Below, piece by piece: positions 1 to 64,000 of a stretch of DNA of 64,000 nt. How positions within the stretch are numbered: the stretch's first letter is position 1; each line of letters opens with the position of its first letter. The stretch covers positions 62,001 to 126,000 of the forward strand of contig NZ_WUMV01000006.1 of NCBI RefSeq assembly GCF_009826895.1, read 5' to 3'. The DNA comes from Stappia sediminis. Its GTDB lineage: Bacteria > Pseudomonadota > Alphaproteobacteria > Rhizobiales > Stappiaceae. The notes beneath the pieces were generated by a model. It was given only the letters and a program-made list of their open reading frames with translations. It was not told where the DNA came from and searched no databases. The translations under genes were made by a program, and so were the position numbers.

Positions 1-591
1 GCCGGCGAGCAGGTGTCGAAGACGATCCAACAGGTCGAGGCGCTCGTCTCCTCCGCCAATCGCATCGGCGAGGTCGTCACCCTGATTTCGGAAATCGCGG
101 AGCAGACGAACCTGCTCGCGCTCAACGCGACGATCGAATCCGCGCGCGCCGGCGAGGCCGGCAAGGGCTTCGCGGTGGTCGCGAACGAGGTCAAGCAACT
201 CGCGGGGCAGACGGCGAACGCCACGCAGGAAATCAGCGCACAGGTCGCGCAGATCCAGAAGGCGACCGGCGATGCCGCCTCCTCCATCCATGAGATCGGC
301 AGGACGATAGGCTCCATCCGCGAGGCTTCCGGCGCTGTTGCGACCGCCACGCATCAGCAAAGTGCTGCAACCCAGGAAATCGCCTCCAGCATCGCTCACG
401 TAGCCGAAGGCACCAGGGAAGTGGACCAGGGCGTTGCGGGTATCGGCAAATCGACAAGCGGTATCCAGTCGTCCACCGAGCTGGTGGCGAATTCGGCGGA
501 GGAACTTTTCAGGAAATCCGAGCAATTGCGCGGCCAGGTCACGAGCTTCCTGGATGTGGTTCGTAATGGCCGTAAGCAGGATGCTGCCTGA
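1..591 (+). CDS. Methyl-accepting chemotaxis protein, C-terminal part (5' truncated by the window)
   Basis: This is the cytoplasmic signalling domain of a chemoreceptor, which docks CheA/CheW and controls the flagellar motor. The reading frame is already open at base 1, so the sensor, membrane and HAMP parts lie outside the window. About 196 residues remain. The hairpin tip is unmistakable: [19 protein letters not shown] followed by [15 protein letters not shown]. After it comes a descending coiled coil rich in Ala, Gln and Ser, with the conserved [11 protein letters not shown] stretch. The tail is short and carries no CheR/CheB-docking NWETF pentapeptide. A strong terminator follows the stop at once. 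Ligand and membrane topology cannot be judged from this fragment. Confidence 0.96.
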
Positions 592-612
592 GGCGCAAGC
601 CCAGGCGCCAAA

Positions 613-640
613 AAAAGGCGGGCCATCAGGCCCGCCTTTT
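613..640. terminator. Bidirectional rho-independent terminator between the chemoreceptor gene and sodB
   Basis: A 12-bp perfect inverted repeat (AAAAGGCGGGCC, loop ATCA, GGCCCGCCTTTT) carries an A-run before and a T-run after the stem. It can therefore end transcripts from both convergent genes. Confidence 0.9.
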
Positions 641-665
641 GCATTTCGCTCTCGTTTCGCCGGCC

Positions 666-1265
666 TTACGACGCGGCCTGCAAAAGCTCGTCGACGTATT
701 CCCAGTTGACGAGGCTGTCGAACCAGGCCTCCAGATACTTCGGGCGCGCGTTGCGGTAGTCGATGTAGTAGGAGTGCTCCCACACATCGCAGCCCAGAAG
801 CGGGGCTGCGCCATGCACCAGCGGGTTTTCGCCGTTCGGCGTCTTCATGACGACGAGCTTGCCGTCCTTCAGCGCCAGCCATGCCCAGCCGGAGCCGAAC
901 TGTGTAACGCCGGCGTTGATGAAGTCGGCGCGGAACTTGTCGAAACCGCCGAGGTCGGAGTCGATCTTCGAAGCCAGCCCGCCGGGCAGCGACTTGCCGC
1001 CGCCGTTCGGCTTCATCCATTTCCAGAAGTGGATGTGGTTGTAGTGCTGGCCGGCGTTGTTGAAGAGCCCGGCGTTCTTGCCGTAGCTTTCCTTGACGAC
1101 GTCCTCGAGCGACTTGCCCTCAAGGCCGCTGTCCTTCAGCAGGTTGTTGCCGTTGGTGACATAGGCCTGATGGTGCTTGTCGTGGTGGTACTCCAGCGTC
1201 TCGGCCGACATATACGGCCCGAGCGCGTCATAAGCATAGGGAAGATCGGGAAGTTCGAAAGCCAT
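666..1265 (-). CDS. sodB: Iron-type superoxide dismutase (Fe/Mn family)
   Basis: It converts superoxide to oxygen and hydrogen peroxide in the cytoplasm. The 199-residue length fits the family, and all four metal ligands are present: His27 (in YHHDKHHQAY), His77 (in HYNHIHFW), Asp160 and His164 (in CDVWEHSYY). Gln73, in NNAGQHYNH, sits where iron enzymes carry the active-site Gln and where manganese enzymes have Gly. This favours iron, although rhizobial members can accept either metal. There is no signal peptide. The start is supported by an AGGAGG ribosome site 7 bases upstream. The gene stands alone and converges on the chemoreceptor gene. Confidence 0.97.
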   Translation of the reverse strand: MAFELPDLPYAYDALGPYMSAETLEYHHDKHHQAYVTNGNNLLKDSGLEGKSLEDVVKESYGKNAGLFNNAGQHYNHIHFWKWMKPNGGGKSLPGGLASKIDSDLGGFDKFRADFINAGVTQFGSGWAWLALKDGKLVVMKTPNGENPLVHGAAPLLGCDVWEHSYYIDYRNARPKYLEAWFDSLVNWEYVDELLQAAS

Positions 1266-1473
1266 CGGACGCCTCCTGTTATGGTCTCATGAAAAATTCG
1301 CGAGACTTCCGTCTCGTGGGGGAACCTTCAAGCGCGAACATAAGGGCCTCGCCACTCTACGGCAATGCCCGCGGATCGGAATTTGGAAATATTTTTCTTG
1401 TTATTTTCCGGCTTCGGTGCTTCACCCTTTGAACGCTTGAAAACCGCATTATGTTCCGGCCCGTCAGGGAGAA

Positions 1474-2646
1474 ATGTCCAACATGAAGCCAGCCCCGGGA
1501 TCGCCCGTTCTGCTTGCCCTGGCCGGCTTTCTGGCGCTGGCGACTGCCATGGGCATCGGCCGCTTCGCGCTGACACCGATCCTGCCCTTCATGATCGAGG
1601 GCATTCCCCTTTCGACCGCCGATGCCGGCTTCATCGCATCGGCCAATTATCTTGGCTATCTCATCGGCGCGCTTGGCGCTTCCGCGCTCCCTTCATTTGG
1701 CGACGGGCGTGGCTGGTTCTTCTTAGGGCTCGTGCTCACCGTGCTTCTAGCCGCCGGCATGGGGGTGAGTGGAGACCTGACCTACCTTGCGGTGGACCGT
1801 TTCATCGCAGGCCTTGCAAGCGCGCTTGTTCTCGTCTTCTCCGCAACGCTCATCATCGAGCCGGTGACGCGGATGGGCCGGCCGGAGCTTGTCGCCGTCC
1901 AGTTCGGGGGTGTCGGCTTCGGCATCATGCTTTCGGCCGGGCTCGTCGGCTTGCTTGGGGCGCATCAGGCCGGCTGGGACACGATGTGGTTGCTGAGCGG
2001 CGCGCTCGCGCTTGTCGCCGTTGCGCTGATCGCATTCCTCGTTCCCGCGCGGGAAAAAGCAGCACCATCCCCCGCTCGCCCGGTTGATACCGCGAACGGC
2101 AGGCACCGCTCGGCCCTTTTGAAGCTCACGCTCGCCTATGGGCTTTTCGGCTTCGGCTACATCATCACAGGCACGTTTTTGACGACCATCCTGCGCGGAT
2201 CGTCGCACCTTCGCCACCTTGAAGCACCGGTCTGGGCGATGGTCGGTTTCGCGGCCTCCTTCTCGCTCTGGTTCTGGGGCAGGGTCGCCGCCCGCATCGG
2301 CAACTCGCGCGCTTTCGCGATCGCCTGCATGGTGGAGGCCGTCGCCGTGCTGCTCACGGTGGTAAGTGCCGCGCCCCTTGCCTTCTTTGTCGCCGCTTTC
2401 CTGTTCGGCGGCACATTCGTCGGCATCACCGGCGTCGGCCTTGTCGAGGCGCGGCGCATGTCACGCGCAAACCCCGCGCGCTCCTTCGGGCTGATGACGT
2501 CGTCTTTCGGCCTCGGCCAGGCGCTCGGCCCGACGGCCGCCGGCATAGGCGCGGAAATGACCGGAAGCTTCGCCCTTCCCTCGCTCGCCGCCGTGGCGAC
2601 GCTGGTCGTCGCCACGTTGCTTACGTTCAATCTGCCGAGGGATTGA
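1474..2646 (+). CDS. MFS permease of the YbfB/YjiJ type
   Basis: A 390-residue, very hydrophobic protein with about twelve membrane segments. The N-terminal block GIGRFALTPILPFM, followed by a glycine-rich second helix (ANYLGYLIGAL), is typical of the YbfB/YjiJ group of major facilitator permeases (PF06779). Substrates of this group are mostly unknown, so none is assigned. A second ATG nine bases downstream (1483) has better spacing to GGGAG than the first, so the true start may be there. The gene stands alone after a roughly 200-base A/T-rich gap divergent from sodB. Confidence 0.9.
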   Translation: MSNMKPAPGSPVLLALAGFLALATAMGIGRFALTPILPFMIEGIPLSTADAGFIASANYLGYLIGALGASALPSFGDGRGWFFLGLVLTVLLAAGMGVSGDLTYLAVDRFIAGLASALVLVFSATLIIEPVTRMGRPELVAVQFGGVGFGIMLSAGLVGLLGAHQAGWDTMWLLSGALALVAVALIAFLVPAREKAAPSPARPVDTANGRHRSALLKLTLAYGLFGFGYIITGTFLTTILRGSSHLRHLEAPVWAMVGFAASFSLWFWGRVAARIGNSRAFAIACMVEAVAVLLTVVSAAPLAFFVAAFLFGGTFVGITGVGLVEARRMSRANPARSFGLMTSSFGLGQALGPTAAGIGAEMTGSFALPSLAAVATLVVATLLTFNLPRD

Positions 2647-2714
2647 AACTGTCTGAGACGATCAACGGGTTTGAAGCTGTCTTGCGGAAAACATCGATAT
2701 ACGAAGAACGTCAT

Positions 2715-2890
2715 CCCGGTCCGCGTGCGCTTTGGCGCATCGCGAGAACCGGGATCCAGCGCATCTGCTGCGCGCAAGCGCACTTAAAATCTGTTTCGTA
2801 CGGGCTTCGCCCGCAACTGATTTCTGGCCCCCCGATCAGGCCGAGGGCAGGCCCCGGATCGGCGCTCGGCTTCGCCTCACTGGTCCGGGG
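2715..2890. repeat. Two palindromic intergenic repeats (REP-like)
   Basis: The gap between the permease and the aminotransferase holds two hairpins. One is CCCGGT...ACCGGG (2715-2753) with an inner TGCGC/GCGCA stem, inside the phrase TCATCCCGGT...ACCGGGATCCAG that recurs between genes in many alphaproteobacteria. The other is CCCCGGA...TCCGGGG (2852-2890). Neither has a T-tract. I class them as dispersed palindromes by appearance only. No coding potential is seen here. Confidence 0.5.
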
Positions 2891-2924
2891 TGAGGCCAAT
2901 ATCCGCTCCAAAGTGTAAGTCTCC

Positions 2925-3782
2925 TCACCCGTGGGCGAATTCCCAATAAAGTTCGCGGGCGCGCGCGGCGAAGGGGCCCGGCTGCAGGTCGCGTGTCTCG
3001 ATCCGGTTGATCGGCACCACCTTGTTGTAGTTGCCGGTGGAGAAGATCTCGTCGGCCTCCTGGAACTCGCGGTAAGAGAGCGTGCGCTCCACCACCTCCA
3101 CGCCGGACTTGCGCAAAAGCCCGATGATCCGCTGGCGCGTGATCCCGTTCAGGAAGGTTCCGTTCGGAGCTGGCGTATGCACCACCCCGTCCTTCGCCAT
3201 GAAGACGTTGGAGGTCGTCAGTTCCGCGACATTTCCCAGCATGTCGAGCACGATGGCATTGTCGAAGCCGCGCGCCTTTGCCTCGACGATGGCGCGCGCG
3301 TTGTTCGGATAAAGGCAGCCCGCCTTGGCGTTCACCGGCATGCATTCCATCGTCGGACGGCGGAACGGCGACAGCGTGACGCTCATCGACGCGTCCTTGG
3401 GCGCGATCGCCGCCTCGAACAGGCACAGGCAAAAGCGCGTCGTCTCCGGATCGCCGGCGATGGTGCCGATGCCGTCTCCTTCCGCCCAGTACATCGGCTT
3501 GATGTAAACGGGCGTGCCGGGGCCGAATTTGCCAAGGCCCTCGCTCGTCAGTTCCATCATCTCGCCGACGGATTTCGTCGCTTTCAGGCCGAGTGCAACG
3601 GCGGAATCGTTCACGCGCTGGCAGTGCAGGTCGAGGTCGGGCGTCACGCCCTCAAAGGCCCTTGCGCCGTCGAAAACGCTCGATCCGAGCCATGCGGCAT
3701 GGGTGCGCGGGCCCATGATAGGCGGATTGCCCTCATGCCACGCGCCGTCGAACCAGGTCCATGTCGTCGACCACTCGGCCAT
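2925..3782 (-). CDS. Class IV PLP aminotransferase, branched-chain amino acid type
   Basis: A fold type IV aminotransferase that probably interconverts branched-chain amino acids and their 2-oxo acids (the IlvE reaction). The 285-residue length is slightly shorter than classical IlvE (about 305). The PLP-binding lysine lies in NAKAGCLYPNNARA. The FDGARAF block near residue 38, the phosphate-binding ELTTSN and the NGITR block near residue 215 are all present. D-amino-acid transaminase and aminodeoxychorismate lyase share this fold, so substrate specificity is inferred from overall resemblance only. The start follows an AGAAGGAA ribosome site. It is monocistronic. Confidence 0.85.
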   Translation of the reverse strand: MAEWSTTWTWFDGAWHEGNPPIMGPRTHAAWLGSSVFDGARAFEGVTPDLDLHCQRVNDSAVALGLKATKSVGEMMELTSEGLGKFGPGTPVYIKPMYWAEGDGIGTIAGDPETTRFCLCLFEAAIAPKDASMSVTLSPFRRPTMECMPVNAKAGCLYPNNARAIVEAKARGFDNAIVLDMLGNVAELTTSNVFMAKDGVVHTPAPNGTFLNGITRQRIIGLLRKSGVEVVERTLSYREFQEADEIFSTGNYNKVVPINRIETRDLQPGPFAARARELYWEFAHG

Positions 3783-3980
3783 TTCCTTCTCCCGAATATT
3801 TTTTGGTGAATTTCTGCGATCGAACGCTGTTAGCGCTTCAAGGTCAAGCCTTTGCTACATCGGATGAAAAATCCGGAATGAATATACCGCTAGACAATTA
3901 TGTTCCTGTTATGTTCACATACATGGAGCGACAACCGGAAAAATTTTCCCGCAGAGCTCACATCGCCAAAGGTGCATCCC

Positions 3981-4421
3981 ATGGAACAGAGAATTTCGCT
4001 CATCACCCTCGGCGTCGACGATATGGCCGAGGCGAGGCGCTTCTTCGAAGACGGCCTCGGCTGGCGCCCCACGCCTTTCGACAGTGACGAGGTGGCCTTT
4101 TATCAGGCCGGTTCCTGCGTGCTCGGTCTCTTCGGGCGCGAGGATCTTGCGAAGGATGCCGGAGTCTCGCCAGAAGGGTCCGGGTTCGCTCCGTTTTCCG
4201 TTGCCTGGAACGGCCGCAGCGAGGCGGAGGTCGATGCTGCCTTCGCCAAAGCCGTCGATGCAGGAGCGGAAGTCGTGAAACGCCCGGAAAAGGTCTTCTG
4301 GGGCGGATATTCAGGCTATGTGCGCATACCCGGCGGCCACCTCCTGGAGATTGCCTACAACCCCTTCTGGGAGATGGGCGAAGACGGCTCGATCAGGCTT
4401 CCCCCGCCTTCTGAAAGCTGA
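3981..4421 (+). CDS. VOC (glyoxalase/bleomycin-resistance fold) family protein
   Basis: A 146-residue single-domain protein that begins MEQRISLITLGVDD and ends with the metal-site block GGHLLEIAYNPFW. This is the usual beta-alpha-beta-beta-beta layout of one vicinal oxygen chelate module doubled within about 130 residues. The frame stays open upstream to 3900, but the ATG at 3981 matches the family's N-terminus. Family members include lyases, dioxygenases and resistance proteins. No specific substrate can be given. It has no operon partner. Confidence 0.85.
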   Translation: MEQRISLITLGVDDMAEARRFFEDGLGWRPTPFDSDEVAFYQAGSCVLGLFGREDLAKDAGVSPEGSGFAPFSVAWNGRSEAEVDAAFAKAVDAGAEVVKRPEKVFWGGYSGYVRIPGGHLLEIAYNPFWEMGEDGSIRLPPPSES

Positions 4422-4519
4422 GGGCGAAGCGGCCAACGCCTTTCAGTCCGGTTGACGGCGCGCGCGCTTGGCTGTTTTCTCTGCGGCGAGTTCTTGCGAG
4501 AAACAACAAGAGGCGCACC

Positions 4520-5200
4520 ATGGCCCTTTCCCCTTCAAAGCCCATTTCCGTTTATGTGTTCGATGCTTACGGCACGCTGTTCGATGTGCATGCCGCCGTG
4601 CGCAAGAACGCGGAAGGGCTCGGGCCCGATGCCCAGCGCCTGTCGGAACTTTGGCGGCAGAAGCAGCTCGAATATTCCTGGATCCGGGCGATGATGAACC
4701 GGTATCAGGATTTCTGGACCTTGACCGAGCAGGCGCTCGACACGGCCTTCGCCATGGTCGGCACGGCGGACAAGTCGATGCGCCAGACGCTGCTTGACGC
4801 CTATTGGCAGCTCGACTGCTATCCGGAAGTGCCCATCGTCCTGAAAGGCTTGAAGGACCGGGGCGCCAAACTCGCGATTCTTTCGAACGGCAGCCCCGCC
4901 ATGCTGGAAGGTGCCGTAAAGGCCGCCGGCCTCGATGAGGTTTTCGACGCCGTCCTGTCGGTGGATGCGCTGAAGACCTACAAGACCAACATGGAGGTCT
5001 ACGAGATGGCGACGACGGAGTTCCGCGTCTTTCCCGAAGCCATCTCCTTCCAGTCTTCCAACCGGTGGGACGTGGCAGGCGCGACCGCCTTCGGCTTCCG
5101 CACGGTCTGGATCAACCGTACCGGCAATCCGGATGAATATTCCGACCTTGCACCCGCCGCCGTGCTGCAGGACCTGAACGGCCTGCTGACGCTGGCGTGA
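4520..5200 (+). CDS. Haloacid dehalogenase, type II (HAD superfamily)
   Basis: Probably hydrolyses 2-haloacids, or acts on another small substrate, through an aspartyl-enzyme intermediate. The 226 residues fit type II L-2-haloacid dehalogenases. Motif I is VFDAYGTLFDV, with the nucleophile Asp near residue 15. Motif II is the Ser in ILSNGS, the lysine region is KTYKTNMEVYE, and motif III is SSNRWDVAGATAFG. The usual KPDPRVY phrase is changed to KTNMEVY, leaving the key lysine in place. A GCGCACC-ATG context gives no strong ribosome site. It is tail-to-tail with the LOG gene, with only 4 bases between the stops. Confidence 0.88.
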   Translation: MALSPSKPISVYVFDAYGTLFDVHAAVRKNAEGLGPDAQRLSELWRQKQLEYSWIRAMMNRYQDFWTLTEQALDTAFAMVGTADKSMRQTLLDAYWQLDCYPEVPIVLKGLKDRGAKLAILSNGSPAMLEGAVKAAGLDEVFDAVLSVDALKTYKTNMEVYEMATTEFRVFPEAISFQSSNRWDVAGATAFGFRTVWINRTGNPDEYSDLAPAAVLQDLNGLLTLA

Positions 5201-5204
5201 TCTC

Positions 5205-5798
5205 TCACGTCTCTTCGCGCTTGATCCATTTGGGCGTTTTCGGCGGCTCATAGGCCTCGAAGGCGTCGATCATGCGCCTCGGGTCGTTTTCGACCAGAAG
5301 CATTGCGTGCATTTCCGGCTTCACGAATTCCTGCGTCACCGTATGGCGCAGGAAAGCGAGCAGGTTGTCGTAATAGCCGCCGATATTGAGCAGCCCACAG
5401 GGCTTTTCGTGATAGCCGAGCTGGCCCCACGTCCAGACCTCGAAAAGCTCTTCCATCGTACCCGTCCCGCCCGGAAGCGAGACGAAAGCGTCGGAAAGGT
5501 CGGCCATCAGCGCCTTGCGTTCGTGCATGGAGCCGACGACATGAAGCTCGGCAAGCCCTTCGTGCGCCAGCTCCTTTTCCTGCAAGGCCTTCGGGAGAAC
5601 GCCGATGACTTCGCCACCCTGGGCGACGGCGGCGTCGGCCACCGCCCCCATCAGCCCGACCTTCGCCCCGCCGTAGACGAGCCTGCGGCCCGAGGCGGCG
5701 ATTTCCCGCCCCATGGCTTCGGCTGCTGACTTGTACTCGTCGGAGCGGCCGAAGCTTGAGCCGCAGAACACGCAAATGGAACGCATGGACGCCGTCAT
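5205..5798 (-). CDS. LOG family protein (cytokinin riboside 5'-monophosphate phosphoribohydrolase type)
   Basis: LOG proteins cleave the ribose phosphate from nucleoside monophosphates, releasing free bases such as cytokinins. The 197-residue Rossmann protein has the diagnostic LPGGTGTMEELFEVWTW signature and an N-terminal CVFCGSSFG block. It is translationally coupled to the upstream peptidase gene: its ATG overlaps that gene's stop (ATGA). The coupling suggests shared expression but does not reveal a common pathway. Bacterial members also act on purine monophosphates, so cytokinin production in this organism is not implied. Confidence 0.92.
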   Translation of the reverse strand: MTASMRSICVFCGSSFGRSDEYKSAAEAMGREIAASGRRLVYGGAKVGLMGAVADAAVAQGGEVIGVLPKALQEKELAHEGLAELHVVGSMHERKALMADLSDAFVSLPGGTGTMEELFEVWTWGQLGYHEKPCGLLNIGGYYDNLLAFLRHTVTQEFVKPEMHAMLLVENDPRRMIDAFEAYEPPKTPKWIKREET

Positions 5799-7186
5799 CC
5801 CTTCGAAAGCTCGTCAAGCACCCGCGCCCATGAGCGGATGCCGCCGTGGAAGCTTGAAAGGTTGTACTTCTCGTTCGGCGAATGCACCTGGTCGTCGTCG
5901 AGGCCGAAGCCGATGAGAAGCGAATCCATGCCGAGCATGGTCTTGAAATCGCCGACGATCGGGATCGAGCCGCCGCAGCCGATCAGCGCGGCCTCCGCGT
6001 TCCATTCGTCCGTTAGCACCTTGCGCGCCTTGGTCAGTGCCGGGCTGTCGAAGGCAAGGCGGATCGCCGGGCTGCCGCCGTGCTCGGCGAATTCGACGGA
6101 ACAATCCGCCGGTATCTTCGAACGCACATAGGCGCGGAATGCTTCGCGGATCTTTTCAGGCTCCTGGTCGCCGACAAGACGGAAGGAGATCTTTGCCTGC
6201 GCCTTGGACGGGATCACGGTCTTGAAGCCGGCCCCCGTATAGCCGCCCCACATGCCGTTGACCTCGCAGGTCGGCCGCGTCCAGATGTGCTCAAGCGCGG
6301 TACGGTCGCTCTCGCCGGCAGGGTCGGCAAGGTCCACGCCGCCGAGGAACGCCGAGTGGTCGAATCCGAGCTTGTCCCACAGCGCCTTCACGTCGTCGGG
6401 CATTTCGATGACGCCGTCATAGAAGCCGGGCAGCGTCACCCGGCCTTCGCTGTCGTGCAGGCCGGCGATGATTTCGGCCAGCACATGGTTCGGGTTGCGC
6501 GCCGCCCCGCCGAACATGCCGGAATGCAGGTCCTTGTCGGCGGCCGTCACGGTAATTTCCTCACCCACGAGGCCGCGCAGCATGGTAGTGATCGCGGGCG
6601 TCTTTGCGTCCCACATGCCTGTGTCGCATACGAGCGCGAGGTCGCAGGAAAGCTCCTCGCTGTTCGCTTCAAGGAACGGATGAAGCGACGGAGAACCGGA
6701 CTCCTCCTCGCCCTCCAGCAGCACGGAGACATTGATCGGCAGGTCCCCGGTCTCCGCGATCCACGCGCGCGCGGCTTCCAGGAACGTCATGAGCTGGCCC
6801 TTGTCGTCCGCCGCACCGCGCGCGACGATCACCTTGCTTCCGTCAGGACGCGTCACGATGCGCGGCGCGAACGGGTCTTCTTCCCATAGTTCGATCGGAT
6901 CGACGGGCTGCACGTCGTAGTGACCGTAGAAGAGCACATGCGGGCCGGGCTTGCTCTCGCCGGCGCGGTGTCCGACGACCATCGGGTGGCCTTCGGTGTC
7001 GCGCACGCTTGCCGAAATACCGAAGTCGCTCATCTCGCGCGCCAGCCAGTCGGCGGCGGCGCGGCAGTCCCCCTTGAAGGCCGGATCGGTCGAAATGCTC
7101 TTGATCTTTACGAGGTCGAACAGGCGCTCAACGCTTTTGTCGAGGTTTGCATCGATGCGGGCAAGGACGTTGTCGAGGCGGGACAT
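5795..7186 (-). CDS. M20 family metallopeptidase / dipeptidase
   Basis: A 463-residue zinc peptidase of the M20/M25/M40 clan. Metal and catalytic motifs appear in order: FYGHYDVQP (His and following Asp), ARGAADDKGQ (bridging Asp), LEGEEESGSPSL (catalytic Glu pair), VCDTGMWD, and a C-terminal His in DDQVHSPNEKY. A dimerisation/lid insertion lies in the middle. No signal peptide is seen, so cytoplasmic dipeptide or amidated amino-acid hydrolysis is likely. It is the first gene of a two-gene unit with the LOG gene. Confidence 0.92.
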   Translation of the reverse strand: MSRLDNVLARIDANLDKSVERLFDLVKIKSISTDPAFKGDCRAAADWLAREMSDFGISASVRDTEGHPMVVGHRAGESKPGPHVLFYGHYDVQPVDPIELWEEDPFAPRIVTRPDGSKVIVARGAADDKGQLMTFLEAARAWIAETGDLPINVSVLLEGEEESGSPSLHPFLEANSEELSCDLALVCDTGMWDAKTPAITTMLRGLVGEEITVTAADKDLHSGMFGGAARNPNHVLAEIIAGLHDSEGRVTLPGFYDGVIEMPDDVKALWDKLGFDHSAFLGGVDLADPAGESDRTALEHIWTRPTCEVNGMWGGYTGAGFKTVIPSKAQAKISFRLVGDQEPEKIREAFRAYVRSKIPADCSVEFAEHGGSPAIRLAFDSPALTKARKVLTDEWNAEAALIGCGGSIPIVGDFKTMLGMDSLLIGFGLDDDQVHSPNEKYNLSSFHGGIRSWARVLDELSKG

Positions 7187-7341
7187 ATGAAACTCCGGGA
7201 TGCGAATGAATTGCGCTCAATTGGCCATAAGTCGCATGGCGCGGCAAGGCCTCTTCTTGCCGCGGCGATGCCGTCATCGGCCGGTATGGCGAAAGCGTAC
7301 GCGGTGGAACGCAGCGTCATCCTGTATTTGCGGTCCGCCGT

Positions 7342-8898
7342 TCAAAACCCACGCTTGATCGAGCCCAGGATCCCGCGCGCGAGCGCCCTCCCGAGCTGGG
7401 TTCCGACCGAGCGCGCGATCGACTTCACCGCCGCGTCGAATGTCGTGTCCCGGTTCGAGCGTCTGCCCGAGCTCCGGCTCTTCGGCTGCGGGCGGTCGTC
7501 GCGCCCGAAGTCCGGCAGGCGGAAACCGGTTCGCGAATATTCGGGCTCGCGCCCGCCTTCTCGCTCCGCTTCCTCCTGCATGCGCTGAAGCTCTTCCTTG
7601 CGCGCCTGCTCCTCGGCGCGCCGGGCCAGAACCTCCTGAGCCGAATCGCGGTCGACAGGCTCGTCGTATCGCCGCCCCACCGGGCTTTCGGCCAGGATCG
7701 TCGCGCGCTCGCCCTCGTCGATCGGCCCGAGGCGGGATGACGGCGGGCGGATCAGCGTACGCTGGACGATTGAAGGCACCCCCTTTTTCTCAAGCGTGGA
7801 GACCAGCGCCTCGCCGACGCCGAGTTCGGTGATCACCCGTTCCGTGTCGAGATCCGGGTTGGGGCGGAAGGTTTCGGCGGCCGCGCGCACGGCCTTCTGC
7901 TCGCGCGGGGTGAATGCGCGCAGCGCGTGCTGGATGCGGTTGCCGAGTTGCGAGAGAACGGTATCGGGCACATCCAGCGGGTTTTGGGTGACGAAATAGA
8001 CGCCCACCCCCTTGGATCGGATGAGGCGCACCACCTGCTCCACCTTTTCAAGAAGCGCTTTCGGCGCCTCGTCGAACAGAAGATGCGCTTCATCGAAGAA
8101 GAACACGAGCTTCGGCTTCTCCGGGTCGCCGACTTCGGGAAGTTCCTCGAAAAGCTCCGACAAGAGCCAGAGCAGGAAGGTCGCGTAAAGGCGTGGCGCG
8201 CCCATCAGTCTGTCGGCGGCAAGCACGTTGACCACGCCGCGCCCGTCTCGGGCCACCCTCATCAGGTCTCGGATGTCGAGCGCAGGCTCGCCGAAGAATT
8301 CCTCCCCTCCCTGGCGTTCGAGCACCAGAAGCTGACGCTGGATCGCCCCGACGGAGGCCTTGGACACATTGCCGTAGAGTTTCGAAAGTTCCGAGGCGCG
8401 TTCGGCGACATGGGCAAGCAGGGCCTGCAGGTCATTCAGGTCGAGAAGCAGAAGCCCCTCGTCGTCGGCCAGTTCGAAAGCGACGTTGAGCACGCCCTCC
8501 TGCGTGTCGTTCAGGTCCATCAGCCTTGCCAGCAGCAGCGGCCCCATCTCCGAAACGGTGGTGCGCACGGGATGCCCCTTTTCGCCGAAAAGGTCCCAGA
8601 ACACGGCCGGAAATGCATCGAAGGCATATTCCTTGTCGAAACCGATGGTTTCCGCGCGCTTCAGCAGGAAATCCTTCGCCTCGCCCTTCGCGGCGATGCC
8701 GGAAAGGTCCCCTTTCACATCGGCGCAGAACACGGGAACGCCGGCTTGCGAAAATCCTTCGGCGAGGATTTGCAGGCTCACGGTCTTTCCGGTGCCCGTG
8801 GCACCGGTGATCAGCCCGTGCCGGTTGGCGAGCTTGAGCGTAAGATATTCGGGCTTGCCCGATGCACCGAGGAAAATACCGTCATCCGCCAAAACCAT
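7342..8898 (-). CDS. DUF853 / HerA-like ATPase (YjgR type)
   Basis: A 518-residue P-loop ATPase of the HerA-FtsK superfamily. Walker A is GATGTGKT at residues 32-39 and Walker B is [12 protein letters not shown] near residue 265. A sensor-like VTQNP block follows, and an arginine-rich tail at the C-terminus. The DUF853 group is annotated as a putative helicase or nucleoside-triphosphatase, but its function is unproven. A charged coiled-coil stretch of Glu/Arg/Gln ([19 protein letters not shown]) near residue 430 precedes the basic tail. It has no operon partner, so its partners remain unknown. Confidence 0.9.
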
Positions 8899-9062
8899 CG
8901 CCCACCTGCCGTTGTTCCTGAACGCATCCTAGAATATCAGTTTATCGACTAACGTAGAGTTTCACCATTTCGATGCGTTTTTCATAAGCTTATATCGGTT
9001 GCGAACTATGGATATGTGTTGTCAGATATCCTTATGTCCTAACTGAAAGCGAGTCTTGAAAA

Positions 9063-9452
9063 ATGGACGCTCTAGTATCCGGCGTCGCGAGTGCCGCAAA
9101 AATCGAAGTCTCACGCGCCCGCAAGGCGGTTGCCATTCTCCTGATGATCCTGAACCGGGACGGACCGCGCGATGCGACCAGACAACTCATCGATGCCTTG
9201 CCGGGAGGCCGCTCGCTGATCGCTTCCCAGGGCGAAAGCGGCGCCAGTTCCTATTGGGGCGGCTTTTCCGATGTTACCAGCGGCGGCATGGGCGTGATGG
9301 GCGCTCTTGGCGAAATGACCGAAGCCGGCCTCGACATGGGCCAGGTTCAGATCGTGACGCGGGAAGTCATCGCCTACGCACGCAAGCGTGCCGGCGATGA
9401 GATCGTCGACCAGGTCGTCGACGGTATCCCGGGCTTGAGAAAATTCACATAG
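9063..9452 (+). CDS. Small conserved-looking protein, DUF2267/DUF2780-like
   Basis: 129 residues with a hydrophobic N-terminal helix, a glycine/serine-rich middle (GGFSDVTSGGMGVMGALGEM) and a C-terminal half reading [29 protein letters not shown]. That C-terminal pattern, ending in IPGL, resembles small DUF2267/DUF2780 proteins, but the match is by eye and weak. No clear ribosome site precedes the ATG. A 160-base A/T-rich stretch upstream is a likely promoter. It lies 54 bases ahead of the DUF4332 gene on the same strand, so the two may be co-transcribed. Function unknown. Confidence 0.6.
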   Translation: MDALVSGVASAAKIEVSRARKAVAILLMILNRDGPRDATRQLIDALPGGRSLIASQGESGASSYWGGFSDVTSGGMGVMGALGEMTEAGLDMGQVQIVTREVIAYARKRAGDEIVDQVVDGIPGLRKFT

Positions 9453-9506
9453 GCAACCGGATCGTCCCTGCGCCTTCGCGCTGCGGGACCAGCCAGGAGG
9501 AAGCGC

Positions 9507-9914
9507 ATGTCTTATTCAATCGCCGAGATCGAGGGCATCGGCCCGGCTTATGCGGAAAAGCTGCAGGCGGTCGGCATCCGCACGACCGATGCCTATCTCG
9601 AGCGCGCCAGGGACCCGAAGGGGCGCAAGGCGCTGGCGGAAGAAACGGGTATAGACGACAAGCGCATCCTGAAATGGGCGAATATGGCCGATCTCATGCG
9701 CATCAAGGGTGTGGGCGAGGAATATTCGGAATTGCTTGAGGCAGCCGGCGTCGACACCGTGAAGGAACTCAGGAACCGGAATGCGGAGAACCTTGCGGCG
9801 AAGATGCGCGAGGTGAACGAGACGAAGAAGCTCGTCCGCCAGGTTCCAGCCGATTCGGCCGTGGCCGGCTGGGTGGAGCAGGCCAAGAAACTGCCGCCCA
9901 TGATGACCTACTGA
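9507..9914 (+). CDS. DUF4332 helix-hairpin-helix protein
   Basis: 135 residues with two helix-hairpin-helix-like motifs: EIEGIGPAYAEKLQAVGI near the N-terminus and RIKGVGEEYSELLEAAGV in the middle. This is the layout of DUF4332, whose members are thought to bind nucleic acids through these motifs, though none is well studied. A near-perfect CAGGAGG site lies 7 bases before the ATG. Two candidate terminators follow. Any link with the 129-residue protein just upstream is inferred from position only. Confidence 0.85.
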   Translation: MSYSIAEIEGIGPAYAEKLQAVGIRTTDAYLERARDPKGRKALAEETGIDDKRILKWANMADLMRIKGVGEEYSELLEAAGVDTVKELRNRNAENLAAKMREVNETKKLVRQVPADSAVAGWVEQAKKLPPMMTY

Positions 9915-9931
9915 CCAGAGCGCTTTCCACG

Positions 9932-10037
9932 AAAGCGGGATCGCTTTTTCGATAGGAATTCGCTCAAGGGTCATGGACCCATAAAATCGACGGATGGCGG
10001 AGCGATGCGGGCGGCGCGCGATCGGACCGCCCGTTTT
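9932..10037 (+). terminator. Tandem terminator-like hairpins after the DUF4332 gene
   Basis: The first hairpin is AAAGCG-GGAT-CGCTTT followed by TT (9932-9949), overlapping an alternative CGCTTTC-CAC-GAAAGCG stem (9921-9937). The second is CGGGCGG...CCGCCCG followed by TTTT (10008-10037). Both have their T-tract on the + strand. Confidence 0.6.
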
Positions 10038-10044
10038 CTCCTGC

Positions 10045-10743
10045 TCACATGTTGATCTGGCCGTAGCGCAGCGCTTCCACCACCGTATGCGTCTTGTTGG
10101 ACGCATTGAGCTTGACGCTCGCGTTTTGCAGGTGCGCATGCACGGTCCGCTGCGAAATATCGAGAAGCTCCGCAATTTCATTGGCCGTCTTGCCGAGCGC
10201 GGTAAGCTCGAGGACGCGGCGTTCGCGCGTTGAAAGTTCGCCGGGGCGCTGGTTGGAAATGCATCCCATCTCGATCAGGCGGCGGAACGCGGTCCCGCAG
10301 ACGATCGAGAGATTGGCGAGGTCGACACTGGTGCAGCGCAAGGCCCCTCCGGCGCCAAGCACAAGCGCCTGAAAGGGGTGGATTTCGCAAATCGGAACGA
10401 CCACCATCTGCGTTCCGGGGCGCGCGGCGCCGCATAGCTCGGAATGTTCGGCATCGCCCTCGGGGATATCCCAGATGAAGGGCCGGCTGCGCATGAGCCC
10501 CATCGTGAGCGCGCCGTCGTTTGCCGAAAGCGTGGCTGCCTCGATGCCGCCATTGCGCTCGTCCGGCCAGCGGAAACGCTGCACGAGGTTGTCGATCGGC
10601 CGGTTGGGCATGGGCAGCCCGGTTATGAGGATATGCGTTGCCCCGAGTCTCCGCAGATACGCCTCGACCACGTCAAGAACATGACGGCGCGTTTCAGCTT
10701 CCGTAATTGCCGATATCTTCCCCTGAATATTGATGCTTTCCAT
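10045..10743 (-). CDS. LuxR-type transcriptional regulator (solo)
   Basis: 232 residues: an N-terminal ligand-binding-like domain of about 155 residues and a C-terminal GerE/LuxR helix-turn-helix (LSTRERRVLELTALGKTANEIAELLDIS, given here in its first 28 positions as residues near 165-192, then QRTVHAHLQNASVKL). The N-terminal domain is only distantly like an autoinducer-binding domain. No luxI synthase lies nearby, so the ligand is unknown. The ATG at 10743 is preferred over an upstream start because AGGAA precedes it by 7 bases. It is transcribed alone, towards the DUF4332 gene, from a long A/T-rich upstream region. Confidence 0.85.
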   Translation of the reverse strand: MESINIQGKISAITEAETRRHVLDVVEAYLRRLGATHILITGLPMPNRPIDNLVQRFRWPDERNGGIEAATLSANDGALTMGLMRSRPFIWDIPEGDAEHSELCGAARPGTQMVVVPICEIHPFQALVLGAGGALRCTSVDLANLSIVCGTAFRRLIEMGCISNQRPGELSTRERRVLELTALGKTANEIAELLDISQRTVHAHLQNASVKLNASNKTHTVVEALRYGQINM

Positions 10744-11137
10744 GGTTAATTCCTGCCCCTGCCACAAAAGCGGCGACCGCTACCCAGCCAAACCATACGG
10801 CTATTCGAGAGAGTTGCCGTCGCCATACTGACGAAAATTCCAAAGTCAAATCTTCCAAGCGGATGATAGCCCATTAGTTTTTCTATTTCTACTTGTAAAT
10901 ATCGTTAATTACCACTCTTTCACATCTCGCCCCGGAGATTCCGCTACGAAAGGCTTTAAACGATTCGACGAAGCACCGGATCTTAGTCGGAAAATCTCCT
11001 CCCGTCCCCAACGCAAGCAAGAACAATGCGACGGCAGCCGTTCTCTGTCCTGTCGATAACCCATCCTTCATCCTCGCCATCCGCATAGCTTGCCTATCGT
11101 GAGCCCGCGCTCCTATAACCGGATCAGGAGACCGATC
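10744..11137. other. 394-base divergent intergenic region (LuxR gene / mutA)
   Basis: The stretch is A/T-rich around 10840-10920 and should hold divergent promoters for the luxR-type gene and the mutase operon. I see no convincing lux-box dyad, no terminator and no protein-coding frame with a ribosome site. Confidence 0.5.
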
Positions 11138-13129
11138 ATGGCCGAATTCGAACTGGACCTGCCGCCTGAGTTCCTGACCGCCAGCCGCGAAGACTGGCAG
11201 GCCGCCGTCGAGCGGGCGCTCAAGGGAGCGTCTTTCGAGCGGCTTCGCTCGCACACCTACGACGGATTGGTGATCGAGCCGCTTTACGGCCGGGAGCGCG
11301 ATGCCCCTGCTCTAAAGGCAAGGCAGGCGGGCCTTCCCTGGAGGGTCGTGCAGCGCGTCGATCATCCCGAATCCGGAGAAGCCAATGCGCTTCTGCTGCA
11401 GGATCTGGAAGGCGGAGCCACAGGTATCGAGCTTGTCTTTTCGTCCTCCGCGCGCGCTCGCGGCTGCGGCCTTTCCGCCGACAATGTGGAAAGGCTCGAC
11501 AAGGTGCTGGATGGCGTCCTTCTCGATCTCGCCGAGTTTCGCATCGATGCGGGCTATGAAACGACTGCGGCGCTTGCCCTCTTCCTGGCGTTGGCGGAAA
11601 GGCGCGGCGTCGCGCCTTCGGCGCTGAAGCTCGTCGGCACGTCGGACTATGTCGGCAAGCTCGCCCTCACCGGCGTTTTGCGCAATCCTCCTTCCGTGCT
11701 GCGCCCGCGCCTTGGCGATCTTGGGCATTTCGCGCGCGGCCACGGGCTCGATATGCCGGTCGTTCATTGCGACGGGCGCGTGTGGCATGACGGCGGCGCG
11801 TCGAAGGCGCAGGAGCTTGCCTATGTATTCGCAACGGCGATCCACTATCTTCGCGACCTGGATGCCTGCGGCATAGCGGCGGAAGATCTTGCGGGCATGA
11901 TCGGCTTCACGCTTGCCGCCGATACCGATCAGGTCGGCACCATCGCCAAGGCGCGCGCCGCCCGCCGGATGTGGGCGCGCCTGCTCGAGGCGAGCAACCT
12001 GCCGCAAAGGCCGATGCATCTTCACATGCAGACGTCCTGGCGGATGATGAGCCGGCGGGACCCCTGGGTAAATCTTCTGCGGACCACCATCGCGTCGTTT
12101 TCGGCCGGCATCGGCGGCGCCGACAGCGTCACCGCACTGCCCTTTTCCTCCGCACTTGGATTGCCGGACGCCTTCGCAAGGCGGATTGCCCGCAACACCC
12201 AGTCGATCCTGCTTGAGGAATCGAACCTTCACCGGGTCTGCGACCCGAGCGCGGGGTCCGGCGCCATCGAGGCGCGCACCTCAGACCTTGCAGAAGCCGC
12301 GTGGCGCCTCATGCAGGATATCGAGCGCGGCGGCGGCATCGTCGAAGCGCTCAGGTCCGGCAAGGCGCAAGGGGCGATCGGCGAGGTGCGCGATGCGCGC
12401 GCGCGCGACATCGCGACCCGGCGCTACCGCATCACCGGCACGAGTGCCTTCCCGGATATCCACGAAAAGCCCGTTTCCGTGCTCGCCGCCAGGCCCGATG
12501 ACGTAAGCGAGGCGGGCCAGCACGTGGAACTTCGCGCACCCGGCAAGGGCGAACTCATGCGGGCCTTGCTCGACGCCGCGCGCAAGGGCGCTTCGCTTGC
12601 GGATATTCTTGTCTCGCGCAAGCGCGGCGAGGCCGTCACTGCCGAAGCGATTCTCCCTCACCGGGATGCGGAACCGTTCGAGGCGCTGCGCGACGCGGCT
12701 GACGAGGCGAAAGTACGGCCCGCCGTGTTCCTTGCGACGCTTGGCCGCCTGTCCGAGTTCACGGCGCGCGCCACCTGGGCCAAGAACTTCTTCGAGGTCG
12801 GCGGCATCGAAGCGCAAGGCTCGGAACAGTACGACGATATCGCCGCCGCCGTCGCCGCATGGAAGGCGGCCGGTTCTCCCCTCGTCTGCCTTTGCTCCTC
12901 GGATCGCACCTATGAGACACTCGCCGAAGAAGCCGTGAAGGCGTTCCGCGAGGCTGGCGCGGGAAAGGTCTACATGGCGGGCCGCCCCGGTGAATCGGAG
13001 CGCCGCAAGGCGCTTTCGAATGCCGGCGTGGAGACGTTCCTTTATGAAGGCTGCGATGCGCTCGCCCTGCTGCGCGCAGCCCATGAACACCTCGGCCTTG
13101 GCCCCGCGGCCAGCCGCAAGGACGCTTGA
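11138..13129 (+). CDS. mutA: Methylmalonyl-CoA mutase, small (beta) subunit
   Basis: Non-catalytic partner of the B12-dependent mutase that converts (R)-methylmalonyl-CoA to succinyl-CoA, the last step of propionyl-CoA use. 663 residues: a degenerate TIM-barrel domain (with RRMWARL, FSAGIGGADSV and GLPDAFARRIARNTQ blocks) and a C-terminal B12-like domain. In that domain the cobalamin-ligating DxHxxG is absent (SPLVCLCSSDRTYE in its place), as expected for the small subunit. The start is set by AGGAG 7 bases upstream. The large-subunit gene follows 12 bases downstream. Confidence 0.93.
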   Translation: MAEFELDLPPEFLTASREDWQAAVERALKGASFERLRSHTYDGLVIEPLYGRERDAPALKARQAGLPWRVVQRVDHPESGEANALLLQDLEGGATGIELVFSSSARARGCGLSADNVERLDKVLDGVLLDLAEFRIDAGYETTAALALFLALAERRGVAPSALKLVGTSDYVGKLALTGVLRNPPSVLRPRLGDLGHFARGHGLDMPVVHCDGRVWHDGGASKAQELAYVFATAIHYLRDLDACGIAAEDLAGMIGFTLAADTDQVGTIAKARAARRMWARLLEASNLPQRPMHLHMQTSWRMMSRRDPWVNLLRTTIASFSAGIGGADSVTALPFSSALGLPDAFARRIARNTQSILLEESNLHRVCDPSAGSGAIEARTSDLAEAAWRLMQDIERGGGIVEALRSGKAQGAIGEVRDARARDIATRRYRITGTSAFPDIHEKPVSVLAARPDDVSEAGQHVELRAPGKGELMRALLDAARKGASLADILVSRKRGEAVTAEAILPHRDAEPFEALRDAADEAKVRPAVFLATLGRLSEFTARATWAKNFFEVGGIEAQGSEQYDDIAAAVAAWKAAGSPLVCLCSSDRTYETLAEEAVKAFREAGAGKVYMAGRPGESERRKALSNAGVETFLYEGCDALALLRAAHEHLGLGPAASRKDA

Positions 13130-13141
13130 GAGGAAGGGTAG

Positions 13142-15304
13142 ATGAGCCGTATCCCGGACTTCTCGAAGATCGATTTCAAACCTGCCGGAGAACGTGCCGT
13201 GGCTGGCGATGCCGCGCCGTGGGAAACGCCGGAAGGGATCACGGTCAAGCCCGTCTACGGCGGGGAGGACACGGCTGCTCTTGCCCATATCGACACATGG
13301 CCCGGCCTGCCGCCGTTCCTGCGCGGTCCTTATCCGACCATGTACGTCCAGCAGCCCTGGACGGTGCGCCAGTACGCCGGATTTTCGACGGCTGAGGATT
13401 CCAACGCCTTTTACCGGCGCAATCTCGCGGCAGGCCAGAAGGGGCTATCGGTCGCCTTCGACCTTGCCACCCACCGCGGCTATGACAGCGACCATCCGCG
13501 CGTTGCGGGCGACGTCGGCATGGCCGGAGTCGCAATCGATTCCATCTTCGACATGCGCACGCTTTTTTCGGGCATTCCGCTCGACAGGATGAGCGTGTCG
13601 ATGACCATGAACGGCGCTGTCCTGCCCGTCATGGCGCTTTATATCGCGGCGGCCGAAGAACAGGGCGTTTCGCAGGAACAGCTTTCCGGGACCATCCAGA
13701 ACGACATCCTCAAGGAGTTCATGGTCCGAAACACCTACATCTATCCGCCGCAGCCTTCGATGCGGATCATCTCCGACATTTTCGCCTACACCTCCTCGCA
13801 TATGCCGAAGTTCAATTCGATCTCGATCTCCGGCTATCACATGCAGGAAGCGGGCGCGACGGCGGACCTTGAGCTTGCCTACACCATTGCCGACGGCATC
13901 GAATACGCGCGCGCCGGTGTCGCGGCCGGCCTCGGGATCGATGCCTTCGCCCCCCGCCTGTCCTTCTTCTGGGCGATTGGCATGAACTTCTTCATGGAGG
14001 TGGCGAAGCTTCGCGCCGCGCGCCTCATCTGGGCGAAGCTCATGAAGGAGAATTTTGCGCCGGAGAACGCAAAGTCGCTGTCGCTGCGCACGCACTCGCA
14101 AACCTCCGGCTGGTCGCTGACCGCGCAGGACGTTTACAACAACGTCGCCAGAACCTGCGTGGAAGCCATGGCGGCAACCCAGGGCCACACCCAGTCGCTG
14201 CACACCAACGCGCTTGACGAGGCGCTTGCCCTGCCTAGCGATTTTTCCGCCCGCATTGCCCGCAACACGCAGCTTTTCCTGCAGCAGGAATCGGAGACGA
14301 CGAAGACGATCGATATCTGGGGCGGCTCGCACTATGTAGAGCGGCTGACCGCCGACCTCGCCGAAAAGGCGCTCGCCCATATCGCCGAGGTCGAGGGGCT
14401 CGGCGGCATGGCGAAAGCGATCGAGAAGGGCGTGCCGAAGCTTCGCATCGAGGAGGCCGCCGCCAAGACCCAGGCGCGCATCGACGGCGGTTCGCAGACG
14501 GTCGTCGGCGTCAACAGGTACCGGCCCGAGACCGAAGACATGATCGACGTCCTGAAAGTCGACAATGCCGAGGTTCGCGCAAGGCAGATCGAAAAGCTTC
14601 AAAGTCTCAAGGCGGAGCGAGACGAGAAAGAGACGCAAGCCGCGCTCGATGCGCTTCGCCAGGGTGCCGCGTCGAACGGCAACCTGCTCGACCTCAGCAT
14701 CAAGGCGGCGCGCGCGAAGGCGACCGTCGGCGAGATCAGCCAGGCGATGGAAGACGTCTTCGGGCGTCACAAGGCCGAGATCAAGACGATCTCCGGCGTC
14801 TACAAGCGGGAGGCCGGCACCATGTCCGACCAGATCGCCAGGCTTCACAAGCTTGTCGAGACCTTTGAGGAAAACGAAGGCCGCAGGCCCCGCATCCTTG
14901 TCGCCAAAATGGGACAGGACGGTCACGACCGCGGCCAGAAGGTGATCGCCTCGGCCTTCGCCGACCTCGGCTTCGACGTCGACATCGGCCCGCTTTTCGC
15001 GACGCCTGAGGAGGCCGCCCGCCAGGCGGTCGAAAACGACGTTCACATCGTCGGCGTGTCGTCGCTCGCCGCCGGTCACCTCACCCTCGTTCCGGCGTTG
15101 AAGAAGGCTCTGGAGGATCAAGGCCGCGGGGATATCATGATCGTCGTCGGTGGGGTTATCCCCCCTCAGGATTTCGATGCGCTGCACAAGGCAGGCGCAT
15201 CGGCTATCTTCCCGCCCGGCACCGTGATCGCCAAGGCGGCGGAGGACCTGATCGCCGAACTCAACCGCACTCTCGGACATGACCCTGCGGAAGCCGCGGA
15301 GTAA
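13142..15304 (+). CDS. mutB: Methylmalonyl-CoA mutase, large (alpha) catalytic subunit
   Basis: 720 residues. The N-terminal TIM barrel binds the CoA ester, with [18 protein letters not shown], the active-site neighbourhood [10 protein letters not shown], and [11 protein letters not shown]. The C-terminal cobalamin-binding domain has the intact DGHDRG motif and a GVSSLAAGH loop, so His ligation of B12 is possible. The enzyme isomerises methylmalonyl-CoA and succinyl-CoA. A GAGGAAGG site precedes the ATG, and the gene is co-transcribed with mutA. The GTPase chaperone MeaB is encoded about 2 kb further on. A very strong terminator closes the unit. Confidence 0.97.
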
Positions 15305-15320
15305 TTCGATCGGACAAAAA

Positions 15321-15352
15321 AAGCGGCCGTGGAGTTCGCTCCACGGCCGCTT
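15321..15352. terminator. Strong terminator after mutAB
   Basis: A perfect 14-bp stem, AAGCGGCCGTGGAG / CTCCACGGCCGCTT, around a TTCG tetraloop, flanked by an A-run upstream and TTT downstream. It lies between convergent genes and could serve both strands. Confidence 0.9.
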
Positions 15353-15435
15353 TCGCATTCTGAGTTACCTTTTTCGGCAGCTTTGGAAGCCGGTTTGCCG
15401 CGTTTGGAATTACCCTCGCCGCCTGCCGGCACCTG

Positions 15436-16437
15436 TCAGAAGCGGTATTTCGCCTCCGCGATCAGGCCGTAGCGTTCGCTCGTCACTTCTGTTTTGGAGG
15501 ACTTCAAAAGCGGAAATACCGTCGAGGCGGCATAGGTCGTCGGCACTTCTCCGCTGTTGAACCACCAGTATCGCCCGCCGGCACCGATGGTAAAATTCTC
15601 CGTCACGTCGTAGGTCAGTATCCCTTCGGCCTGAAAACCATAGGCGCCCGTACCGTCACTCACGACATTTGGCGCAGGCCCGAGGGCCGGCGCCTGGTAT
15701 ATAATGGTGGCTTCCGCATCGTAATACCCGGCCGGTATGGCCACGGCTTCCCCTTGGAAGTAAAATCCGTTTCCAATGTCTGCATCGACACCAAGGCCCA
15801 GTCGAAAAAGGTGCCAATTCGCATCGATATCATAGGCTTTTCTTGAATCGGGGTAGGGTGAGCATTTCGAAACGCCCTGTTGAACGGGATTGCACCTCAG
15901 TCCGTCTGCCACGTAGTTCTCGTTGACGTATTGATACCCGGCGAAGGCCGTCGTTTTCACGCGCCCTCCCCAGAAATCTCCCCAATGCACGCCTGCATCG
16001 ATATTGGCGTAGCTGATCGTCCCGTCACCGCCATCCGATGAGCTGTCCTAGATCGACTGACTCGTAAAGGAATCGTAGTCGACCTCGCGAAAATCACCGC
16101 CCGTAAGCACCCCCAATGCCGCGGCACCTTTCAGGAAAGCCCCGGAATCGTCGTCCTGAAGCGTGAAAAACACTTCCGCCGACGCGGAATCGGACTGGGT
16201 GAAATCATAATCTGCCAGGGTCGCCCCGGCCCCGCTTTTCAGTTTTTGCCTCAGTTCGGAGCGGCTGATCCACGTCCTCACGCCGATGCTTCCCCTCAGC
16301 GCCGTCGTTTCTTCAAGGAACAGCTCCCGTTCCTGGCCCAGGACCGGCAGACCTCTCAAATCATCGGCTGCCCTGGTTTCTCCGGTGTGTGCAATTACGG
16401 CCAGCGCTAGGCCGGAGATATGAACGATGGGTCTCAT
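15436..16437 (-). pseudogene. Outer-membrane beta-barrel protein gene interrupted by an in-frame amber codon
   Basis: An ATG at 16437 (AGGGG 7 bases upstream) opens a frame with a signal peptide (MRPIVHISGLALAVIAHTGETRA). It runs to a TAG at 16048-16050, after about 129 codons. The same frame then continues without a shift for 203 more codons to 15436, ending in YGLIAEAKYRF, a terminal aromatic typical of barrels. Joined, the roughly 332-codon protein resembles the alphaproteobacterial outer-membrane barrels with GGRYWWF and AFAGYQYVNE blocks. Restoring CAG (Gln) at the stop needs one transition. The cause could be a real nonsense mutation, amber read-through or a sequencing error. No specific function is assigned. 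Confidence 0.72.
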
Positions 16438-16509
16438 GGATTGCCCCTTGGAAACCAATTGAGGTTGCAACTTAAGAGTGATTTTGCCTGATCATTTCTT
16501 GTTAAGGTT

Positions 16510-16534
16510 AATGCAATGTAAATGCGATTGCATT
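16510..16534. promoter_or_regulatory. Inverted repeat upstream of the barrel gene
   Basis: AATGCAAT, 9 bases, ATTGCATT: an 8-bp perfect inverted repeat in an A/T-rich stretch between the divergent barrel gene and lipoprotein gene. It has operator-like geometry. The binding protein is unknown. Confidence 0.35.
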
Positions 16535-16658
16535 TATTCAATCAGTAGTAGTTCTTTTGCTGATTTCTACACCTGACCCTTGTTGAAGGCCACTTCCCCT
16601 ACGAATGCACCTTTGCTATTCGGTGCGGGAAATTGAACGAACGGTCAAAGGACGATTC

Positions 16659-17246
16659 ATGCGCCGCACTGCCGCCGCTCTTGTGCTCATGCTCGCATTC
16701 GCGACTGCATCCTGTTCCTCCGCATTCGATGATGGCCCGGTACTTTCCTCGCGAAATCAAGGCGCGACCCTTGTGGAGATTTCGCGCGAGAGCGTGGGCG
16801 GCATCGACGGATCGACCGCTTATTCGGCGCGGGCGATCGAGGCTGCCCTGCCCGGCTTTACGACCGAAGGCCTGCAGTCGGCCACCGAAACGAACACCGA
16901 ATGGGTGACCGGAGCATTCGATGCGGAAGGCTTTCAGATCCTTCAGGTCTACAAGGGAAGTAACGGAAAGATACGTGAGGTTCACGGTGTCAGTGACCGG
17001 CTGAAGGGCCCGAACGGCGAGCGGATCGGCATGAGTTTCGCCCAGTCCGGCATCAGCCGTTCGAATTGCCGCGTCGGGCGCGACCTGTGGCGGGGGATGG
17101 CGATCTGCCCGGCTCGCGGGGCGGAGAATGTCAGCCTGCTCTTTGCCATTTCGCAATACGACGGGCCTTACGACAGGCTTGCGCCGAACTCCGAACTCAA
17201 GCAGGCGGAACTTCAGCGCATCGTCTGGACACCGCCTGGAAATTGA
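16659..17246 (+). CDS. Putative lipoprotein, DUF1131-like (RpoE-regulated lipoprotein family)
   Basis: 195 residues with an N-terminal MRR, a hydrophobic stretch (ALVLMLAFATA) and a Cys after it (TASCSS). This looks like a lipoprotein signal, although Thr at -3 is not the ideal lipobox residue. The mature part contains AIEAALPGF, a VSDR...G.RIGMSFAQSG block, and CRVGRDLWRGMAICPARG, ending LQRIVWTPP. This pattern recalls DUF1131 proteins such as E. coli YfeY, whose function is unknown. The assignment is by remembered resemblance. The ATG at 16659 follows AAAGGA. It lies 79 bases before meaB and may share its transcript. Confidence 0.68.
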   Translation: MRRTAAALVLMLAFATASCSSAFDDGPVLSSRNQGATLVEISRESVGGIDGSTAYSARAIEAALPGFTTEGLQSATETNTEWVTGAFDAEGFQILQVYKGSNGKIREVHGVSDRLKGPNGERIGMSFAQSGISRSNCRVGRDLWRGMAICPARGAENVSLLFAISQYDGPYDRLAPNSELKQAELQRIVWTPPGN

Positions 17247-17325
17247 ATTTGCCCCTGCGTCTCCAATAATCATTTCCGCGAATGGCAACGGTGACCCGGC
17301 CCGCATTTTCCGATAATCGATAGGC

Positions 17326-18336
17326 ATGATGCCGAATCCGACCGCCAGCCGCCGCGATATCGATATCGAAGCTCTTGCCGAAAAGCTCCGGCAGGGAGAC
17401 AGGGCGTCCCTTGCCCGGGCCATCACCCTGGTCGAATCGCGCAAGGAGGCGCATCGGGCAAAGGCGCGCGAGCTTTTGCAGCTCCTCCTTCCCGAAACGG
17501 GAAACGCGCTGCGTGTCGGCATTACGGGCGTTCCGGGTGTGGGAAAATCGACCACGATAGACACGCTCGGCTCCAATCTGACGGCGGCGGGACACAAGAT
17601 CGCGGTACTTGCCGTCGATCCGTCCTCGACGCGCACGGGCGGCTCCATCCTTGGCGACAAGACCCGCATGGCCCGTCTTTCGGTCGATGAGAACGCCTTC
17701 ATCCGCCCCTCCCCGTCCTCCGGCACGCTTGGCGGCGTCGCCTCGAAAACGCGCGAAACCATGCTTTTGTGCGAGGCTGCCGGCTTCGATGTAATCCTTG
17801 TCGAAACCGTCGGTATCGGCCAGTCGGAGACGACGGTCGCCGATATGGTCGATTTCTTTCTCGTGCTCATGCTCCCCGGTGCGGGCGACGAACTGCAGGG
17901 CATCAAGAAGGGCGTTCTGGAAATCGCCGACATGATCGCGGTCAACAAGGCAGAGGGCGAGGGCGAGATCCGCGCCCGGTCGGCGGCAGCGGACTATCGC
18001 GGTGCTCTTCATATTCTGGCCCCACGGTCTCCGACATGGTCGCCCCCGGTGATCACCGTCTCGGGCCTTGCCAACCAGGGCCTGGACGAGCTTTGGGAAA
18101 AGATCGAGCTATACCGCGACAAGATGACCGCGAGCGGCGAATTGCAGGAAAAGCGCGCCCGCCAGCAAGTGGCCTGGATGTGGTCGATGTTGGAGGAGCG
18201 CCTTCTCGAAGCGCTCAAATCCCACCCTGAGGTCAAGGCACGGCTGGGATCGATCGAGACGGCGGTGGCCAAGGGCGATCTTGCGGCCTCCGTCGCCGTT
18301 GAAGAACTATCCGCGCTTTTCGGCCTGAAGACCTGA
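17326..18336 (+). CDS. meaB: Methylmalonyl-CoA mutase-associated GTPase
   Basis: A 336-residue SIMIBI-class GTPase that protects and reloads the B12 cofactor of methylmalonyl-CoA mutase. Walker A is GVPGVGKST near residue 70. The Mg/switch region VDPSSTRTGGSILGDKTRM, VETVGIGQSE (switch II) and VNKAEGEGE (NKxD-type specificity motif, here NKAE) follow. A C-terminal dimerisation arm is present. The two adjacent ATG codons leave a one-residue ambiguity in the start. Its place about 2 kb from mutAB agrees with the role. Confidence 0.94.
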   Translation: MMPNPTASRRDIDIEALAEKLRQGDRASLARAITLVESRKEAHRAKARELLQLLLPETGNALRVGITGVPGVGKSTTIDTLGSNLTAAGHKIAVLAVDPSSTRTGGSILGDKTRMARLSVDENAFIRPSPSSGTLGGVASKTRETMLLCEAAGFDVILVETVGIGQSETTVADMVDFFLVLMLPGAGDELQGIKKGVLEIADMIAVNKAEGEGEIRARSAAADYRGALHILAPRSPTWSPPVITVSGLANQGLDELWEKIELYRDKMTASGELQEKRARQQVAWMWSMLEERLLEALKSHPEVKARLGSIETAVAKGDLAASVAVEELSALFGLKT

Positions 18337-18344
18337 GTCCCTGT

Positions 18345-18626
18345 TCAAGCGCTTGTTTTCCCGGACAATTCGTCCTTGTGCTCTTTCATGAAGTGCCGCA
18401 GGACCGCCAGAAGATCCTTGGCATGAGCCTTGTCGCCCCTTGCCATGGCCTCGCGGATATCGTCCTCGATCATCTGCCTGATTTTCTGCGGCCCCTTCTT
18501 GCGGTGCAGGAGATAGGTGCCAAGCGCCGCCGCAACGACCTCGGGAATGTGCTCATGCTCGGCCAGCGCCAGAATTTCAGCCTCGTCCAGGCCGCTCATG
18601 GCGATGCAGTCTTCGATGCTGATCAT
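18345..18626 (-). CDS. Small hypothetical protein, predicted all-helical
   Basis: 93 residues, not recognised. It begins MISIEDCIAMSGLDEAEILALAEHE and is rich in Ala, Glu, Lys and His, with a predicted all-helical profile and no membrane segment or metal motif beyond scattered His. A very strong GGAGGGGG ribosome site lies about 7 bases before the ATG, so it is very likely translated. It converges on meaB with 8 bases between the stops. No function is proposed. Confidence 0.75.
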   Translation of the reverse strand: MISIEDCIAMSGLDEAEILALAEHEHIPEVVAAALGTYLLHRKKGPQKIRQMIEDDIREAMARGDKAHAKDLLAVLRHFMKEHKDELSGKTSA

Positions 18627-18786
18627 GGGCGTCCCCCTCCGCTATTTCCGTAACGTAAATTTAGCCGGCACGGCGACCGTAACCATGACACGGATCAAGT
18701 TGGACGGGGATATGTTTCGAAGTGGGACATGATTTTCGGCATGGCTCTTGCGACGAAAGGGTCGATCGACCACCGCCGAGGGCCAC

Positions 18787-20184
18787 ATGCGCCACGACGA
18801 TACATCGAACGGCCATCAGGGCCTGAACCTCACCCGCCGGGGATTATTTCTCGGCGCCGCTGTGCTTGCCGCCGCGAGACCCGCTTCCGCCGCGACGAAG
18901 GTCGCGGACCTTCGCGGCACCATTGACGGTGCGGAATTCGGCCTGAGGCCCGGCGCGATCGATGACCAGAGCGCGCTGATGCAGTCGGCGATCGACAAGG
19001 CGGCCGCGCGTGGCCGCGCGCTGTTCATTCCGGGCGGACGCTACCCTGTTGCCAACCTCAATCTCCCCTCCGGCGCAAGACTCGTCGGCTTGCCGGGACA
19101 AACGCACTTCGTCTATCAGGGCGGCGGCGGACATCTCGTCTATTCGGAAAACAGTGAAAACGTCGGTGTCGACGGGATTCACTTTGACGGTGCCAACAAG
19201 TCGCTCGGCGAATACACGCCGGGCCTGCTTCATTTCTCCAACGTCAAGCGGCTTTCCATCCAGGAATGCGATGTCACGGGAAGCGTGAAGAACGGGATCG
19301 CGCTCGACCGGTCTTCCGGCCGGATCAACGCGAACAATATCTCCGGCAGCGCCGAGGCCGGCATCCGCTCCATCGAAGCGTCGAGCCTTTCGATCACCGA
19401 CAATGCCGTGACGGATTGCGCCAACGGTGGCATCCTCGTCTACCGATGGCAGGAGGGCGAGGACGGGACGATCGTTACCGGCAACCGGGTGGAACGCATC
19501 GCCGCGCATGCGGGCGGCACCGGGCAATACGGCAACGGCATCAACGTGTTCCGCGCGCATGGGGTGATCGTTTCCAACAACCGCCTGGCGGATTGCGCCT
19601 TTTCGGCAATCCGCTCCAACGCCGGATCGAACGTGACGATCCAGGCCAACTCCTGCCTGAGGTCAGGCGAAACGGCGATCTATTCGGAATTCGGTTTTGA
19701 AGGGGCGATCGTCTCCGACAACATCGTCGACGGCGCGACGATGGGGATATCGATCGCGAACTTCAAGGAAGGCGGCAGGCTCGCAGTCTGCTCCGGCAAT
19801 CTTATCCGCAATCTCAAGACGCAAGCCCCTTATCCGCAGGAAGTCCAGGGCTTCGGCATCGGGATCAGTGTGGAAGCCGACACGAGCGTGACCGGAAACG
19901 TGATCGAAAACGCTCCCCTTTTCGGGATGATGCTCGGCTGGGGGCCGTATCTTCGCGACGTCATCGCCAGCCAGAACGTGATCCGGAATTGCGGCACGGG
20001 CATTGCCGTTTCCGTCGTCGAGGAGGCCGGTCCCGCCATGATCGTCGACAACATGATCGGCGGGGCGAAGAACGGCGCGATCGTCGGCTATCGCTGGCGC
20101 GAGGCCGCGACGGGCGACCTCGCCGGCGAAGGAGCCAGGCGGTTCGCCCATCTCGACGTGCGCGGCAATCGCGTGCGCGCCTGA
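18787..20184 (+). CDS. Tat-exported right-handed beta-helix protein (TIGR03808-like)
   Basis: 465 residues. A twin-arginine signal, LTRRGLFLGAAVLAAARPASA, is split here as LTRRGLFLGAA plus a hydrophobic tail ending ASA; it predicts folded export by Tat. The mature protein is a long run of parallel-beta-helix coils, with repeated N-x-I/V-x-G/D patterns such as GNRVERI, SNNRLADCAF, GNLIRNL and GNVIENAP. This fits the TIGR03808 'Tat-translocated repetitive protein' family of rhizobia, whose role is unknown. The ATG at 18787 is chosen because it places the RR motif about 25 residues in. The stop lies 4 bases from the convergent asparaginase gene. Confidence 0.88.
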   Translation: MRHDDTSNGHQGLNLTRRGLFLGAAVLAAARPASAATKVADLRGTIDGAEFGLRPGAIDDQSALMQSAIDKAAARGRALFIPGGRYPVANLNLPSGARLVGLPGQTHFVYQGGGGHLVYSENSENVGVDGIHFDGANKSLGEYTPGLLHFSNVKRLSIQECDVTGSVKNGIALDRSSGRINANNISGSAEAGIRSIEASSLSITDNAVTDCANGGILVYRWQEGEDGTIVTGNRVERIAAHAGGTGQYGNGINVFRAHGVIVSNNRLADCAFSAIRSNAGSNVTIQANSCLRSGETAIYSEFGFEGAIVSDNIVDGATMGISIANFKEGGRLAVCSGNLIRNLKTQAPYPQEVQGFGIGISVEADTSVTGNVIENAPLFGMMLGWGPYLRDVIASQNVIRNCGTGIAVSVVEEAGPAMIVDNMIGGAKNGAIVGYRWREAATGDLAGEGARRFAHLDVRGNRVRA

Positions 20185-20188
20185 ACGA

Positions 20189-21211
20189 TCACATTCGCCC
20201 CAGAAATCCGGAAAATTCCTCGACCGGAAGGATGTCCCCGACATGGGCGCCGCGACGGTCGGAAATCTCGGGACGAAGAAGGCGCTGCAGCCCTTTCGCC
20301 TCGTCCTCGTCCTGTTCCACGAGAGCGTCCACGATCGCCGCCATCATGACTTCCGAAGCACGCGTCGCGCCGTCGTCGCACTTGAGCGCGATGCCGAGGC
20401 CAAGTTCCGGGATCGAGGCGCAGAAAACGCCCTCGGCTCCAGTTTTCGCGTAAACGCGATCTCCGAAAACCGTCATGATATTGGTGCAGAAACGCTCGGT
20501 TCCCGCCACCATGTAGGGGTTATCGACGTTGGCGTCGTAAAGCGCTTCGACCGCCGCCGCACGGCCCGGTTCAAGCCCCTCGCCCGTTCCGAACCTTGCA
20601 AAGGCATGGGCGAGATTGCGCAAGGGCACGGCATAGGTCGGGATGGAGCAGCCGTCGGTTCCGCATACGTCCTGGCCGAGAACGGCTCCCGTCATGCTTT
20701 CCACCGCGGCCTTGATTTCAAGCTGAACCGGGTGATCGGGCAGGACATAACCCTTTGTCGGCACGCCCATCACCTTGGCAAGGCCCAGGAACCCCGCGTG
20801 CTTGCCGGAGCAGTTGTTATGGATCGGGCACGGCATTTCGTCGGCCCGGTGCAAAACGGCGACATCCTCCATGCGCGCGGGCCACTGCGGCCCGCATTCA
20901 AGGGAATCTTCCTCGAGCCCGGCCTTCAAAAGCATGACGCGGGCGGCATTCACGTGCCGCTCCTCGCCATTATGGGAGGAACAGGCAAGCGCCAGTTCCG
21001 GCGCCTCTAAACCCAGAGCTTCGGCCGCACCCGATTCCACAAGCGGCAGCGCCTGCAGCGCCTTGATGGCGGAACGAGGGTAGACGGGACGTGCGATATC
21101 GCCGATGGAGGCGACGATATTTCCCTCAGGATCAACCACCGCGAACGCGCCTCGATGCCTGCTTTCGACAAGGGGGCCACGCGTGACTTCCACAAGAACC
21201 GGATTATCCAT
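20189..21211 (-). CDS. L-asparaginase, class 3 (Asparaginase_II family, rhizobial type)
   Basis: Hydrolyses L-asparagine to aspartate and ammonia. The 340 residues match PF06089 and the inducible rhizobial enzyme studied in R. etli. The residues reported for that site are all visible: Arg46-Ser47-x-x-Lys50 (PRSAIK), Ser in CSSHNGE, Cys and Lys in NNCSGKHAG, Cys in DVCGTDGCS, and Lys in YAKTGAEG. It is unrelated to the classical bacterial type I/II asparaginases. The start at 21211 follows GGAG by 7 bases. The aminotransferase gene ends 31 bases upstream on the same strand, so a two-gene unit is possible. Confidence 0.92.
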   Translation of the reverse strand: MDNPVLVEVTRGPLVESRHRGAFAVVDPEGNIVASIGDIARPVYPRSAIKALQALPLVESGAAEALGLEAPELALACSSHNGEERHVNAARVMLLKAGLEEDSLECGPQWPARMEDVAVLHRADEMPCPIHNNCSGKHAGFLGLAKVMGVPTKGYVLPDHPVQLEIKAAVESMTGAVLGQDVCGTDGCSIPTYAVPLRNLAHAFARFGTGEGLEPGRAAAVEALYDANVDNPYMVAGTERFCTNIMTVFGDRVYAKTGAEGVFCASIPELGLGIALKCDDGATRASEVMMAAIVDALVEQDEDEAKGLQRLLRPEISDRRGAHVGDILPVEEFSGFLGRM

Positions 21212-21242
21212 CAATGACTCCAAATGCGCATGATCTGCGCCC

Positions 21243-22412
21243 TTACCCCGTGTATTTTCCGACCCAGCCGGACAGCCGTTCCAACGCCCCGTCGATCACC
21301 TCGTCGCGCTTGCAAAAGCAGAAACGGATAAAATCGCTCGGCGCATCGGCGATATAAAAGGCCGAGACGGGAACCGCCGCCACGCCCGCTTCCTCGACCA
21401 TGCGTTTGCAGACCTCGACATCGCCGCCCTCAAGCCCAAGCGCGGTGATGTCGCATGTCGCGAAGTAGGTTCCCTCGCACGGCAGCACGCCGAAGCCGAT
21501 TTCCTTCAGCCCCTTCACGATCCGGTCGCGTTTTTCCTGCATTTCAGAAGCAAGGCCGGTGAAATAGCCGTCCTCCTTGCCAAGCCCGTAGGCAACGGCC
21601 TTTTGAAGATTCGGCGGGGTCGTGAAGGTAACAAACTGATGCGCCTTGGCGATCGGGTCGAGCAGCTTCGGGCTTGCCGTGATGTAACCGACCTTCCATC
21701 CGGTAAGCGAGAAGGTCTTGCCGGCGGAGCCTATCTTCACCGAACGATCGCGCATGCCGGGGTAGCTCATCAGCGGCCTGTGCCGCCGCCCGTCGAAAAG
21801 AAGATGCTCGTAGACCTCGTCGCAGATCGCGAAGACATCGTATTCCCGGCACATCGCTGCGATTTCGCCAAGTTCCTCCTCGGAAAACACCTTGCCGGCC
21901 GGGTTCATCGGGTTGTTGAGAAGCACGGCCTTGGTGTTTTCGGTAAAGGCGGCGCGGAAGGCGTCGATATCGAGGCGCCATTCCGGCGGGGTAACCCGCA
22001 CCCTGACGGGGATGCCCCCGGCACGCTTCACCAGCGGCAGGTAGCAATCGTACAGGGGCTCGATGAGGATGACCTCGTCGCCCGGCTCCAGAAGCGCCAT
22101 CAGCGTATCGGCCAACGCTTCCGTCGCGCCGGAAGTCACCATCACCTCGCTCGTCCAGTCGATGTCGAGGTCGTAGAACCGCTTCTCGTGGTCGGCCACC
22201 GCGCGGCGCAGGTCAGGCAGCCCCAGCATCGGCGGATACTGGTTGGGTCCGGCCATCAGCGCTTCGGCGGCCGCGCGGCGCACATCTTCGGGCCCGTCCA
22301 CGTCCGGGAAGCCCTGGCCGAGGTTGATAGCATTCGCCGCGATCGCCATGCGCGACATCGTCTCGAACACGGTCGTCGCAAGACCGGTGAATACAGGATT
22401 GGTTGGCTTCAT
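21243..22412 (-). CDS. Class I/II PLP aminotransferase
   Basis: 389 residues of fold type I. The PLP lysine lies in GSAGKTFSLTGWKVGY. The cofactor-contacting blocks NNPMNPAGKVF, ICDEVYEHLLFDG and VTSGATEALA are all present, as is the arginine that binds the substrate carboxylate (FIRFCFCK). It resembles the aspartate/methionine/kynurenine aminotransferase branch (DapL/KAT-like). The amino donor is not deducible. The ATG at 22412 is preferred, with GGAGGAA upstream. It sits directly upstream of the asparaginase gene, so both could serve amino-acid nitrogen turnover. Confidence 0.9.
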   Translation of the reverse strand: MKPTNPVFTGLATTVFETMSRMAIAANAINLGQGFPDVDGPEDVRRAAAEALMAGPNQYPPMLGLPDLRRAVADHEKRFYDLDIDWTSEVMVTSGATEALADTLMALLEPGDEVILIEPLYDCYLPLVKRAGGIPVRVRVTPPEWRLDIDAFRAAFTENTKAVLLNNPMNPAGKVFSEEELGEIAAMCREYDVFAICDEVYEHLLFDGRRHRPLMSYPGMRDRSVKIGSAGKTFSLTGWKVGYITASPKLLDPIAKAHQFVTFTTPPNLQKAVAYGLGKEDGYFTGLASEMQEKRDRIVKGLKEIGFGVLPCEGTYFATCDITALGLEGGDVEVCKRMVEEAGVAAVPVSAFYIADAPSDFIRFCFCKRDEVIDGALERLSGWVGKYTG

Positions 22413-22561
22413 GCCCGCCGGCTTCCTCCGCGCTTCCACGCTTTTTACAAAGCCCTGGTTAGTTTATCGCTTTTTAGTCCTTTGCAATCGCGCCGTCGAG
22501 AACGAAACACCCGCACCAGCGGGAGTGTTCAACGCGCCATTTTCGAGTCAATCGCGCGGAA

Positions 22562-22577
22562 TGTGACCCCGGTCACA
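22562..22577. promoter_or_regulatory. CRP/FNR-type palindrome TGTGA-N6-TCACA
   Basis: The sequence TGTGACCCCGGTCACA has perfect half-sites at the spacing bound by CRP-family regulators. It lies 150 bases upstream of the aminotransferase start and about 107 bases upstream of the small ORF at 22669, so it could control either. Confidence 0.45.
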
Positions 22578-22668
22578 GGGAAGATCGCACAGAGCGCCTA
22601 TGTTGGGATCATCGGGATCAACCAACGGATCGCCAGCGGCGGTCGCCGGATCCAAAGGGGCAAAACAA

Positions 22669-22836
22669 ATGTTCAGGAAAACGACGATCGCCGATGCCAC
22701 CTCAATCCGCGGCTATTGCGCAGGCGCATCCCATGATGAGCGTTCCGACCGGTCCCGTTGCCGGGTGAACCGCTTCCGCGAATGGGACCCCTTGCGCCGC
22801 CGCTGGATACTCTATCGCGAGCGCGCCTGCTACTGA
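22669..22836 (+). CDS. Possible 55-residue small protein (low confidence)
   Basis: Starts MFRKTTIADATS and is arginine-rich at the C-terminal half (REWDPLRRRWILYRERACY). AAAGGGG precedes the ATG by about 9 bases, a CRP-like palindrome lies upstream, and a 12-bp hairpin lies 74 bases after the stop. These together make a small transcription unit plausible. The peptide itself is not recognised and could be fortuitous, with the transcript acting as RNA. Confidence 0.28.
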   Translation: MFRKTTIADATSIRGYCAGASHDERSDRSRCRVNRFREWDPLRRRWILYRERACY

Positions 22837-22861
22837 CGCCTCGCTCAAAGATCGGCCCGGT

Positions 22862-22945
22862 CCCGTTCGCCTCAACCTGCTCACGAACGGGCTTCGCGAA
22901 GCCGATCCGCAGACCCCCGGCAAGTTGCGTACCGCCGGGGGTCTG
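22862..22945 (+). terminator. Cluster of three hairpins, possible terminator or structured RNA
   Basis: CCCGTTCG/CGAACGGG (22862-22869, 22884-22891), the palindrome GCTTCGCGAAGC (22891-22902) and CAGACCCCCGGC/GCCGGGGGTCTG (22910-22921, 22934-22945) follow one another. The last is a 12-bp perfect stem followed by TGGTTTCT, a weak T-tract. Confidence 0.45.
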
Positions 22946-23005
22946 TGGTTTCTGGAGTCCGCCAAACGGCTGGTTCAAAAAACTACCAATCCATCCGGCA
23001 CGACT

Positions 23006-23200
23006 TCACTTTCGCCTGACCCCGCTTCCCCTTCCGTCGAGGATCCCGAGATCTCTTTTCAGGTGATCGGAAGCGCTACGCGGGTCGAGCAAGGGCCGGC
23101 GCCGCATTCCTTGTCTGGTCAGCATTCGCCAGAACCGAGCTATCAAACCAGGCGTCGCTTTCTTCCCGGCAAGATCGGGCATGCACGCACACTCGTCCAT
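23006..23200 (-). CDS. Small DUF1127-like protein
   Basis: 64 residues. The second half reads FWRMLTRQGMRRRPLLD then SDHLKRDLGILDGRG. This resembles the DUF1127 pattern (an arginine-rich helix followed by LxxLRDIGL), a family of tiny alphaproteobacterial proteins linked with RNA binding and phosphate or carbon stress. The resemblance is partial: the usual LSDHMLRDIGI is altered. TGGAGG lies 10 bases before the ATG, which supports translation. It is divergent from the LysR gene. Confidence 0.45.
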   Translation of the reverse strand: MDECACMPDLAGKKATPGLIARFWRMLTRQGMRRRPLLDPRSASDHLKRDLGILDGRGSGVRRK

Positions 23201-23302
23201 CGATGGATGCCTCCAGTTGATGCGTCTTCAGTCCATGTGCGCTATATTTTCCTTGATTTCCAATCGAATGAGCGGCCTCATACATAAGGATTTTTTATTC
23301 AT

Positions 23303-24199
23303 ATGCCCTCCACCCTTCCTCCTCTCGCCGCTCTTCGCGCGTTCGAGGCCGCCGCCCGTCACCAAAGCTTCACCCGCGCGGGCGAGGAACTGGGCATGAC
23401 CCAGGCGGCGGTGAGCTATCAGATCAAGGTGCTTGAGGACCGGCTGGGCGCGCCGCTGTTTCATCGCCGCCCAAGGCAGGTCACGTTGACGGAGACCGGA
23501 CAAAGGCTCGCGCCGGAGATCTCCAGGGCATTCGCGATCCTTGCCGACGCATTCACCGAAGCGCGCGGCGTCGTGGAAGGCACGCTGACGATCAGCACCA
23601 TGCACACGTTCGCCGCGCATTGGCTGGTGCAGCGGCTGGGAGCTTTTCAGCTACAAAACCCCTCGCTGGCGGTGCGGCTCGATCCATCTTCCGATCTGGC
23701 GGATTTTTCACGCGACCCGATCGATGTCGCAATCCGCTCGGGTGACGGCAAGTGGCCGGGTTTGATATCCCATCTCATCATGAAAGCCGACTTTACACCG
23801 ATGTTGAACCCCGGCCTTGCCGAACGCCAAGGCGGATTAAATGCGCCTAATGATCTGCTAAGCCTGCCGATCCTGGATCCGAGCGATCCGTGGTGGCCGA
23901 AGTGGTTTGCAGCGGCTGGCGTAGACGCGGAAGAAAGGCTTTCGCGCCAGCGTGGCAGCTACTACACAGTCCAGACGCTTGAAGCTGGCGCGGCAATAGC
24001 GGGCACCGGTGTTGCGATACTCACGCCTGCCTTCTACAAGGCGGAATTGGCCTCGGGCAGGCTCGTCCAGCCATTCGATCTCGTCGCCGAGGACGGGCGG
24101 GGATACTGGCTCGTCTACCCCGAAACTCGCACCAATTCTCCGAAAATCCGGGCATTCCGGGACTGGATCCTGTCCGAAGCCACAGCTTCAGCCGACTGA
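23303..24199 (+). CDS. LysR-family regulator, GcvA-like
   Basis: 298 residues. The N-terminal winged helix has LRAFEAAARHQSFTRAGEELGMT, read here as residues 11-33, with the recognition helix QAAVSYQIKVLEDRLG. The C-terminal part is a periplasmic-binding-protein-like effector domain ending YWLVYP. The AFEAAARH phrase and the overall form match the GcvA/AmpR-like subgroup. Its target is not shown. Downstream, the ergothioneine genes begin about 265 bases later on the same strand. Regulation of those genes is possible but unproven. Confidence 0.9.
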   Translation: MPSTLPPLAALRAFEAAARHQSFTRAGEELGMTQAAVSYQIKVLEDRLGAPLFHRRPRQVTLTETGQRLAPEISRAFAILADAFTEARGVVEGTLTISTMHTFAAHWLVQRLGAFQLQNPSLAVRLDPSSDLADFSRDPIDVAIRSGDGKWPGLISHLIMKADFTPMLNPGLAERQGGLNAPNDLLSLPILDPSDPWWPKWFAAAGVDAEERLSRQRGSYYTVQTLEAGAAIAGTGVAILTPAFYKAELASGRLVQPFDLVAEDGRGYWLVYPETRTNSPKIRAFRDWILSEATASAD

Positions 24200-24464
24200 T
24201 TGCAGGAATGGCCCGGCGGGGCCGGTTCCATAAAATAACGCACGGTTCAACTATTGTTGACCCGACGTTGTTTCGCTTTCCGATCGTCATACTTGCCGTT
24301 TATGAAATGGCGAGACGCATGCTCGCCGGCCTTTGGGATGCCGGACGGGAATGGTGTGTTGCGAGAGCGAATATCGGTTCCCCGCGCCGCTTGCGTCTCC
24401 GGCAAGGTCGTGGATTCAGCCGGTTCGCTTTCCGACACGGGCGACAAAACGGGAGCGACGATCG

Positions 24465-25751
24465 ATGGCAAGCCCCACCGCAATGAAAGCCGATACGGCC
24501 CTTCAGGAGTTTCCTGCCGAGCGGCTTTTCGAAACGCGCAAGCAAAGCCTCCGGTTGACGGAGAACCTTTCGGACGCGGATCAGACCGTCCAGTCGATGG
24601 ACGACGCAAGCCCCGCCAAATGGCATCTCGCGCATACGACATGGTTCTTCGAGGCGTTCATACTGCGCGACCACGCACCCGGATATCAGCCCTATTCCGA
24701 CGATTTCTTCTACCTCTTCAATTCCTATTACGAGAATGAAGGCGAGCGTCACCCGCGCCCCTTCCGTGGCATGATCACCCGGCCCAGCGCTTCCGAGGTG
24801 CGCGACTACCGCGCCCACGTCGACGAGGCGCTGGAAAAGCTCGTAGCCACGGCGGACGAAGGTCTGACGGAAAAACTCGCGCCGCTCGTTGAACTCGGCA
24901 TCAATCACGAGCAGCAGCATCAGGAACTTCTGCTGACGGATATTCTGCATCTCTTCGCGCAGAACCCGCTCTACCCCTCCTATTCGGTGACCGAGCCGAA
25001 GACCGCGCCACACGAGGCTACCGGCGATACGTGGTCGTCCTTCGACGGCGGGATACGGCGCGTCGGTCACGACGGGGCGGGATTTTTCTACGACAACGAA
25101 GGTCCGGCGCATGATGCGCTCATCCGCCCGTTCCGCCTTGCCGACAGGCTGGTGACGAACCGCGACTGGCTGGAGTTCATGGCCGACGGCGCTTACTCCA
25201 TCGCCACGCTCTGGCTTTCCGACGGCTGGGCGAGCGTCAATCGCGAAGGCTGGCGCGCGCCGCTTTACTGGCGCGAACGCGAAGATGGCTGGCACCAGAT
25301 GTCGCTTTACGGCCTGCGCCCGATCGACCCTGACGCACCTGTCTGCCATGTCAGCTACTACGAGGCGGAGGCTTTCGCCCGCTGGGCCGGAAAGCGCCTG
25401 CCGACGGAAACAGAGTGGGAAGTCGCCACCGAAGGCCTGAGCCCGCGCGGCAATACAGTCGGCACCGGCGCGCTGCGTGCGCTACCGGCAGGCCATCCCC
25501 TTGGCGGCGAGCGTCAGATGTTTGGCGACCTCTGGGAATGGACGGCTTCCGCCTACAGCCCCTATCCCGGCTTCAGGCCGGCGGAAGGCGCCGTCGGCGA
25601 ATACAACGGCAAGTTCATGATCAGCCAGATGGTGCTGCGCGGCGGCTCCTGCGCCACGCCCGAAGGCCATATCCGCGCGACGTACCGCAATTTCTTCTAC
25701 CCCCACCACCGCTGGCAGTTCATGGGCCTGCGGCTTGCGGAGGATGCGTAA
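24465..25751 (+). CDS. egtB: Ergothioneine biosynthesis sulfoxide synthase EgtB
   Basis: A non-heme iron enzyme that joins hercynine with a thiol (gamma-glutamylcysteine or cysteine) and oxygen to form the sulfoxide precursor of ergothioneine. 428 residues. The N-terminal DinB-like iron domain has WHLAHTTWFFE (His54/His57) and NHEQQHQELL (His148/His152). The C-terminal formylglycine-generating-enzyme-like domain has VSYYEAEAFARWAGKRLPTE and RGGSCATPEGHIR. The ATG at 24465 follows GGGAG by about 9 bases; the frame is open further upstream but the family N-terminus fits here. It is followed 4 bases later by egtD. No egtA, egtC or egtE is in the window. Confidence 0.95.
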   Translation: MASPTAMKADTALQEFPAERLFETRKQSLRLTENLSDADQTVQSMDDASPAKWHLAHTTWFFEAFILRDHAPGYQPYSDDFFYLFNSYYENEGERHPRPFRGMITRPSASEVRDYRAHVDEALEKLVATADEGLTEKLAPLVELGINHEQQHQELLLTDILHLFAQNPLYPSYSVTEPKTAPHEATGDTWSSFDGGIRRVGHDGAGFFYDNEGPAHDALIRPFRLADRLVTNRDWLEFMADGAYSIATLWLSDGWASVNREGWRAPLYWREREDGWHQMSLYGLRPIDPDAPVCHVSYYEAEAFARWAGKRLPTETEWEVATEGLSPRGNTVGTGALRALPAGHPLGGERQMFGDLWEWTASAYSPYPGFRPAEGAVGEYNGKFMISQMVLRGGSCATPEGHIRATYRNFFYPHHRWQFMGLRLAEDA

Positions 25752-25755
25752 GACC

Positions 25756-26739
25756 ATGTCCGTCGTCATGCTGAAAGACCGAGCGGCAGCCTTTGAGGCG
25801 ATCGACGGCGTTGAGGAGGGCGGCTTTCGCGACGCCGTCCTGCGCGGCCTCGCGCTTCCGCACAAGATGATCCCGAGTCGCTTCTTCTACGACGAGCGGG
25901 GCTCCGCGCTTTTCGAGGATATAACCCGCCTTGAGGCCTATTATCCAACGCGCTCGGAAATGGCTATTTTCGAAGGTCATGGTGCGGATATCGCGGCACA
26001 TTTGCCCGAAACCCGCGCGCTCGTCGAATTCGGATCGGGTTCGAGCCTCAAGATCCGCGCGATGCTGAAGGCGATGCCGCAGCTGACCCACTACGCGCCG
26101 ATCGACATCTCCGGGGAAATGCTCACCCGGGAGGCGCAAGCCCTTTCCGCGGATTTTCCCGATCTTGAAGTGGTACCGATCCATGCGGACTTCATGAGTC
26201 CGGTCGAACTCCCGAAGGAATTGAGGGAGATCGGCAAGCTTGCCTTCTTCCCCGGCTCAACCATCGGCAACCTGGAACCCTACGAAGCGCTGGAGTTCCT
26301 TGCCCGCGTGCGTGACACCGTCGGCACCGGCGGGCACCTTCTGATCGGCGTCGACCGGAAGAAGGACACCGAAACGCTGGTCCGCGCCTATGACGACCCT
26401 GAAGGCGTGACGGCGGCCTTCAACCTCAACCTGCTTGCGCGCGCGAACCGCGAGCTCGAAGCGGATTTCGACCTCTCGGGCTTTGCCCATGAGGCGCGCT
26501 ACAACGCGGATCGCGGCCGCATCGAAATGCATTTGAAAAGCCTGAAGGAACAAGCCGTTTCAATCGGCGCCTGTCGTTTCGATTTTACCGAAGGCGAGAC
26601 AATCCACACGGAAAATTCCTACAAATACGCCCCGGATGAATTCCGCCTGTTGGCAAGGGCGGCACGTTTCGAACCGGTCGCGACCTGGACGGATGCGAAC
26701 GAACGGTTCGCGGTGTACCTCCTTCAGAGCGAGGGCTGA
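25756..26739 (+). CDS. egtD: L-histidine N-alpha-methyltransferase EgtD
   Basis: Transfers three methyl groups from SAM to histidine, giving hercynine, the first step of ergothioneine synthesis. 327 residues. The SAM-binding motif LVEFGSGSSLK is near residue 90, PIDISGEMLTREA follows, and the histidine-binding region with FFPGSTIGNLEP is near residue 165. It is in an operon with egtB, 4 bases apart. The chosen ATG is the first after the egtB stop; AGGATGCGTAAGACC precedes it, so coupling to egtB termination is likely. Confidence 0.95.
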   Translation: MSVVMLKDRAAAFEAIDGVEEGGFRDAVLRGLALPHKMIPSRFFYDERGSALFEDITRLEAYYPTRSEMAIFEGHGADIAAHLPETRALVEFGSGSSLKIRAMLKAMPQLTHYAPIDISGEMLTREAQALSADFPDLEVVPIHADFMSPVELPKELREIGKLAFFPGSTIGNLEPYEALEFLARVRDTVGTGGHLLIGVDRKKDTETLVRAYDDPEGVTAAFNLNLLARANRELEADFDLSGFAHEARYNADRGRIEMHLKSLKEQAVSIGACRFDFTEGETIHTENSYKYAPDEFRLLARAARFEPVATWTDANERFAVYLLQSEG

Positions 26740-26748
26740 ACCACGAAT

Positions 26749-26785
26749 ATATCCCGCCAAATCTGAGCCGGATTTGGCGGGATAT
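26749..26785. repeat. Perfect 15-bp inverted repeat between egtD and the sensor kinase gene
   Basis: The arms ATATCCCGCCAAATC (26749-26763) and its exact complement (26771-26785) flank a 7-base loop. No T-tract follows on either strand, so it may be a processed 3' end or a non-canonical terminator rather than a classical one. Confidence 0.55.
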
Positions 26786-26872
26786 GCTCAAGAGATTGAC
26801 CCTGGAGTGCTTTCTTGTCGACCGGATAGTCTCATTCGGTCGGAAAGCGTTGCAGTATTTTATTTTCCAACA

Positions 26873-28420
26873 TCACGCCTCATCGACGGGCAGCGTGACC
26901 CGCGCCGAAAGCCCCCTGCCCTTGCCGTTTTCCAGCTCCAGCGTTCCGCCGTGTGCATGGACGATCGATCGGGCGATCGAAAGACCGAGCCCGATGCCGC
27001 CGGTTTCCTCGCTGCGCGACTCCTCGAGCCTGACGAAGGGTTCGAAGACATCCTTCAGTTTGTCCTGCGGAATGCCCGGACCCTCGTCGGATATGACGAT
27101 GACCGCGGCATGATCGCCCGCGGACAGCGAAACCCGCGCTTTTTCGCCGTAACGCACGGCATTGTCGACAAGGTTACGCAGGGCTCTGCGCAGGCTGTCA
27201 GGGCGGCACGAAAGCACGATGCGTTCATCCGGCGGGTCGAATTGCACATCCGCTCCCATATCCCTGTAGTCCTGCGCGATCGCATCGAGATACTCGCCAA
27301 GGTCCACCTTCGAGGGCGGTTCGTTCGCCGCTTCGTCGCGCGCGAAAGCAAGGGTCGCCTCCGTCATGCGCTGCATCTCGTCGAGCGTGGCGATAATGCG
27401 CTCCCGGTTCTCCTCGTCCTCGATGAATTCCGCGCGTATCCGCAGCGACGTGATCGGCGTCCTGAGATCATGACTGATCGCCGCCAGCATCTTGGTACGG
27501 TCCTTCACGAAGCGCGTCAGCCGCTCCTGCATGACGTTGAAGGCCGCAACGGTGCCCCTCACTTCGGACGGGCCGGTTTCCGGCAACCGTTCCACATCCT
27601 CGCCGCGGCCCAGCCGGTCGGCGGCGCCGGCAAGATCCCGCAACGGGCGCGTGAGCCTGCGGACCGTCAGCGCGACGACGATGATGATCGCCAGCGCCAT
27701 CACCCCGATAGACGCCAGCACCGGCATGAACGATCGTTGCGGCAGCCTGAACCTGCCGGCAAGGTTGAGCCACTGCCCGCCGGCCAGTTCCACCGAAACG
27801 TTCAGGCTAAGCGCCTCCCGCCAACGGCGTTCGGGAGAATACCATCGCCGGCGCGGGCGATCCCCGCCCCTCCCTTCCGCGGGCCTTTCGACACGCGCTT
27901 CATCGCCGACATCCCGCTCCGCCGGCCGTTCCGCCCGCTCACCCTCGCCGTTTCCTCCTTCGGGGGGGGCTCCGGCCTGCTCACCATCGTCGCCATCATG
28001 ACCGCGCCGGCCTTCCGGCCGCCCTCCCTCGCGATCGCGCGGAGGCCGCGGCATGTGAATGCGGGACACATTGGCGAAGATTCTACGGCCTTCGCCGAGT
28101 TCATCGTACATGTAGCCCAGCAGCTGCCGGTCGGCCCAGCCTTCGCCGCTTTTCCCGAGCGCCGGAGCGTTGGAGATCCAGTAGCGCAGGAACGGGCTGG
28201 AAACCGTTTCGGTCAACCGTTCCTGAAGATCGGATGGCGCAGCCTCCAGCAGTTCGACCAGAGATGCCGTGCGCTGGGCAATGCCGACGCGCGCCTGGGC
28301 GACCAGTGCACCATGGCGTTCACCGGCGAATATCCACAGGCTGACGAATTGCGAGATGACGAGAGCGGCCAGCAGGAGCGCGATCAGCTGGCCACCCAGG
28401 CTTTTCGGCCAGAGTTTCAT
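26873..28420 (-). CDS. Two-component sensor histidine kinase with an acidic/Arg-rich periplasmic loop
   Basis: 515 residues. Membrane helix 1 spans about 10-32 and helix 2 about 231-253, with a 200-residue periplasmic sensor between them. Then come HAMP, the H-box SHDLRTP (His317), the N-box NLVDNAVRYG, and ATP-lid motifs (DEGPGIP, GGIGLGLSIARS). The sensor holds a low-complexity stretch at 125-192 dominated by Gly, Glu, Arg, Asp and Pro. Its ATG overlaps the response-regulator stop (ATGA), so the two are co-translated. The signal is unknown. The divergent neighbour encodes a secreted EF-hand protein, which hints at calcium or another cation. Confidence 0.93.
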   Translation of the reverse strand: MKLWPKSLGGQLIALLLAALVISQFVSLWIFAGERHGALVAQARVGIAQRTASLVELLEAAPSDLQERLTETVSSPFLRYWISNAPALGKSGEGWADRQLLGYMYDELGEGRRIFANVSRIHMPRPPRDREGGRPEGRRGHDGDDGEQAGAPPEGGNGEGERAERPAERDVGDEARVERPAEGRGGDRPRRRWYSPERRWREALSLNVSVELAGGQWLNLAGRFRLPQRSFMPVLASIGVMALAIIIVVALTVRRLTRPLRDLAGAADRLGRGEDVERLPETGPSEVRGTVAAFNVMQERLTRFVKDRTKMLAAISHDLRTPITSLRIRAEFIEDEENRERIIATLDEMQRMTEATLAFARDEAANEPPSKVDLGEYLDAIAQDYRDMGADVQFDPPDERIVLSCRPDSLRRALRNLVDNAVRYGEKARVSLSAGDHAAVIVISDEGPGIPQDKLKDVFEPFVRLEESRSEETGGIGLGLSIARSIVHAHGGTLELENGKGRGLSARVTLPVDEA

Positions 28421-29145
28421 TCGCCCGCTTCCCTGACCTCGGCCGTGAACGTGTAACCCCCGCCCCAGACTGTCTTGATCAGCTCGGGAGATTTCGGATC
28501 GCGCTCGATTTTCCGGCGCAGGCGGCTTACCTGGTTGTCTATCGACCTGTCGAAGATATTCGGCGTGCGCCCCGATGTGAGATCGAGCAACTGATCGCGC
28601 GAAAGCACCATCTGCGGGCGTTTGAGCAGCGCGACCAGAAGCTGGTATTCGCCCGTTGAGAGGGCGACCGACACGCCGTCCTCGCCGATGAGCTGGCGTT
28701 TCGACACGTCGAGCGTCCATCTGTCGAAGGCGAGTTTTCCCGATTCCACCGGATCGCGCTCCTTCGGCACGAGCGATGTTCGCCGAAGGACGGCGCGGAT
28801 ACGGGCCAGAAGCTCGCGCGGGTTGAACGGCTTGGTGACATAGTCGTCGGCGCCGATTTCAAGCCCCACGACGCGGTCCGTATCCTCCGCCATGGCGGTC
28901 AGCATGATCACCGGCGTCGAACTGGTTTCCACCAGATGGCGGCAGAGCGAAAGCCCATCCTCGCCCGGCATCATGATATCGAGCACAACGAGATCGATCG
29001 CCGCCGCCTTCAGGACCTTTCGCGCCTGGGCGGCGCTTTCGGCAGCCGTTGCTCGCATTCCGTTCTTGACGAGATAGCGCGCCAGCGTCTCGCGGATGTC
29101 CCGGTGGTCGTCGACGACAAGGATATGCGGGTTCGGTTCGCTCAT
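28417..29145 (-). CDS. OmpR-family response regulator
   Basis: 242 residues. The receiver domain has ILVVDDHRD, LVVLDIMMPGEDG (phospho-acceptor Asp in VVLDI), a Thr in VIMLTAM and the lysine in YVTKPFNP. The C-terminal OmpR/PhoB winged helix has STGEYQLLVALLK and SIDNQVSRLRRKIERD. The ATG at 29145 places the receiver at the proper distance from the N-terminus; a TTG at 29184 in the same frame is less likely. It is the first gene of the regulator-kinase operon and is divergent from the EF-hand gene, sharing a roughly 210-base control region. Confidence 0.95.
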   Translation of the reverse strand: MSEPNPHILVVDDHRDIRETLARYLVKNGMRATAAESAAQARKVLKAAAIDLVVLDIMMPGEDGLSLCRHLVETSSTPVIMLTAMAEDTDRVVGLEIGADDYVTKPFNPRELLARIRAVLRRTSLVPKERDPVESGKLAFDRWTLDVSKRQLIGEDGVSVALSTGEYQLLVALLKRPQMVLSRDQLLDLTSGRTPNIFDRSIDNQVSRLRRKIERDPKSPELIKTVWGGGYTFTAEVREAGE

Positions 29146-29354
29146 GTCCGTCGATTTCGCTTTTTGAATTGATTCGTCTTTCAATGAAGTAATCGGACTC
29201 GCGCCCCAATTGGACGGTAAATTGTATCAGGATGTAACAAGAGCGCTTTTCAGCAACCCTTGCGACACAATCGTGCCCTTCAAGGTGAATTTCTGCGACA
29301 AACTACGCGTATCTCTGATGCGGTGAATTTGAAATACGCCCAGGAGAATTTACG

Positions 29355-30419
29355 ATGAAAATCTTCAAGACCTTGACGATCGCCCTTCTTACGACGGCCG
29401 TCGTCGGCGCGGCGGCATTGCCTGCGGCTGCCGGTCGCGGCGAAGGCCGGGGCTGGCGGGGCGACAGCCACCACGGCTTGTATCATCGCGGCGAACGCCG
29501 CGGAGAACGCCATCACGGCGGAAGGCGTGGCGAAGGGCATCATGGCGGCATGGAATACGCCATGATGTTCATGGAACGCTTCGATACGAATTCGGACGGC
29601 AAGGTCACGCAGGACGAGATCGATGCGGTCGTCGCCGAGCGTTTCGCATCGGCGGACGGCAATGGTGATGGCGGCATCGACCTGGCGGAATTCAAGGCCG
29701 CCTACGCCGAGGAATTCGCGTTGCGCAAGGTCCGCGAGTTCCAGCGGCTCGACCGCGATGGCGACGGCAACGTCACGGAAGAAGAATTCAGCCGCCGGAC
29801 CGGACGCCGTTTCGACCGCCTGGACCGCAACGATGACGACGTCCTTGACCGCCGTCGCCGTGGTGGAGATGGAGAACGCGGCGAGATGCGCGGGCGGCGC
29901 GGCGGAGATGGAGAGCGCGGCGAGATGCACGGGCGGCGCGGAGGAGACGGCGAGCGAGGCGAAAGGCGCCGACTGCGCGGCGGCATGTTCGAGGAGTTGG
30001 ACACCGACGGCGACGGCAGCATTTCGCGCGAGGAGTTCACCGCCAGAACCGCCGGGCGATTTGCTTCCGCCGACACGGACAACAACGGCTCCATCACCCT
30101 TGAGGAATTCGGGGCCATCTGGCTCGATCGCGCCGACAGGCGGATGGTGCGCGCCTTCCAGCGCTTCGACCGCGACGGCGATCTGAAGATCAGCAGGCAA
30201 GAAGCCGACCGTTTCTTCGGCAACCTCGTGGCCCGGATGGACCGCAACGGGGACGGTGCGCTTTCCATCGCCGACCACCCGAGGGGTGATCGCGGCGACC
30301 GTCACCACCGCTGGAGAGAACGAGACGGCGACCGGCCGGTTGAAGGCGCAAGCCCTGAGGAGGCAGGCCCCGAAAGCGGCGAAGGCCCGGCGGAAGTCGA
30401 GCGCGAAGGCGAAAACTGA
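29355..30419 (+). CDS. Secreted multi-EF-hand calcium-binding protein
   Basis: 354 residues with a cleavable signal (MKIFKTLTIALLTTAVVGA, then ALPAAA). At least seven EF-hand loops are readable: DTNSDGKVTQDE, DGNGDGGIDLAE, DRDGDGNVTEEE, DTDGDGSISREE, DTDNNGSITLEE, DRDGDLKISRQE and DRNGDGALSIAD; DRNDDDVLDRRR is a damaged eighth. A His/Arg/Gly-rich segment follows the signal, and a threefold 13-residue repeat splits the EF-hands into two groups. Function in the periplasm or envelope is likely calcium buffering or sensing. CAGGAG precedes the ATG by 9 bases. It is divergent from the two-component operon, which probably controls it (inference). Confidence 0.92.
   Translation: MKIFKTLTIALLTTAVVGAAALPAAAGRGEGRGWRGDSHHGLYHRGERRGERHHGGRRGEGHHGGMEYAMMFMERFDTNSDGKVTQDEIDAVVAERFASADGNGDGGIDLAEFKAAYAEEFALRKVREFQRLDRDGDGNVTEEEFSRRTGRRFDRLDRNDDDVLDRRRRGGDGERGEMRGRRGGDGERGEMHGRRGGDGERGERRRLRGGMFEELDTDGDGSISREEFTARTAGRFASADTDNNGSITLEEFGAIWLDRADRRMVRAFQRFDRDGDLKISRQEADRFFGNLVARMDRNGDGALSIADHPRGDRGDRHHRWRERDGDRPVEGASPEEAGPESGEGPAEVEREGEN
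29859..29975 (+). repeat. Three tandem 39-bp repeats inside the EF-hand gene
   Basis: Units 29859-29897, 29898-29936 and 29937-29975 encode RGGDGERGEMRGR, RGGDGERGEMHGR and the diverged RGGDGERGERRRL. Units one and two differ at only a few bases, so the array could change copy number by slippage without shifting the frame. Confidence 0.85.
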
Positions 30420-30442
30420 TTCGCCGCGAGGTCGGCGTTCGA

Positions 30443-30468
30443 AAGGTGGCGGGCGACCGCCGCCTTTT
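30443..30468 (+). terminator. Terminator after the EF-hand gene
   Basis: AAGGTGGCGG, loop GCGA, CCGCCGCCTT with one G-T wobble, followed by TT (TTTT counting the last stem bases). Confidence 0.75.
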
Positions 30469-30965
30469 GCGTTCTCGCCGCATTTGGCGATGCCTGGAAG
30501 AGCTTGAAGTATTGTCGAAATCGCTCACGGCGGAAAAAAATTCATAAACATCAAATTTCCTCTTGATCATGACGCCAATATACGCCATCTCCGTCTTGCC
30601 CAAATTCGCACGTGCCCGTGGTCGTCCATGAATTGTGTGGCAGCCGCTTGGTCCAACCCGGAGACGGTTCCGGCAAGGCGGCAAAACCGGACGGCTTAAA
30701 GCAACGACGTAAGAGGGCTTTTTTGGTCTCTGCCGGGGTCTCCAACCTCCGGGGTTACTGAAGAGGCACTTGTTACATCCTTGCCGGCCGTGCGGTTCGG
30801 GGCTCCCGATCCAATCCAAGGCATCACACGCGGGAAGCGATTCCGGCGATAGCCGTTTTGCGCACCCGTTCGCGTTGACGCGATATGAGCCGCCGTCTCC
30901 ACAGCGGGGGAGGTCTCGTATCCGTTTGCGCGCCCTGCGACGTGAACTTGAACGGGAGCAACCCG
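30469..30965 (+). promoter_or_regulatory. Long leader upstream of ornithine decarboxylase (candidate speF-type RNA element)
   Basis: About 500 bases with no gene separate the EF-hand terminator from the decarboxylase ATG. A conserved structured leader (the speF motif) is known upstream of ornithine decarboxylase genes in alphaproteobacteria. The length and position fit, and several GC-rich complementary segments lie between 30720 and 30960, for example GCCGGGGTCTCC / CCTCCGGGG. I cannot confirm the consensus by eye, so this is a candidate only. Confidence 0.4.
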
Positions 30966-32096
30966 ATGACTGAGCGTATCCGCGAATTCCTCCGTACCCG
31001 ACGAGACGAAGGCCCCTGCGTCGTCGTCGATCTCGATGTCGTGCGCGACAACTATCAGGCGTTCGCGCATTCGCTGCCCGATACCCGCGTGTTCTATGCG
31101 GTCAAGGCGAATCCCGCGCCCGAGATCCTGAACCTCCTGGCCGAGTTGGGCTCCTGCTTCGACTGCGCGTCCACGCAGGAGATCGAGATGGCGCTTGCGA
31201 CCGGCGCCGGGCCGGAGCGCATCTCCTTCGGCAACACGATCAAGAAGGAGCGCGACATTGCCCGCGCATACGAACTTGGCGTGCGCCTTTTCGCCGTCGA
31301 CTGCGAGGCGGAAGTGGAAAAGATCGCCCGCGTGGCGCCGCGCGCGCGCGTCTTCTGCCGCATCCTGTGCGACGGCGCCGGCGCCGACTGGCCGCTTTCG
31401 CGCAAGTTCGGCTGCGCGCCGGAAATGGCGCCGCGCGTACTTGAACATGCCCACACCCTCGGCCTGGTCGCCTATGGCGTCTCGTTCCACGTCGGCTCGC
31501 AGCAGGGCAATGTCGACGCATGGGATTCCGCGCTTGCTTCGGCTTCCGGCATCTTCCGCGAATTGGCCGAGCGTGGCATCCAGCTTTCCATGGTCAACAT
31601 GGGCGGCGGTTTTCCGGCGAAATACCTGAAGGAAATGCCGGGCGTACCGTCCTACGGCGATGCGATCTTCCGCGCCCTCACCCGTCATTTCGGCAACCGC
31701 CTGCCGGAGACGATCATCGAGCCCGGCCGCGGCATGGTCGGCAACGCCGGCGTGATCGAGGCAGAGGTCGTCCTTATCTCGAAGAAGTCCGACGACGACG
31801 AGATGCGCTGGGTCTATCTCGACATCGGCAAGTTCAACGGCCTTGCGGAGACGATGGACGAAGCGATCCGCTATCCGATCCGTACCGAGCGCGACCATGA
31901 CCGCAAGGAAGCTTGCGTGCTGGCCGGTCCGACTTGCGACAGCGTCGACGTGCTCTACGAGAAGGAGCCGTATGAGCTTCCCGTTTCGCTCTCGATTGGC
32001 GACAAGGTGCTGATCGAGGCATGCGGCGCCTATACGACGACCTACTCGTCCGTCGCGTTCAACGGCTTTCCGCCACTCACCTCCTACGTGATTTGA
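30966..32096 (+). CDS. odc: Ornithine decarboxylase (PLP fold III)
   Basis: Makes putrescine from ornithine. 376 residues of the alanine-racemase-like fold III group. The PLP lysine is Lys47 in YAVKANP. SFHVGSQQ, the glycine-rich phosphate loop NMGGGFP, EPGRGMVGNAG and the active-site Cys block GPTCDSVD follow. Length and motifs fit eukaryotic-type/alphaproteobacterial ODC rather than lysine or diaminopimelate decarboxylase, although a mixed Lys/Orn activity is possible. The ATG at 30966 follows GGGAG; an in-frame extension to 30885 lacks a ribosome site. It leads a three-gene run with a GNAT and homospermidine synthase. Confidence 0.94.
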   Translation: MTERIREFLRTRRDEGPCVVVDLDVVRDNYQAFAHSLPDTRVFYAVKANPAPEILNLLAELGSCFDCASTQEIEMALATGAGPERISFGNTIKKERDIARAYELGVRLFAVDCEAEVEKIARVAPRARVFCRILCDGAGADWPLSRKFGCAPEMAPRVLEHAHTLGLVAYGVSFHVGSQQGNVDAWDSALASASGIFRELAERGIQLSMVNMGGGFPAKYLKEMPGVPSYGDAIFRALTRHFGNRLPETIIEPGRGMVGNAGVIEAEVVLISKKSDDDEMRWVYLDIGKFNGLAETMDEAIRYPIRTERDHDRKEACVLAGPTCDSVDVLYEKEPYELPVSLSIGDKVLIEACGAYTTTYSSVAFNGFPPLTSYVI

Positions 32097-32106
32097 GGAG
32101 GCCGCC

Positions 32107-32685
32107 ATGATCGAAATTCGCGACGAGGCGCTGTGGGATCACGACGCCCGCGAGGAACTGCTTGACCGGGCGTTTGGCCTGTCCCGCTTCGAAAAGACGT
32201 CGGAGCGGCTGCGCGAAGGCCGTGTGCCCGCAATCGCGCTCAGTGCTTTCAGGCATGATGGTGACGGCAGGGAAACCCTTGTCGCCTCCGTCCGTCTGTG
32301 GAACGCTGAAACCGCTGACGGCCGCCCCGTGCTCCTGCTCGGGCCGCTCGCCGTCGACGAGAGCTGCCGCGGATTCGGCATTGGCGCGCGGCTTATGCGC
32401 ACCGCGCTGAACAGGGCCGCCGTTGCAGGCCATTCGGCGGTCGTCCTGGTCGGGGATGCGCCCTATTACGGCCGTTTCGGCTTCTCGTCGGCTTTGACGC
32501 TTGGGCTCGACCTGCCGGGTCCCGTCGAGCGCGAGCGTTTCCTCGCGCTGGAGCTTGCCGAGGGTGCCCTTGACGGTGCGATGGGTTGCCTTTGCCCAAC
32601 CGGCCTGTTGGGCGATGCCTCCGTCGCCGCCAGCGACGAAGATTTCGACGCGCTTTTCGTTCGGCCCTGGCCGCCCGCGCGTTGA
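32107..32685 (+). CDS. GNAT-family N-acetyltransferase in the polyamine operon
   Basis: 192 residues. The acetyl-CoA loop is RGFGIGARLMRTAL near residue 80-93, preceded by beta-strand LLLGPLAVDESC and followed by VLVGDAPYYGRFGF. This arrangement is typical of the YhbS-like branch. It starts 10 bases after the decarboxylase stop with GAGGAGG directly upstream, so it is co-transcribed. Its position between putrescine synthesis and homospermidine synthesis suggests a polyamine or related amine as substrate, but this is inference from context only. Confidence 0.88.
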   Translation: MIEIRDEALWDHDAREELLDRAFGLSRFEKTSERLREGRVPAIALSAFRHDGDGRETLVASVRLWNAETADGRPVLLLGPLAVDESCRGFGIGARLMRTALNRAAVAGHSAVVLVGDAPYYGRFGFSSALTLGLDLPGPVERERFLALELAEGALDGAMGCLCPTGLLGDASVAASDEDFDALFVRPWPPAR

Positions 32686-32750
32686 TATCGCCGACTTCGC
32701 ATTAGAATTGCCGTGAGAACTCTCGGCCATAGAAAAAGAAGGATCGATCC

Positions 32751-34262
32751 ATGACCGAAGAGATCGCCAGCAAGCCCGCCGCAACCGCCAAGACGAAGGC
32801 TGCGGAAAAGAAAGCAGCGGCAGGTTCCGCCGCTGCGAAGCATCCCGTCCACGCAACGATCACCGGGCCGATCGTCATGATCGGCTTCGGCTCCATTGGC
32901 AAGGGCACGCTTCCGCTCATCGAACGGCATTTCGACTACGACAAGAACCGCTTCACGGTTATCGACCCGGTGGATGCCGACCGCAAGCTCGTGGACGATC
33001 GCGGCTATCGCTTCGAGAAAGTGGAAATCACGCGCGAGAACTATCGCGACGTGCTCACGCCCCTGCTGACGGAGGGCGAGGGTCAGGGATTTTGCGTCAA
33101 TCTTTCGGTCGACACCTCCTCGCTCGATATCATGAAGCTCTGCCGCGAGCTTGGCGTGCTCTACATCGACACGGTGGTCGAGCCGTGGCTCGGGTTTTAC
33201 TTCGACCATGACGCCGGCATGGAAGCGCGCACGAACTATGCGCTGCGCGAAACCGTGCGCCGGGAAAAGCGCAAGAACCGGGGCGGCACGACCGCCGTTT
33301 CCTGCTGCGGCGCGAACCCCGGCATGGTCTCCTGGTTCGTGAAGAAGGCGTTGGTCGATATCGCCACCGATACCGGCCTAAAGTTCGAGGAACCGACCAC
33401 CCGCAAGGACTGGGCCAAGCTCATGAAGAAGGTGGGTGTCAAAGGCATCCACATCGCCGAGCGAGACACCCAGCGCGCGAAGAAACCGAAGCCGATGGGC
33501 GTCTTCTGGAACACCTGGTCGGTCGAGGGCTTTCTGTCGGAAGGCTTCCAGCCCGCCGAACTCGGCTGGGGAACGCATGAGATGTGGAAGCCGAAGAACG
33601 CACGCAAGCACAAGAAGGGCTGCAAGGCGGCGATTTTCCTGGAGCAGCCGGGCGCCAACACGCGCGTGCGCACCTGGTGCCCGACGCCGGGCGCTCAGTT
33701 CGGCTTCCTTGTCACGCACAACGAGTCGATCTCGATTGCCGACTATTTCACGGTCGAAAAAGACGGCAAGGCCGTCTATCGCCCGACCTGCCACTACGCC
33801 TACCACCCGGCGAACGACGCGGTGCTTTCCCTGCATGAGCTTTTCGGTGCGGCCGGCAAAATCCAGGAAGAGCTTCACGTGCTCGATGAAAGCGAAATCG
33901 CCGACGGTATCGATGAGCTTGGCGTACTTCTTTATGGCCACGAGAAAAACGCCTATTGGTATGGCTCGCAGCTTTCCGTGGAAGAGACCCGCGACCTTGC
34001 GCCCTACCAGAATGCCACCGGCCTTCAGGTAACCTCCGCCGTGCTTGCCGGCATGGTCTGGGCGCTGGAAAACCCCGAAGCCGGCATCGTCGAGACCGAC
34101 GAGATGGATTACAAGCGTTGCCTTGAAATCCAGATGCCTTACCTCGGCCCGGTGAAAGGCTATTACACCGACTGGACGCCGCTTGACGACCGTCCGGGCT
34201 TCTTCCCCGAAGACCTGGATACGGACGATCCCTGGCAGTTCCGCAATATCCTCGTGCGTTGA
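32751..34262 (+). CDS. hss: Homospermidine synthase
   Basis: Joins two putrescines, or putrescine with spermidine, to give sym-homospermidine, using NAD as a recycled redox cofactor. 503 residues. The Rossmann motif GPIVMIGFGSIGKGTLP begins near residue 39. HFDYDKNRFTVIDP and the conserved CGANPGMVSWFVKKAL are present, as is the C-terminal NATGLQVTSAVLAGM. The first 30 residues are an Ala/Lys-rich extension (KPAATAKTKAAEKKAAAG) not typical of the family, which usually begins a few residues before the Rossmann motif. AAGGAT precedes the ATG. It is the last gene of the ODC-GNAT-HSS run. Confidence 0.95.
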   Translation: MTEEIASKPAATAKTKAAEKKAAAGSAAAKHPVHATITGPIVMIGFGSIGKGTLPLIERHFDYDKNRFTVIDPVDADRKLVDDRGYRFEKVEITRENYRDVLTPLLTEGEGQGFCVNLSVDTSSLDIMKLCRELGVLYIDTVVEPWLGFYFDHDAGMEARTNYALRETVRREKRKNRGGTTAVSCCGANPGMVSWFVKKALVDIATDTGLKFEEPTTRKDWAKLMKKVGVKGIHIAERDTQRAKKPKPMGVFWNTWSVEGFLSEGFQPAELGWGTHEMWKPKNARKHKKGCKAAIFLEQPGANTRVRTWCPTPGAQFGFLVTHNESISIADYFTVEKDGKAVYRPTCHYAYHPANDAVLSLHELFGAAGKIQEELHVLDESEIADGIDELGVLLYGHEKNAYWYGSQLSVEETRDLAPYQNATGLQVTSAVLAGMVWALENPEAGIVETDEMDYKRCLEIQMPYLGPVKGYYTDWTPLDDRPGFFPEDLDTDDPWQFRNILVR

Positions 34263-34269
34263 AATCAGG

Positions 34270-34298
34270 AAGGGCGGCCCGATCGGCCGCCCTTTTTT
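34270..34298 (+). terminator. Terminator after homospermidine synthase
   Basis: A 10-bp stem, AAGGGCGGCC / GGCCGCCCTT, with a 5-base loop and a run of six T. It ends the polyamine operon. Confidence 0.9.
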
Positions 34299-34332
34299 GT
34301 TTGACGGGAAAGACCCGCCCCGCCAGCGCTTA

Positions 34333-35280
34333 TCAACGATCCACGGTATCGACCTGCAGATAGGCTTGCGGAGTTTTGCCTGCCACTCCTTGCAGGATGC
34401 CGTAGGAGGCGGACAACGCCTTCAACGCGGAATAGACCAGCCGCTCGGAATCCTTCCGGCTCGCCGGAAGCGTCAGTGCCGCCGCAAGAGCGAGTATCGA
34501 CGCTTTGACCGTGTTCAAGGCAACCTTTGGAAGATACCTGCGGATCGATGCCCATCTGCCGAACCGCCGCCGATGGATCGAAACGTTGTTCGCGGATATT
34601 CGCTGCTGCCTGGCCAGCTGAGAACGCTTGGTAAGACGGGGCTCGATCACTTTTTCATAGACCACCGCGTCCGCCACCCAGCGGATGGAGGCCCCGCGAT
34701 CCGACACGCGATAGAAATATTCGGAATCTTCGCCGCCGGAAAAGCGCATTTGCTCCCGAAACCGGATAGCCATGCCATCGGGTGCAAAAACCGAACGCCG
34801 AATGAGCGTATTGTTGGTTGCCGCGGTCTTGAGAACGTCGCCCGTTCTTCGGGGAGTATCGAGATCCCCGTCGTACCAATGCGGGCGCGATGTCTCGTAG
34901 GTGAAAGCCACGGGGCCGGTTAGCACATCGGCGTCGAAGCGCTTCGCCGCCTCCATCATGGCGCTCAGCCAATTCGGGTCGATACGCTCATCATCGTCGA
35001 CGAAACCCAGCCAGTCGACGGACTTCCCGAGCGCGATATCGATTGCCATGTTCCGTGCAAACGGAATTCCGATCTCACGCTGAAGATAATATTCAACGGA
35101 GATATCTCCTGTTTGCGAAGTCGTGGACACTTCCGCCTTGCTGTATTCGCCATCATCGTTCTCGATAACAGCGACTTCCAACTCAACGCCTGGCACACTA
35201 GTCATCGCCGCGAAGGATGAAAGACATTCTCGTAATTGAAGTCGCCTTTGCCGCGTACAAACGGCAACAAGTATTTTCAT
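34333..35280 (-). CDS. Glycosyltransferase family 2
   Basis: 315 residues of GT-A fold. The N-terminus MKILVAVCTRQRR leads to the nucleotide-sugar site, FVDDDERIDPNWL supplies the DxD-type metal motif, and FSGGEDSEYFYRV is the conserved acceptor-side GGEDxE block. A C-terminal hydrophobic stretch (ASILALAAALTL) suggests membrane association. Sugar and acceptor are unknown. It stands alone, with no polysaccharide cluster around it, and its upstream region is markedly A/T-rich compared with the rest of the window, a possible sign of later acquisition. Confidence 0.9.
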   Translation of the reverse strand: MKILVAVCTRQRRLQLRECLSSFAAMTSVPGVELEVAVIENDDGEYSKAEVSTTSQTGDISVEYYLQREIGIPFARNMAIDIALGKSVDWLGFVDDDERIDPNWLSAMMEAAKRFDADVLTGPVAFTYETSRPHWYDGDLDTPRRTGDVLKTAATNNTLIRRSVFAPDGMAIRFREQMRFSGGEDSEYFYRVSDRGASIRWVADAVVYEKVIEPRLTKRSQLARQQRISANNVSIHRRRFGRWASIRRYLPKVALNTVKASILALAAALTLPASRKDSERLVYSALKALSASYGILQGVAGKTPQAYLQVDTVDR

Positions 35281-35466
35281 TTTTTACTATACGTTACTAT
35301 TTTTATGACAAACTACATTATTTACTTATTTTTGATTCTTCAATTGAGATTTGATTCTATCACCTCCTGTTGAATGGCAGTTTTATACAATCTATTTCAA
35401 ATATATTACTTACGTAGCGTGATGTCTTTAAATCCGGAAACAGGACCGGCGCTCCCAGCCAAAAAA

Positions 35467-35493
35467 TGAAAAAGCCCGACAATGCCGGGCTTT
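35467..35493 (-). terminator. Terminator after glcB
   Basis: Read on the minus strand: AAAGCCCGGCATTGTCGGGCTTTTTCATTTTTT, an 8-bp stem with a T-rich tail. It sits just past the malate synthase stop. Confidence 0.85.
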
Positions 35494-35520
35494 CGCAATC
35501 ACTCGGTTCCGTCAGGACGG

Positions 35521-37698
35521 TCAGCCACTGGCTGCCGCCTTCACCTCCAGCCGGCGGCGGTGCAGCACAGGCTCGGTATAGCCCGAAGGCTGCTCGCGCC
35601 CCTTGAAGACGAGGTCGCAAGCCGCCTTGAAGGCGATCGAACCGCCAAAATCCTCCGCCATCGGCCTGTAGGCCGGATCGCCGGCGTTCTGGCCGTCGAC
35701 GACCTTCGCCATGCGCTTCATCGTCTCCATGACCTGCTCCCTGGAGCAGACACCGTGATGCAGCCAGTTGGCGATGTGCTGGGAGGAGATGCGCAGCGTC
35801 GCCCGGTCTTCCATCAGGCCGACGTCGTTGATGTCCGGCACCTTCGAGCAACCGACACCCTGGTCGACCCAGCGCACGACATAGCCAAGAATTCCTTGCG
35901 CGTTGTTGTCGAGTTCGGCCTGGATTTCCTCCTCCGTCCAGTTCGGGCGCTCGGCGACCGGGATCGAGAGGATGTCATCAAGCTTGGCCCGCCCGCGCGA
36001 CTTCAACTCCTCCTGCCGCGCCTTCACATCCACCTTGTGGTAGTGCAGCGCATGCAGGGTCGCCGCCGTCGGTGAGGGAACCCAGGCGGTGTTGGCGCCG
36101 GCCATCGGGTGCCCGATCTTCTGCTCCAGCATCGCGTTCATCAGGTCCGGCATCGCCCACATGCCCTTGCCGATCTGCGCATGGCCCGGCAGGCCGCACT
36201 CAAGGCCGATGTCGACATTCTGGTTCTCGTAGGCCTGAATCCAGGCTGCTCCCTTCATGTCGCCCTTGCGGATCATCGCTCCGGCTTCCATGGAGGTGTG
36301 GATCTCGTCGCCCGTACGGTCGAGGAAACCGGTATTGATGAAGAAGACGCGGGCCGATGCCTCCCGGATACACTCCTTGAGGTTGACCGTGGTTCGCCGC
36401 TCCTCGTCCATGATGCCCATTTTCAGCGTGTTTTGCGAAAGGCCCAGCGCCTTTTCCACGCGCGCGAACAGCTTGTTGGCGAAGGCGACTTCTTCCGGCC
36501 CGTGCATCTTCGGCTTGACGATATAGACCGAGCCAGCGCGGCTGTTCTTCCGGTTCCCGCCCCCGTTCGCACCGCCTGTGCCGACGTCATGCATGGCAAT
36601 CGCCGACGTGACCATGCAGTCGAGGATGCCTTCCGGCACTTCGTTGCCTTCGGCGTCCAGGACGGCCGGATTGGTCATCAGGTGGCCGACGTTGCGAACC
36701 AGCATCAGCGAACGGCCATGCAGAGCGATTTCGCCCTTGCCGTCGGCGGCTGTGTAGATACGGTCCGGGTTGAGCGTGCGCTCCACCGTCTTGCCGCCCT
36801 TTTCGAACGCCTCCTTGAGGTCGCCCTTTACAAGGCCAAGCCAGTTTCGATAGGCGAGAACCTTGTCCTCGGCATCGACGGCGGCAACCGAATCCTCGCA
36901 GTCCATGATGGTGGAAAGTGCTGCTTCGACGATGACATCGGCAATCCCCGCCTTGTCCGTCCTGCCGACCGGCGTCGTCGGATCGATCACGATCTCCAGA
37001 TGCAGCCCGTTCTGCCGCAGGAGCACCGCATCGGGTTTATCCGGGGATCCCTTGTAACCGACGAACTGGGCCGGGTCCTTGAGCACCGTCTTGCCGTCGG
37101 GAAGCGAGACCGCAAGTTGTCCGTCCAGGACGACGATCGCCCCGACCTCTTCCCAAACACCGGTTTCCAACGGCACGCTCTCGTTCAGCACCTTGCGGGC
37201 ATAGGCGATCACCTCAGCCCCGCGCGCCTGATCGTATCCGCCCGCCTTCGGCAGCGAGCCCATGGCGTCGGTGCCGTAAAGCGCATCGTAGAGCGAGCCC
37301 CAGCGCGCGTTCGCCGCGTTGAGCGCGTAACGCGCGTTCATGATGGGCACGACGAGTTGCGGACCGGCGATCGACGCGATTTCGGGGTCGACATCGGCGG
37401 TCGTGACCTTGAACGCGCCGCCTTCGTCCCGCAGGTAGCCAATGTCTTTCAAAAAGGCCTTGTAGGCATCGAGATCGACCGGTCCGGAATTCTCCCGGTG
37501 CCATGTGTCGATCTTCATCTGAAGATCGTCGCGCTTTTCGAGGAGCCGCCGGTTTTCCGGCGCCAGATCGCCAACGATCGCCGCAAATGCGCTCCAGAAG
37601 GCGCCCGCTTCAACGCCGGTTCCTGGAAGTACCTCTGTTTCCAAGAACTTATGAAGTTCTGCTGCGACCTTCAGTCCCGCGACTTCGACCCGATCCAT
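35521..37698 (-). CDS. glcB: Malate synthase G
   Basis: Condenses glyoxylate with acetyl-CoA to malate in the glyoxylate bypass or glycolate use. 725 residues, the usual size for the G isoform. Recognisable blocks are [14 protein letters not shown] (glyoxylate/Mg site), [31 protein letters not shown] and [16 protein letters not shown]. The ATG at 37698, with AAGGAG upstream, is preferred to an extended frame beginning 22 codons earlier. No isocitrate lyase gene is in the window. It is monocistronic with its own terminator. Confidence 0.96.
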
Positions 37699-38027
37699 GA
37701 TTTCGACAACTCCTTGATCCAACGCGAACAACGAACGGTTCGGCACAGCGAAGAACCAAACCATTCGATACCGTATTTTGGCGGGAAACTGTCAAAATCA
37801 ACAGAGCCTGGTCAATACGTCATAAATAGAAATCACTTTTTCCGTTTTGGAATTACTCAAGGTCGGACCCCGCAGTTGCAAGGCCCAGCCCCCTTCATGC
37901 GCATCGCGAATGCCTGCCCCTCGATTGATCATACGAATATCCGCCGCTATAGACGGCAGGAAGAAGGCTGACGCCACCTGCCAGATCGAACGTCTTTTAC
38001 CGCCCGCCCCGGCAATTCGGATATTTC
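37699..38027. other. 329-base divergent intergenic region (glcB / EamA permease)
   Basis: The first 150 bases next to glcB are A/T-rich and probably hold its promoter. A partial dyad TTTTGGCG...TGTCAAAA lies at about 37777-37797. No gene, terminator or RNA signature is visible. Confidence 0.45.
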
Positions 38028-38936
38028 ATGATCGCCTTACTGAATTCCCAGCCTGTCCTGCTCCTGACACTGACAGCCCTGCTCTGGGCCGGCAATACGA
38101 TCGCGGGCCGCCTTGCGGTCGGCGAGGTGTCGCCCTTCGCTGTAGTGCTGTTGCGCTGGGTCATCGTCGCCGGGCTTCTGGTTGTTATCTACGGACGTCA
38201 GGTCGTGGCGGAATGGGCGACGCTCAAGCGCCACCTCATTCTCATCGTGCTGTCGGCCACTTTCGGCTTTACGGCGTTCAATTCGCTTTTTTATCTGGCC
38301 GCACATTCCACAACCGCCCTGAACCTCGGCATCATCCAGGGCTCGATGCCCATGTTCGTGCTCCTGGGCGCGCTGATTTTCTACCGCACGCCAATAACCC
38401 CGCTACAGATGGCCGGCGTTCTGATCACGATTTTCGGAGTGGTCTATATTTCCTCGCGCGGAGAGCTATCGCGCCTTGCGGAGCTTGAGATCAACCCCGG
38501 CGACGGTCTCATGATCGTCGCCTGCTTCTTCTATTCGGCCTATGCGGTCACGCTCAGGAACCGGCCGAAGGTTCCGGGCATCGTCTTCTTCACCGTACTG
38601 GCAGTCGTTGCCGCAGTAACTTCGGTTCCCGCTGTCCTGGTCGAGGCGTCAAACGGCAGTCTGCAATGGCCAACGGCAATGGGCTGGGCCGTCGTCGCCT
38701 ATATAGCGCTTGGTCCCTCTTTCATCTCGCAAATCTTCTTCATGCGCGCCATCGAGCTGATAGGCCCTGGCCGCGCTGGCGTGTTCATCAACCTGGTGCC
38801 GATCTTTTCCTCGATCATGGCCGTATTGCTGCTGTCGGAACCCTTCAGGGCGTATCACGCGGTCGCACTTGCGCTGGTGCTTGCCGGCATCTGGCTCTCG
38901 GAACGCAAATCGTCGGAAAAAGCCAAACAAGGCTGA
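38028..38936 (+). CDS. EamA-family (DMT) permease
   Basis: 302 residues with about ten membrane helices arranged as two EamA repeats. The first begins LLTLTALLWAGNTIAGRLAV and the second begins near IVACFFYSAYAVTLR; GPGRAGVFINLVPIFS is the typical second-repeat signature. Such transporters export or import amino acids, metabolites or drugs; the substrate is not predictable. The gene is followed by a 200-base gap with palindromic repeat material. It has no obvious operon partner. Confidence 0.92.
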   Translation: MIALLNSQPVLLLTLTALLWAGNTIAGRLAVGEVSPFAVVLLRWVIVAGLLVVIYGRQVVAEWATLKRHLILIVLSATFGFTAFNSLFYLAAHSTTALNLGIIQGSMPMFVLLGALIFYRTPITPLQMAGVLITIFGVVYISSRGELSRLAELEINPGDGLMIVACFFYSAYAVTLRNRPKVPGIVFFTVLAVVAAVTSVPAVLVEASNGSLQWPTAMGWAVVAYIALGPSFISQIFFMRAIELIGPGRAGVFINLVPIFSSIMAVLLLSEPFRAYHAVALALVLAGIWLSERKSSEKAKQG

Positions 38937-38956
38937 ATTCAAAATTCCTGATGAGC

Positions 38957-39085
38957 CAGAGCGCATCCCGCCGGATCCCGACCGGAATTGACGGCTGGGA
39001 CGTGCTCAAGGTATTGATATTGGAGCAATTTCCAAGCACGAAAGCGTTTGCGCTTTCATGGAATGCGCCCTGGGAACCCGAGCGT
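38957..39085. repeat. Palindromic intergenic repeat candidate
   Basis: Contains GAAAGCG-TTT-GCGCTTTC (39048-39057 region) within the phrase CCAGAGCGC...AAAGCG. A related phrase CCAGAGCGCTTTCCACGAAAGCG occurs at 9915-9937. The two could be members of a dispersed repeat family. Genome-wide copies cannot be seen here. Confidence 0.35.
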
Positions 39086-39137
39086 CCAGGCTTATTTTCG
39101 CCTTGCGCTTGCCGCTAAGTCATTGGATGACGGTGCA

Positions 39138-41693
39138 ATGGAAGCACCACTGATCATAGCGGCGGTCGCCGGCCTGCTGGTGGTTATCAGCCTGATTCAG
39201 CCGCTTGCGGCCCGCCTCGGGCTTGCACCTTCGGTTCTGCTTGCCGTCGTGGGTGTCGCCATTGGCACGGTCGCGACCCAGCTTCTGTTCACGACCAAAA
39301 CGGACGCCTTCAACGAGATCGCCCGGATATTCGTCTTTCTACCAGTCGATTCCCAGACGATCCTCTTCACATTCCTGCCGATCCTGCTTTTCCAGACGAC
39401 GCTCACGCTCGACGTGCGCCGGATGGCGGAAGACGCCGGTGTGATCTTCGTTCTCGCGGTCGTGGCCGTCCTGATCGCAACGGCCTTCATCGGTGTTGCG
39501 CTTTACCCGCTTGCCGGGGTGCCGCTGGTCGCTTGCCTATTGCTGGGCGCAATCGTCGCCACGACCGATCCTGTCGCCGTTGTCGCCATTTTTCGCGACA
39601 TCGGCGCTCCGGCTCGCCTCGGCCGGCTGGTGGAAGGCGAAAGCCTGCTCAACGACGCCGCCGCGATCGCCGTCTTCGCGATCCTGTTCGGAATTCTCAC
39701 CGGCACGGAATCCCGCCAGCCTGCCATGGCTTTCCTCGCCTTCGTCAACGATTTCGTCGGCGGCATGCTTCTGGGTTATCTCGGCGGGCAGCTCTTGGTG
39801 CGCCTCTTTCCGCTGGTACGCGAGCACCGCCTGGCACATGTGACGCTGAGCGTCGCCTTCCCCTACCTCATCTACATTTTCGCCGACCAGTTTGCGGGCG
39901 TCTCTGGCGTCGTGGCCGTGGTCGCCGCCGGGATGGTTATCAACGTCATGGGGCCATCCCGCATTACGCCGGACGGCTGGAGCTATCTCCAGGATGTTTG
40001 GGAGCAGATCGCCTTTTGGGCCTCATCGCTGATTTTCGTTATCGCCTCCATCGTCGTTCCGCGCCTGATGGTGGATATGACATGGTTCGACGTCGCTCTC
40101 GTCGGCGTGGTGATCCTTGCCGCGCTCGCTGCCAGGGCGGTCGTACTCTTCGGCGTTCTGCCGTTCTTGAGCGTATTGCGCATCAGCCAGCCGGTATCGA
40201 CACCCTACAAGGTCGTCATGCTTTGGGGCGGGATGCGCGGCGCCGTAACACTGACACTGGCCCTCGGCATTACCGAGCACGTGTCTCTTGCCCCGGCCAT
40301 CAAGAGCTTCATCACGGTCGGCGCGACCGGCTTCACGTTCTTTACGCTGCTCGTCTACGGCACGACGCTGAAGCCGCTGATCCGCGTTCTGAAACTCGAC
40401 AGGCTATCGCCGATTGACGCCGCGCTCAGGAACCAGGTGCTGGCGCTTGCGCTCGAAGATGTCCGCGAAGGCGTATCGCAGGCGGCAGGAGCGTATCGTA
40501 TTGCGCCATCAATTGCCGAGACGGTCGCAAGTCCCTATCACACCCGCGCGGAAACCGCCGCGCAGGCCAACGAGTTGGCGGAAGGCGTTCTCGACCGCGA
40601 CCGTATTACGCTTGGCCTCGTCGCGGTGACAAACCGTGAGCGGGAAGCGGTACTTCGCCATTTCCGCGAGCGAACAGCCTCGACCCAGTCCGTACAGACA
40701 CTCGTGGCCCAAATCGGCCGGCTGGGCGATCGGGCGCGCGCCGGCGGGCGGCTCGAATACAACCGTGCCGCACGCCAGATTCTCGCCTTCCCCTTAAGCT
40801 TTCGCCTGGCGCAGGCGATCCATCGATGGTTCAAGCGGGACCGCTGGCTCGCCGGCCTCATCGCCGACCGCTATGAAACGCTGCTGCTGAGCCACATCGT
40901 GCTAAGCGAGATCGCGGAGTTCATTCCGCAGAAGATATCGCCCCTTCTTGGAGCTCGTGTCGGCGAAATCCTTGGCGAAATCATCGACCAGCGCATGGAA
41001 GCGACCGCACTCGCGCTCAAGGCGGTGCGTTTGCAGTATCCCGACTATGCCGACCGGCTGGACCAGCGCTTCCTGAAGAAGGCGGCCCTGCGCCTCGAGG
41101 AAAACACCTATCGCTCTCTTTTGCAGCAAAACGTCATCGGTGCCGAACTGCACAACGACCTGCAGAACGCAGTGAGCGAAGCGCGCGAGGAAGCGGACCG
41201 GCGCCCCCGCCTCGACCTCGGGCTCAATACCGAAACACTAGCCGCACAGCTGCCGTTCTTCTCCGATCTTCCGCCTGACCAAATCAGGGCGATTACAAAG
41301 CTCATGCGCCCGCGTTTCGCGGTGCCGGGCGAAGTGCTGATCCGTAAGGGAGAGAGGGGAGATGCGGCCTACTTCATCTCTTCAGGCGCCGTGGAAGTGA
41401 AAACACAGTCCATGAGCATCCCGCTCGGGCGAGGCGAGGTTTTCGGTGAAATCGCCCTTATCAAGGGCACGCCGCGCACCGCCGATGTGGTTGCGCTCGG
41501 CTATTGCCGGCTGCTCGTCCTTTCCACCCATGACTTCAAGCAGCTCCTGTCCGGAGATGAACATCTACGGACCCACATCGATGCCGTCGTCAATGAACGC
41601 CTGTCGATGAACGAGGATCGAACGGACAGTCGCCAATTCGGCGAAGAGCCGGATGAAGAAGGAAAATCCATTGCCGCTTCGGGCCACGATTGA
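39138..41693 (+). CDS. Na+/H+ antiporter (CPA1/NhaP type) fused to a cyclic-nucleotide-binding domain
   Basis: 851 residues. The N-terminal 410 residues form a twelve-helix exchanger with the ion-site motif LLGAIVATTDPVAVVAIF, ESLLNDAAAIAVF, and the conserved WGGMRGAVTLTLAL. A roughly 270-residue cytoplasmic helical region follows. From about 695 comes a cyclic-nucleotide-binding fold: LPFFSDLPPDQ, RKGERGDAAYFISSGAVEV and LGRGEVFGEIALIKGTPRTADV, the last being the phosphate-binding cassette with FGEIAL and the Arg of PRTADV. The layout resembles plant SOS1 and sperm NHE exchangers. Binding of cAMP or cGMP is predicted from the cassette, not shown. The ATG at 39138 fits the first helix. Confidence 0.92.
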   Translation: MEAPLIIAAVAGLLVVISLIQPLAARLGLAPSVLLAVVGVAIGTVATQLLFTTKTDAFNEIARIFVFLPVDSQTILFTFLPILLFQTTLTLDVRRMAEDAGVIFVLAVVAVLIATAFIGVALYPLAGVPLVACLLLGAIVATTDPVAVVAIFRDIGAPARLGRLVEGESLLNDAAAIAVFAILFGILTGTESRQPAMAFLAFVNDFVGGMLLGYLGGQLLVRLFPLVREHRLAHVTLSVAFPYLIYIFADQFAGVSGVVAVVAAGMVINVMGPSRITPDGWSYLQDVWEQIAFWASSLIFVIASIVVPRLMVDMTWFDVALVGVVILAALAARAVVLFGVLPFLSVLRISQPVSTPYKVVMLWGGMRGAVTLTLALGITEHVSLAPAIKSFITVGATGFTFFTLLVYGTTLKPLIRVLKLDRLSPIDAALRNQVLALALEDVREGVSQAAGAYRIAPSIAETVASPYHTRAETAAQANELAEGVLDRDRITLGLVAVTNREREAVLRHFRERTASTQSVQTLVAQIGRLGDRARAGGRLEYNRAARQILAFPLSFRLAQAIHRWFKRDRWLAGLIADRYETLLLSHIVLSEIAEFIPQKISPLLGARVGEILGEIIDQRMEATALALKAVRLQYPDYADRLDQRFLKKAALRLEENTYRSLLQQNVIGAELHNDLQNAVSEAREEADRRPRLDLGLNTETLAAQLPFFSDLPPDQIRAITKLMRPRFAVPGEVLIRKGERGDAAYFISSGAVEVKTQSMSIPLGRGEVFGEIALIKGTPRTADVVALGYCRLLVLSTHDFKQLLSGDEHLRTHIDAVVNERLSMNEDRTDSRQFGEEPDEEGKSIAASGHD

Positions 41694-41709
41694 TGGCTCG
41701 CGAAGCGGC

Positions 41710-43173
41710 TTATTTCCCGTTTTCGCGCCTTGGCTGCCGATCCGTCGTCTCTTCCTGCGTCTGGAGCCTGCGATAGATCGTGGAGGGGCTCACCTTCAGG
41801 GCCGCTGCCGCCTTGGGAATGCTGCCTCCGCACCGGTCGATCGCACGCTCTATCGCCGTGCGTATCACGAGGTCGAGCGGAAGGATCGCGCTCTCCCGGC
41901 GCTCCGCTTCCGGCCCCGACGCTTCCGCGGCGGATGACGGCGCTTGCGAGGAAGAAATCCGGCCGACAGAAGCGCCCGCCGATCCCGCGCCTGCAAGGGC
42001 GCGCAGCTCTCCCGGCAACATCGACAATTCCAGCCGATCCGCATCGTTCAACACCACGGCCGTGCGTATGACATTTTGAAGCTGGCGCACGTTGCCGGGC
42101 CACGAATAACTCAGGAACGCGGCTTCGACGTCGGAAGAAAGCTCCTTGAAACGCTTGCCGTCTTCCAGTGCGAATTCGTTCAGGAACTTGTGTGCGATGA
42201 GCAGTACATCATCGTCACGCTCACGCAAGGGCGGAAGCTCCACCGGAACCACATGCAGACGGTAGTAAAGATCCTCGCGAAACCGCCCGCTCGCCACCTC
42301 CTGCAAGGGATCGCGGTTGGAGGCGCAGACGATGCGCACATCGGCGGAGCGGGCATGGTCTTCCCCGACCCGCCGGATGCTGCGTTCCTGAAGAAAGCGC
42401 AGCATCTTCGATTGCAGCGCGAGGTCCATCTCGCAGACCTCATCCAGAAAAAGCGTGCCGCCATCGGCGCTCAATACCGCGCCCTTTCGCTCCGAAACGG
42501 CGCCGGTAAACGCGCCGCGGGCATGGCCGAAAATTTCGCTCTCCAGCAGGTCGCGCGGTATGGCGGCACAATTGAGCGTGATGAACGGGCCGCCACGCCG
42601 CTTGCCGAGATCGTGGAGTGCGCGCGCGCAAAGCTCTTTTCCCGTCCCGCTCTCGCCGGTGAGGAACACGGTCGCATCCGTCGGTGCCGCATTTTGAAGG
42701 ACGCGATAGATCGTCTGCATGGCGAAGGAACGACCGATCAAGCCCTGGAACCGGTCCCTGTCGAATGCTTCGCCGATTTCCTCGATACGATCGCTGAGCT
42801 TGCGATGCTTGATCGCATTCGTCACCGTCACTCTGAGCCGGTCGGCCGAAAAGGGCTTCATGATGAAGTCGAATGCGCCCTTGCGCATGGCCTCGACCGC
42901 CAGATTGACCGATGCCTGCCCGGTAATGACGACGACTTCCGCCGCGACGCCATCCGCCTTGATCCTGCCGAGCAACTCAAGACCATCCATATCCGGCAGC
43001 TTCACATCAAGCACGATGACATCCGGCGCCGGGCCCGACAGGGCGGATAGCGCCCCGGCGGCCGTTCCGGCTATTTCGATTTCCACGGCCTCCGCCTCCA
43101 GATAACCGGCATAGGTTGCCGCGAGGGATACCGTGTCTTCAACAAGCAAGACTTTCGCGCGTGCCGTTGCCAT
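41710..43173 (-). CDS. Sigma-54-dependent response regulator (NtrC family), orphan
   Basis: 487 residues: a receiver (VLLVEDT, VIVLDVKLPDMDG with the phospho-acceptor Asp, ITGQAS, IMKPF), an AAA+ domain (Walker A GESGTGKE, GAFTGA sigma-54 contact loop, Walker B GGTLFLDEV, arginine-finger region) and a C-terminal Fis-type helix-turn-helix (IPKAAAALKVSPSTIYRRLQ). No sensor kinase is adjacent. The ATG at 43173 is chosen because the receiver begins five residues later. The stop lies 16 bases from the convergent antiporter gene, and the promoter region is shared with the divergent heme peroxidase. Targets are unknown. Confidence 0.93.
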   Translation of the reverse strand: MATARAKVLLVEDTVSLAATYAGYLEAEAVEIEIAGTAAGALSALSGPAPDVIVLDVKLPDMDGLELLGRIKADGVAAEVVVITGQASVNLAVEAMRKGAFDFIMKPFSADRLRVTVTNAIKHRKLSDRIEEIGEAFDRDRFQGLIGRSFAMQTIYRVLQNAAPTDATVFLTGESGTGKELCARALHDLGKRRGGPFITLNCAAIPRDLLESEIFGHARGAFTGAVSERKGAVLSADGGTLFLDEVCEMDLALQSKMLRFLQERSIRRVGEDHARSADVRIVCASNRDPLQEVASGRFREDLYYRLHVVPVELPPLRERDDDVLLIAHKFLNEFALEDGKRFKELSSDVEAAFLSYSWPGNVRQLQNVIRTAVVLNDADRLELSMLPGELRALAGAGSAGASVGRISSSQAPSSAAEASGPEAERRESAILPLDLVIRTAIERAIDRCGGSIPKAAAALKVSPSTIYRRLQTQEETTDRQPRRENGK

Positions 43174-43544
43174 GCGGGCTGTTGCTCTCGTCAATTTCAC
43201 TTCCAGGGCGATTCCCGGTTGGAATAGATTGGCCTGAAGGTTCCAGGAGACCGAGATCGCGATCCCCAAGACCTTCCCGCCCGCTGCCTGGCGTTGTATG
43301 GGCCGAACGCTCCCACTCTTCAAGGCCAAGCATCGCACCTATGCCCGACCCTGCCTATTCCCAATTCGGGAGCTGTTCAGCTCGCAAGAGTTGCCACGTC
43401 GCGATAGTTATCAGAAGACAAAAGAGAAAATAACGAAGAAATAACGATGGATTTACGCCACATAAAAAGTATTCACACTAATATAACGTTCACTTGACGG
43501 GCATTGTGCCGGTATCTCACTCAAGAATTCAAGAGGTGTCGAAC
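43174..43544. other. 371-base divergent region (sigma-54 regulator / heme peroxidase)
   Basis: Becomes A/T-rich from about 43400. It holds the 9-bp direct repeats listed separately and a TAATAT (43479-43484) that could be a -10 element for the peroxidase operon. I find no -24/-12 sigma-54 promoter. No gene is visible. Confidence 0.5.
43428..43447 (+). promoter_or_regulatory. Direct repeat AAATAACGA x2, 11 bp apart, upstream of the peroxidase operon
   Basis: Perfect copies at 43428-43436 and 43439-43447 put the repeats one helical turn apart. A third partial copy (ATAACG, 43483-43488) lies 42 bases further on, about four turns. SARP regulators bind direct repeats with 11- or 22-bp period, and a SARP gene is in this cluster, so this is a candidate operator. 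Confidence 0.5.
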
Positions 43545-45221
43545 ATGCACAGCGCATCGACCAAGCAATCTCTTTCCTCTTTTATTGCCCGTTATAACGC
43601 TAAAAAGCGTTCCGAAAAGGCTACGGGCTTCGGGGAAACCACAACACCTCCACTCGTCCCGGAAGAAATATACGTGGGAGTGGAAAAAGCCGACGGCAGC
43701 GGCGAGATCGACGAAGCTCGTACCAAACGCCTGTTCGCCGCCCTGACGAAGAAGATCGAGCGAACACGCTTTCCCTTTGCCGACAATATAGGCCACATCA
43801 ATCCGCATATTCCGGCCGGCTACACGTATCTTGCGCAATTCATCGCCCACGACCTGACAATCAACAGCGGGCTCGACGAGGGTCTTGAACCGGATACAAA
43901 ACCTATAAACCTGCGCAGCCACCCGCTTCATCTTGATTGTCTTTACGGATACGGGCCATCGATCGAGCCCGCCTGCTACGAACTTTTCACCAGGCGGCCT
44001 CTCCCGCAGCGCATCGGCTGGCCGAGGACGCGTTTTCGCCTCGACGGCATGTCGGATGATAATTTCATGAGGCCGGCGGACCCAGCACGCCATCCGCGGC
44101 GCGATATCGGCCGCCTGGTCGAGCCGCGAGGCGCGAACACCGCGGGGATTGCGTTGATAGCGGACCTGCGTAACGACGACAATGCCGTGATTTCGCAGCT
44201 TACCGCTCTTCTTCAGCTCGCTCACAACACCGCGATGGACAAACTGGAAGGGGGAAAGGACCCGGCAACGCCGGAAGCAAGCTTCCGCAACTTTTCCAAG
44301 GTCCGCAGCGCCCTCACCTGCGTTTACCGGCAAATCATAAGCCAGGATCTTTTGCCGCGCCTCCTGAACGGCGAGGTGGTCGCGCATTATGAAGCGAACG
44401 ACAGCCCGTTTTTCGACACGCGCGATGGGGACGATTTCGTTACGCCCGAATTCGCGCATGCCGCCTACCGTGCCGGACACGCGATGGTCCGCGAATCCTA
44501 CTTCTTCAACAGCGAACCGCCGGTCGAGCATAACTTGATGGACGTCCTGCGGCGCAATTCGGAACGCAACCCGCCGAAAACACCGCACAATCGCGACTGG
44601 ATCATCGCATGGTCCTATTTCTTCGACCTCGGCATTCGCGAGGCCCGCGCCTCCGGCCGGCTGGAACCGCGTTTCGAAACGCCGCTGCATGACGACACGC
44701 TTTTTCCCGCGATGGAGGAAAACGAGCCCGCCGGGCTTGCCTATCGCGACCTCGTCAGGAGCGCGACGACGAGCGTGCGAAAGATCGACACCCTTGCCGA
44801 ACAGATCGCCTACCGCCAGCCGGAGCTCGCTGCCGCAAGTCCCTGGATCAACTCGCCGGCCATCAGGCAGGAGGCGATGCGCCGTTGGATCGAAGCCGAT
44901 ACGACGGTCGACCTTGGCGAGTTGAAGGAAGAAGCGATCAGCAACCCTCCGCCGATGGTCTACTTCCTCGTAGAGGCCGCAGCCGCCGAGGACGGCTTTC
45001 GCCTAGGCCCGCTCGGCTCGGTCGTTTTGGCCGAAACCTTCTATCGCGCGCTATCGCACCGCCGCTCCGTTCCATTTGACGAAAGGGAGCCGCGCGAAGA
45101 CGCCGAGAAGATATTCGGCATGCCCACACCCGCGAGCATGCCAGACCTGATCCGTTGGGTGGACGAGAACATGTCATTGGAAGACAAGACATTTCTCGAA
45201 GCGGATATTCCATTGATCTAA
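43545..45221 (+). CDS. Animal-type heme peroxidase
   Basis: 558 residues of the animal/bacterial peroxidase-cyclooxygenase superfamily (PF03098). The distal catalytic pair is His102-Asp103 in LAQFIAHDLT. The proximal heme ligand is His312 in AAYRAGHAMVRESYFF. A conserved Arg lies between them, near YRQIISQDLLPRL. No signal peptide or membrane segment is seen, so it is probably cytoplasmic, which is unusual for eukaryotic relatives but common in bacterial ones. AAGAGGTG precedes the ATG at 43545; the frame is open to 43494 but without a better start. It is followed 36 bases later by the 130-residue protein, forming one operon. Confidence 0.88.
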   Translation: MHSASTKQSLSSFIARYNAKKRSEKATGFGETTTPPLVPEEIYVGVEKADGSGEIDEARTKRLFAALTKKIERTRFPFADNIGHINPHIPAGYTYLAQFIAHDLTINSGLDEGLEPDTKPINLRSHPLHLDCLYGYGPSIEPACYELFTRRPLPQRIGWPRTRFRLDGMSDDNFMRPADPARHPRRDIGRLVEPRGANTAGIALIADLRNDDNAVISQLTALLQLAHNTAMDKLEGGKDPATPEASFRNFSKVRSALTCVYRQIISQDLLPRLLNGEVVAHYEANDSPFFDTRDGDDFVTPEFAHAAYRAGHAMVRESYFFNSEPPVEHNLMDVLRRNSERNPPKTPHNRDWIIAWSYFFDLGIREARASGRLEPRFETPLHDDTLFPAMEENEPAGLAYRDLVRSATTSVRKIDTLAEQIAYRQPELAAASPWINSPAIRQEAMRRWIEADTTVDLGELKEEAISNPPPMVYFLVEAAAAEDGFRLGPLGSVVLAETFYRALSHRRSVPFDEREPREDAEKIFGMPTPASMPDLIRWVDENMSLEDKTFLEADIPLI

Positions 45222-45257
45222 TTTCGAGCCACCCGCAACATTGAAGGAGACTATTTG

Positions 45258-45650
45258 ATGACCAAGCAACTCGAACGCATTCAGATTTTCGACCATAAGG
45301 CCTTCGGGCGCCTGATCGCAGATTACGCCACCGGCAGGAAACCCTGGCCCGCTTCGATCGAGGAATTCAGGGCGGAGGTCGAAGGCCCGAATATCGCGAA
45401 AATTCCCAGCCACATGAAGGCCATCCAAGTGGTGCAGCCGTCGGACGAAATCTTCTTCCTGCGCTTGCCGCCGAAGACACTCTTCTCGCAATCGCTGGAA
45501 CGTTACGCGGCGAACGATGCGAACGGAACCACCGAGCCCTATCCGGCGCCCCCCTTCTATTCCGACATGGTTTGCCGGGAAGAGCGCCTGACGCATACCG
45601 ACTTCTTCCTGAGCCGCGTTGCCGACTACACGATCTCCGTTTGCTCTTAA
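45258..45650 (+). CDS. Unknown 130-residue protein after the heme peroxidase; C-terminus ends in Cys-Ser
   Basis: Not recognised. It begins MTKQLERIQIFDHKAFG, has an amphipathic middle (KAIQVVQPSDEIFFLRLPPK), a Pro/Tyr-rich stretch (EPYPAPPFYSDM) and ends TDFFLSRVADYTISVCS, with Cys106 and Cys129 the only cysteines. No signal peptide, membrane helix or known fold is seen. AAGGAG lies 9 bases before the ATG. It shares a transcript with the heme peroxidase and ends at the terminator facing the YcaO operon. It could be a small partner of the peroxidase or a substrate for the YcaO enzyme; the length is large for a peptide precursor. Both ideas are inference. Confidence 0.85.
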   Translation: MTKQLERIQIFDHKAFGRLIADYATGRKPWPASIEEFRAEVEGPNIAKIPSHMKAIQVVQPSDEIFFLRLPPKTLFSQSLERYAANDANGTTEPYPAPPFYSDMVCREERLTHTDFFLSRVADYTISVCS

Positions 45651-45675
45651 GCGCCGGAACCCGTCTGAAAGACTT

Positions 45676-45705
45676 GCCCCCGGATCGTGGATCCGGGGGC
45701 TTTTT
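45676..45705. terminator. Shared terminator between the peroxidase and YcaO operons
   Basis: A perfect 11-bp stem, GCCCCCGGATC / GATCCGGGGGC, with a GTG loop and a TTTTT tail on the + strand. It lies between convergent stops (45650 and 45719) and can separate the two units. Confidence 0.9.
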
Positions 45706-45718
45706 CTTGCGCTCAACT

Positions 45719-47833
45719 TCAGTTCGCGATCAGGCTGCCGCGTGCCGCGAACGGAGGAAAGTCCATCCCGGCCAGCCTGAGCCCTTCGCGAAGCCTTTGC
45801 CAGCCTTCCCTGTCGTTCAACGGGAAACACTGACCAAGCCAATGCGCGATCTCTTCACGGGTGGGTTCGTCTGCTCCGGTCCAGCGTGACACCAGATAAC
45901 TTTCCATCGTCGAAAGGCATTTTCGAGCTCCCTGCAGATCGCCCGTGTGGGCAAGGGCAGCGATGTACCACGCCTCGACCCCCGGATAGCCGGCGCTGAA
46001 ATGCGGAAACGCTTCGAGCACGGCTCCATAGTCGCCGCACAGGAACATGACGCCGATAAAGTAGCTCCAGTAGATCGGCGAGGTCAGCATGCCGGCATCA
46101 TGAAGTTGCCTTGCCAGCACCGTCGCTTCTTCCCGGCGACCGTAAAACGCGAAAGCATGCGCCACCGAAAGCACCGTCCAAGGATCATTGTTATTGAGAT
46201 CGAGCGCAAGGCGATGCTGCTCCTCCGCCGCCTCGTAGTTTCCCTGTAGCGCGAGCGTCCAGCCGGCGCACAGATAAGCTCGCGAATCGAACGGATCCAA
46301 CCCTATCGCCGTACGGGCAAGTTCCGTGGCGCGGGCTATATTCTGCGCGGTGCGCGGCTGTCCGGGAAAGATTATGTGGCGGGAGTTCAGGATTTGCGCA
46401 AGCGTGCAATATGCCGGCCCGAACTGGGGATCCTGCTCGATGATCGCCTCGAGGATCGCCTGAGCCCGGTGAGAATCCTCCAGCTTCCAGGTGTAGTGCA
46501 GTTGCTGACCCTTGAGCAGGCGGTCATAGGACATCAATGATGCGACCGGCACCTTGGAAAGCTGCGCGAGACGCTCGGCCGAAATATTGACGTTCATCGC
46601 CATGGCGATATTGCTGACCAGTTGACCTTGCAGCTCGAAGAATTGAGCCGCATCGAGCTTGAAATCCCGGCCCCAGATGTAGGCGTTGGACCGTGAATTT
46701 CGCACGGCGACCGAAATGGAAGCCTGCTCCCGGGAACTGACGCTGCTGATCGATACCTTGTAGACGGGGGTTCCCGAACGCACGAGTTCCTCGGTTTCAG
46801 CTTCCACGACCGACCATTCACGAAAGCGGACCAGACGGGAGATTAGATCGTGCCGAAAGACCTGCGCCATGCGAATACTGCGCGCGGGTTCATCAAGTTG
46901 GAGAACCTGCTCGACAATGATGACCGGCCATACCTCGCCCGGCCAGGGCGAGATCCTTTGCGCTCCGCCTGCCTGGGAGACGGCGGGCTTTTCCCTTTCG
47001 GCGAAACCTGCCTCCGCACGGCCCGCGGCTTCCGTCGATTGCGGGTATCTTTCCAGCTTGATGTTTACGACAAGCGCCTGTGTCCGCTCGGAAGGCTGCG
47101 TATCGAATTCCTCGTCGAGAACACGCCAGAGGTCTTCATATGCCCTAACCGCACCGGCAAAGTCTCCCGAGGCCGCGCGCGCGTTCATCAAGGCCCGGCA
47201 GGCCGGCTCATGCGTGGGATCCAGGTTAAGAAGAGCTATCGCCGCGTCCTGGTTCGAGGCCTGGTCACGCGCCCCGTTCAAACGGTCCTCAAGCGATGTG
47301 CGCAACCGGTCCTGGAGGTGCTGACGCCTGACCCGAAGCCAGCCGATGAAGCTTTCCTCGTTCAGCGCCTCGAAACCTTCAAGCAAGCGATCGGGAAGGC
47401 GTTTCTCGTTCAACAGGGATGGCGGTGTCTTCTCACCTTTGGCAAGCTCGTCCAGCAGGGCGTCGACATCCGTCGCGACACGCGTCTTGTCGAGATAAAT
47501 GGTGAGTTTATCGGGATGAAGGCCTTCGAAACCTGCCGCTTCCAGCTCTCGTCTCAGAATAAGCAGCGTCTGACGCAGCGACGAGCGCGCCCGGTCTTCC
47601 GAACTTTCACCCCAGAGCAACCCCGCCGCCATTTCGCGCGTGAGGCGTCCGTCGGTCGTCAGGCACATATAGGAAAGCAGCGCCTCGGCCTTGCGGGAAC
47701 GGAACCTCAGCGCGTGTCCGGCAACGGTGAATCCCGGCAAACCGAACAGCGTGGCCTGAAGCTCCGCACCTCCGCCTGCCAGTCCAGCCCCGTTGCGTTC
47801 GTCCCTGGGCACCTTGTTCTCCGGTAATGCCAT
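45719..47833 (-). CDS. SARP/BTAD-type transcriptional regulator with TolB-like and TPR regions
   Basis: 704 residues. An N-terminal OmpR-type winged helix (FGLPGFTVAGHALRFRSRKAEALL, residues roughly 30-53) leads into a bacterial transcriptional activator (BTAD) helical domain (residues about 110-260, with SSLRQTLLILRREL and AVRAYEDLWRVLDEEFDTQPS). A middle alpha/beta region (VFRHDLISRLVRF, YIWGRDFKLD) is of the kind found in CadC/adenylate-cyclase-associated regulators. TPR-like repeats reach the C-terminus. The ATG at 47833 follows the YcaO stop by one base, so the two genes are translationally coupled; a TTG five codons earlier is the alternative. It is likely the local regulator of the cluster. 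Confidence 0.88.
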   Translation of the reverse strand: MALPENKVPRDERNGAGLAGGGAELQATLFGLPGFTVAGHALRFRSRKAEALLSYMCLTTDGRLTREMAAGLLWGESSEDRARSSLRQTLLILRRELEAAGFEGLHPDKLTIYLDKTRVATDVDALLDELAKGEKTPPSLLNEKRLPDRLLEGFEALNEESFIGWLRVRRQHLQDRLRTSLEDRLNGARDQASNQDAAIALLNLDPTHEPACRALMNARAASGDFAGAVRAYEDLWRVLDEEFDTQPSERTQALVVNIKLERYPQSTEAAGRAEAGFAEREKPAVSQAGGAQRISPWPGEVWPVIIVEQVLQLDEPARSIRMAQVFRHDLISRLVRFREWSVVEAETEELVRSGTPVYKVSISSVSSREQASISVAVRNSRSNAYIWGRDFKLDAAQFFELQGQLVSNIAMAMNVNISAERLAQLSKVPVASLMSYDRLLKGQQLHYTWKLEDSHRAQAILEAIIEQDPQFGPAYCTLAQILNSRHIIFPGQPRTAQNIARATELARTAIGLDPFDSRAYLCAGWTLALQGNYEAAEEQHRLALDLNNNDPWTVLSVAHAFAFYGRREEATVLARQLHDAGMLTSPIYWSYFIGVMFLCGDYGAVLEAFPHFSAGYPGVEAWYIAALAHTGDLQGARKCLSTMESYLVSRWTGADEPTREEIAHWLGQCFPLNDREGWQRLREGLRLAGMDFPPFAARGSLIAN

Positions 47834-47834
47834 T

Positions 47835-49166
47835 TCAGTAGAGCTCAACCCGGTCTCCGGGTATTTCGTCCGTAGCGGCCAGTGTTCGTTGATGGGACAG
47901 GCGCTTCGAAATCAGTTCGGACGGATCCGGCTGCAGCCCGGAAACAATCGCCCGCGCGACCGGAATATCGAAATCGGATCGGGTCAAGTCTATAACGCGA
48001 ACCGCATGTCCGCGACTGTCAAGGCGCGTTGCGAGAAGATTGAGGCGCACGGCCTGATCGTCATTGGCCGAAGACACCGTTTCGTAAGGTGAAATGCGGG
48101 TCGGCTGAAGGTTGACCCAATCACTTCGCACCATCGCTGCACGGGCAATATGCTTGCGATCCGTCTCGTTCAGTCCTTGATCCCCCCGTTCCGCCCGCTT
48201 AGCCGCGACGACCCGGTCGGCAAGCTCGATCTGTAGCAGTTCCTCAATGGCGCCGCGCAGCGCCTCCTCCATCGATCCGCCTGCCGCAAATCCATAAGCC
48301 ACTTTTGTCCCGGCAGGTTCCGATGAAAGTGCGGCCGCGACCGGAATGCCAAGGTCGTTCGTCAGGTTCAAGAACCAGGAACACCTGTCATCGCGACCGT
48401 TGCGGTAGCGTTTGAGCAGTTCGGCGACGCCGCTTGCGGCCAATGTTTCCAGAGTGATAGCGCCTGGACGCCGTCCCCCCTTCCACCAAAGCGCGACCGC
48501 GTCGCGTTCCACCCATTCCAGGATAGCCCTGTACGCCGCATCTTCGCGGCTGCGGCCAGCGGCAACGCCGATCCCCATGAGATATGGCAACCCGTTGGGC
48601 CTGCGCCCGGGCGTCCTGCGCCAGCAAAGATCTGCCGGAGCAGCGTCTTTCGCCCCCTGCGGCAATCGGACGGTTTCCACCCAGTCCAACGCTTTGCCGC
48701 ATTCGCCCCCGCGCAATTCATGAAACTCGCAGCCGTCGACCCCATCCGCATCAATACCGCCACGCTCGATAGCGTGAACGCGCGGATCGTCCGGCATCTC
48801 GAATTGGCTCACGAATTCACATGCTTCCGCCACACAAGCGCGAAACGCCGCGAGCCGGGTGAGACCGACCCCGGAAACGGAGGTGCCTGCATCCACTTTG
48901 GTGCCATAGGCCAAAGTGGACACTGAAGCACCAAAACAAGAAAGGCCCGGTGCATCGGGCGCCGGCAGTTCGAAAACACGATCGAGGCCGGCCGCAAATC
49001 GCAGGAGCTTCGCAAGGTCGCGCTTGTCCGCTCCCTCGAGAGCCGGCGTCGCGCCGAGCCATTTCAAAAAGTCCGCCCCCGGGCCGCCAGCCTCCGGAAA
49101 ATTGGCGCTGCTAACAAGATCGGCCGCGGAAACAAGCGTTTGCCTTGCTTCCGATTGCATGGTCAT
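47835..49166 (-). CDS. YcaO-domain protein (ATP-dependent peptide backbone cyclodehydratase/thioamidase family)
   Basis: 443 residues. YcaO enzymes phosphorylate amide backbones to make azolines, thioamides or amidines in ribosomal peptides, or modify ribosomal proteins. The ATP/Mg residues fall in order: Glu114/Glu117 (CVAEACEF), Glu217/Glu220 (ILEWVERDA) and Glu308/Glu309/Gln312 (AIEELLQIE). This predicts an active enzyme. The C-terminus ends GDRVELY, not in the proline-rich PxPxP tail of cyclodehydratases that work with E1-like partners. No TfuA, E1-like, RRE or dehydrogenase gene is next to it. The ATG at 49166 follows GGAAGGGG; upstream in-frame codons look non-coding. It is the first gene of the two-gene unit. 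Confidence 0.88.
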   Translation of the reverse strand: MTMQSEARQTLVSAADLVSSANFPEAGGPGADFLKWLGATPALEGADKRDLAKLLRFAAGLDRVFELPAPDAPGLSCFGASVSTLAYGTKVDAGTSVSGVGLTRLAAFRACVAEACEFVSQFEMPDDPRVHAIERGGIDADGVDGCEFHELRGGECGKALDWVETVRLPQGAKDAAPADLCWRRTPGRRPNGLPYLMGIGVAAGRSREDAAYRAILEWVERDAVALWWKGGRRPGAITLETLAASGVAELLKRYRNGRDDRCSWFLNLTNDLGIPVAAALSSEPAGTKVAYGFAAGGSMEEALRGAIEELLQIELADRVVAAKRAERGDQGLNETDRKHIARAAMVRSDWVNLQPTRISPYETVSSANDDQAVRLNLLATRLDSRGHAVRVIDLTRSDFDIPVARAIVSGLQPDPSELISKRLSHQRTLAATDEIPGDRVELY

Positions 49167-50001
49167 GTGCTGACATCCCCTTCCACCCCATTCAACAATT
49201 GCGACGCGATAGCAGGTGACGTCAAGTGCAACCGGGCACGCTTTTTCGTAGATAACGCTGCGTATTCCCCTGCTGATATGACCAATTTCCGAAAAAAGCC
49301 TACCTTTCTTGCCTGATGCAATGGCCGCAGAGAAAATCACGCAAAAATAACGCGATTTTTGATGTCATTCACCTGTCGTTTTTTCCGATTGAGCGAAATT
49401 CCGCAGAGGAGCGACACTGGGGGGACAATTAAAATCACCGGTTGTGATGAATTTCCAGTTGAACGCCGACTTGTAAGCGTACTGGGTGCCTGGAGAAGAA
49501 CGGTCGAGGCGCGCATTGGAGGATTCGCGAAACCGATCTTTGCTGCCGTTCAACTCCGCACTTGCGAAGCCACGGTGGGTATCGCCCGTCGGAAACGCAC
49601 GTGACCCAACTTGACCGGGTCCCGCGCCGGCCCGGTTCCCTTTGGGTATCACCATCTTCTTGAATGCCAATGGCTCAGGAAAACAGACCGGTTCGATATT
49701 GCAGTTATGTTCCGAAAATCACTGCTTCCAAGATATTCGCGCAAACCTGTTGGCGCGAGCCGGGATTTAAGCACCAAGTCCTATTAAAGGTCTTTTAAAA
49801 AATTGGCCATCCATACGTTTCATTCGCGTGGGTCGTATGGATGGCCTTTTATTTTTTGCTGCGTAATCAATCAAGGCGTTTCTTCATCACACTCGAACAA
49901 ACAACTTGTGATCTCTGTGGTGGACTCGAAACCGCCGGCTTCCCTTCAACATTTCCGGCACTATTTCAAGACAGCTTTTGTCAATTCGCTCTGGCGAGCT
50001 T
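49167..50001. other. 835-base intergenic region upstream of the YcaO gene
   Basis: Holds the YcaO promoter zone (49167-49360), with ATAACG (49252-49257) and AAATAACG (49345-49352) elements that match the repeat upstream of the peroxidase. A minus-strand frame at 49365-49670 starts only with TTG and lacks a ribosome site. GACACTGGGGGGACA (around 49413-49427) is reminiscent of the outer ends of some insertion sequences, so a degraded IS scar is possible. A strong bidirectional terminator follows at 49805. No gene can be supported. Confidence 0.5.
49805..49857. terminator. Bidirectional terminator with a 13-bp perfect stem
   Basis: GGCCATCCATACG / CGTATGGATGGCC around a 16-base loop, with TTTTATTTTTT on the + strand and AATTTTTTAAAA on the - strand. 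No annotated gene ends here, which implies an unrecognised transcript on one strand. Confidence 0.8.
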
Positions 50002-50970
50002 ATGAACGGTCCAGTCTATGCTTCGCATCAGGGATCCAGCGAATTGAATTCCATACCACCGATCGATCTTGCCGATCTCAGGGTGTTGGTGGCCTTGGCC
50101 GATTTTCGTCATTTCGCCAAAGCAGCAGATGCCTGCAACCTGTCCCAGCCCGCTCTTTCCGCACGCATCCGAAAAATGGAGCATGCCCTGAAAACACCGC
50201 TCGTGGAGCGAAGCAGGCGCTTCGAAGGATTCACGGCTGCCGGCGAGCGAGTGCTCGCGCGCGCCAGGCAGCTTCTGAACGATGTCGACGGACTGGTGCA
50301 GGATGCCAAATCCGGCGAGACGCTGAGCGGGCTCCTTCGTATCGGCGTTATTCCGACCGCAACGCCGCTCGCCGGCCGGCTTGCCTCCTCGCTTTCCACC
50401 GTTCACCCGAACATTCGCCTGCGCGCATCCAGCCTGTCTTCGCGCGCGATCGAACAGGGGCTGAAGGAATTCGCGCTCGATGCCGGCATTACCTATCTCA
50501 ACACCGAGCCCAATCCTGACATGAAGACACTCCCTCTCGCGAGAGAGCGATACTGTCTTGTCGGCACGGCCCAGCTTCCGGGGAACGGCACGATACCCTT
50601 GGACTGGAAAGACCTTGCGGGTGTCCCCCTCGCGCTCATGACGCCGGACATGCAGAACAGGCGCATTCTCAATCGCGCGTTTGCAGCCGCAGGCGTCGAG
50701 CCGAACGTCGGCTTCGAAGCCAACAGTTTCCTCGCGATCGTGAGCCGGGCAAGCGCAGGCGATGTCGCGGCGATCCTTCCCCGGACGATGGCCGACATGG
50801 TCTGCATGGACGGACTGGCGCGGCGCGATCTCGCGGAGCTTGCCGCACCGCCGGTTATCGGCCTGATCGCGGCACGGCGCGTACCGCTTTTGCCCCTCGT
50901 CGCGGCACTCTGGTCTCACGCTGCCGCCTGCATCGCCGAATCCGACCTTGCGTCTGATAACCCGACATGA
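50002..50970 (+). CDS. LysR-family regulator upstream of formate dehydrogenase
   Basis: 322 residues. The winged helix is LRVLVALADFRHFAKAADACNLSQPALSARIRKME, spanning residues about 26-60; the recognition helix is QPALSARIRKME. An effector-binding domain follows, with RIGVIPTATP and an ASAGDVAAILP block. It lies 83 bases upstream of the formate dehydrogenase genes on the same strand. Similar LysR genes precede NAD formate dehydrogenase operons elsewhere (FdsR type), so control of this operon by formate is a reasonable inference. The ATG at 50002 is weakly supported (GGCGAG); an upstream TTG is possible. Confidence 0.88.
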   Translation: MNGPVYASHQGSSELNSIPPIDLADLRVLVALADFRHFAKAADACNLSQPALSARIRKMEHALKTPLVERSRRFEGFTAAGERVLARARQLLNDVDGLVQDAKSGETLSGLLRIGVIPTATPLAGRLASSLSTVHPNIRLRASSLSSRAIEQGLKEFALDAGITYLNTEPNPDMKTLPLARERYCLVGTAQLPGNGTIPLDWKDLAGVPLALMTPDMQNRRILNRAFAAAGVEPNVGFEANSFLAIVSRASAGDVAAILPRTMADMVCMDGLARRDLAELAAPPVIGLIAARRVPLLPLVAALWSHAAACIAESDLASDNPT

Positions 50971-50980
50971 TCGAGTGATC

Positions 50981-50997
50981 GGCAAATACGATTTGCC
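50981..50997. promoter_or_regulatory. Inverted repeat GGCAAAT-ACG-ATTTGCC before the formate dehydrogenase genes
   Basis: A perfect 7-bp dyad with a 3-base centre lies between the LysR gene and the dehydrogenase. Size and A/T-rich centre fit a LysR-type recognition site. It is followed by an A/T-rich stretch that may contain the promoter. Confidence 0.45.
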
Positions 50998-51053
50998 ATT
51001 TGGTTACTTAAAGATTTTTTTGGCTTCCGGCCAATTCGGGAGGATCGAAGGCA

Positions 51054-52733
51054 ATGCTTGGAGGCAGCCGGGCGGACATCATAAAGAAGTCGTCGCGTCC
51101 GAAGGGACGGCAATTGAGCGAGGACGCGGTCGAGGACGTGCGCGACCTCCTCGGCGATGAGCCGCTCCGACGCGATCTGTTGATCGAATATTTGCACCGC
51201 ATTCAGGACCGTCACGGCCAATTAAGCGCGGCTCACCTTAAGGCGCTCGCGATGGAAATGCGCCTTTCGGAGGCGGAGGTCTTCGAAGTGGCAAGCTTCT
51301 ATCATCACTTCGATATAGTGAAGGATGACGAGCAAGCGCCGGCTCCCGTAACGGTGAGGGTATGCGACTCGCTTTCCTGCGAACTGGCAGGTGCCGACGA
51401 GCTTGTCGCAGCACTGGAGGCCGGCTGCGACCCGGCCAACGTGCGCATCGTGCGCGCGCCGTGCCAGGGGCGCTGCGCGGAAGCGCCGTCAGCTTGCGTC
51501 GGCCAGCGCGAGGTCGGCTATGCGACCGCCGATGCCATCGGCCAGATCATTGAAGACAACGCGACCGGCGCGGTCGTTCCCGGCTACATCGACCTTGAAC
51601 AATACCGCGCTGAGGGCGGCTATTCGCTTTACGGGGCCTGCCTGAAAGGCGAGCGTACGCCGGAAGAGCTTATCGATATGCTGTCTGACGCCGGGCTGCG
51701 CGGGCTGGGAGGAGCAGGCTTTCCCGCCGGCAAAAAGTGGCAGATCGTTCGTTCCTTCGACGGGCCGCGCCTGATGACCGTGAACGGTGACGAGGGCGAA
51801 CCAGGCACATTCAAGGATCGCTACTATCTTGAGCGCGATCCGCACCGAACGCTCGAAGGAGCGCTTATCGCCGCATGGGCGGTGGAGGCGGAGCGCATCT
51901 ATATCTACATGCGCGACGAATATCAGGGCGTCCTGGAAATCCTGAGGCGCGAGGTCGAGGCGCTCACCGAAGCCGGGCTTTGCGATCTCTGCCCGATCGA
52001 GATTCGCCGCGGCGCTGGCGCCTATATCTGTGGCGAGGAAAGCGCCATGATCGAATCGATCGAAGGCAAGCGCGGCCTGCCCCGCCATCGTCCGCCGTAC
52101 ATTGCAGAGGTTGGCCTGTTCGGCCGTCCGACGCTCAATCACAATGTTGAAACGCTCCACTGGATAAGGACGATCGCGGAAAAAGGGCCCGGCTGGTTCG
52201 CGGATCAGGGCAAGGAAGGTCACAAGGGCCTGCGCTCTTTTTCCGTTTCGGGCCGGGTTGCCGAACCGGGCGTGAAAATCGTTCCCGCCGGCACGTCGGT
52301 CGATGAACTGATCGAGGCTTGCGGCGGCATGGCGGAAGGCCATGAATTCCGTGCGTTCCTGCCCGGCGGCGCATCCGGAGGCATCTTTCCGGCATCCATG
52401 GGCGATCTGCCGCTCGACTTCGGAACTTTCGAACCGCACGGCGGCTTCGTTGGCTCCCACGCGGTGGTGATCCTTTCCGACAAGGACGATCTCAAGAAGG
52501 CCGCGCTCAATCTGTTGCGTTTCTTCAAGCACGAAAGCTGCGGTCAATGTACGCCCTGCCGCGCCGGCACTGAGAAAATGGTCGCCATGCTCGAGGCGGA
52601 CAATTGGGACGACGGCCTTCTCGCCGACCTGGAGCAGGTCATGCGCGATGCCTCGATCTGCGGACTTGGCCAGGCCGCGTCGAACCCAGTTCGTTCGGTT
52701 CTCAAGATAATGCAGAAGGAAGCAGGCCGATGA
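51054..52733 (+). CDS. fdh1B: NAD-dependent formate dehydrogenase, fused beta subunit (NuoE+NuoF-like)
   Basis: 559 residues joining two modules. Residues about 20-165 are NuoE-like, with a thioredoxin-fold 2Fe-2S site (Cys in VCDSLSCELAG and APCQGRCAEAPSACV). The rest is NuoF-like and binds FMN and NAD: GLGGAGFPAGKKW, NGDEGEPGTFKDR, GAYICGEESAMIESIEGKRG, and the 4Fe-4S site ESCGQCTPCRAGTEK with a distal Cys in SICGLGQ. It passes electrons from formate oxidation to NAD+. The NuoE-NuoF fusion is the form seen in Methylobacterium FDH1 rather than the three-gene fdsGBA. GGGAGG precedes the ATG. It overlaps the alpha gene (ATGA). Confidence 0.93.
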   Translation: MLGGSRADIIKKSSRPKGRQLSEDAVEDVRDLLGDEPLRRDLLIEYLHRIQDRHGQLSAAHLKALAMEMRLSEAEVFEVASFYHHFDIVKDDEQAPAPVTVRVCDSLSCELAGADELVAALEAGCDPANVRIVRAPCQGRCAEAPSACVGQREVGYATADAIGQIIEDNATGAVVPGYIDLEQYRAEGGYSLYGACLKGERTPEELIDMLSDAGLRGLGGAGFPAGKKWQIVRSFDGPRLMTVNGDEGEPGTFKDRYYLERDPHRTLEGALIAAWAVEAERIYIYMRDEYQGVLEILRREVEALTEAGLCDLCPIEIRRGAGAYICGEESAMIESIEGKRGLPRHRPPYIAEVGLFGRPTLNHNVETLHWIRTIAEKGPGWFADQGKEGHKGLRSFSVSGRVAEPGVKIVPAGTSVDELIEACGGMAEGHEFRAFLPGGASGGIFPASMGDLPLDFGTFEPHGGFVGSHAVVILSDKDDLKKAALNLLRFFKHESCGQCTPCRAGTEKMVAMLEADNWDDGLLADLEQVMRDASICGLGQAASNPVRSVLKIMQKEAGR

Positions 52734-55549
52734 GCGACAAGATCCGCTTTACGCTCGATGGCCGCGAGGTCGAGGCGAACCCCGGCGAAAGCATCTGGGA
52801 AGTCGCCAAGCGCGAGGGAATCGCGATTCCCCATCTCTGCCACAAGGACGCGCCGGGCTACCGCTCCGACGGCAATTGCCGCGCCTGTATGGTGGAGATC
52901 GCGGGTGAACGCGTTCTTGCCGCCTCCTGCCAGAGGAAAGCTGCCGAAGGCCTGAACGTCACCACGGCGAGCGAACGTGCTTCGAAGGCGCGCGAGATGG
53001 TGTTCGAACTTCTGATCGCCGACATGCCACAGAAGGATACCGCGCCGGATCCTGAAGCCGACTTCTGGAAATGGTCCGACCGCGTAGGCGTTGCCGGTTC
53101 TCGCTATTCGAGCCGATTTGGCGAGGCTGATACTGCCGGGTCCGACCGCGAACATGGCCTGATCCTGCGTGAAACGCGGATCGACGCGAGCCATCCGGCG
53201 ATCGCCGTCAATCTCGACGCCTGTATCGCCTGCGGACTTTGCGAGCGCGCCTGCCGCGAGGTTCAGGTCAATGACGTCATTGGCATGGGCTTCCGGGGCG
53301 GGGAAACGCGCCCGATATTCGATCTTTCCGACCCGATGGGCGCTTCGACCTGCGTTGCCTGCGGGGAATGCGTTCAGGCCTGTCCGACGGGAGCGCTCTT
53401 CGAAAAAAGTCTGATGGACAATGATGCGCGAAAGCGCGCGATCTACCCCGACAAGGTGGTGGATACACTCTGCCCGTTCTGCGGCGTCGGTTGCCAGACG
53501 CGCGTCTATGTCAAGGATGACGAGATCGTTCAGGTGGATGGGCGCAACGGTCCGGCGAACGAAAACCGGCTTTGCGTAAAGGGCCGCTTCGGTTTCGACT
53601 ACGTGCGCCATCCCCAACGGCTGACAAAGCCGCTGATCCGCCGTGACGATGCGCCAAAGGACGGCGCAATGATGCTGAACCCGGCAAACCCGTGGGAGGT
53701 ATTTCGCGAGGCAAGCTGGGAAGAAGCGCTGGATCATGCCGCCCTCGGCCTGTCGAAAACGATCAATAGTCGCGGCGGGAGCGCCCTTGCCGGCTTTGGC
53801 TCGGCAAAGGGTTCCAACGAAGAAGCCTATCTTTTCCAGAAACTCGTGCGCCAGGGTTTCGGCACCAACAATGTCGACCACTGCACGCGGCTATGCCATG
53901 CCTCGTCCGTCGCCGCCCTGATGGAAGGGGTGGGATCCGGCGCTGTTTCCGCACCGTTCAACGCGGCGGATGAAGCCGACTGCATGATCGTCATCGGCGC
54001 AAGACCCGCGCAGAACCATCCCGTTGCCGCAACCTATTTCAAGCAGGCCGCCAAGCGTGGCGCGACCCTGATCGTCATGGATCCGCGCGGCCAGAACCTG
54101 ATGCGTCATGCGAAATACGGCCTTCAATTCAAGCCGGGCACCGATGTCGCGATGCTCAACGCGATGATCCACACGATCATCGAGGAAAATCTCTACGACG
54201 AGCAATACATCCAGGCGAATGTGGAGGGTTTCGAGGCGCTGAAGGAGAAGGTCAAGGATTTCTCCCCCGAAGCCATGGCCGCCGTCTGCGGCATCGAAGC
54301 GGATACGTTGCGCTCCGTCGCCCGGGAATATGCGACAAGCCCGCGGTCCATCATCTTCTGGGGAATGGGCGTTTCGCAGCATGTCCACGGAACGGACAAT
54401 GCCCGCTGCCTGATCGCGCTTGCGCTGATCACCGGACAGGTGGGGCGTCCCGGAACGGGCCTTCACCCCTTGCGCGGGCAGAACAACGTGCAAGGCGCGT
54501 CCGATGCGGGGCTCATTCCCATGGTCTTTCCGGACTACAAGTCCGTGGAAGATGCTGATATCCGGGCGAAATACGAGGATGCCTGGGGCCGGACGCTCGA
54601 TCCGGCACGAGGTCTGACCGTCGTTGAAATCATGGATGCGATCCATGAAGGCAAGATCAGCGCCATGTATATCATGGGCGAAAACCCCGCCATGTCCGAT
54701 CCCGACCAGATTCACGCCCGCGAGGCCTTGGCCAAGCTCGATCATCTGGTCGTGCAGGATATCTTCCTCACGGAAACCGCCTGGCATGCCGATGTGGTGC
54801 TGCCGGCTTCCGCCCATGCGGAAAAGACAGGCACCTTCACGAATACGAATCGACAGGTGCAACTTGGCCGTCCGGCGCTCGACCTTCCGGGCGAAGCGCG
54901 CCAGGACTGGGAACTGATCGTGGAGATCGCCAGGCGGATCGGGCTTGACTGGAACTATGCCGATGTCGGCGAAGTCTACACCGAGATGGCGTCGATGATG
55001 CCCTCGCTCGACCATATCTCCTGGGAGCGGCTGCTCAGGGAAGAATGCGTCACCTATCCGGCGACCTCGGACGACGGTCCAGGGACGGAAATCCTGTTTG
55101 CACGGGGCTTCCCGACAAAATCAGGCAAGGGAAAGATCGTTCCGGCCGACCTGCTCCCGCCGGACGAAGTCCCCGATGACACATATCCGCTGGTATTGAC
55201 CACGGGACGCTTGCTCGAACATTGGCACACCGGCGCGATGACACGGCGCTCCGCAATGCTGTCGGCGATAGAGCCGGAAGCGATTGCCGTCATGAACCCG
55301 CACGAAATCCGCAAGCAGGATTTGCGGGCGGGCGAACCTGTCACGGTCACCACACGGCGCGGCTCGATCACCGCTCTCCTGCGCGAAGACCGGGAGGTCG
55401 CGGACGGGATGGTGTTCGTTCCCTTCTGCTTCGTTGAAGCGCCGGCCAACCGATTGACAAACCCGCAGCTTGACCCCTTCGGCAAGATACCGGAATTCAA
55501 ATTTTGCGCGGTTCGCGTCGATCAGTTGAAGGCGGAAGCGGCGGAATAG
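52730..55549 (+). CDS. fdh1A: NAD-dependent formate dehydrogenase, alpha (catalytic) subunit
   Basis: 939 residues. The N-terminal plant-type 2Fe-2S domain (CHKDAPGYRSDGNCRACMV) is followed by two ferredoxin 4Fe-4S sites (CIACGLCERACR and CVACGECVQACPTG), then the Mo/W-bis-MGD domain whose own cluster is CPFCGVGC. The catalytic ligand is Cys in NNVDHCTRLCHASS, where other enzymes carry selenocysteine. A C-terminal molydopterin dinucleotide-binding domain ends near residue 930. It oxidises formate to CO2. Molybdenum or tungsten cannot be told apart by sequence alone. No fdhD, mobA or other maturation gene is in the window. Confidence 0.95.
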   Translation: MSDKIRFTLDGREVEANPGESIWEVAKREGIAIPHLCHKDAPGYRSDGNCRACMVEIAGERVLAASCQRKAAEGLNVTTASERASKAREMVFELLIADMPQKDTAPDPEADFWKWSDRVGVAGSRYSSRFGEADTAGSDREHGLILRETRIDASHPAIAVNLDACIACGLCERACREVQVNDVIGMGFRGGETRPIFDLSDPMGASTCVACGECVQACPTGALFEKSLMDNDARKRAIYPDKVVDTLCPFCGVGCQTRVYVKDDEIVQVDGRNGPANENRLCVKGRFGFDYVRHPQRLTKPLIRRDDAPKDGAMMLNPANPWEVFREASWEEALDHAALGLSKTINSRGGSALAGFGSAKGSNEEAYLFQKLVRQGFGTNNVDHCTRLCHASSVAALMEGVGSGAVSAPFNAADEADCMIVIGARPAQNHPVAATYFKQAAKRGATLIVMDPRGQNLMRHAKYGLQFKPGTDVAMLNAMIHTIIEENLYDEQYIQANVEGFEALKEKVKDFSPEAMAAVCGIEADTLRSVAREYATSPRSIIFWGMGVSQHVHGTDNARCLIALALITGQVGRPGTGLHPLRGQNNVQGASDAGLIPMVFPDYKSVEDADIRAKYEDAWGRTLDPARGLTVVEIMDAIHEGKISAMYIMGENPAMSDPDQIHAREALAKLDHLVVQDIFLTETAWHADVVLPASAHAEKTGTFTNTNRQVQLGRPALDLPGEARQDWELIVEIARRIGLDWNYADVGEVYTEMASMMPSLDHISWERLLREECVTYPATSDDGPGTEILFARGFPTKSGKGKIVPADLLPPDEVPDDTYPLVLTTGRLLEHWHTGAMTRRSAMLSAIEPEAIAVMNPHEIRKQDLRAGEPVTVTTRRGSITALLREDREVADGMVFVPFCFVEAPANRLTNPQLDPFGKIPEFKFCAVRVDQLKAEAAE

Positions 55550-55576
55550 TCTATAAGCGACCGTAGTCAGTTTAGC

Positions 55577-55611
55577 CCGTGACCGGGCGGGATCACTCCG
55601 GCCGGTCACGG
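55577..55611. terminator. Terminator between the formate dehydrogenase and dodecin genes
   Basis: A 10-bp stem CCGTGACCGG / CCGGTCACGG with a 15-base loop, followed by TTTCG. It lies between convergent stops. The short T-tract makes it moderate. Confidence 0.6.
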
Positions 55612-55620
55612 TTTCGATGC

Positions 55621-55821
55621 TCAATCAAGCGTGAATGAGATCTTCGCATTGATGCGATAGGTCTTGATCTGGTTGGCGTCGACGGACGCTTCGAAATTCT
55701 TGATGTAGATCGATTTGATGCCGCGTACCGTTTTCGCCGCATCCGAAACCGCGTTTTGCGCGGCGTCTTCCCAGCTCTTGTTGGATTCGGCAAGAACTTC
55801 GATCACCTTCAGCATGGACAT
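55621..55821 (-). CDS. Dodecin family flavin-binding protein
   Basis: 66 residues with the family layout: MLKVIEVLAESNKSWEDAAQ at the start, a helix AVSDAAKTVRGI, then IKSIYIKNFEASVD and a final strand INAKISFTLD. Dodecins form hollow dodecamers that store riboflavin or its breakdown product lumichrome. The Trp in NKSWEDA is the one that stacks on the flavin. AAGGAG precedes the ATG by 7 bases. It is monocistronic. Confidence 0.95.
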   Translation of the reverse strand: MSMLKVIEVLAESNKSWEDAAQNAVSDAAKTVRGIKSIYIKNFEASVDANQIKTYRINAKISFTLD

Positions 55822-56059
55822 GGCGCTCTCCTTTCGAGTGTCCCCCGGCCCTGCTCTGCGACTTTACCTTCGTCATCCAGTTCCAAACGCTGATCGTAAC
55901 TGTGCAAGGTTCTGTTCGGCAACAGCGCGCCGTGACAGATCTCAAAATCCGCTTCGGCGCAACTGCGCCAAGGAGCACAAATCCACTCGCTAAAATTTCG
56001 TCACGCGACGGCTCTAATAAGTTAAATCTAATGGCAACCAGATCGAATTCAGCGGAAAA

Positions 56060-58399
56060 ATGATGCAATCGCCACGAACTAGCGGAAAATCCGGCTTTGC
56101 AAAGATCTTGTTTTTTTCATTGCTTGTAGGGTTTCTTGCGTCCTTTTCATTGCCGGGCGTCGCGCACGCCCAACTCCTGCCCACCCAGTCATCCAGCGAA
56201 CAAGAGCAGGATGTGAGTGACGGCGAGGTCATGCAGCAATTCATTGACGTGCTGCGGGACGACCAGAAACGTCAGGTCCTGATAGAGAGCCTGGAAGCCG
56301 CGACCAGCGGAGATACGGCAAAGGACGCCGGGCCAACAAAGATCGAGGAAGTGCCGCTGACGTTCGGCCGGAAGATCGCCGACTATACCCAGCAAGCCTC
56401 CGAAACCGCGCTCGCACAGGCACATTCCTTCTGGCAGCACCTGAAGGGCGCACCGGCAGCGCTTTCCGCGCTCGACAGCGACCAGATCGGCGTGATCCTC
56501 GATGCGCTGAAAGACCTTGCCCTTGTCATCATCACGACCTACGCGATCTTCATCGCCCTCAGGACTTTGGCAAAGCGCATTTACCAGTCGATCGGCCGGG
56601 TAGCCTCGTCCTACGATGCTTTGAAGACACTCGCGCTCGCGCTGGGATCGACTGTCATAGACATTGGCGTCGTCATCCTTGCCTGGGCGGGCGGTTATCT
56701 GATCACGCTTCTGTTTTTCGGCGAATTCGGCTCGATCGGCATCCGACAGACGCTCTACCTGAATGCGTTCCTGATCGTCGAACTCATCAAGGTTGCACTT
56801 CGCTTCGTGCTGTCGCCGACGACCGGCGACCTTCGCCTCATTCCCGTCGGCGATGCGGCCGCAAGAACCATGACGCGTGGATTTACCGCCATCATCTCCA
56901 TTCTCGGTTACGGGCAACTGCTCGTCGTGCCGATCTTCAACCAGAATGTCTCCTTCGCGGCCGGGCGTGCCGTCTCGGTGCTGCTTGCGCTCGCCGCAAT
57001 AAGTGTCGCGGCAACGATGACCCTTCGTTTCCGCCGCGAGGTAACCGCTTGGCTCATCGAGAAATCCGAAGGCATGGTGCGAAGCGGTTTCCTGCGCGCG
57101 CTCGCCAGGCGCTGGCATTGGGGGGCACTCGCCTATCTTGCGTTTCTGGCCGCGATCGTGCTCGCCCAACCGGGCGGCGTGTTGATCCCGGTGCTATACG
57201 CCAGCTTTCAGGTGCTTGCGGGCTTCATCGTAGGCTTTGCCCTTTCGGGCTGGATAGCCGGAACAGTCAGCCGCGGCATAGAGCTTCCGCAATCGCTTAA
57301 CGAGCGCCTGCCGCTCCTCGAGCGCCGGCTGAACACTTTCATCCCCCAGGCGCTGACCGTACTGAGGTTCATGATCCTGATCGGCGTCACCGTGTTCGCC
57401 CTTCACACCATCGGCCTTATCGATGCGACCGGCTGGCTGCAATCCCAGATCGGCGTGCGTGCGACCTCCGCGCTTGTTACCGTGGCGATGATCCTGATCG
57501 TGGCTTTTGCCGTCTGGCTGGCGTTGTCCTCCTGGGTGGACTACCGCACCAATCCGGAGTTCGGCACTGTACCGTCGGCACGGGAACAGACGCTTCTCAC
57601 GTTGCTCAAGAACGCGGCGACAATCGCCATTATCGTGATGACGCTGATGTTCGCCCTTTCGGAGATCGGCATCAACATCGCGCCCCTCATCGCTTCGGCC
57701 GGCGTTCTCGGCCTTGCGATCGGTTTCGGTGCGCAGAAACTGGTGCAGGACATCATCACCGGTGTTTTCATCCAGCTCGACAACGCAATCAACGTGGGCG
57801 ACGTCATAACCGTCGGCGGCATGACCGGCACCGTGGAGAAGCTTTCGGTCCGTGCGGTTGGCCTGCGAGACGTGCATGGCTCCTATCACATCATTCCCTT
57901 CTCCTCGGTGGATATGGTGACGAACTTCATGCGAGATTATGCCTACCATGTCTGCGACATGGGGGTTGCCTACCGCGAGGACCACGACGAGGCGCGTCAG
58001 GCGATGTTCGACGCTTTCGAAATATTGCGCGACGACCGGGAATATTCTCACGAAGTGCTGGGCGACATGGAATGGTTCGGTGTGCAGGCCCTTGGTGACA
58101 GCGCCGTCGTCCTTCGGTCGCGCATAAAGACGCGGCCTGGCAAGCAATGGGCGATCGGCCGCGCCTACAACGGGATCCTGAAGAAGGTTTTCGACGAACG
58201 CGGTATCGAGATCCCCTTCCCGCATCAGACGATCTATTTTGGCGAGGACAAAAAGGGCAAGGCTCCGCCGGCGCACATTCGCTTTTCCGAAGAAAACGCC
58301 GAGGCAAGATTACCGGAAAAGGAAGGAAGCGCGTCCGGCACAATCAAGGAACCCCGCGTGGAGGATGCATCGCCCGCGGAAGAGGATGCGCATCAATAG
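56060..58399 (+). CDS. Large MscS-family mechanosensitive channel
   Basis: 779 residues. A signal-like N-terminus (ILFFSLLVGFLASFSLPGVAHA) precedes a roughly 90-residue periplasmic part, then about eleven membrane helices, and a cytoplasmic MscS beta/alpha vestibule. The pore helix reads GVLGLAIGFGAQKLVQDIITGVFIQLDN in the standard order (given from near residue 550). After it come GDVITVGGMTGTVE and a VEKLSVRAVGLRD strand. The many extra helices mark the YbdG/YjeP-like or Ynal-like larger class. It probably releases solutes under hypo-osmotic stress. The C-terminus is rich in Glu, Lys and Pro. It stands alone with its own terminator. Confidence 0.93.
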   Translation: MMQSPRTSGKSGFAKILFFSLLVGFLASFSLPGVAHAQLLPTQSSSEQEQDVSDGEVMQQFIDVLRDDQKRQVLIESLEAATSGDTAKDAGPTKIEEVPLTFGRKIADYTQQASETALAQAHSFWQHLKGAPAALSALDSDQIGVILDALKDLALVIITTYAIFIALRTLAKRIYQSIGRVASSYDALKTLALALGSTVIDIGVVILAWAGGYLITLLFFGEFGSIGIRQTLYLNAFLIVELIKVALRFVLSPTTGDLRLIPVGDAAARTMTRGFTAIISILGYGQLLVVPIFNQNVSFAAGRAVSVLLALAAISVAATMTLRFRREVTAWLIEKSEGMVRSGFLRALARRWHWGALAYLAFLAAIVLAQPGGVLIPVLYASFQVLAGFIVGFALSGWIAGTVSRGIELPQSLNERLPLLERRLNTFIPQALTVLRFMILIGVTVFALHTIGLIDATGWLQSQIGVRATSALVTVAMILIVAFAVWLALSSWVDYRTNPEFGTVPSAREQTLLTLLKNAATIAIIVMTLMFALSEIGINIAPLIASAGVLGLAIGFGAQKLVQDIITGVFIQLDNAINVGDVITVGGMTGTVEKLSVRAVGLRDVHGSYHIIPFSSVDMVTNFMRDYAYHVCDMGVAYREDHDEARQAMFDAFEILRDDREYSHEVLGDMEWFGVQALGDSAVVLRSRIKTRPGKQWAIGRAYNGILKKVFDERGIEIPFPHQTIYFGEDKKGKAPPAHIRFSEENAEARLPEKEGSASGTIKEPRVEDASPAEEDAHQ

Positions 58400-58404
58400 C
58401 GATA

Positions 58405-58424
58405 AGGCGCTCCGCCTGTTTTTT
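58405..58424 (+). terminator. Terminator after the MscS-type channel gene
   Basis: A 5-bp stem AGGCG-CTC-CGCCT, one base, then TTTTTT. The stem is short but the T-run is clear. Confidence 0.55.
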
Positions 58425-58608
58425 GGGCATATCGAGCCAAAATTATGCAAATCGCACGTACAGGTGCTGCAGATCCCCGCGCCTGCATCGGGAATTCGGA
58501 ACGGATAGCTTGAACTCGCAGCGGTAGCTTGGAACCGGCAAGAAATTTGCTCAACATGCCCCGGGTTGAGGATAATAAGCGGGAACACCGCGACAGATCG
58601 GGGAGCGC

Positions 58609-59487
58609 ATGCAGCAAGCGGCCATCAAAATCGCCGGAGAACAGGCACCTGAAGAACGGGACACGGCAGCGACGGCCGTGCCCGCGCTTCAGCGCGCTTT
58701 TGGCGAGGCGCGCATCTCCTTTAAGAAGCGGGGGGAACGAAGCGCTCTTGGGGAGCTTTATCAGGCGGGCTGCTGCAAGGTGCGCCTGCCGCGCATCGGT
58801 AACGCCGGGCCTGAGGCCGTTCTCATCAACACGTCCGGTGGCCTGACCGATGGCGACAGGTATTCCGTGGACGCGAGCTGGCAAACATCCTCTCACGCGA
58901 CGATCACGACACAGGCATGCGAACGGATCTACCGCGCCCGGCAAGGAAATGCGGAAGTCGTCAACACCTTGCGCGTCGCGGATCAAGCCATCGCGCACTG
59001 GCTCCCCCAGGAGACGATCCTGTTCGACGGTGGCCGGCTGACACGCCAAGCAACCGTCCATCTGCAAGGTTCCGCCCGTTTCCTGGGGCTCGAGGCGTTT
59101 ATCCTCGGACGGCCCGCCATGGGCGAGAGGGTACGTTCCGGGCGCTTCAGCGACAGCTGGCGAATTGAACGCGATGGCGAGCTTTTGTTTATCGACCGTA
59201 TTTCCCTTTGCGGAGATATCGAGGCAAAGCTCGACCGGCCGGGGTGCGGAAACGGAGCCCGCGCCTTCGCGACGCTTCTTTACGCAGGGCCGGACAGCGA
59301 AGCGAAATGCGCGTTGCTGCGCGATATCCATCCCGGTTCGAGCATTACATTCGGCTGCACAGATCTTGATGGCGTCGTCCTTGCCCGCTTCCTGGCGCCG
59401 GACGGACAGTCTCTGCGGTCGGCGCTCAGGCCTGTGTTGGAGAAGCTGCGTGGCGGCGAAGGCTTGCCGCGCGTCTGGATGACATGA
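58609..59487 (+). CDS. ureD: Urease accessory protein UreD
   Basis: Scaffold that docks on apo-urease and, with UreF and UreG, delivers nickel. 292 residues. The family blocks ALLINTSGGLTDGD (here VLINTSGGLTDGDRY), TQACERIYRA and GRLTRQATVHLQG are visible, as is the FLGLEAFILGRPAMGE block. It starts the operon. A GGGGAG-type ribosome site precedes the ATG. The gap upstream (about 200 bases) holds the channel terminator and probably the urease promoter. ureA follows after 25 bases. Confidence 0.95.
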   Translation: MQQAAIKIAGEQAPEERDTAATAVPALQRAFGEARISFKKRGERSALGELYQAGCCKVRLPRIGNAGPEAVLINTSGGLTDGDRYSVDASWQTSSHATITTQACERIYRARQGNAEVVNTLRVADQAIAHWLPQETILFDGGRLTRQATVHLQGSARFLGLEAFILGRPAMGERVRSGRFSDSWRIERDGELLFIDRISLCGDIEAKLDRPGCGNGARAFATLLYAGPDSEAKCALLRDIHPGSSITFGCTDLDGVVLARFLAPDGQSLRSALRPVLEKLRGGEGLPRVWMT

Positions 59488-59512
59488 ATAGATTGAAGGA
59501 AAGAGGCGAACG

Positions 59513-59815
59513 ATGAACCTCACCCCCCGGGAAAAGGACAAGCTTCTGGTCAGCATGGCCGCCATGGTCGCCCGCCGCAGGCTGGAGCGGGGCGTCAAGC
59601 TGAACCATCCCGAAGCCATCGCGCTTATTACCGATTTCGTGGTGGAAGGCGCGCGCGATGGACGTTCCGTCGCCGACCTCATGGCCGATGGCGCGAAGGT
59701 CATTACCCGTGCTCAGGTGATGGAAGGCGTTGCGGAAATGATCCACGACGTTCAGGTCGAGGCGACCTTTCCCGATGGCACGAAGCTCGTCACCGTCCAC
59801 GAGCCGATCAGATAG
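59513..59815 (+). CDS. ureA: Urease gamma subunit
   Basis: Smallest structural subunit of the nickel urease. 100 residues matching the family along its length, starting [24 protein letters not shown], with [11 protein letters not shown] and the ending [12 protein letters not shown]. Rhizobial ureases keep gamma and beta as separate genes, as here. GAGG precedes the ATG. ureB begins 9 bases after the stop. Confidence 0.97.
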
Positions 59816-59824
59816 GAGCGTGTC

Positions 59825-60133
59825 ATGATCCCCGGCGAAATCATCACGGCAAGCGGCGAAATCGAGCTTAACGCAGGCCAGCCGACCGTAACCCTGTCGG
59901 TCGCCAACACCGGCGACCGTCCGGTTCAGGTCGGCAGCCACTACCATTTTTACGAGACCAATCCGGCACTCGATTTCGACCGCGAGAAGGCGCGCGGCAT
60001 GCGCCTCGACATCGCCGCCGGCACCGCCGTCCGCTTCGAGCCCGGCCAGACGCGCGACGTCACGCTGGTTCCGGTCGCCGGAGCGCGCACCATCTACGGC
60101 TTCAACGCCAGGGTCATGGGGGAACTCGACTGA
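59825..60133 (+). CDS. ureB: Urease beta subunit
   Basis: 102 residues, all family features present: [18 protein letters not shown] at the start, [16 protein letters not shown] and the ending [12 protein letters not shown]. It packs with UreA and UreC in the (UreABC)3 enzyme. The stop overlaps the ureC start by one base (TGATG), so translation is coupled. Confidence 0.97.
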
Positions 60134-61842
60134 TGCCGGCACGCATTTCCCGCGACACTTATGCCGCAATGTATGGCCCGACCGTCGGCGACAAGGTTCG
60201 ACTTGCCGATACGGAACTTTTCATCGAGGTTGAAAAAGACCTGACAACCTACGGCGAGGAAGTGAAATTCGGCGGCGGCAAGGTCATTCGTGACGGCATG
60301 GGCCAGAGCCAGCTTTCGCGCTCGGATGGCGCTGTCGACACGGTGATTACCAACGCGCTGATCGTCGATCACACCGGCATCTACAAGGCCGACGTCGGCC
60401 TCAAGAACGGACGCATCGCCGGTATCGGCAAGGCAGGCAACCCCGACACGCAGCCGGGGGTGGACATCATCGTCGGCCCAGGCACGGAGGCCATAGCCGG
60501 CGAAGGCAAGATCCTGACCGCCGGCGGGTTCGATGCGCATATCCACTTCATTTGCCCGCAGCAGATCGACGAGGCGCTTTATTCCGGCGTCACCACGATG
60601 CTTGGCGGCGGAACGGGCCCCGCGACCGGCACCAACGCGACCACCTGCACTCCCGGCCCCTGGCATATCTCGCGCATGCTGGAGGCTGCCGAAGCTTTCC
60701 CGATGAACCTTGCCTTTGCCGGCAAGGGCAATGCATCGCTGCCCGATGGCCTTCTGGAGCAGGTCAGGGCCGGTGCCTGCGCGCTCAAGCTGCACGAGGA
60801 CTGGGGCACGACGCCGGCGGCCATCGACAATTGCCTTTCCGTTGCCGACGATACCGGCGTTCAGGTGATGATCCACACCGACACGCTGAACGAGTCCGGC
60901 TTTGTCGAAAACACCGTCGCCGCCTTCAGGAACCGGACGATCCACGCCTTTCATACCGAAGGAGCGGGCGGCGGCCATGCGCCAGACATCATCAAGGTCT
61001 GCGGCGAGGCGAACGTTCTTCCCTCCTCCACCAATCCGACGCGGCCCTATACCGTAAACACGGTCGACGAACATCTCGACATGCTGATGGTCTGCCACCA
61101 TCTCGACCCGTCGATCCCGGAAGATATCGCCTTTGCCGAAAGCCGCATCCGCAAGGAAACGATCGCGGCGGAGGATATCCTGCACGACATCGGCGCCTTT
61201 TCGATCATCGCGTCGGACAGCCAGGCGATGGGCCGCGTTGGCGAGGTGCTGATCCGTACATGGCAGACGGCGGACAAGATGAAGCGGCAGCGTGGGCCTC
61301 TGCCGGATGAAACCGGCGACAACGACAATTTCCGCGTCCGCCGCTACATCGCCAAATACACGATCAACCCTGCCATTGCCCACGGTATGTCGGCGCACAT
61401 CGGCTCCGTCGAAACCGGCAAGCTCGCAGATCTGGTTTTATGGTCGCCGGCCTTCTTCGGCGTAAAGCCCGATCTCGTCCTCAAGATGGGCTCTATCGCC
61501 GCCGCACCGATGGGCGATCCGAACGCGTCGATCCCCACGCCTCAGCCCGTTCACTACCGGCCGATGTTCGCAAGCTTCGGCAAGATGCTCACGCGCAGCC
61601 GTGTCAGCTTCGTCTCGCAAGCGGCTGTCGAGGCGGGCATCGCCGAAAAGCTCGGCCTTGAGAGCGAGGTTCTGGCCGTGGACAACACGCGATCGGTGAC
61701 GAAACGCGACATGGTGTTGAACGACAGCCTGCCGAAGATCGAAGTCGATCCGGAAACATATGAAGTGCGCGCGGACGGCGAATTGCTTACTTGCGAGCCG
61801 GCAGCCGTCCTGCCTATGGCGCAGAGATATTTTCTGTTTTAA
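60133..61842 (+). CDS. ureC: Urease alpha (catalytic) subunit
   Basis: Hydrolyses urea to ammonia and carbamate at a dinickel site. 569 residues. The metal ligands and catalytic residues are visible: HIHFICPQQ (two His), the carbamylated Lys in [31 protein letters not shown], and the flap His in MVCHHLDP. Asp in [10 protein letters not shown] completes the site. [15 protein letters not shown]-like N-terminus (here [13 protein letters not shown]) fixes the start. The last structural gene is followed within 10 bases by the GNAT gene. Confidence 0.98.
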
Positions 61843-61852
61843 GGACCGTGAA

Positions 61853-62344
61853 GTGCCAATTGATATTCAAATTGCCAATGCATCATTCAACCGTTGGGAG
61901 GATGTATATCGCCTCCTTATGGAAAACTTTGCCTATATGGCAGAACGCATCGACCCACCCTCTTCCCTCCTCGCGATGAGCGTGGAAGACATTGCCGCGA
62001 AGGCCCGTGACGAAAAGCTTCTGCTGGCGATGGATGGACCTCAAGTCGTCGGCTGCGCATTTCTGCGTTTCGATCCAGCGTCAGCCTACATTGGCAAGGT
62101 CGCGGTAGATGCCTCCAGGCGCGGCCGGGGTATCACGCGCCGGTTGTTTGCTCTTGCAGAGAAACTGGCGCGCGAACGTGGCCTTGACGCGATCGAACTG
62201 CAGACCCGCATCGAGTTGACCGAAAACCACGCGGCGTTCGCGAAACTGGGCTTCGATATCGTGGGCGAGACGGCGCATGAAGGTTTCGATCGACCGACAA
62301 GCATAACCATGCGTCGCTCCCTTGCGGCGGAGACCACGGCATGA
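61853..62344 (+). CDS. GNAT-family acetyltransferase within the urease operon
   Basis: 163 residues if started at the GTG at 61853, with AAGGA 8 bases upstream. The acetyl-CoA motif is [19 protein letters not shown], followed by [17 protein letters not shown] and [13 protein letters not shown]. It starts 10 bases after ureC, and its stop overlaps the ureE start (ATGA), so it is firmly part of the operon. Its job there is unknown; acetylation of a urease accessory protein, or of an unrelated amine, are both possible. It is not among the known ure genes. Confidence 0.85.
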
Positions 62345-62811
62345 TCCGCGCGACAGCCATCATCAGCCATGTTCATCAAACCGATGACACGATTACGCTC
62401 GATGAACATGCCCGATTTCGCCGCCGCATCGCAATGACATCCGACAATGGCATCGAATTCCTGCTCGATCTACCGGAGGCGACGCTGCTTCGTCATGGCG
62501 ACGGTTTGAAGCTCGATGACGGACGCATCATCGAGGTACGCGCCGTTCCCGAGCCGCTTCTGGAGGTGCGCGGTTCATCTCCCTTGCACCTCCTGCAGCT
62601 TGCCTGGCACCTCGGCAACCGGCACCTGGAAGCGCAGATCGAGGAAAACCGCATCCTGATCCGCCGCGACCATGTGATCGCCGACATGCTTGAAAAGCTT
62701 GGCGCGACAACGGCGGAAGTCGTCGAACCGTTCGACCCGGAAGGCGGTGCCTATGCCGGCGGTCATGGTCACGGCCACTCCCATCACCACGGGCACGGCC
62801 ATGACCACTGA
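62341..62811 (+). CDS. ureE: Urease accessory protein UreE (nickel chaperone)
   Basis: 156 residues. The N-terminal peptide-binding domain contains [12 protein letters not shown] and [15 protein letters not shown]. The central metal-binding domain follows, with [19 protein letters not shown], including the conserved His. A His-rich tail ([17 protein letters not shown]) stores nickel. The gene overlaps both neighbours (GNAT by 4 bases, ureF by 11), indicating translational coupling along the accessory block. Confidence 0.96.
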
Positions 62812-63481
62812 CGCCGCTCTCTACCGCCTGCTCACCTGGCTCTCGCCGTCCTATCCCGTCGGCGCCTTCGCCTACAGCCAGGGGCTGGAAAGCGCGATTG
62901 CCGACGGTGGCGTACGGAACGCGGACGCCGTCAGGTGCTGGCTTCTCGACGGACTGGAGTTCGGCGCGCTCTGGAGCGACGCAGTGATCTTCGCCCGCAG
63001 CCATGAAGCATCGATAGCCGGCGACCGGGATGCGCTTCTCGAGATCAACACCTTCGCCCGCGCCTTTCAGCCAACGCGCGAGTTGCGCCTCGAAACGCTC
63101 GCCCAGGGCCGCGCCTTTATGGAAGTCACCTCGAAGGCATGGAACTGCGAGCTTTTGGCCTTTCTTTCCGGATTGAAGCGGGAAATCGCCTATCCGGTCG
63201 CCGTGGCAAGTGCCGCCGCCGGGCACTGGGTGGCTTGCGAAGCAGCACTCGACGCGTGGCTTCATGCTGCCGTTTCCACTCTCGTCTCGGCGGCGATCCG
63301 CCTCGTGCCGCTTGGCCAGACGGAAGGGCAATGCATTATCGCCGCGCTTGAGGCCGAGCTGCACAAAACCAGGAACCGCGCAGTCGATACACCGCTCGAT
63401 ATGCTCTCAACGGCTTGTCTTTCCATGGAAATCGCATCAATGAACCACGAAACGCAGGATACGAGGCTCTTCCGCTCATGA
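62801..63481 (+). CDS. ureF: Urease accessory protein UreF
   Basis: 226 residues, an all-helical protein that bridges UreD and UreG during nickel insertion. The N-terminal block [21 protein letters not shown] is diagnostic, and GFMEVTS-like [14 protein letters not shown] and [14 protein letters not shown] are present. The ATG at 62801 lies inside the end of ureE and the stop overlaps ureG (ATGA). The C-terminus [10 protein letters not shown] is family-like. Confidence 0.95.
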
Positions 63482-64000
63482 CTTCGCAGCATGGCCCCCT
63501 TCGCGTCGGCATCGGCGGCCCGGTCGGCTCCGGCAAGACCACCCTCACCCAGCGCCTTTGCGAGGCGATGCGCGGCCGGTTCTCGCTCGGCGTCGTCACC
63601 AACGACATCTACACCCGAGAAGACGCCCTTTACCTTGCCCGCCATCAGGCGCTTTCGGAAGACCGTATCATCGGCGTGGAAACCGGCGGCTGCCCACATA
63701 CCGCGATCCGCGAGGATGCTTCCATCAACCTGGCCGCAATCGCCGATCTCACCCGCCGCCACCCCGATCTCGACATGGTCTTCATCGAATCCGGGGGCGA
63801 CAATCTCGCTGCGACTTTCTCCCCGGAACTGGCGGACCTGTCGATTTACGTGATCAGCGTCTGTCAGGGCGAGGATATTCCGCGAAAAGGGGGGCCGGGC
63901 ATCACAAGGTCCGATCTTCTCATCATCAACAAGGCGGATCTTGCGCCTCATGTCGGCGTCGATCTTGAGGCGATGGCGCAGGACGCCGAAGCATCCCGCA
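63478..64000 (+). CDS. ureG: Urease accessory GTPase UreG (3' truncated by the window)
   Basis: The SIMIBI GTPase that powers nickel delivery. The 174 codons present include the P-loop [11 protein letters not shown] near residue 13-23, the metal-binding [13 protein letters not shown] (Cys-Pro-His), [19 protein letters not shown] and the specificity motif INKADLA. About 30 residues are missing at the 3' edge. It follows ureF with an ATGA overlap and completes the operon order ureDABC-GNAT-ureEFG. Confidence 0.97.

What the first reader, a model, noticed from the sequence alone, without database searches (positions are those of the whole stretch)
43545..49166. Convergent heme peroxidase / 130-aa protein and YcaO / SARP operons: a possible undescribed modification system
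Seen: an intact animal-type heme peroxidase gene and an unknown 130-residue protein form one unit. It ends at a strong terminator facing a coupled YcaO and SARP-BTAD-TPR pair. Known: YcaO enzymes activate peptide backbones, usually with an E1-like/RRE partner, TfuA or a dehydrogenase; none is here. Inference: the peroxidase and the small protein could supply oxidation and substrate to a YcaO reaction under SARP control. No described YcaO pathway that I know has this composition.
Basis: partly seen in the sequence, partly recalled or inferred. Interest (0 to 1): 0.85.

Follow-up and report, generated by a model that had tools for sequence, protein, structure and literature searches.

The report
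YcaO-peroxidase cassette with C-terminal-cysteine protein
Four neighbouring genes (a peptide-backbone-modifying enzyme, an animal-type heme peroxidase, a regulator and a small protein whose second-last residue is nearly always cysteine) travel together in many alphaproteobacteria, apparently as an undescribed system that chemically alters the tail of the small protein.

Summary
The window holds an intact animal-type heme peroxidase (POX), a 130-aa protein (P130), a SARP-BTAD-TPR regulator and a YcaO. Of the 80 best loci of a YcaO-baited genome scan, 47 form one subfamily: 45 have the SARP, 40 P130, 37 POX, 37 all four; of the other 33 none has POX or P130. In some lineages the gene order is shuffled but the set persists. 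New here: (1) 62 of 63 distinct P130 proteins end R-x-x-[DE]-Y-x4-Cys-x-COOH, and this Cys is the only conserved one; more divergent cassettes encode non-alignable small proteins that also end Cys-Arg. (2) An 11-bp-phased direct repeat, the classical SARP operator geometry, lies upstream of POX in 41 of 53 and of YcaO in 31 of 65 regions; other spacings give 0-8 and 0-2. Best reading: P130 is the substrate; the partnerless YcaO acts at its penultimate Cys and the peroxidase oxidises the product. Chemistry and biological role are untested. My literature searches found no description.

The parts
43431..43446 (+). Candidate SARP operator upstream of POX, TAACG-N6-TAACG (11-bp phase)
   Evidence: match in the window; same repeat upstream of POX in relatives, 41 of 53 regions; extended pattern found only here and at 49334-49352 in the own genome; derived from these two sites
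43545..45221 (+). POX, animal-type heme peroxidase, 558 aa
   Evidence: PF03098, 35.2 bits; Foldseek to myeloperoxidase and lactoperoxidase, probability 1.00; Q98, H102, R209, H312 invariant in 37 sequences
45258..45650 (+). P130, 130-aa protein, proposed modification substrate
   Evidence: no Pfam/NCBIfam family, no PDB fold match at E up to 0.001; conserved next to POX and SARP
45615..45647 (+). Codons of the C-terminal tag R120-V-A-D-Y-T-I-S-V-C129-S130
   Evidence: 62 of 63 distinct homologues end R-x-x-[DE]-Y-x4-C-x
45676..45700 (+). Terminator-like stem-loop between the convergent units
   Evidence: 11 pairs, 9 G-C, followed by TTTTTCTTGC
45719..47833 (-). SARP-type regulator, BTAD plus TPR, 704 aa
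   Evidence: BTAD 44.2 bits, TPR; the N-terminal winged helix was judged by eye, not matched
47835..49166 (-). YcaO without fused E1/RRE domain, 443 aa
   Evidence: PF02624 139.8 bits, residues 98-411; profile matches LynD, TruD, MusD
49337..49352 (+). Candidate SARP operator upstream of YcaO, TCACG-N6-TAACG (11-bp phase)
   Evidence: same repeat upstream of YcaO in relatives, 31 of 65 regions

Best explanation
The four genes are one SARP-controlled post-translational modification cassette. P130 is the ribosomally made substrate: a mostly folded carrier of about 120 residues with a short C-terminal tail ending [DE]-Y-x4-Cys-x. The partnerless YcaO uses ATP to activate the backbone amide in front of the penultimate Cys and most likely closes that Cys to a thiazoline. 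The heme peroxidase, using H2O2, then oxidises the tail, most likely thiazoline to thiazole (in place of the usual flavin dehydrogenase), or performs another oxidation of the Cys-derived group or the Tyr. SARP activates both units through the 11-bp-phased repeat. Shown by computation: set membership, tail invariance, operator conservation, conserved peroxidase residues, no TfuA or TIGR03882 partner in the own genome. Inferred: that P130 is the YcaO substrate, the ring chemistry, the peroxidase step. Unknown: the end use; the nearly constant tail and the lack of a recurrent protease or transporter gene argue for a protein-bound cofactor, sensor or signal rather than a variable antibiotic.
For: Cassette conservation with YcaO as bait: 47 subfamily loci, SARP 45, P130 40, POX 37, all four 37; other 33 loci: P130 0, POX 0. 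In 297 order genomes, 20 of 20 POX places above 110 bits lie within about 7 kb of a YcaO match, one of them a broken copy (compared by eye). Rearranged orders keep the set. Tail: 62 of 63 distinct proteins; last 14 residues 2.8 bits per column against 1.5-2.0 elsewhere; one conserved Cys. Non-alignable small proteins directly after POX in L142, L152 and L153 also end Cys-Arg. All 17 genomes with a credible P130 have a YcaO match, while 14 of the 17 have a POX match. Operator: 41 of 53 and 31 of 65 regions at 11 bp, other spacings 0-8 and 0-2. POX is an animal-peroxidase fold with invariant distal His, Arg and proximal His.
Against: No modification has been observed. P130 is longer and apparently more folded than usual YcaO precursors and has one conserved Cys, not a Ser/Thr/Cys-rich core. 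POX is absent from some cassettes (L038, L051, L064; 3 of 3 genomes of genus g3), so it is not always needed. SARP-YcaO pairs without P130 exist (L074, L076, L080) and one YcaO stands alone (L069). A relation of P130 to known leader peptides was not shown (hhalign 5%). The P130 profile contains the tail, so tail-less relatives could have been missed. Relatedness (19 of 47 loci are Bradyrhizobium) means fewer independent events than the counts suggest.
Confidence: 0.6

Rival explanations
1. P130 is not the substrate but an adaptor or activator of YcaO or POX; its tail docks into an enzyme, and the true substrate is POX or another protein encoded elsewhere.
For: P130 is predicted as a folded helical protein (pLDDT 82.9), and partner proteins are usual for YcaO enzymes. 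Some residues outside the tail are conserved too (G17, P31, L70, P71).
Against: The strongest conservation is in the extreme C-terminus with a fixed penultimate Cys; non-alignable small proteins at the same place share only that end.
Confidence: 0.18
2. P130 is a sulfur or redox carrier: its penultimate Cys, as in DsrC or TusE (recalled), carries persulfide or electrons for YcaO thioamidation or for the peroxidase.
For: A single invariant penultimate Cys on a C-terminal end outside the last helix. Thioamide-forming YcaO enzymes need a sulfur source, and TfuA is absent from the own genome.
Against: No fold match to any solved structure at E up to 0.001, DsrC/TusE-like ones included; no Pfam match. 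No separate peptide substrate recurs in the loci.
Confidence: 0.1
3. The four genes are only co-regulated (for example in oxidative stress) and act separately.
For: They form two transcription units; POX is lost in some lineages; in G216 the cassette YcaO is broken while a complete one lies 1.3 Mb away.
Against: YcaO, POX and P130 run in one direction in L146 and L148. The POX subfamily goes with YcaO in 20 of 20 places above 110 bits.
Confidence: 0.08
4. Chance adjacency of unrelated genes.
For: The distribution is patchy: 18 of 297 order genomes match P130.
Against: The set is conserved in remote families, in shuffled orders and with a shared operator.
Confidence: 0.01

Closest known systems
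Azol(in)e-forming YcaO RiPPs (TOMMs; cyanobactin heterocyclases LynD, TruD, MusD)
   Same: YcaO domain; the profile of the subfamily matches LynD (3.9e-45), TruD and MusD. A Cys is the proposed target and a second enzyme the proposed oxidase.
   Different: No fused or separate E1-like partner found (YcaO is 443 aa against 775 for LynD; TIGR03882 0 of 6 genomes). The oxidase is a heme peroxidase, not an FMN dehydrogenase. The substrate candidate has one Cys at its very end.
Partnerless YcaO enzymes (bottromycin, streptamidine, E. coli YcaO acting on uL16)
   Same: YcaO without an E1 partner; bottromycin's makes a thiazoline from Cys and E. coli YcaO recognises a folded protein without an RRE (passages of PMC8442711 and PMC13063428).
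   Different: Another subfamily, with a heme peroxidase, a SARP and a different substrate candidate; neither passage search found the word peroxidase.
YcaO-TfuA thioamidation systems
   Same: YcaO-based backbone chemistry.
   Different: No TfuA in the own genome; 1 of 6 cassette genomes has one, on another contig.
Peroxidase-cyclooxygenase superfamily (myeloperoxidase, lactoperoxidase)
   Same: Fold, distal Gln/His/Asp, catalytic Arg, proximal His (signatures from passages of PMC4420034).
   Different: In the window protein the heme-ester Asp of the distal signature is Ala and the Glu of R-x-x-E is Asp; it is tied to a YcaO cassette.
NHLP (nitrile-hydratase-type leader) precursors
   Same: The L104 protein of a Mesorhizobium cassette is NHLP-like (hhalign 73-75%) and ends Cys-Arg.
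   Different: P130 itself does not match (hhalign 5%; no NCBIfam match).
Streptomyces SARP regulators
   Same: BTAD and TPR domains; direct repeats in 11-bp phase (passages of PMC10972967 and PMC3367932).
   Different: Alphaproteobacterial; half-site T[CA]ACG; the target cassette is a YcaO-peroxidase system.

Membership tests
YcaO superfamily | YcaO domain with conserved nucleotide-site Glu/Arg/Gln residues | tested here: met
   PF02624 139.8 bits; invariant E114, E117, E217, E220, R221, E309, Q312 in 16 sequences; that these form the nucleotide site is recalled
Classical TOMM (azoline RiPP) | E1-like or RRE partner, fused or separate | tested here: not met
   no TIGR03882 match in 6 of 6 genomes; no second domain in the 443-aa YcaO; a hidden RRE in its N-terminus is not excluded
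Classical TOMM (azoline RiPP) | Short precursor with Ser/Thr/Cys-rich core | tested here: not met
   P130 has one conserved Cys, at its second-last position
Classical TOMM (azoline RiPP) | Azoline or azole in the product | not testable with these tools
   needs mass spectrometry
YcaO-TfuA thioamide systems | TfuA partner | tested here: not met
   no PF07812 in the own genome; 1 of 6 genomes, on another contig than its cassette
NHLP precursor | NHLP leader domain (TIGR03793) | tested here: not met
   no NCBIfam match among 17 members at E up to 10 except two unrelated weak families; hhalign 5%
Peroxidase-cyclooxygenase superfamily | Fold with distal Gln/His, catalytic Arg and proximal His | tested here: met
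   PF03098 over cut-off; Foldseek E 1.3e-9, probability 1.00; invariant residues
Peroxidase-cyclooxygenase superfamily | Asp and Glu forming ester bonds to heme | tested here: not met
   window sequence A-Q-F-I-A-H-D and R-N-D-D against G-Q-x-x-D-H-D and R-x-x-E; not required in all families of the superfamily
SARP regulator | BTAD domain and 11-bp-phased direct-repeat operator | tested here: met
   BTAD 44.2 bits; phased repeat 41 of 53 and 31 of 65 regions; binding itself untested
DsrC/TusE sulfur carriers | DsrC fold with penultimate Cys | tested here: inconclusive
   penultimate Cys present; no fold match at E up to 0.001 with a model of pLDDT 82.9; no direct comparison with DsrC was made
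Known anti-phage defence systems | PADLOC protein model match | tested here: not met
   0 matches for four proteins at E up to 0.01

The most novel reading that the evidence does not exclude
A new class of YcaO-dependent maturation: a partnerless YcaO and an animal-type heme peroxidase together convert the C-terminal -Cys-Xaa end of a folded carrier protein into a fixed, protein-bound heterocycle or cross-link, used as a conserved cofactor, sensor or signal under a dedicated SARP regulon rather than as a variable antibiotic.
Probability: 0.45. Interest if true: 0.88.

Novelty: new variant of a known kind. Interest (0 to 1): 0.76.

Why it matters
If true, it pairs YcaO backbone chemistry with an animal-type heme peroxidase, a pairing that my literature searches did not find (YcaO plus heme peroxidase: 0 papers). 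It names a target to the residue (the penultimate Cys) and an operator, so the question can be tested directly. The tail plus the operator give a marker for finding further systems, and a possible role for a subfamily of bacterial animal-type peroxidases.

Tried and rejected
P130 as an NHLP leader protein: profile comparison about 5%, not significant; only the L104 protein is NHLP-like, so this stays a lead. The NHLP profile used came from 10 matches in one genome, G081. TIGR03793 search of 101 genomes: 54 matched, 1 (G081) over the cut-off; the one sub-cut-off match I read, in the own genome (L134 1447-2046), reads by eye as nitrile hydratase alpha (CTLCSC); I did not read the others. P130 by fold: no PDB match at E up to 0.001. 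POX by sequence against the PDB: none; by fold, yes. PADLOC: no match. P130 in plasmid records: none by tblastn, although a remote relative sits on a Mesorhizobium huakuii plasmid and was reached through its YcaO. Paper searches (papers holding the terms): 28: 19; 48: 0; 49: 215, 20 listed; 68: 331, 15 listed; 69: 76, 10 listed; 70: 15; 80: 506, 12 listed; 97: 15, 8 listed; 100: 0. In these listings I saw no title or abstract start describing this composition. PMC8776678, PMC8442711, PMC13063428, PMC3396595, PMC4420034, PMC10972967 and PMC3367932 were seen only as search listings or find passages.

In one search duplicates were merged by identical last 60 residues. 19 of the 47 subfamily loci are Bradyrhizobium, so the counts are not independent events. 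The operator pattern was derived from these promoters; the spacing control is the fairer test, and there 12 bp gave 8 of 53 for POX. The extended pattern finds its two source sites by construction. In the window the short pattern has 3 matches (0.40 expected by shuffling; 1 of 100 shuffles reached 3), the third at 58893. A4 holds 33 chosen rows, not all relatives.
Full report
WHAT IS IN THE WINDOW. POX (43545-45221, +) is followed after 36 nt by P130 (45258-45650, +). A strong stem plus T-run (45676-45700) separates them from the convergent SARP (45719-47833, -), which begins 1 nt after the end of YcaO (47835-49166, -). Pfam places POX, SARP and YcaO in their families and finds nothing for P130 (NCBIfam). 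The own genome holds one YcaO, no TfuA and no TIGR03882 cyclodehydratase (0 of 6 genomes including the own).

IS THE ADJACENCY REAL? A search with the 130-aa protein matched 18 of 297 genomes of the order, the own genome included. I fetched up to 20 kb around the other 17. In 16 of the 17 a P130 open frame and at least part of a YcaO are present, in 15 the SARP and in 13 POX; G062 (L036), a weak match with stop codons, has none. Identities of the remote members to the window proteins are roughly 26-41%. Comparison of all ORFs of the 18 loci found no other gene recurring beyond the window's own family, apart from antisense shadows. I then used YcaO as bait in the genome collection, which does not select for the other three genes. 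Of the other 33, none has P130 or POX and one has a SARP at my cut-off. The record titles of the 47 name Bradyrhizobium (19), Stappia, Stella, Belnapia, Acidisphaera, Roseomonas, Paeniroseomonas, Albimonas, Hyphomicrobium and MAGs; one MAG is titled only Proteobacteria. In the 297-genome draw all 20 POX places above 110 bits lie within about 7 kb of a YcaO match, one of these a broken copy, while most weaker POX matches do not; I compared these two tables by eye.

EXCEPTIONS. L051 and L064 lack POX at the locus. L074, L076 and L080 have SARP and YcaO only; in L076 transposase-like ORFs follow a shortened SARP (judged by eye). L069 has YcaO alone. L048, L072 and L073 end at or near contig ends. 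In L031 the SARP was not found and YcaO lies several kb from POX. In G216 the cassette YcaO is broken, while a complete YcaO, closest to that of L064 (58%) among the ORFs compared, lies 1.3 Mb away.

GENE ORDER VARIES, THE SET DOES NOT. In L146 and L148 YcaO, POX and P130 run in one direction with SARP convergent. On a Mesorhizobium huakuii plasmid (L141) POX and a 133-aa protein ending RLGDYVMSRCK face SARP, with YcaO divergent. In L142 and L152 (15 nt) and L153 (41 nt) the gene after POX encodes a small protein that I could not align with P130, ending FTRCR, ITKCR and LKRCR. In L104 a 112-aa NHLP-like protein ending IMGCR lies between SARP and YcaO. I found these four by looking for ORFs with a Cys near the end, so their number is not a test; their place next to POX or YcaO is the independent part.

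THE TAIL. Of 63 distinct P130 proteins (distinct in their last 60 residues), 62 end R-x-x-[DE]-Y-x4-C-x; one (L161) has one more residue after the Cys. Among 11,917 ORFs of at least 60 aa in L037-L116 the motif occurs 43 times, and with the slightly tighter form these are exactly the 43 P130 ORFs. In 33 aligned rows G17, R120, Y124 and C129 are invariant and C129 is the only conserved Cys (33 of 33; next column 6). The last 14 residues carry 2.8 bits per column against 1.5-2.0 elsewhere. The last residue varies (A, G, T, Q, V, R, M, S, K, H, E). The profile contains the tail, so relatives without it could be missed. AlphaFold gives P130 a helical body (mean pLDDT 82.9; last ten residues 70) with residues 126-130 outside the last helix, and there is no PDB fold match at E up to 0.001.

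THE ENZYMES. The YcaO profile matches LynD, TruD and MusD and the subfamily shows ERDA..LWW with invariant Glu, Arg and Gln residues; that these are nucleotide-site residues is recalled. POX: Foldseek matches to a cyanobacterial peroxidase, myeloperoxidase, lactoperoxidase and COX-2 with probability 1.00, TM-scores about 0.5; Q98, H102, R209 and H312 are invariant in 37 sequences. Against the published signatures G-Q-x-x-D-H-D and R-x-x-E (PMC4420034, passages) the window protein has Ala for the ester-forming Asp and Asp for the Glu.

REGULATION. T[CA]ACG-N6-T[CA]ACG lies at 43431-43446 upstream of POX and at 49337-49352 upstream of YcaO; a third match lies at 58893. In relatives, six duplicate genomes dropped, it occurs upstream of POX in 41 of 53 and of YcaO in 31 of 65 regions; spacings of 6-20 bp other than 11 give 0-8 (12 bp: 8) and 0-2. 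Before dropping duplicates the counts were 44 of 57 and 33 of 70, with 40 matches in 1,306,224 bp of the rest of these loci, 0.014 per 460 bp. Heptameric direct repeats with 4-bp spacers, the classical 11-bp units, are described as SARP sites (passages of PMC10972967 and PMC3367932).

READING. Shown: a conserved cassette with a shared operator and a fixed cysteine end on its small protein. Inferred: P130 is the YcaO substrate at Cys129. In the 297-genome draw all 17 genomes with a credible P130 have a YcaO match, but only 14 a POX match, and the tail is unchanged in the three without POX; so the tail follows YcaO more than POX. POX is kept in the Cys-Arg cassettes L142, L152 and L153, whose ends lack the Tyr, so its common target is more likely the Cys-derived group than Tyr; Tyr chemistry in the main group stays open. 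The constant tail speaks for a cofactor, sensor or signal and against a variable antibiotic; that last step is judgement.

SPREAD. A P130 profile matched 4 of 385 genomes drawn from the class and 5 of 398 drawn from the phylum, own genome included in both; all phylum matches were in the window's order. The three new class matches and the one new phylum match also show POX and SARP beside P130.

NOVELTY. NCBIfam of June 2026 and Pfam show no family for P130, PADLOC none for the four proteins, and the paper searches listed under Tried and rejected showed no description of this composition; most subscription papers are outside that library.

Noticed in passing
L057, L067, L071 (about 12400-13330): Two tandem P130 genes in each of these Bradyrhizobium cassettes; all six end in the same motif.
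   Followed up: partly
L161 (1495-1899, -): The only P130 relative whose Cys is third from the end (...HCGP).
   Followed up: partly
L027 (about 12205-12894) and L144: Bradyrhizobium-type genome G216: cassette YcaO broken, complete YcaO of the same subfamily 1.3 Mb away, closest to that of Acidisphaera.
   Followed up: partly
L032 (10145-11878, -): The POX open frame of this MAG begins with a stretch that looks Tat-signal-like (TRRQFMVG...), unlike the other members seen; start site not verified.
   Followed up: no
L137-L140: Genome G081 of the window's family has a series of NHLP-type precursor genes in four places; their enzymes were not examined.
   Followed up: no
L134 (1447-2046, -): Own-genome sub-cut-off match to the NHLP model reads as nitrile hydratase alpha (CTLCSC), by eye.
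   Followed up: partly
window 58893-58908: A third match to the short operator pattern in the window, outside the cassette.
   Followed up: no
window 51054-52733: NuoF-type subunit gene (Complex1_51K, thioredoxin-like 2Fe-2S) next to the cassette, possibly of an NAD-linked formate dehydrogenase (inference).
   Followed up: no
L150 (716-2908, +): A second SARP-like gene directly before the cassette SARP.
   Followed up: no
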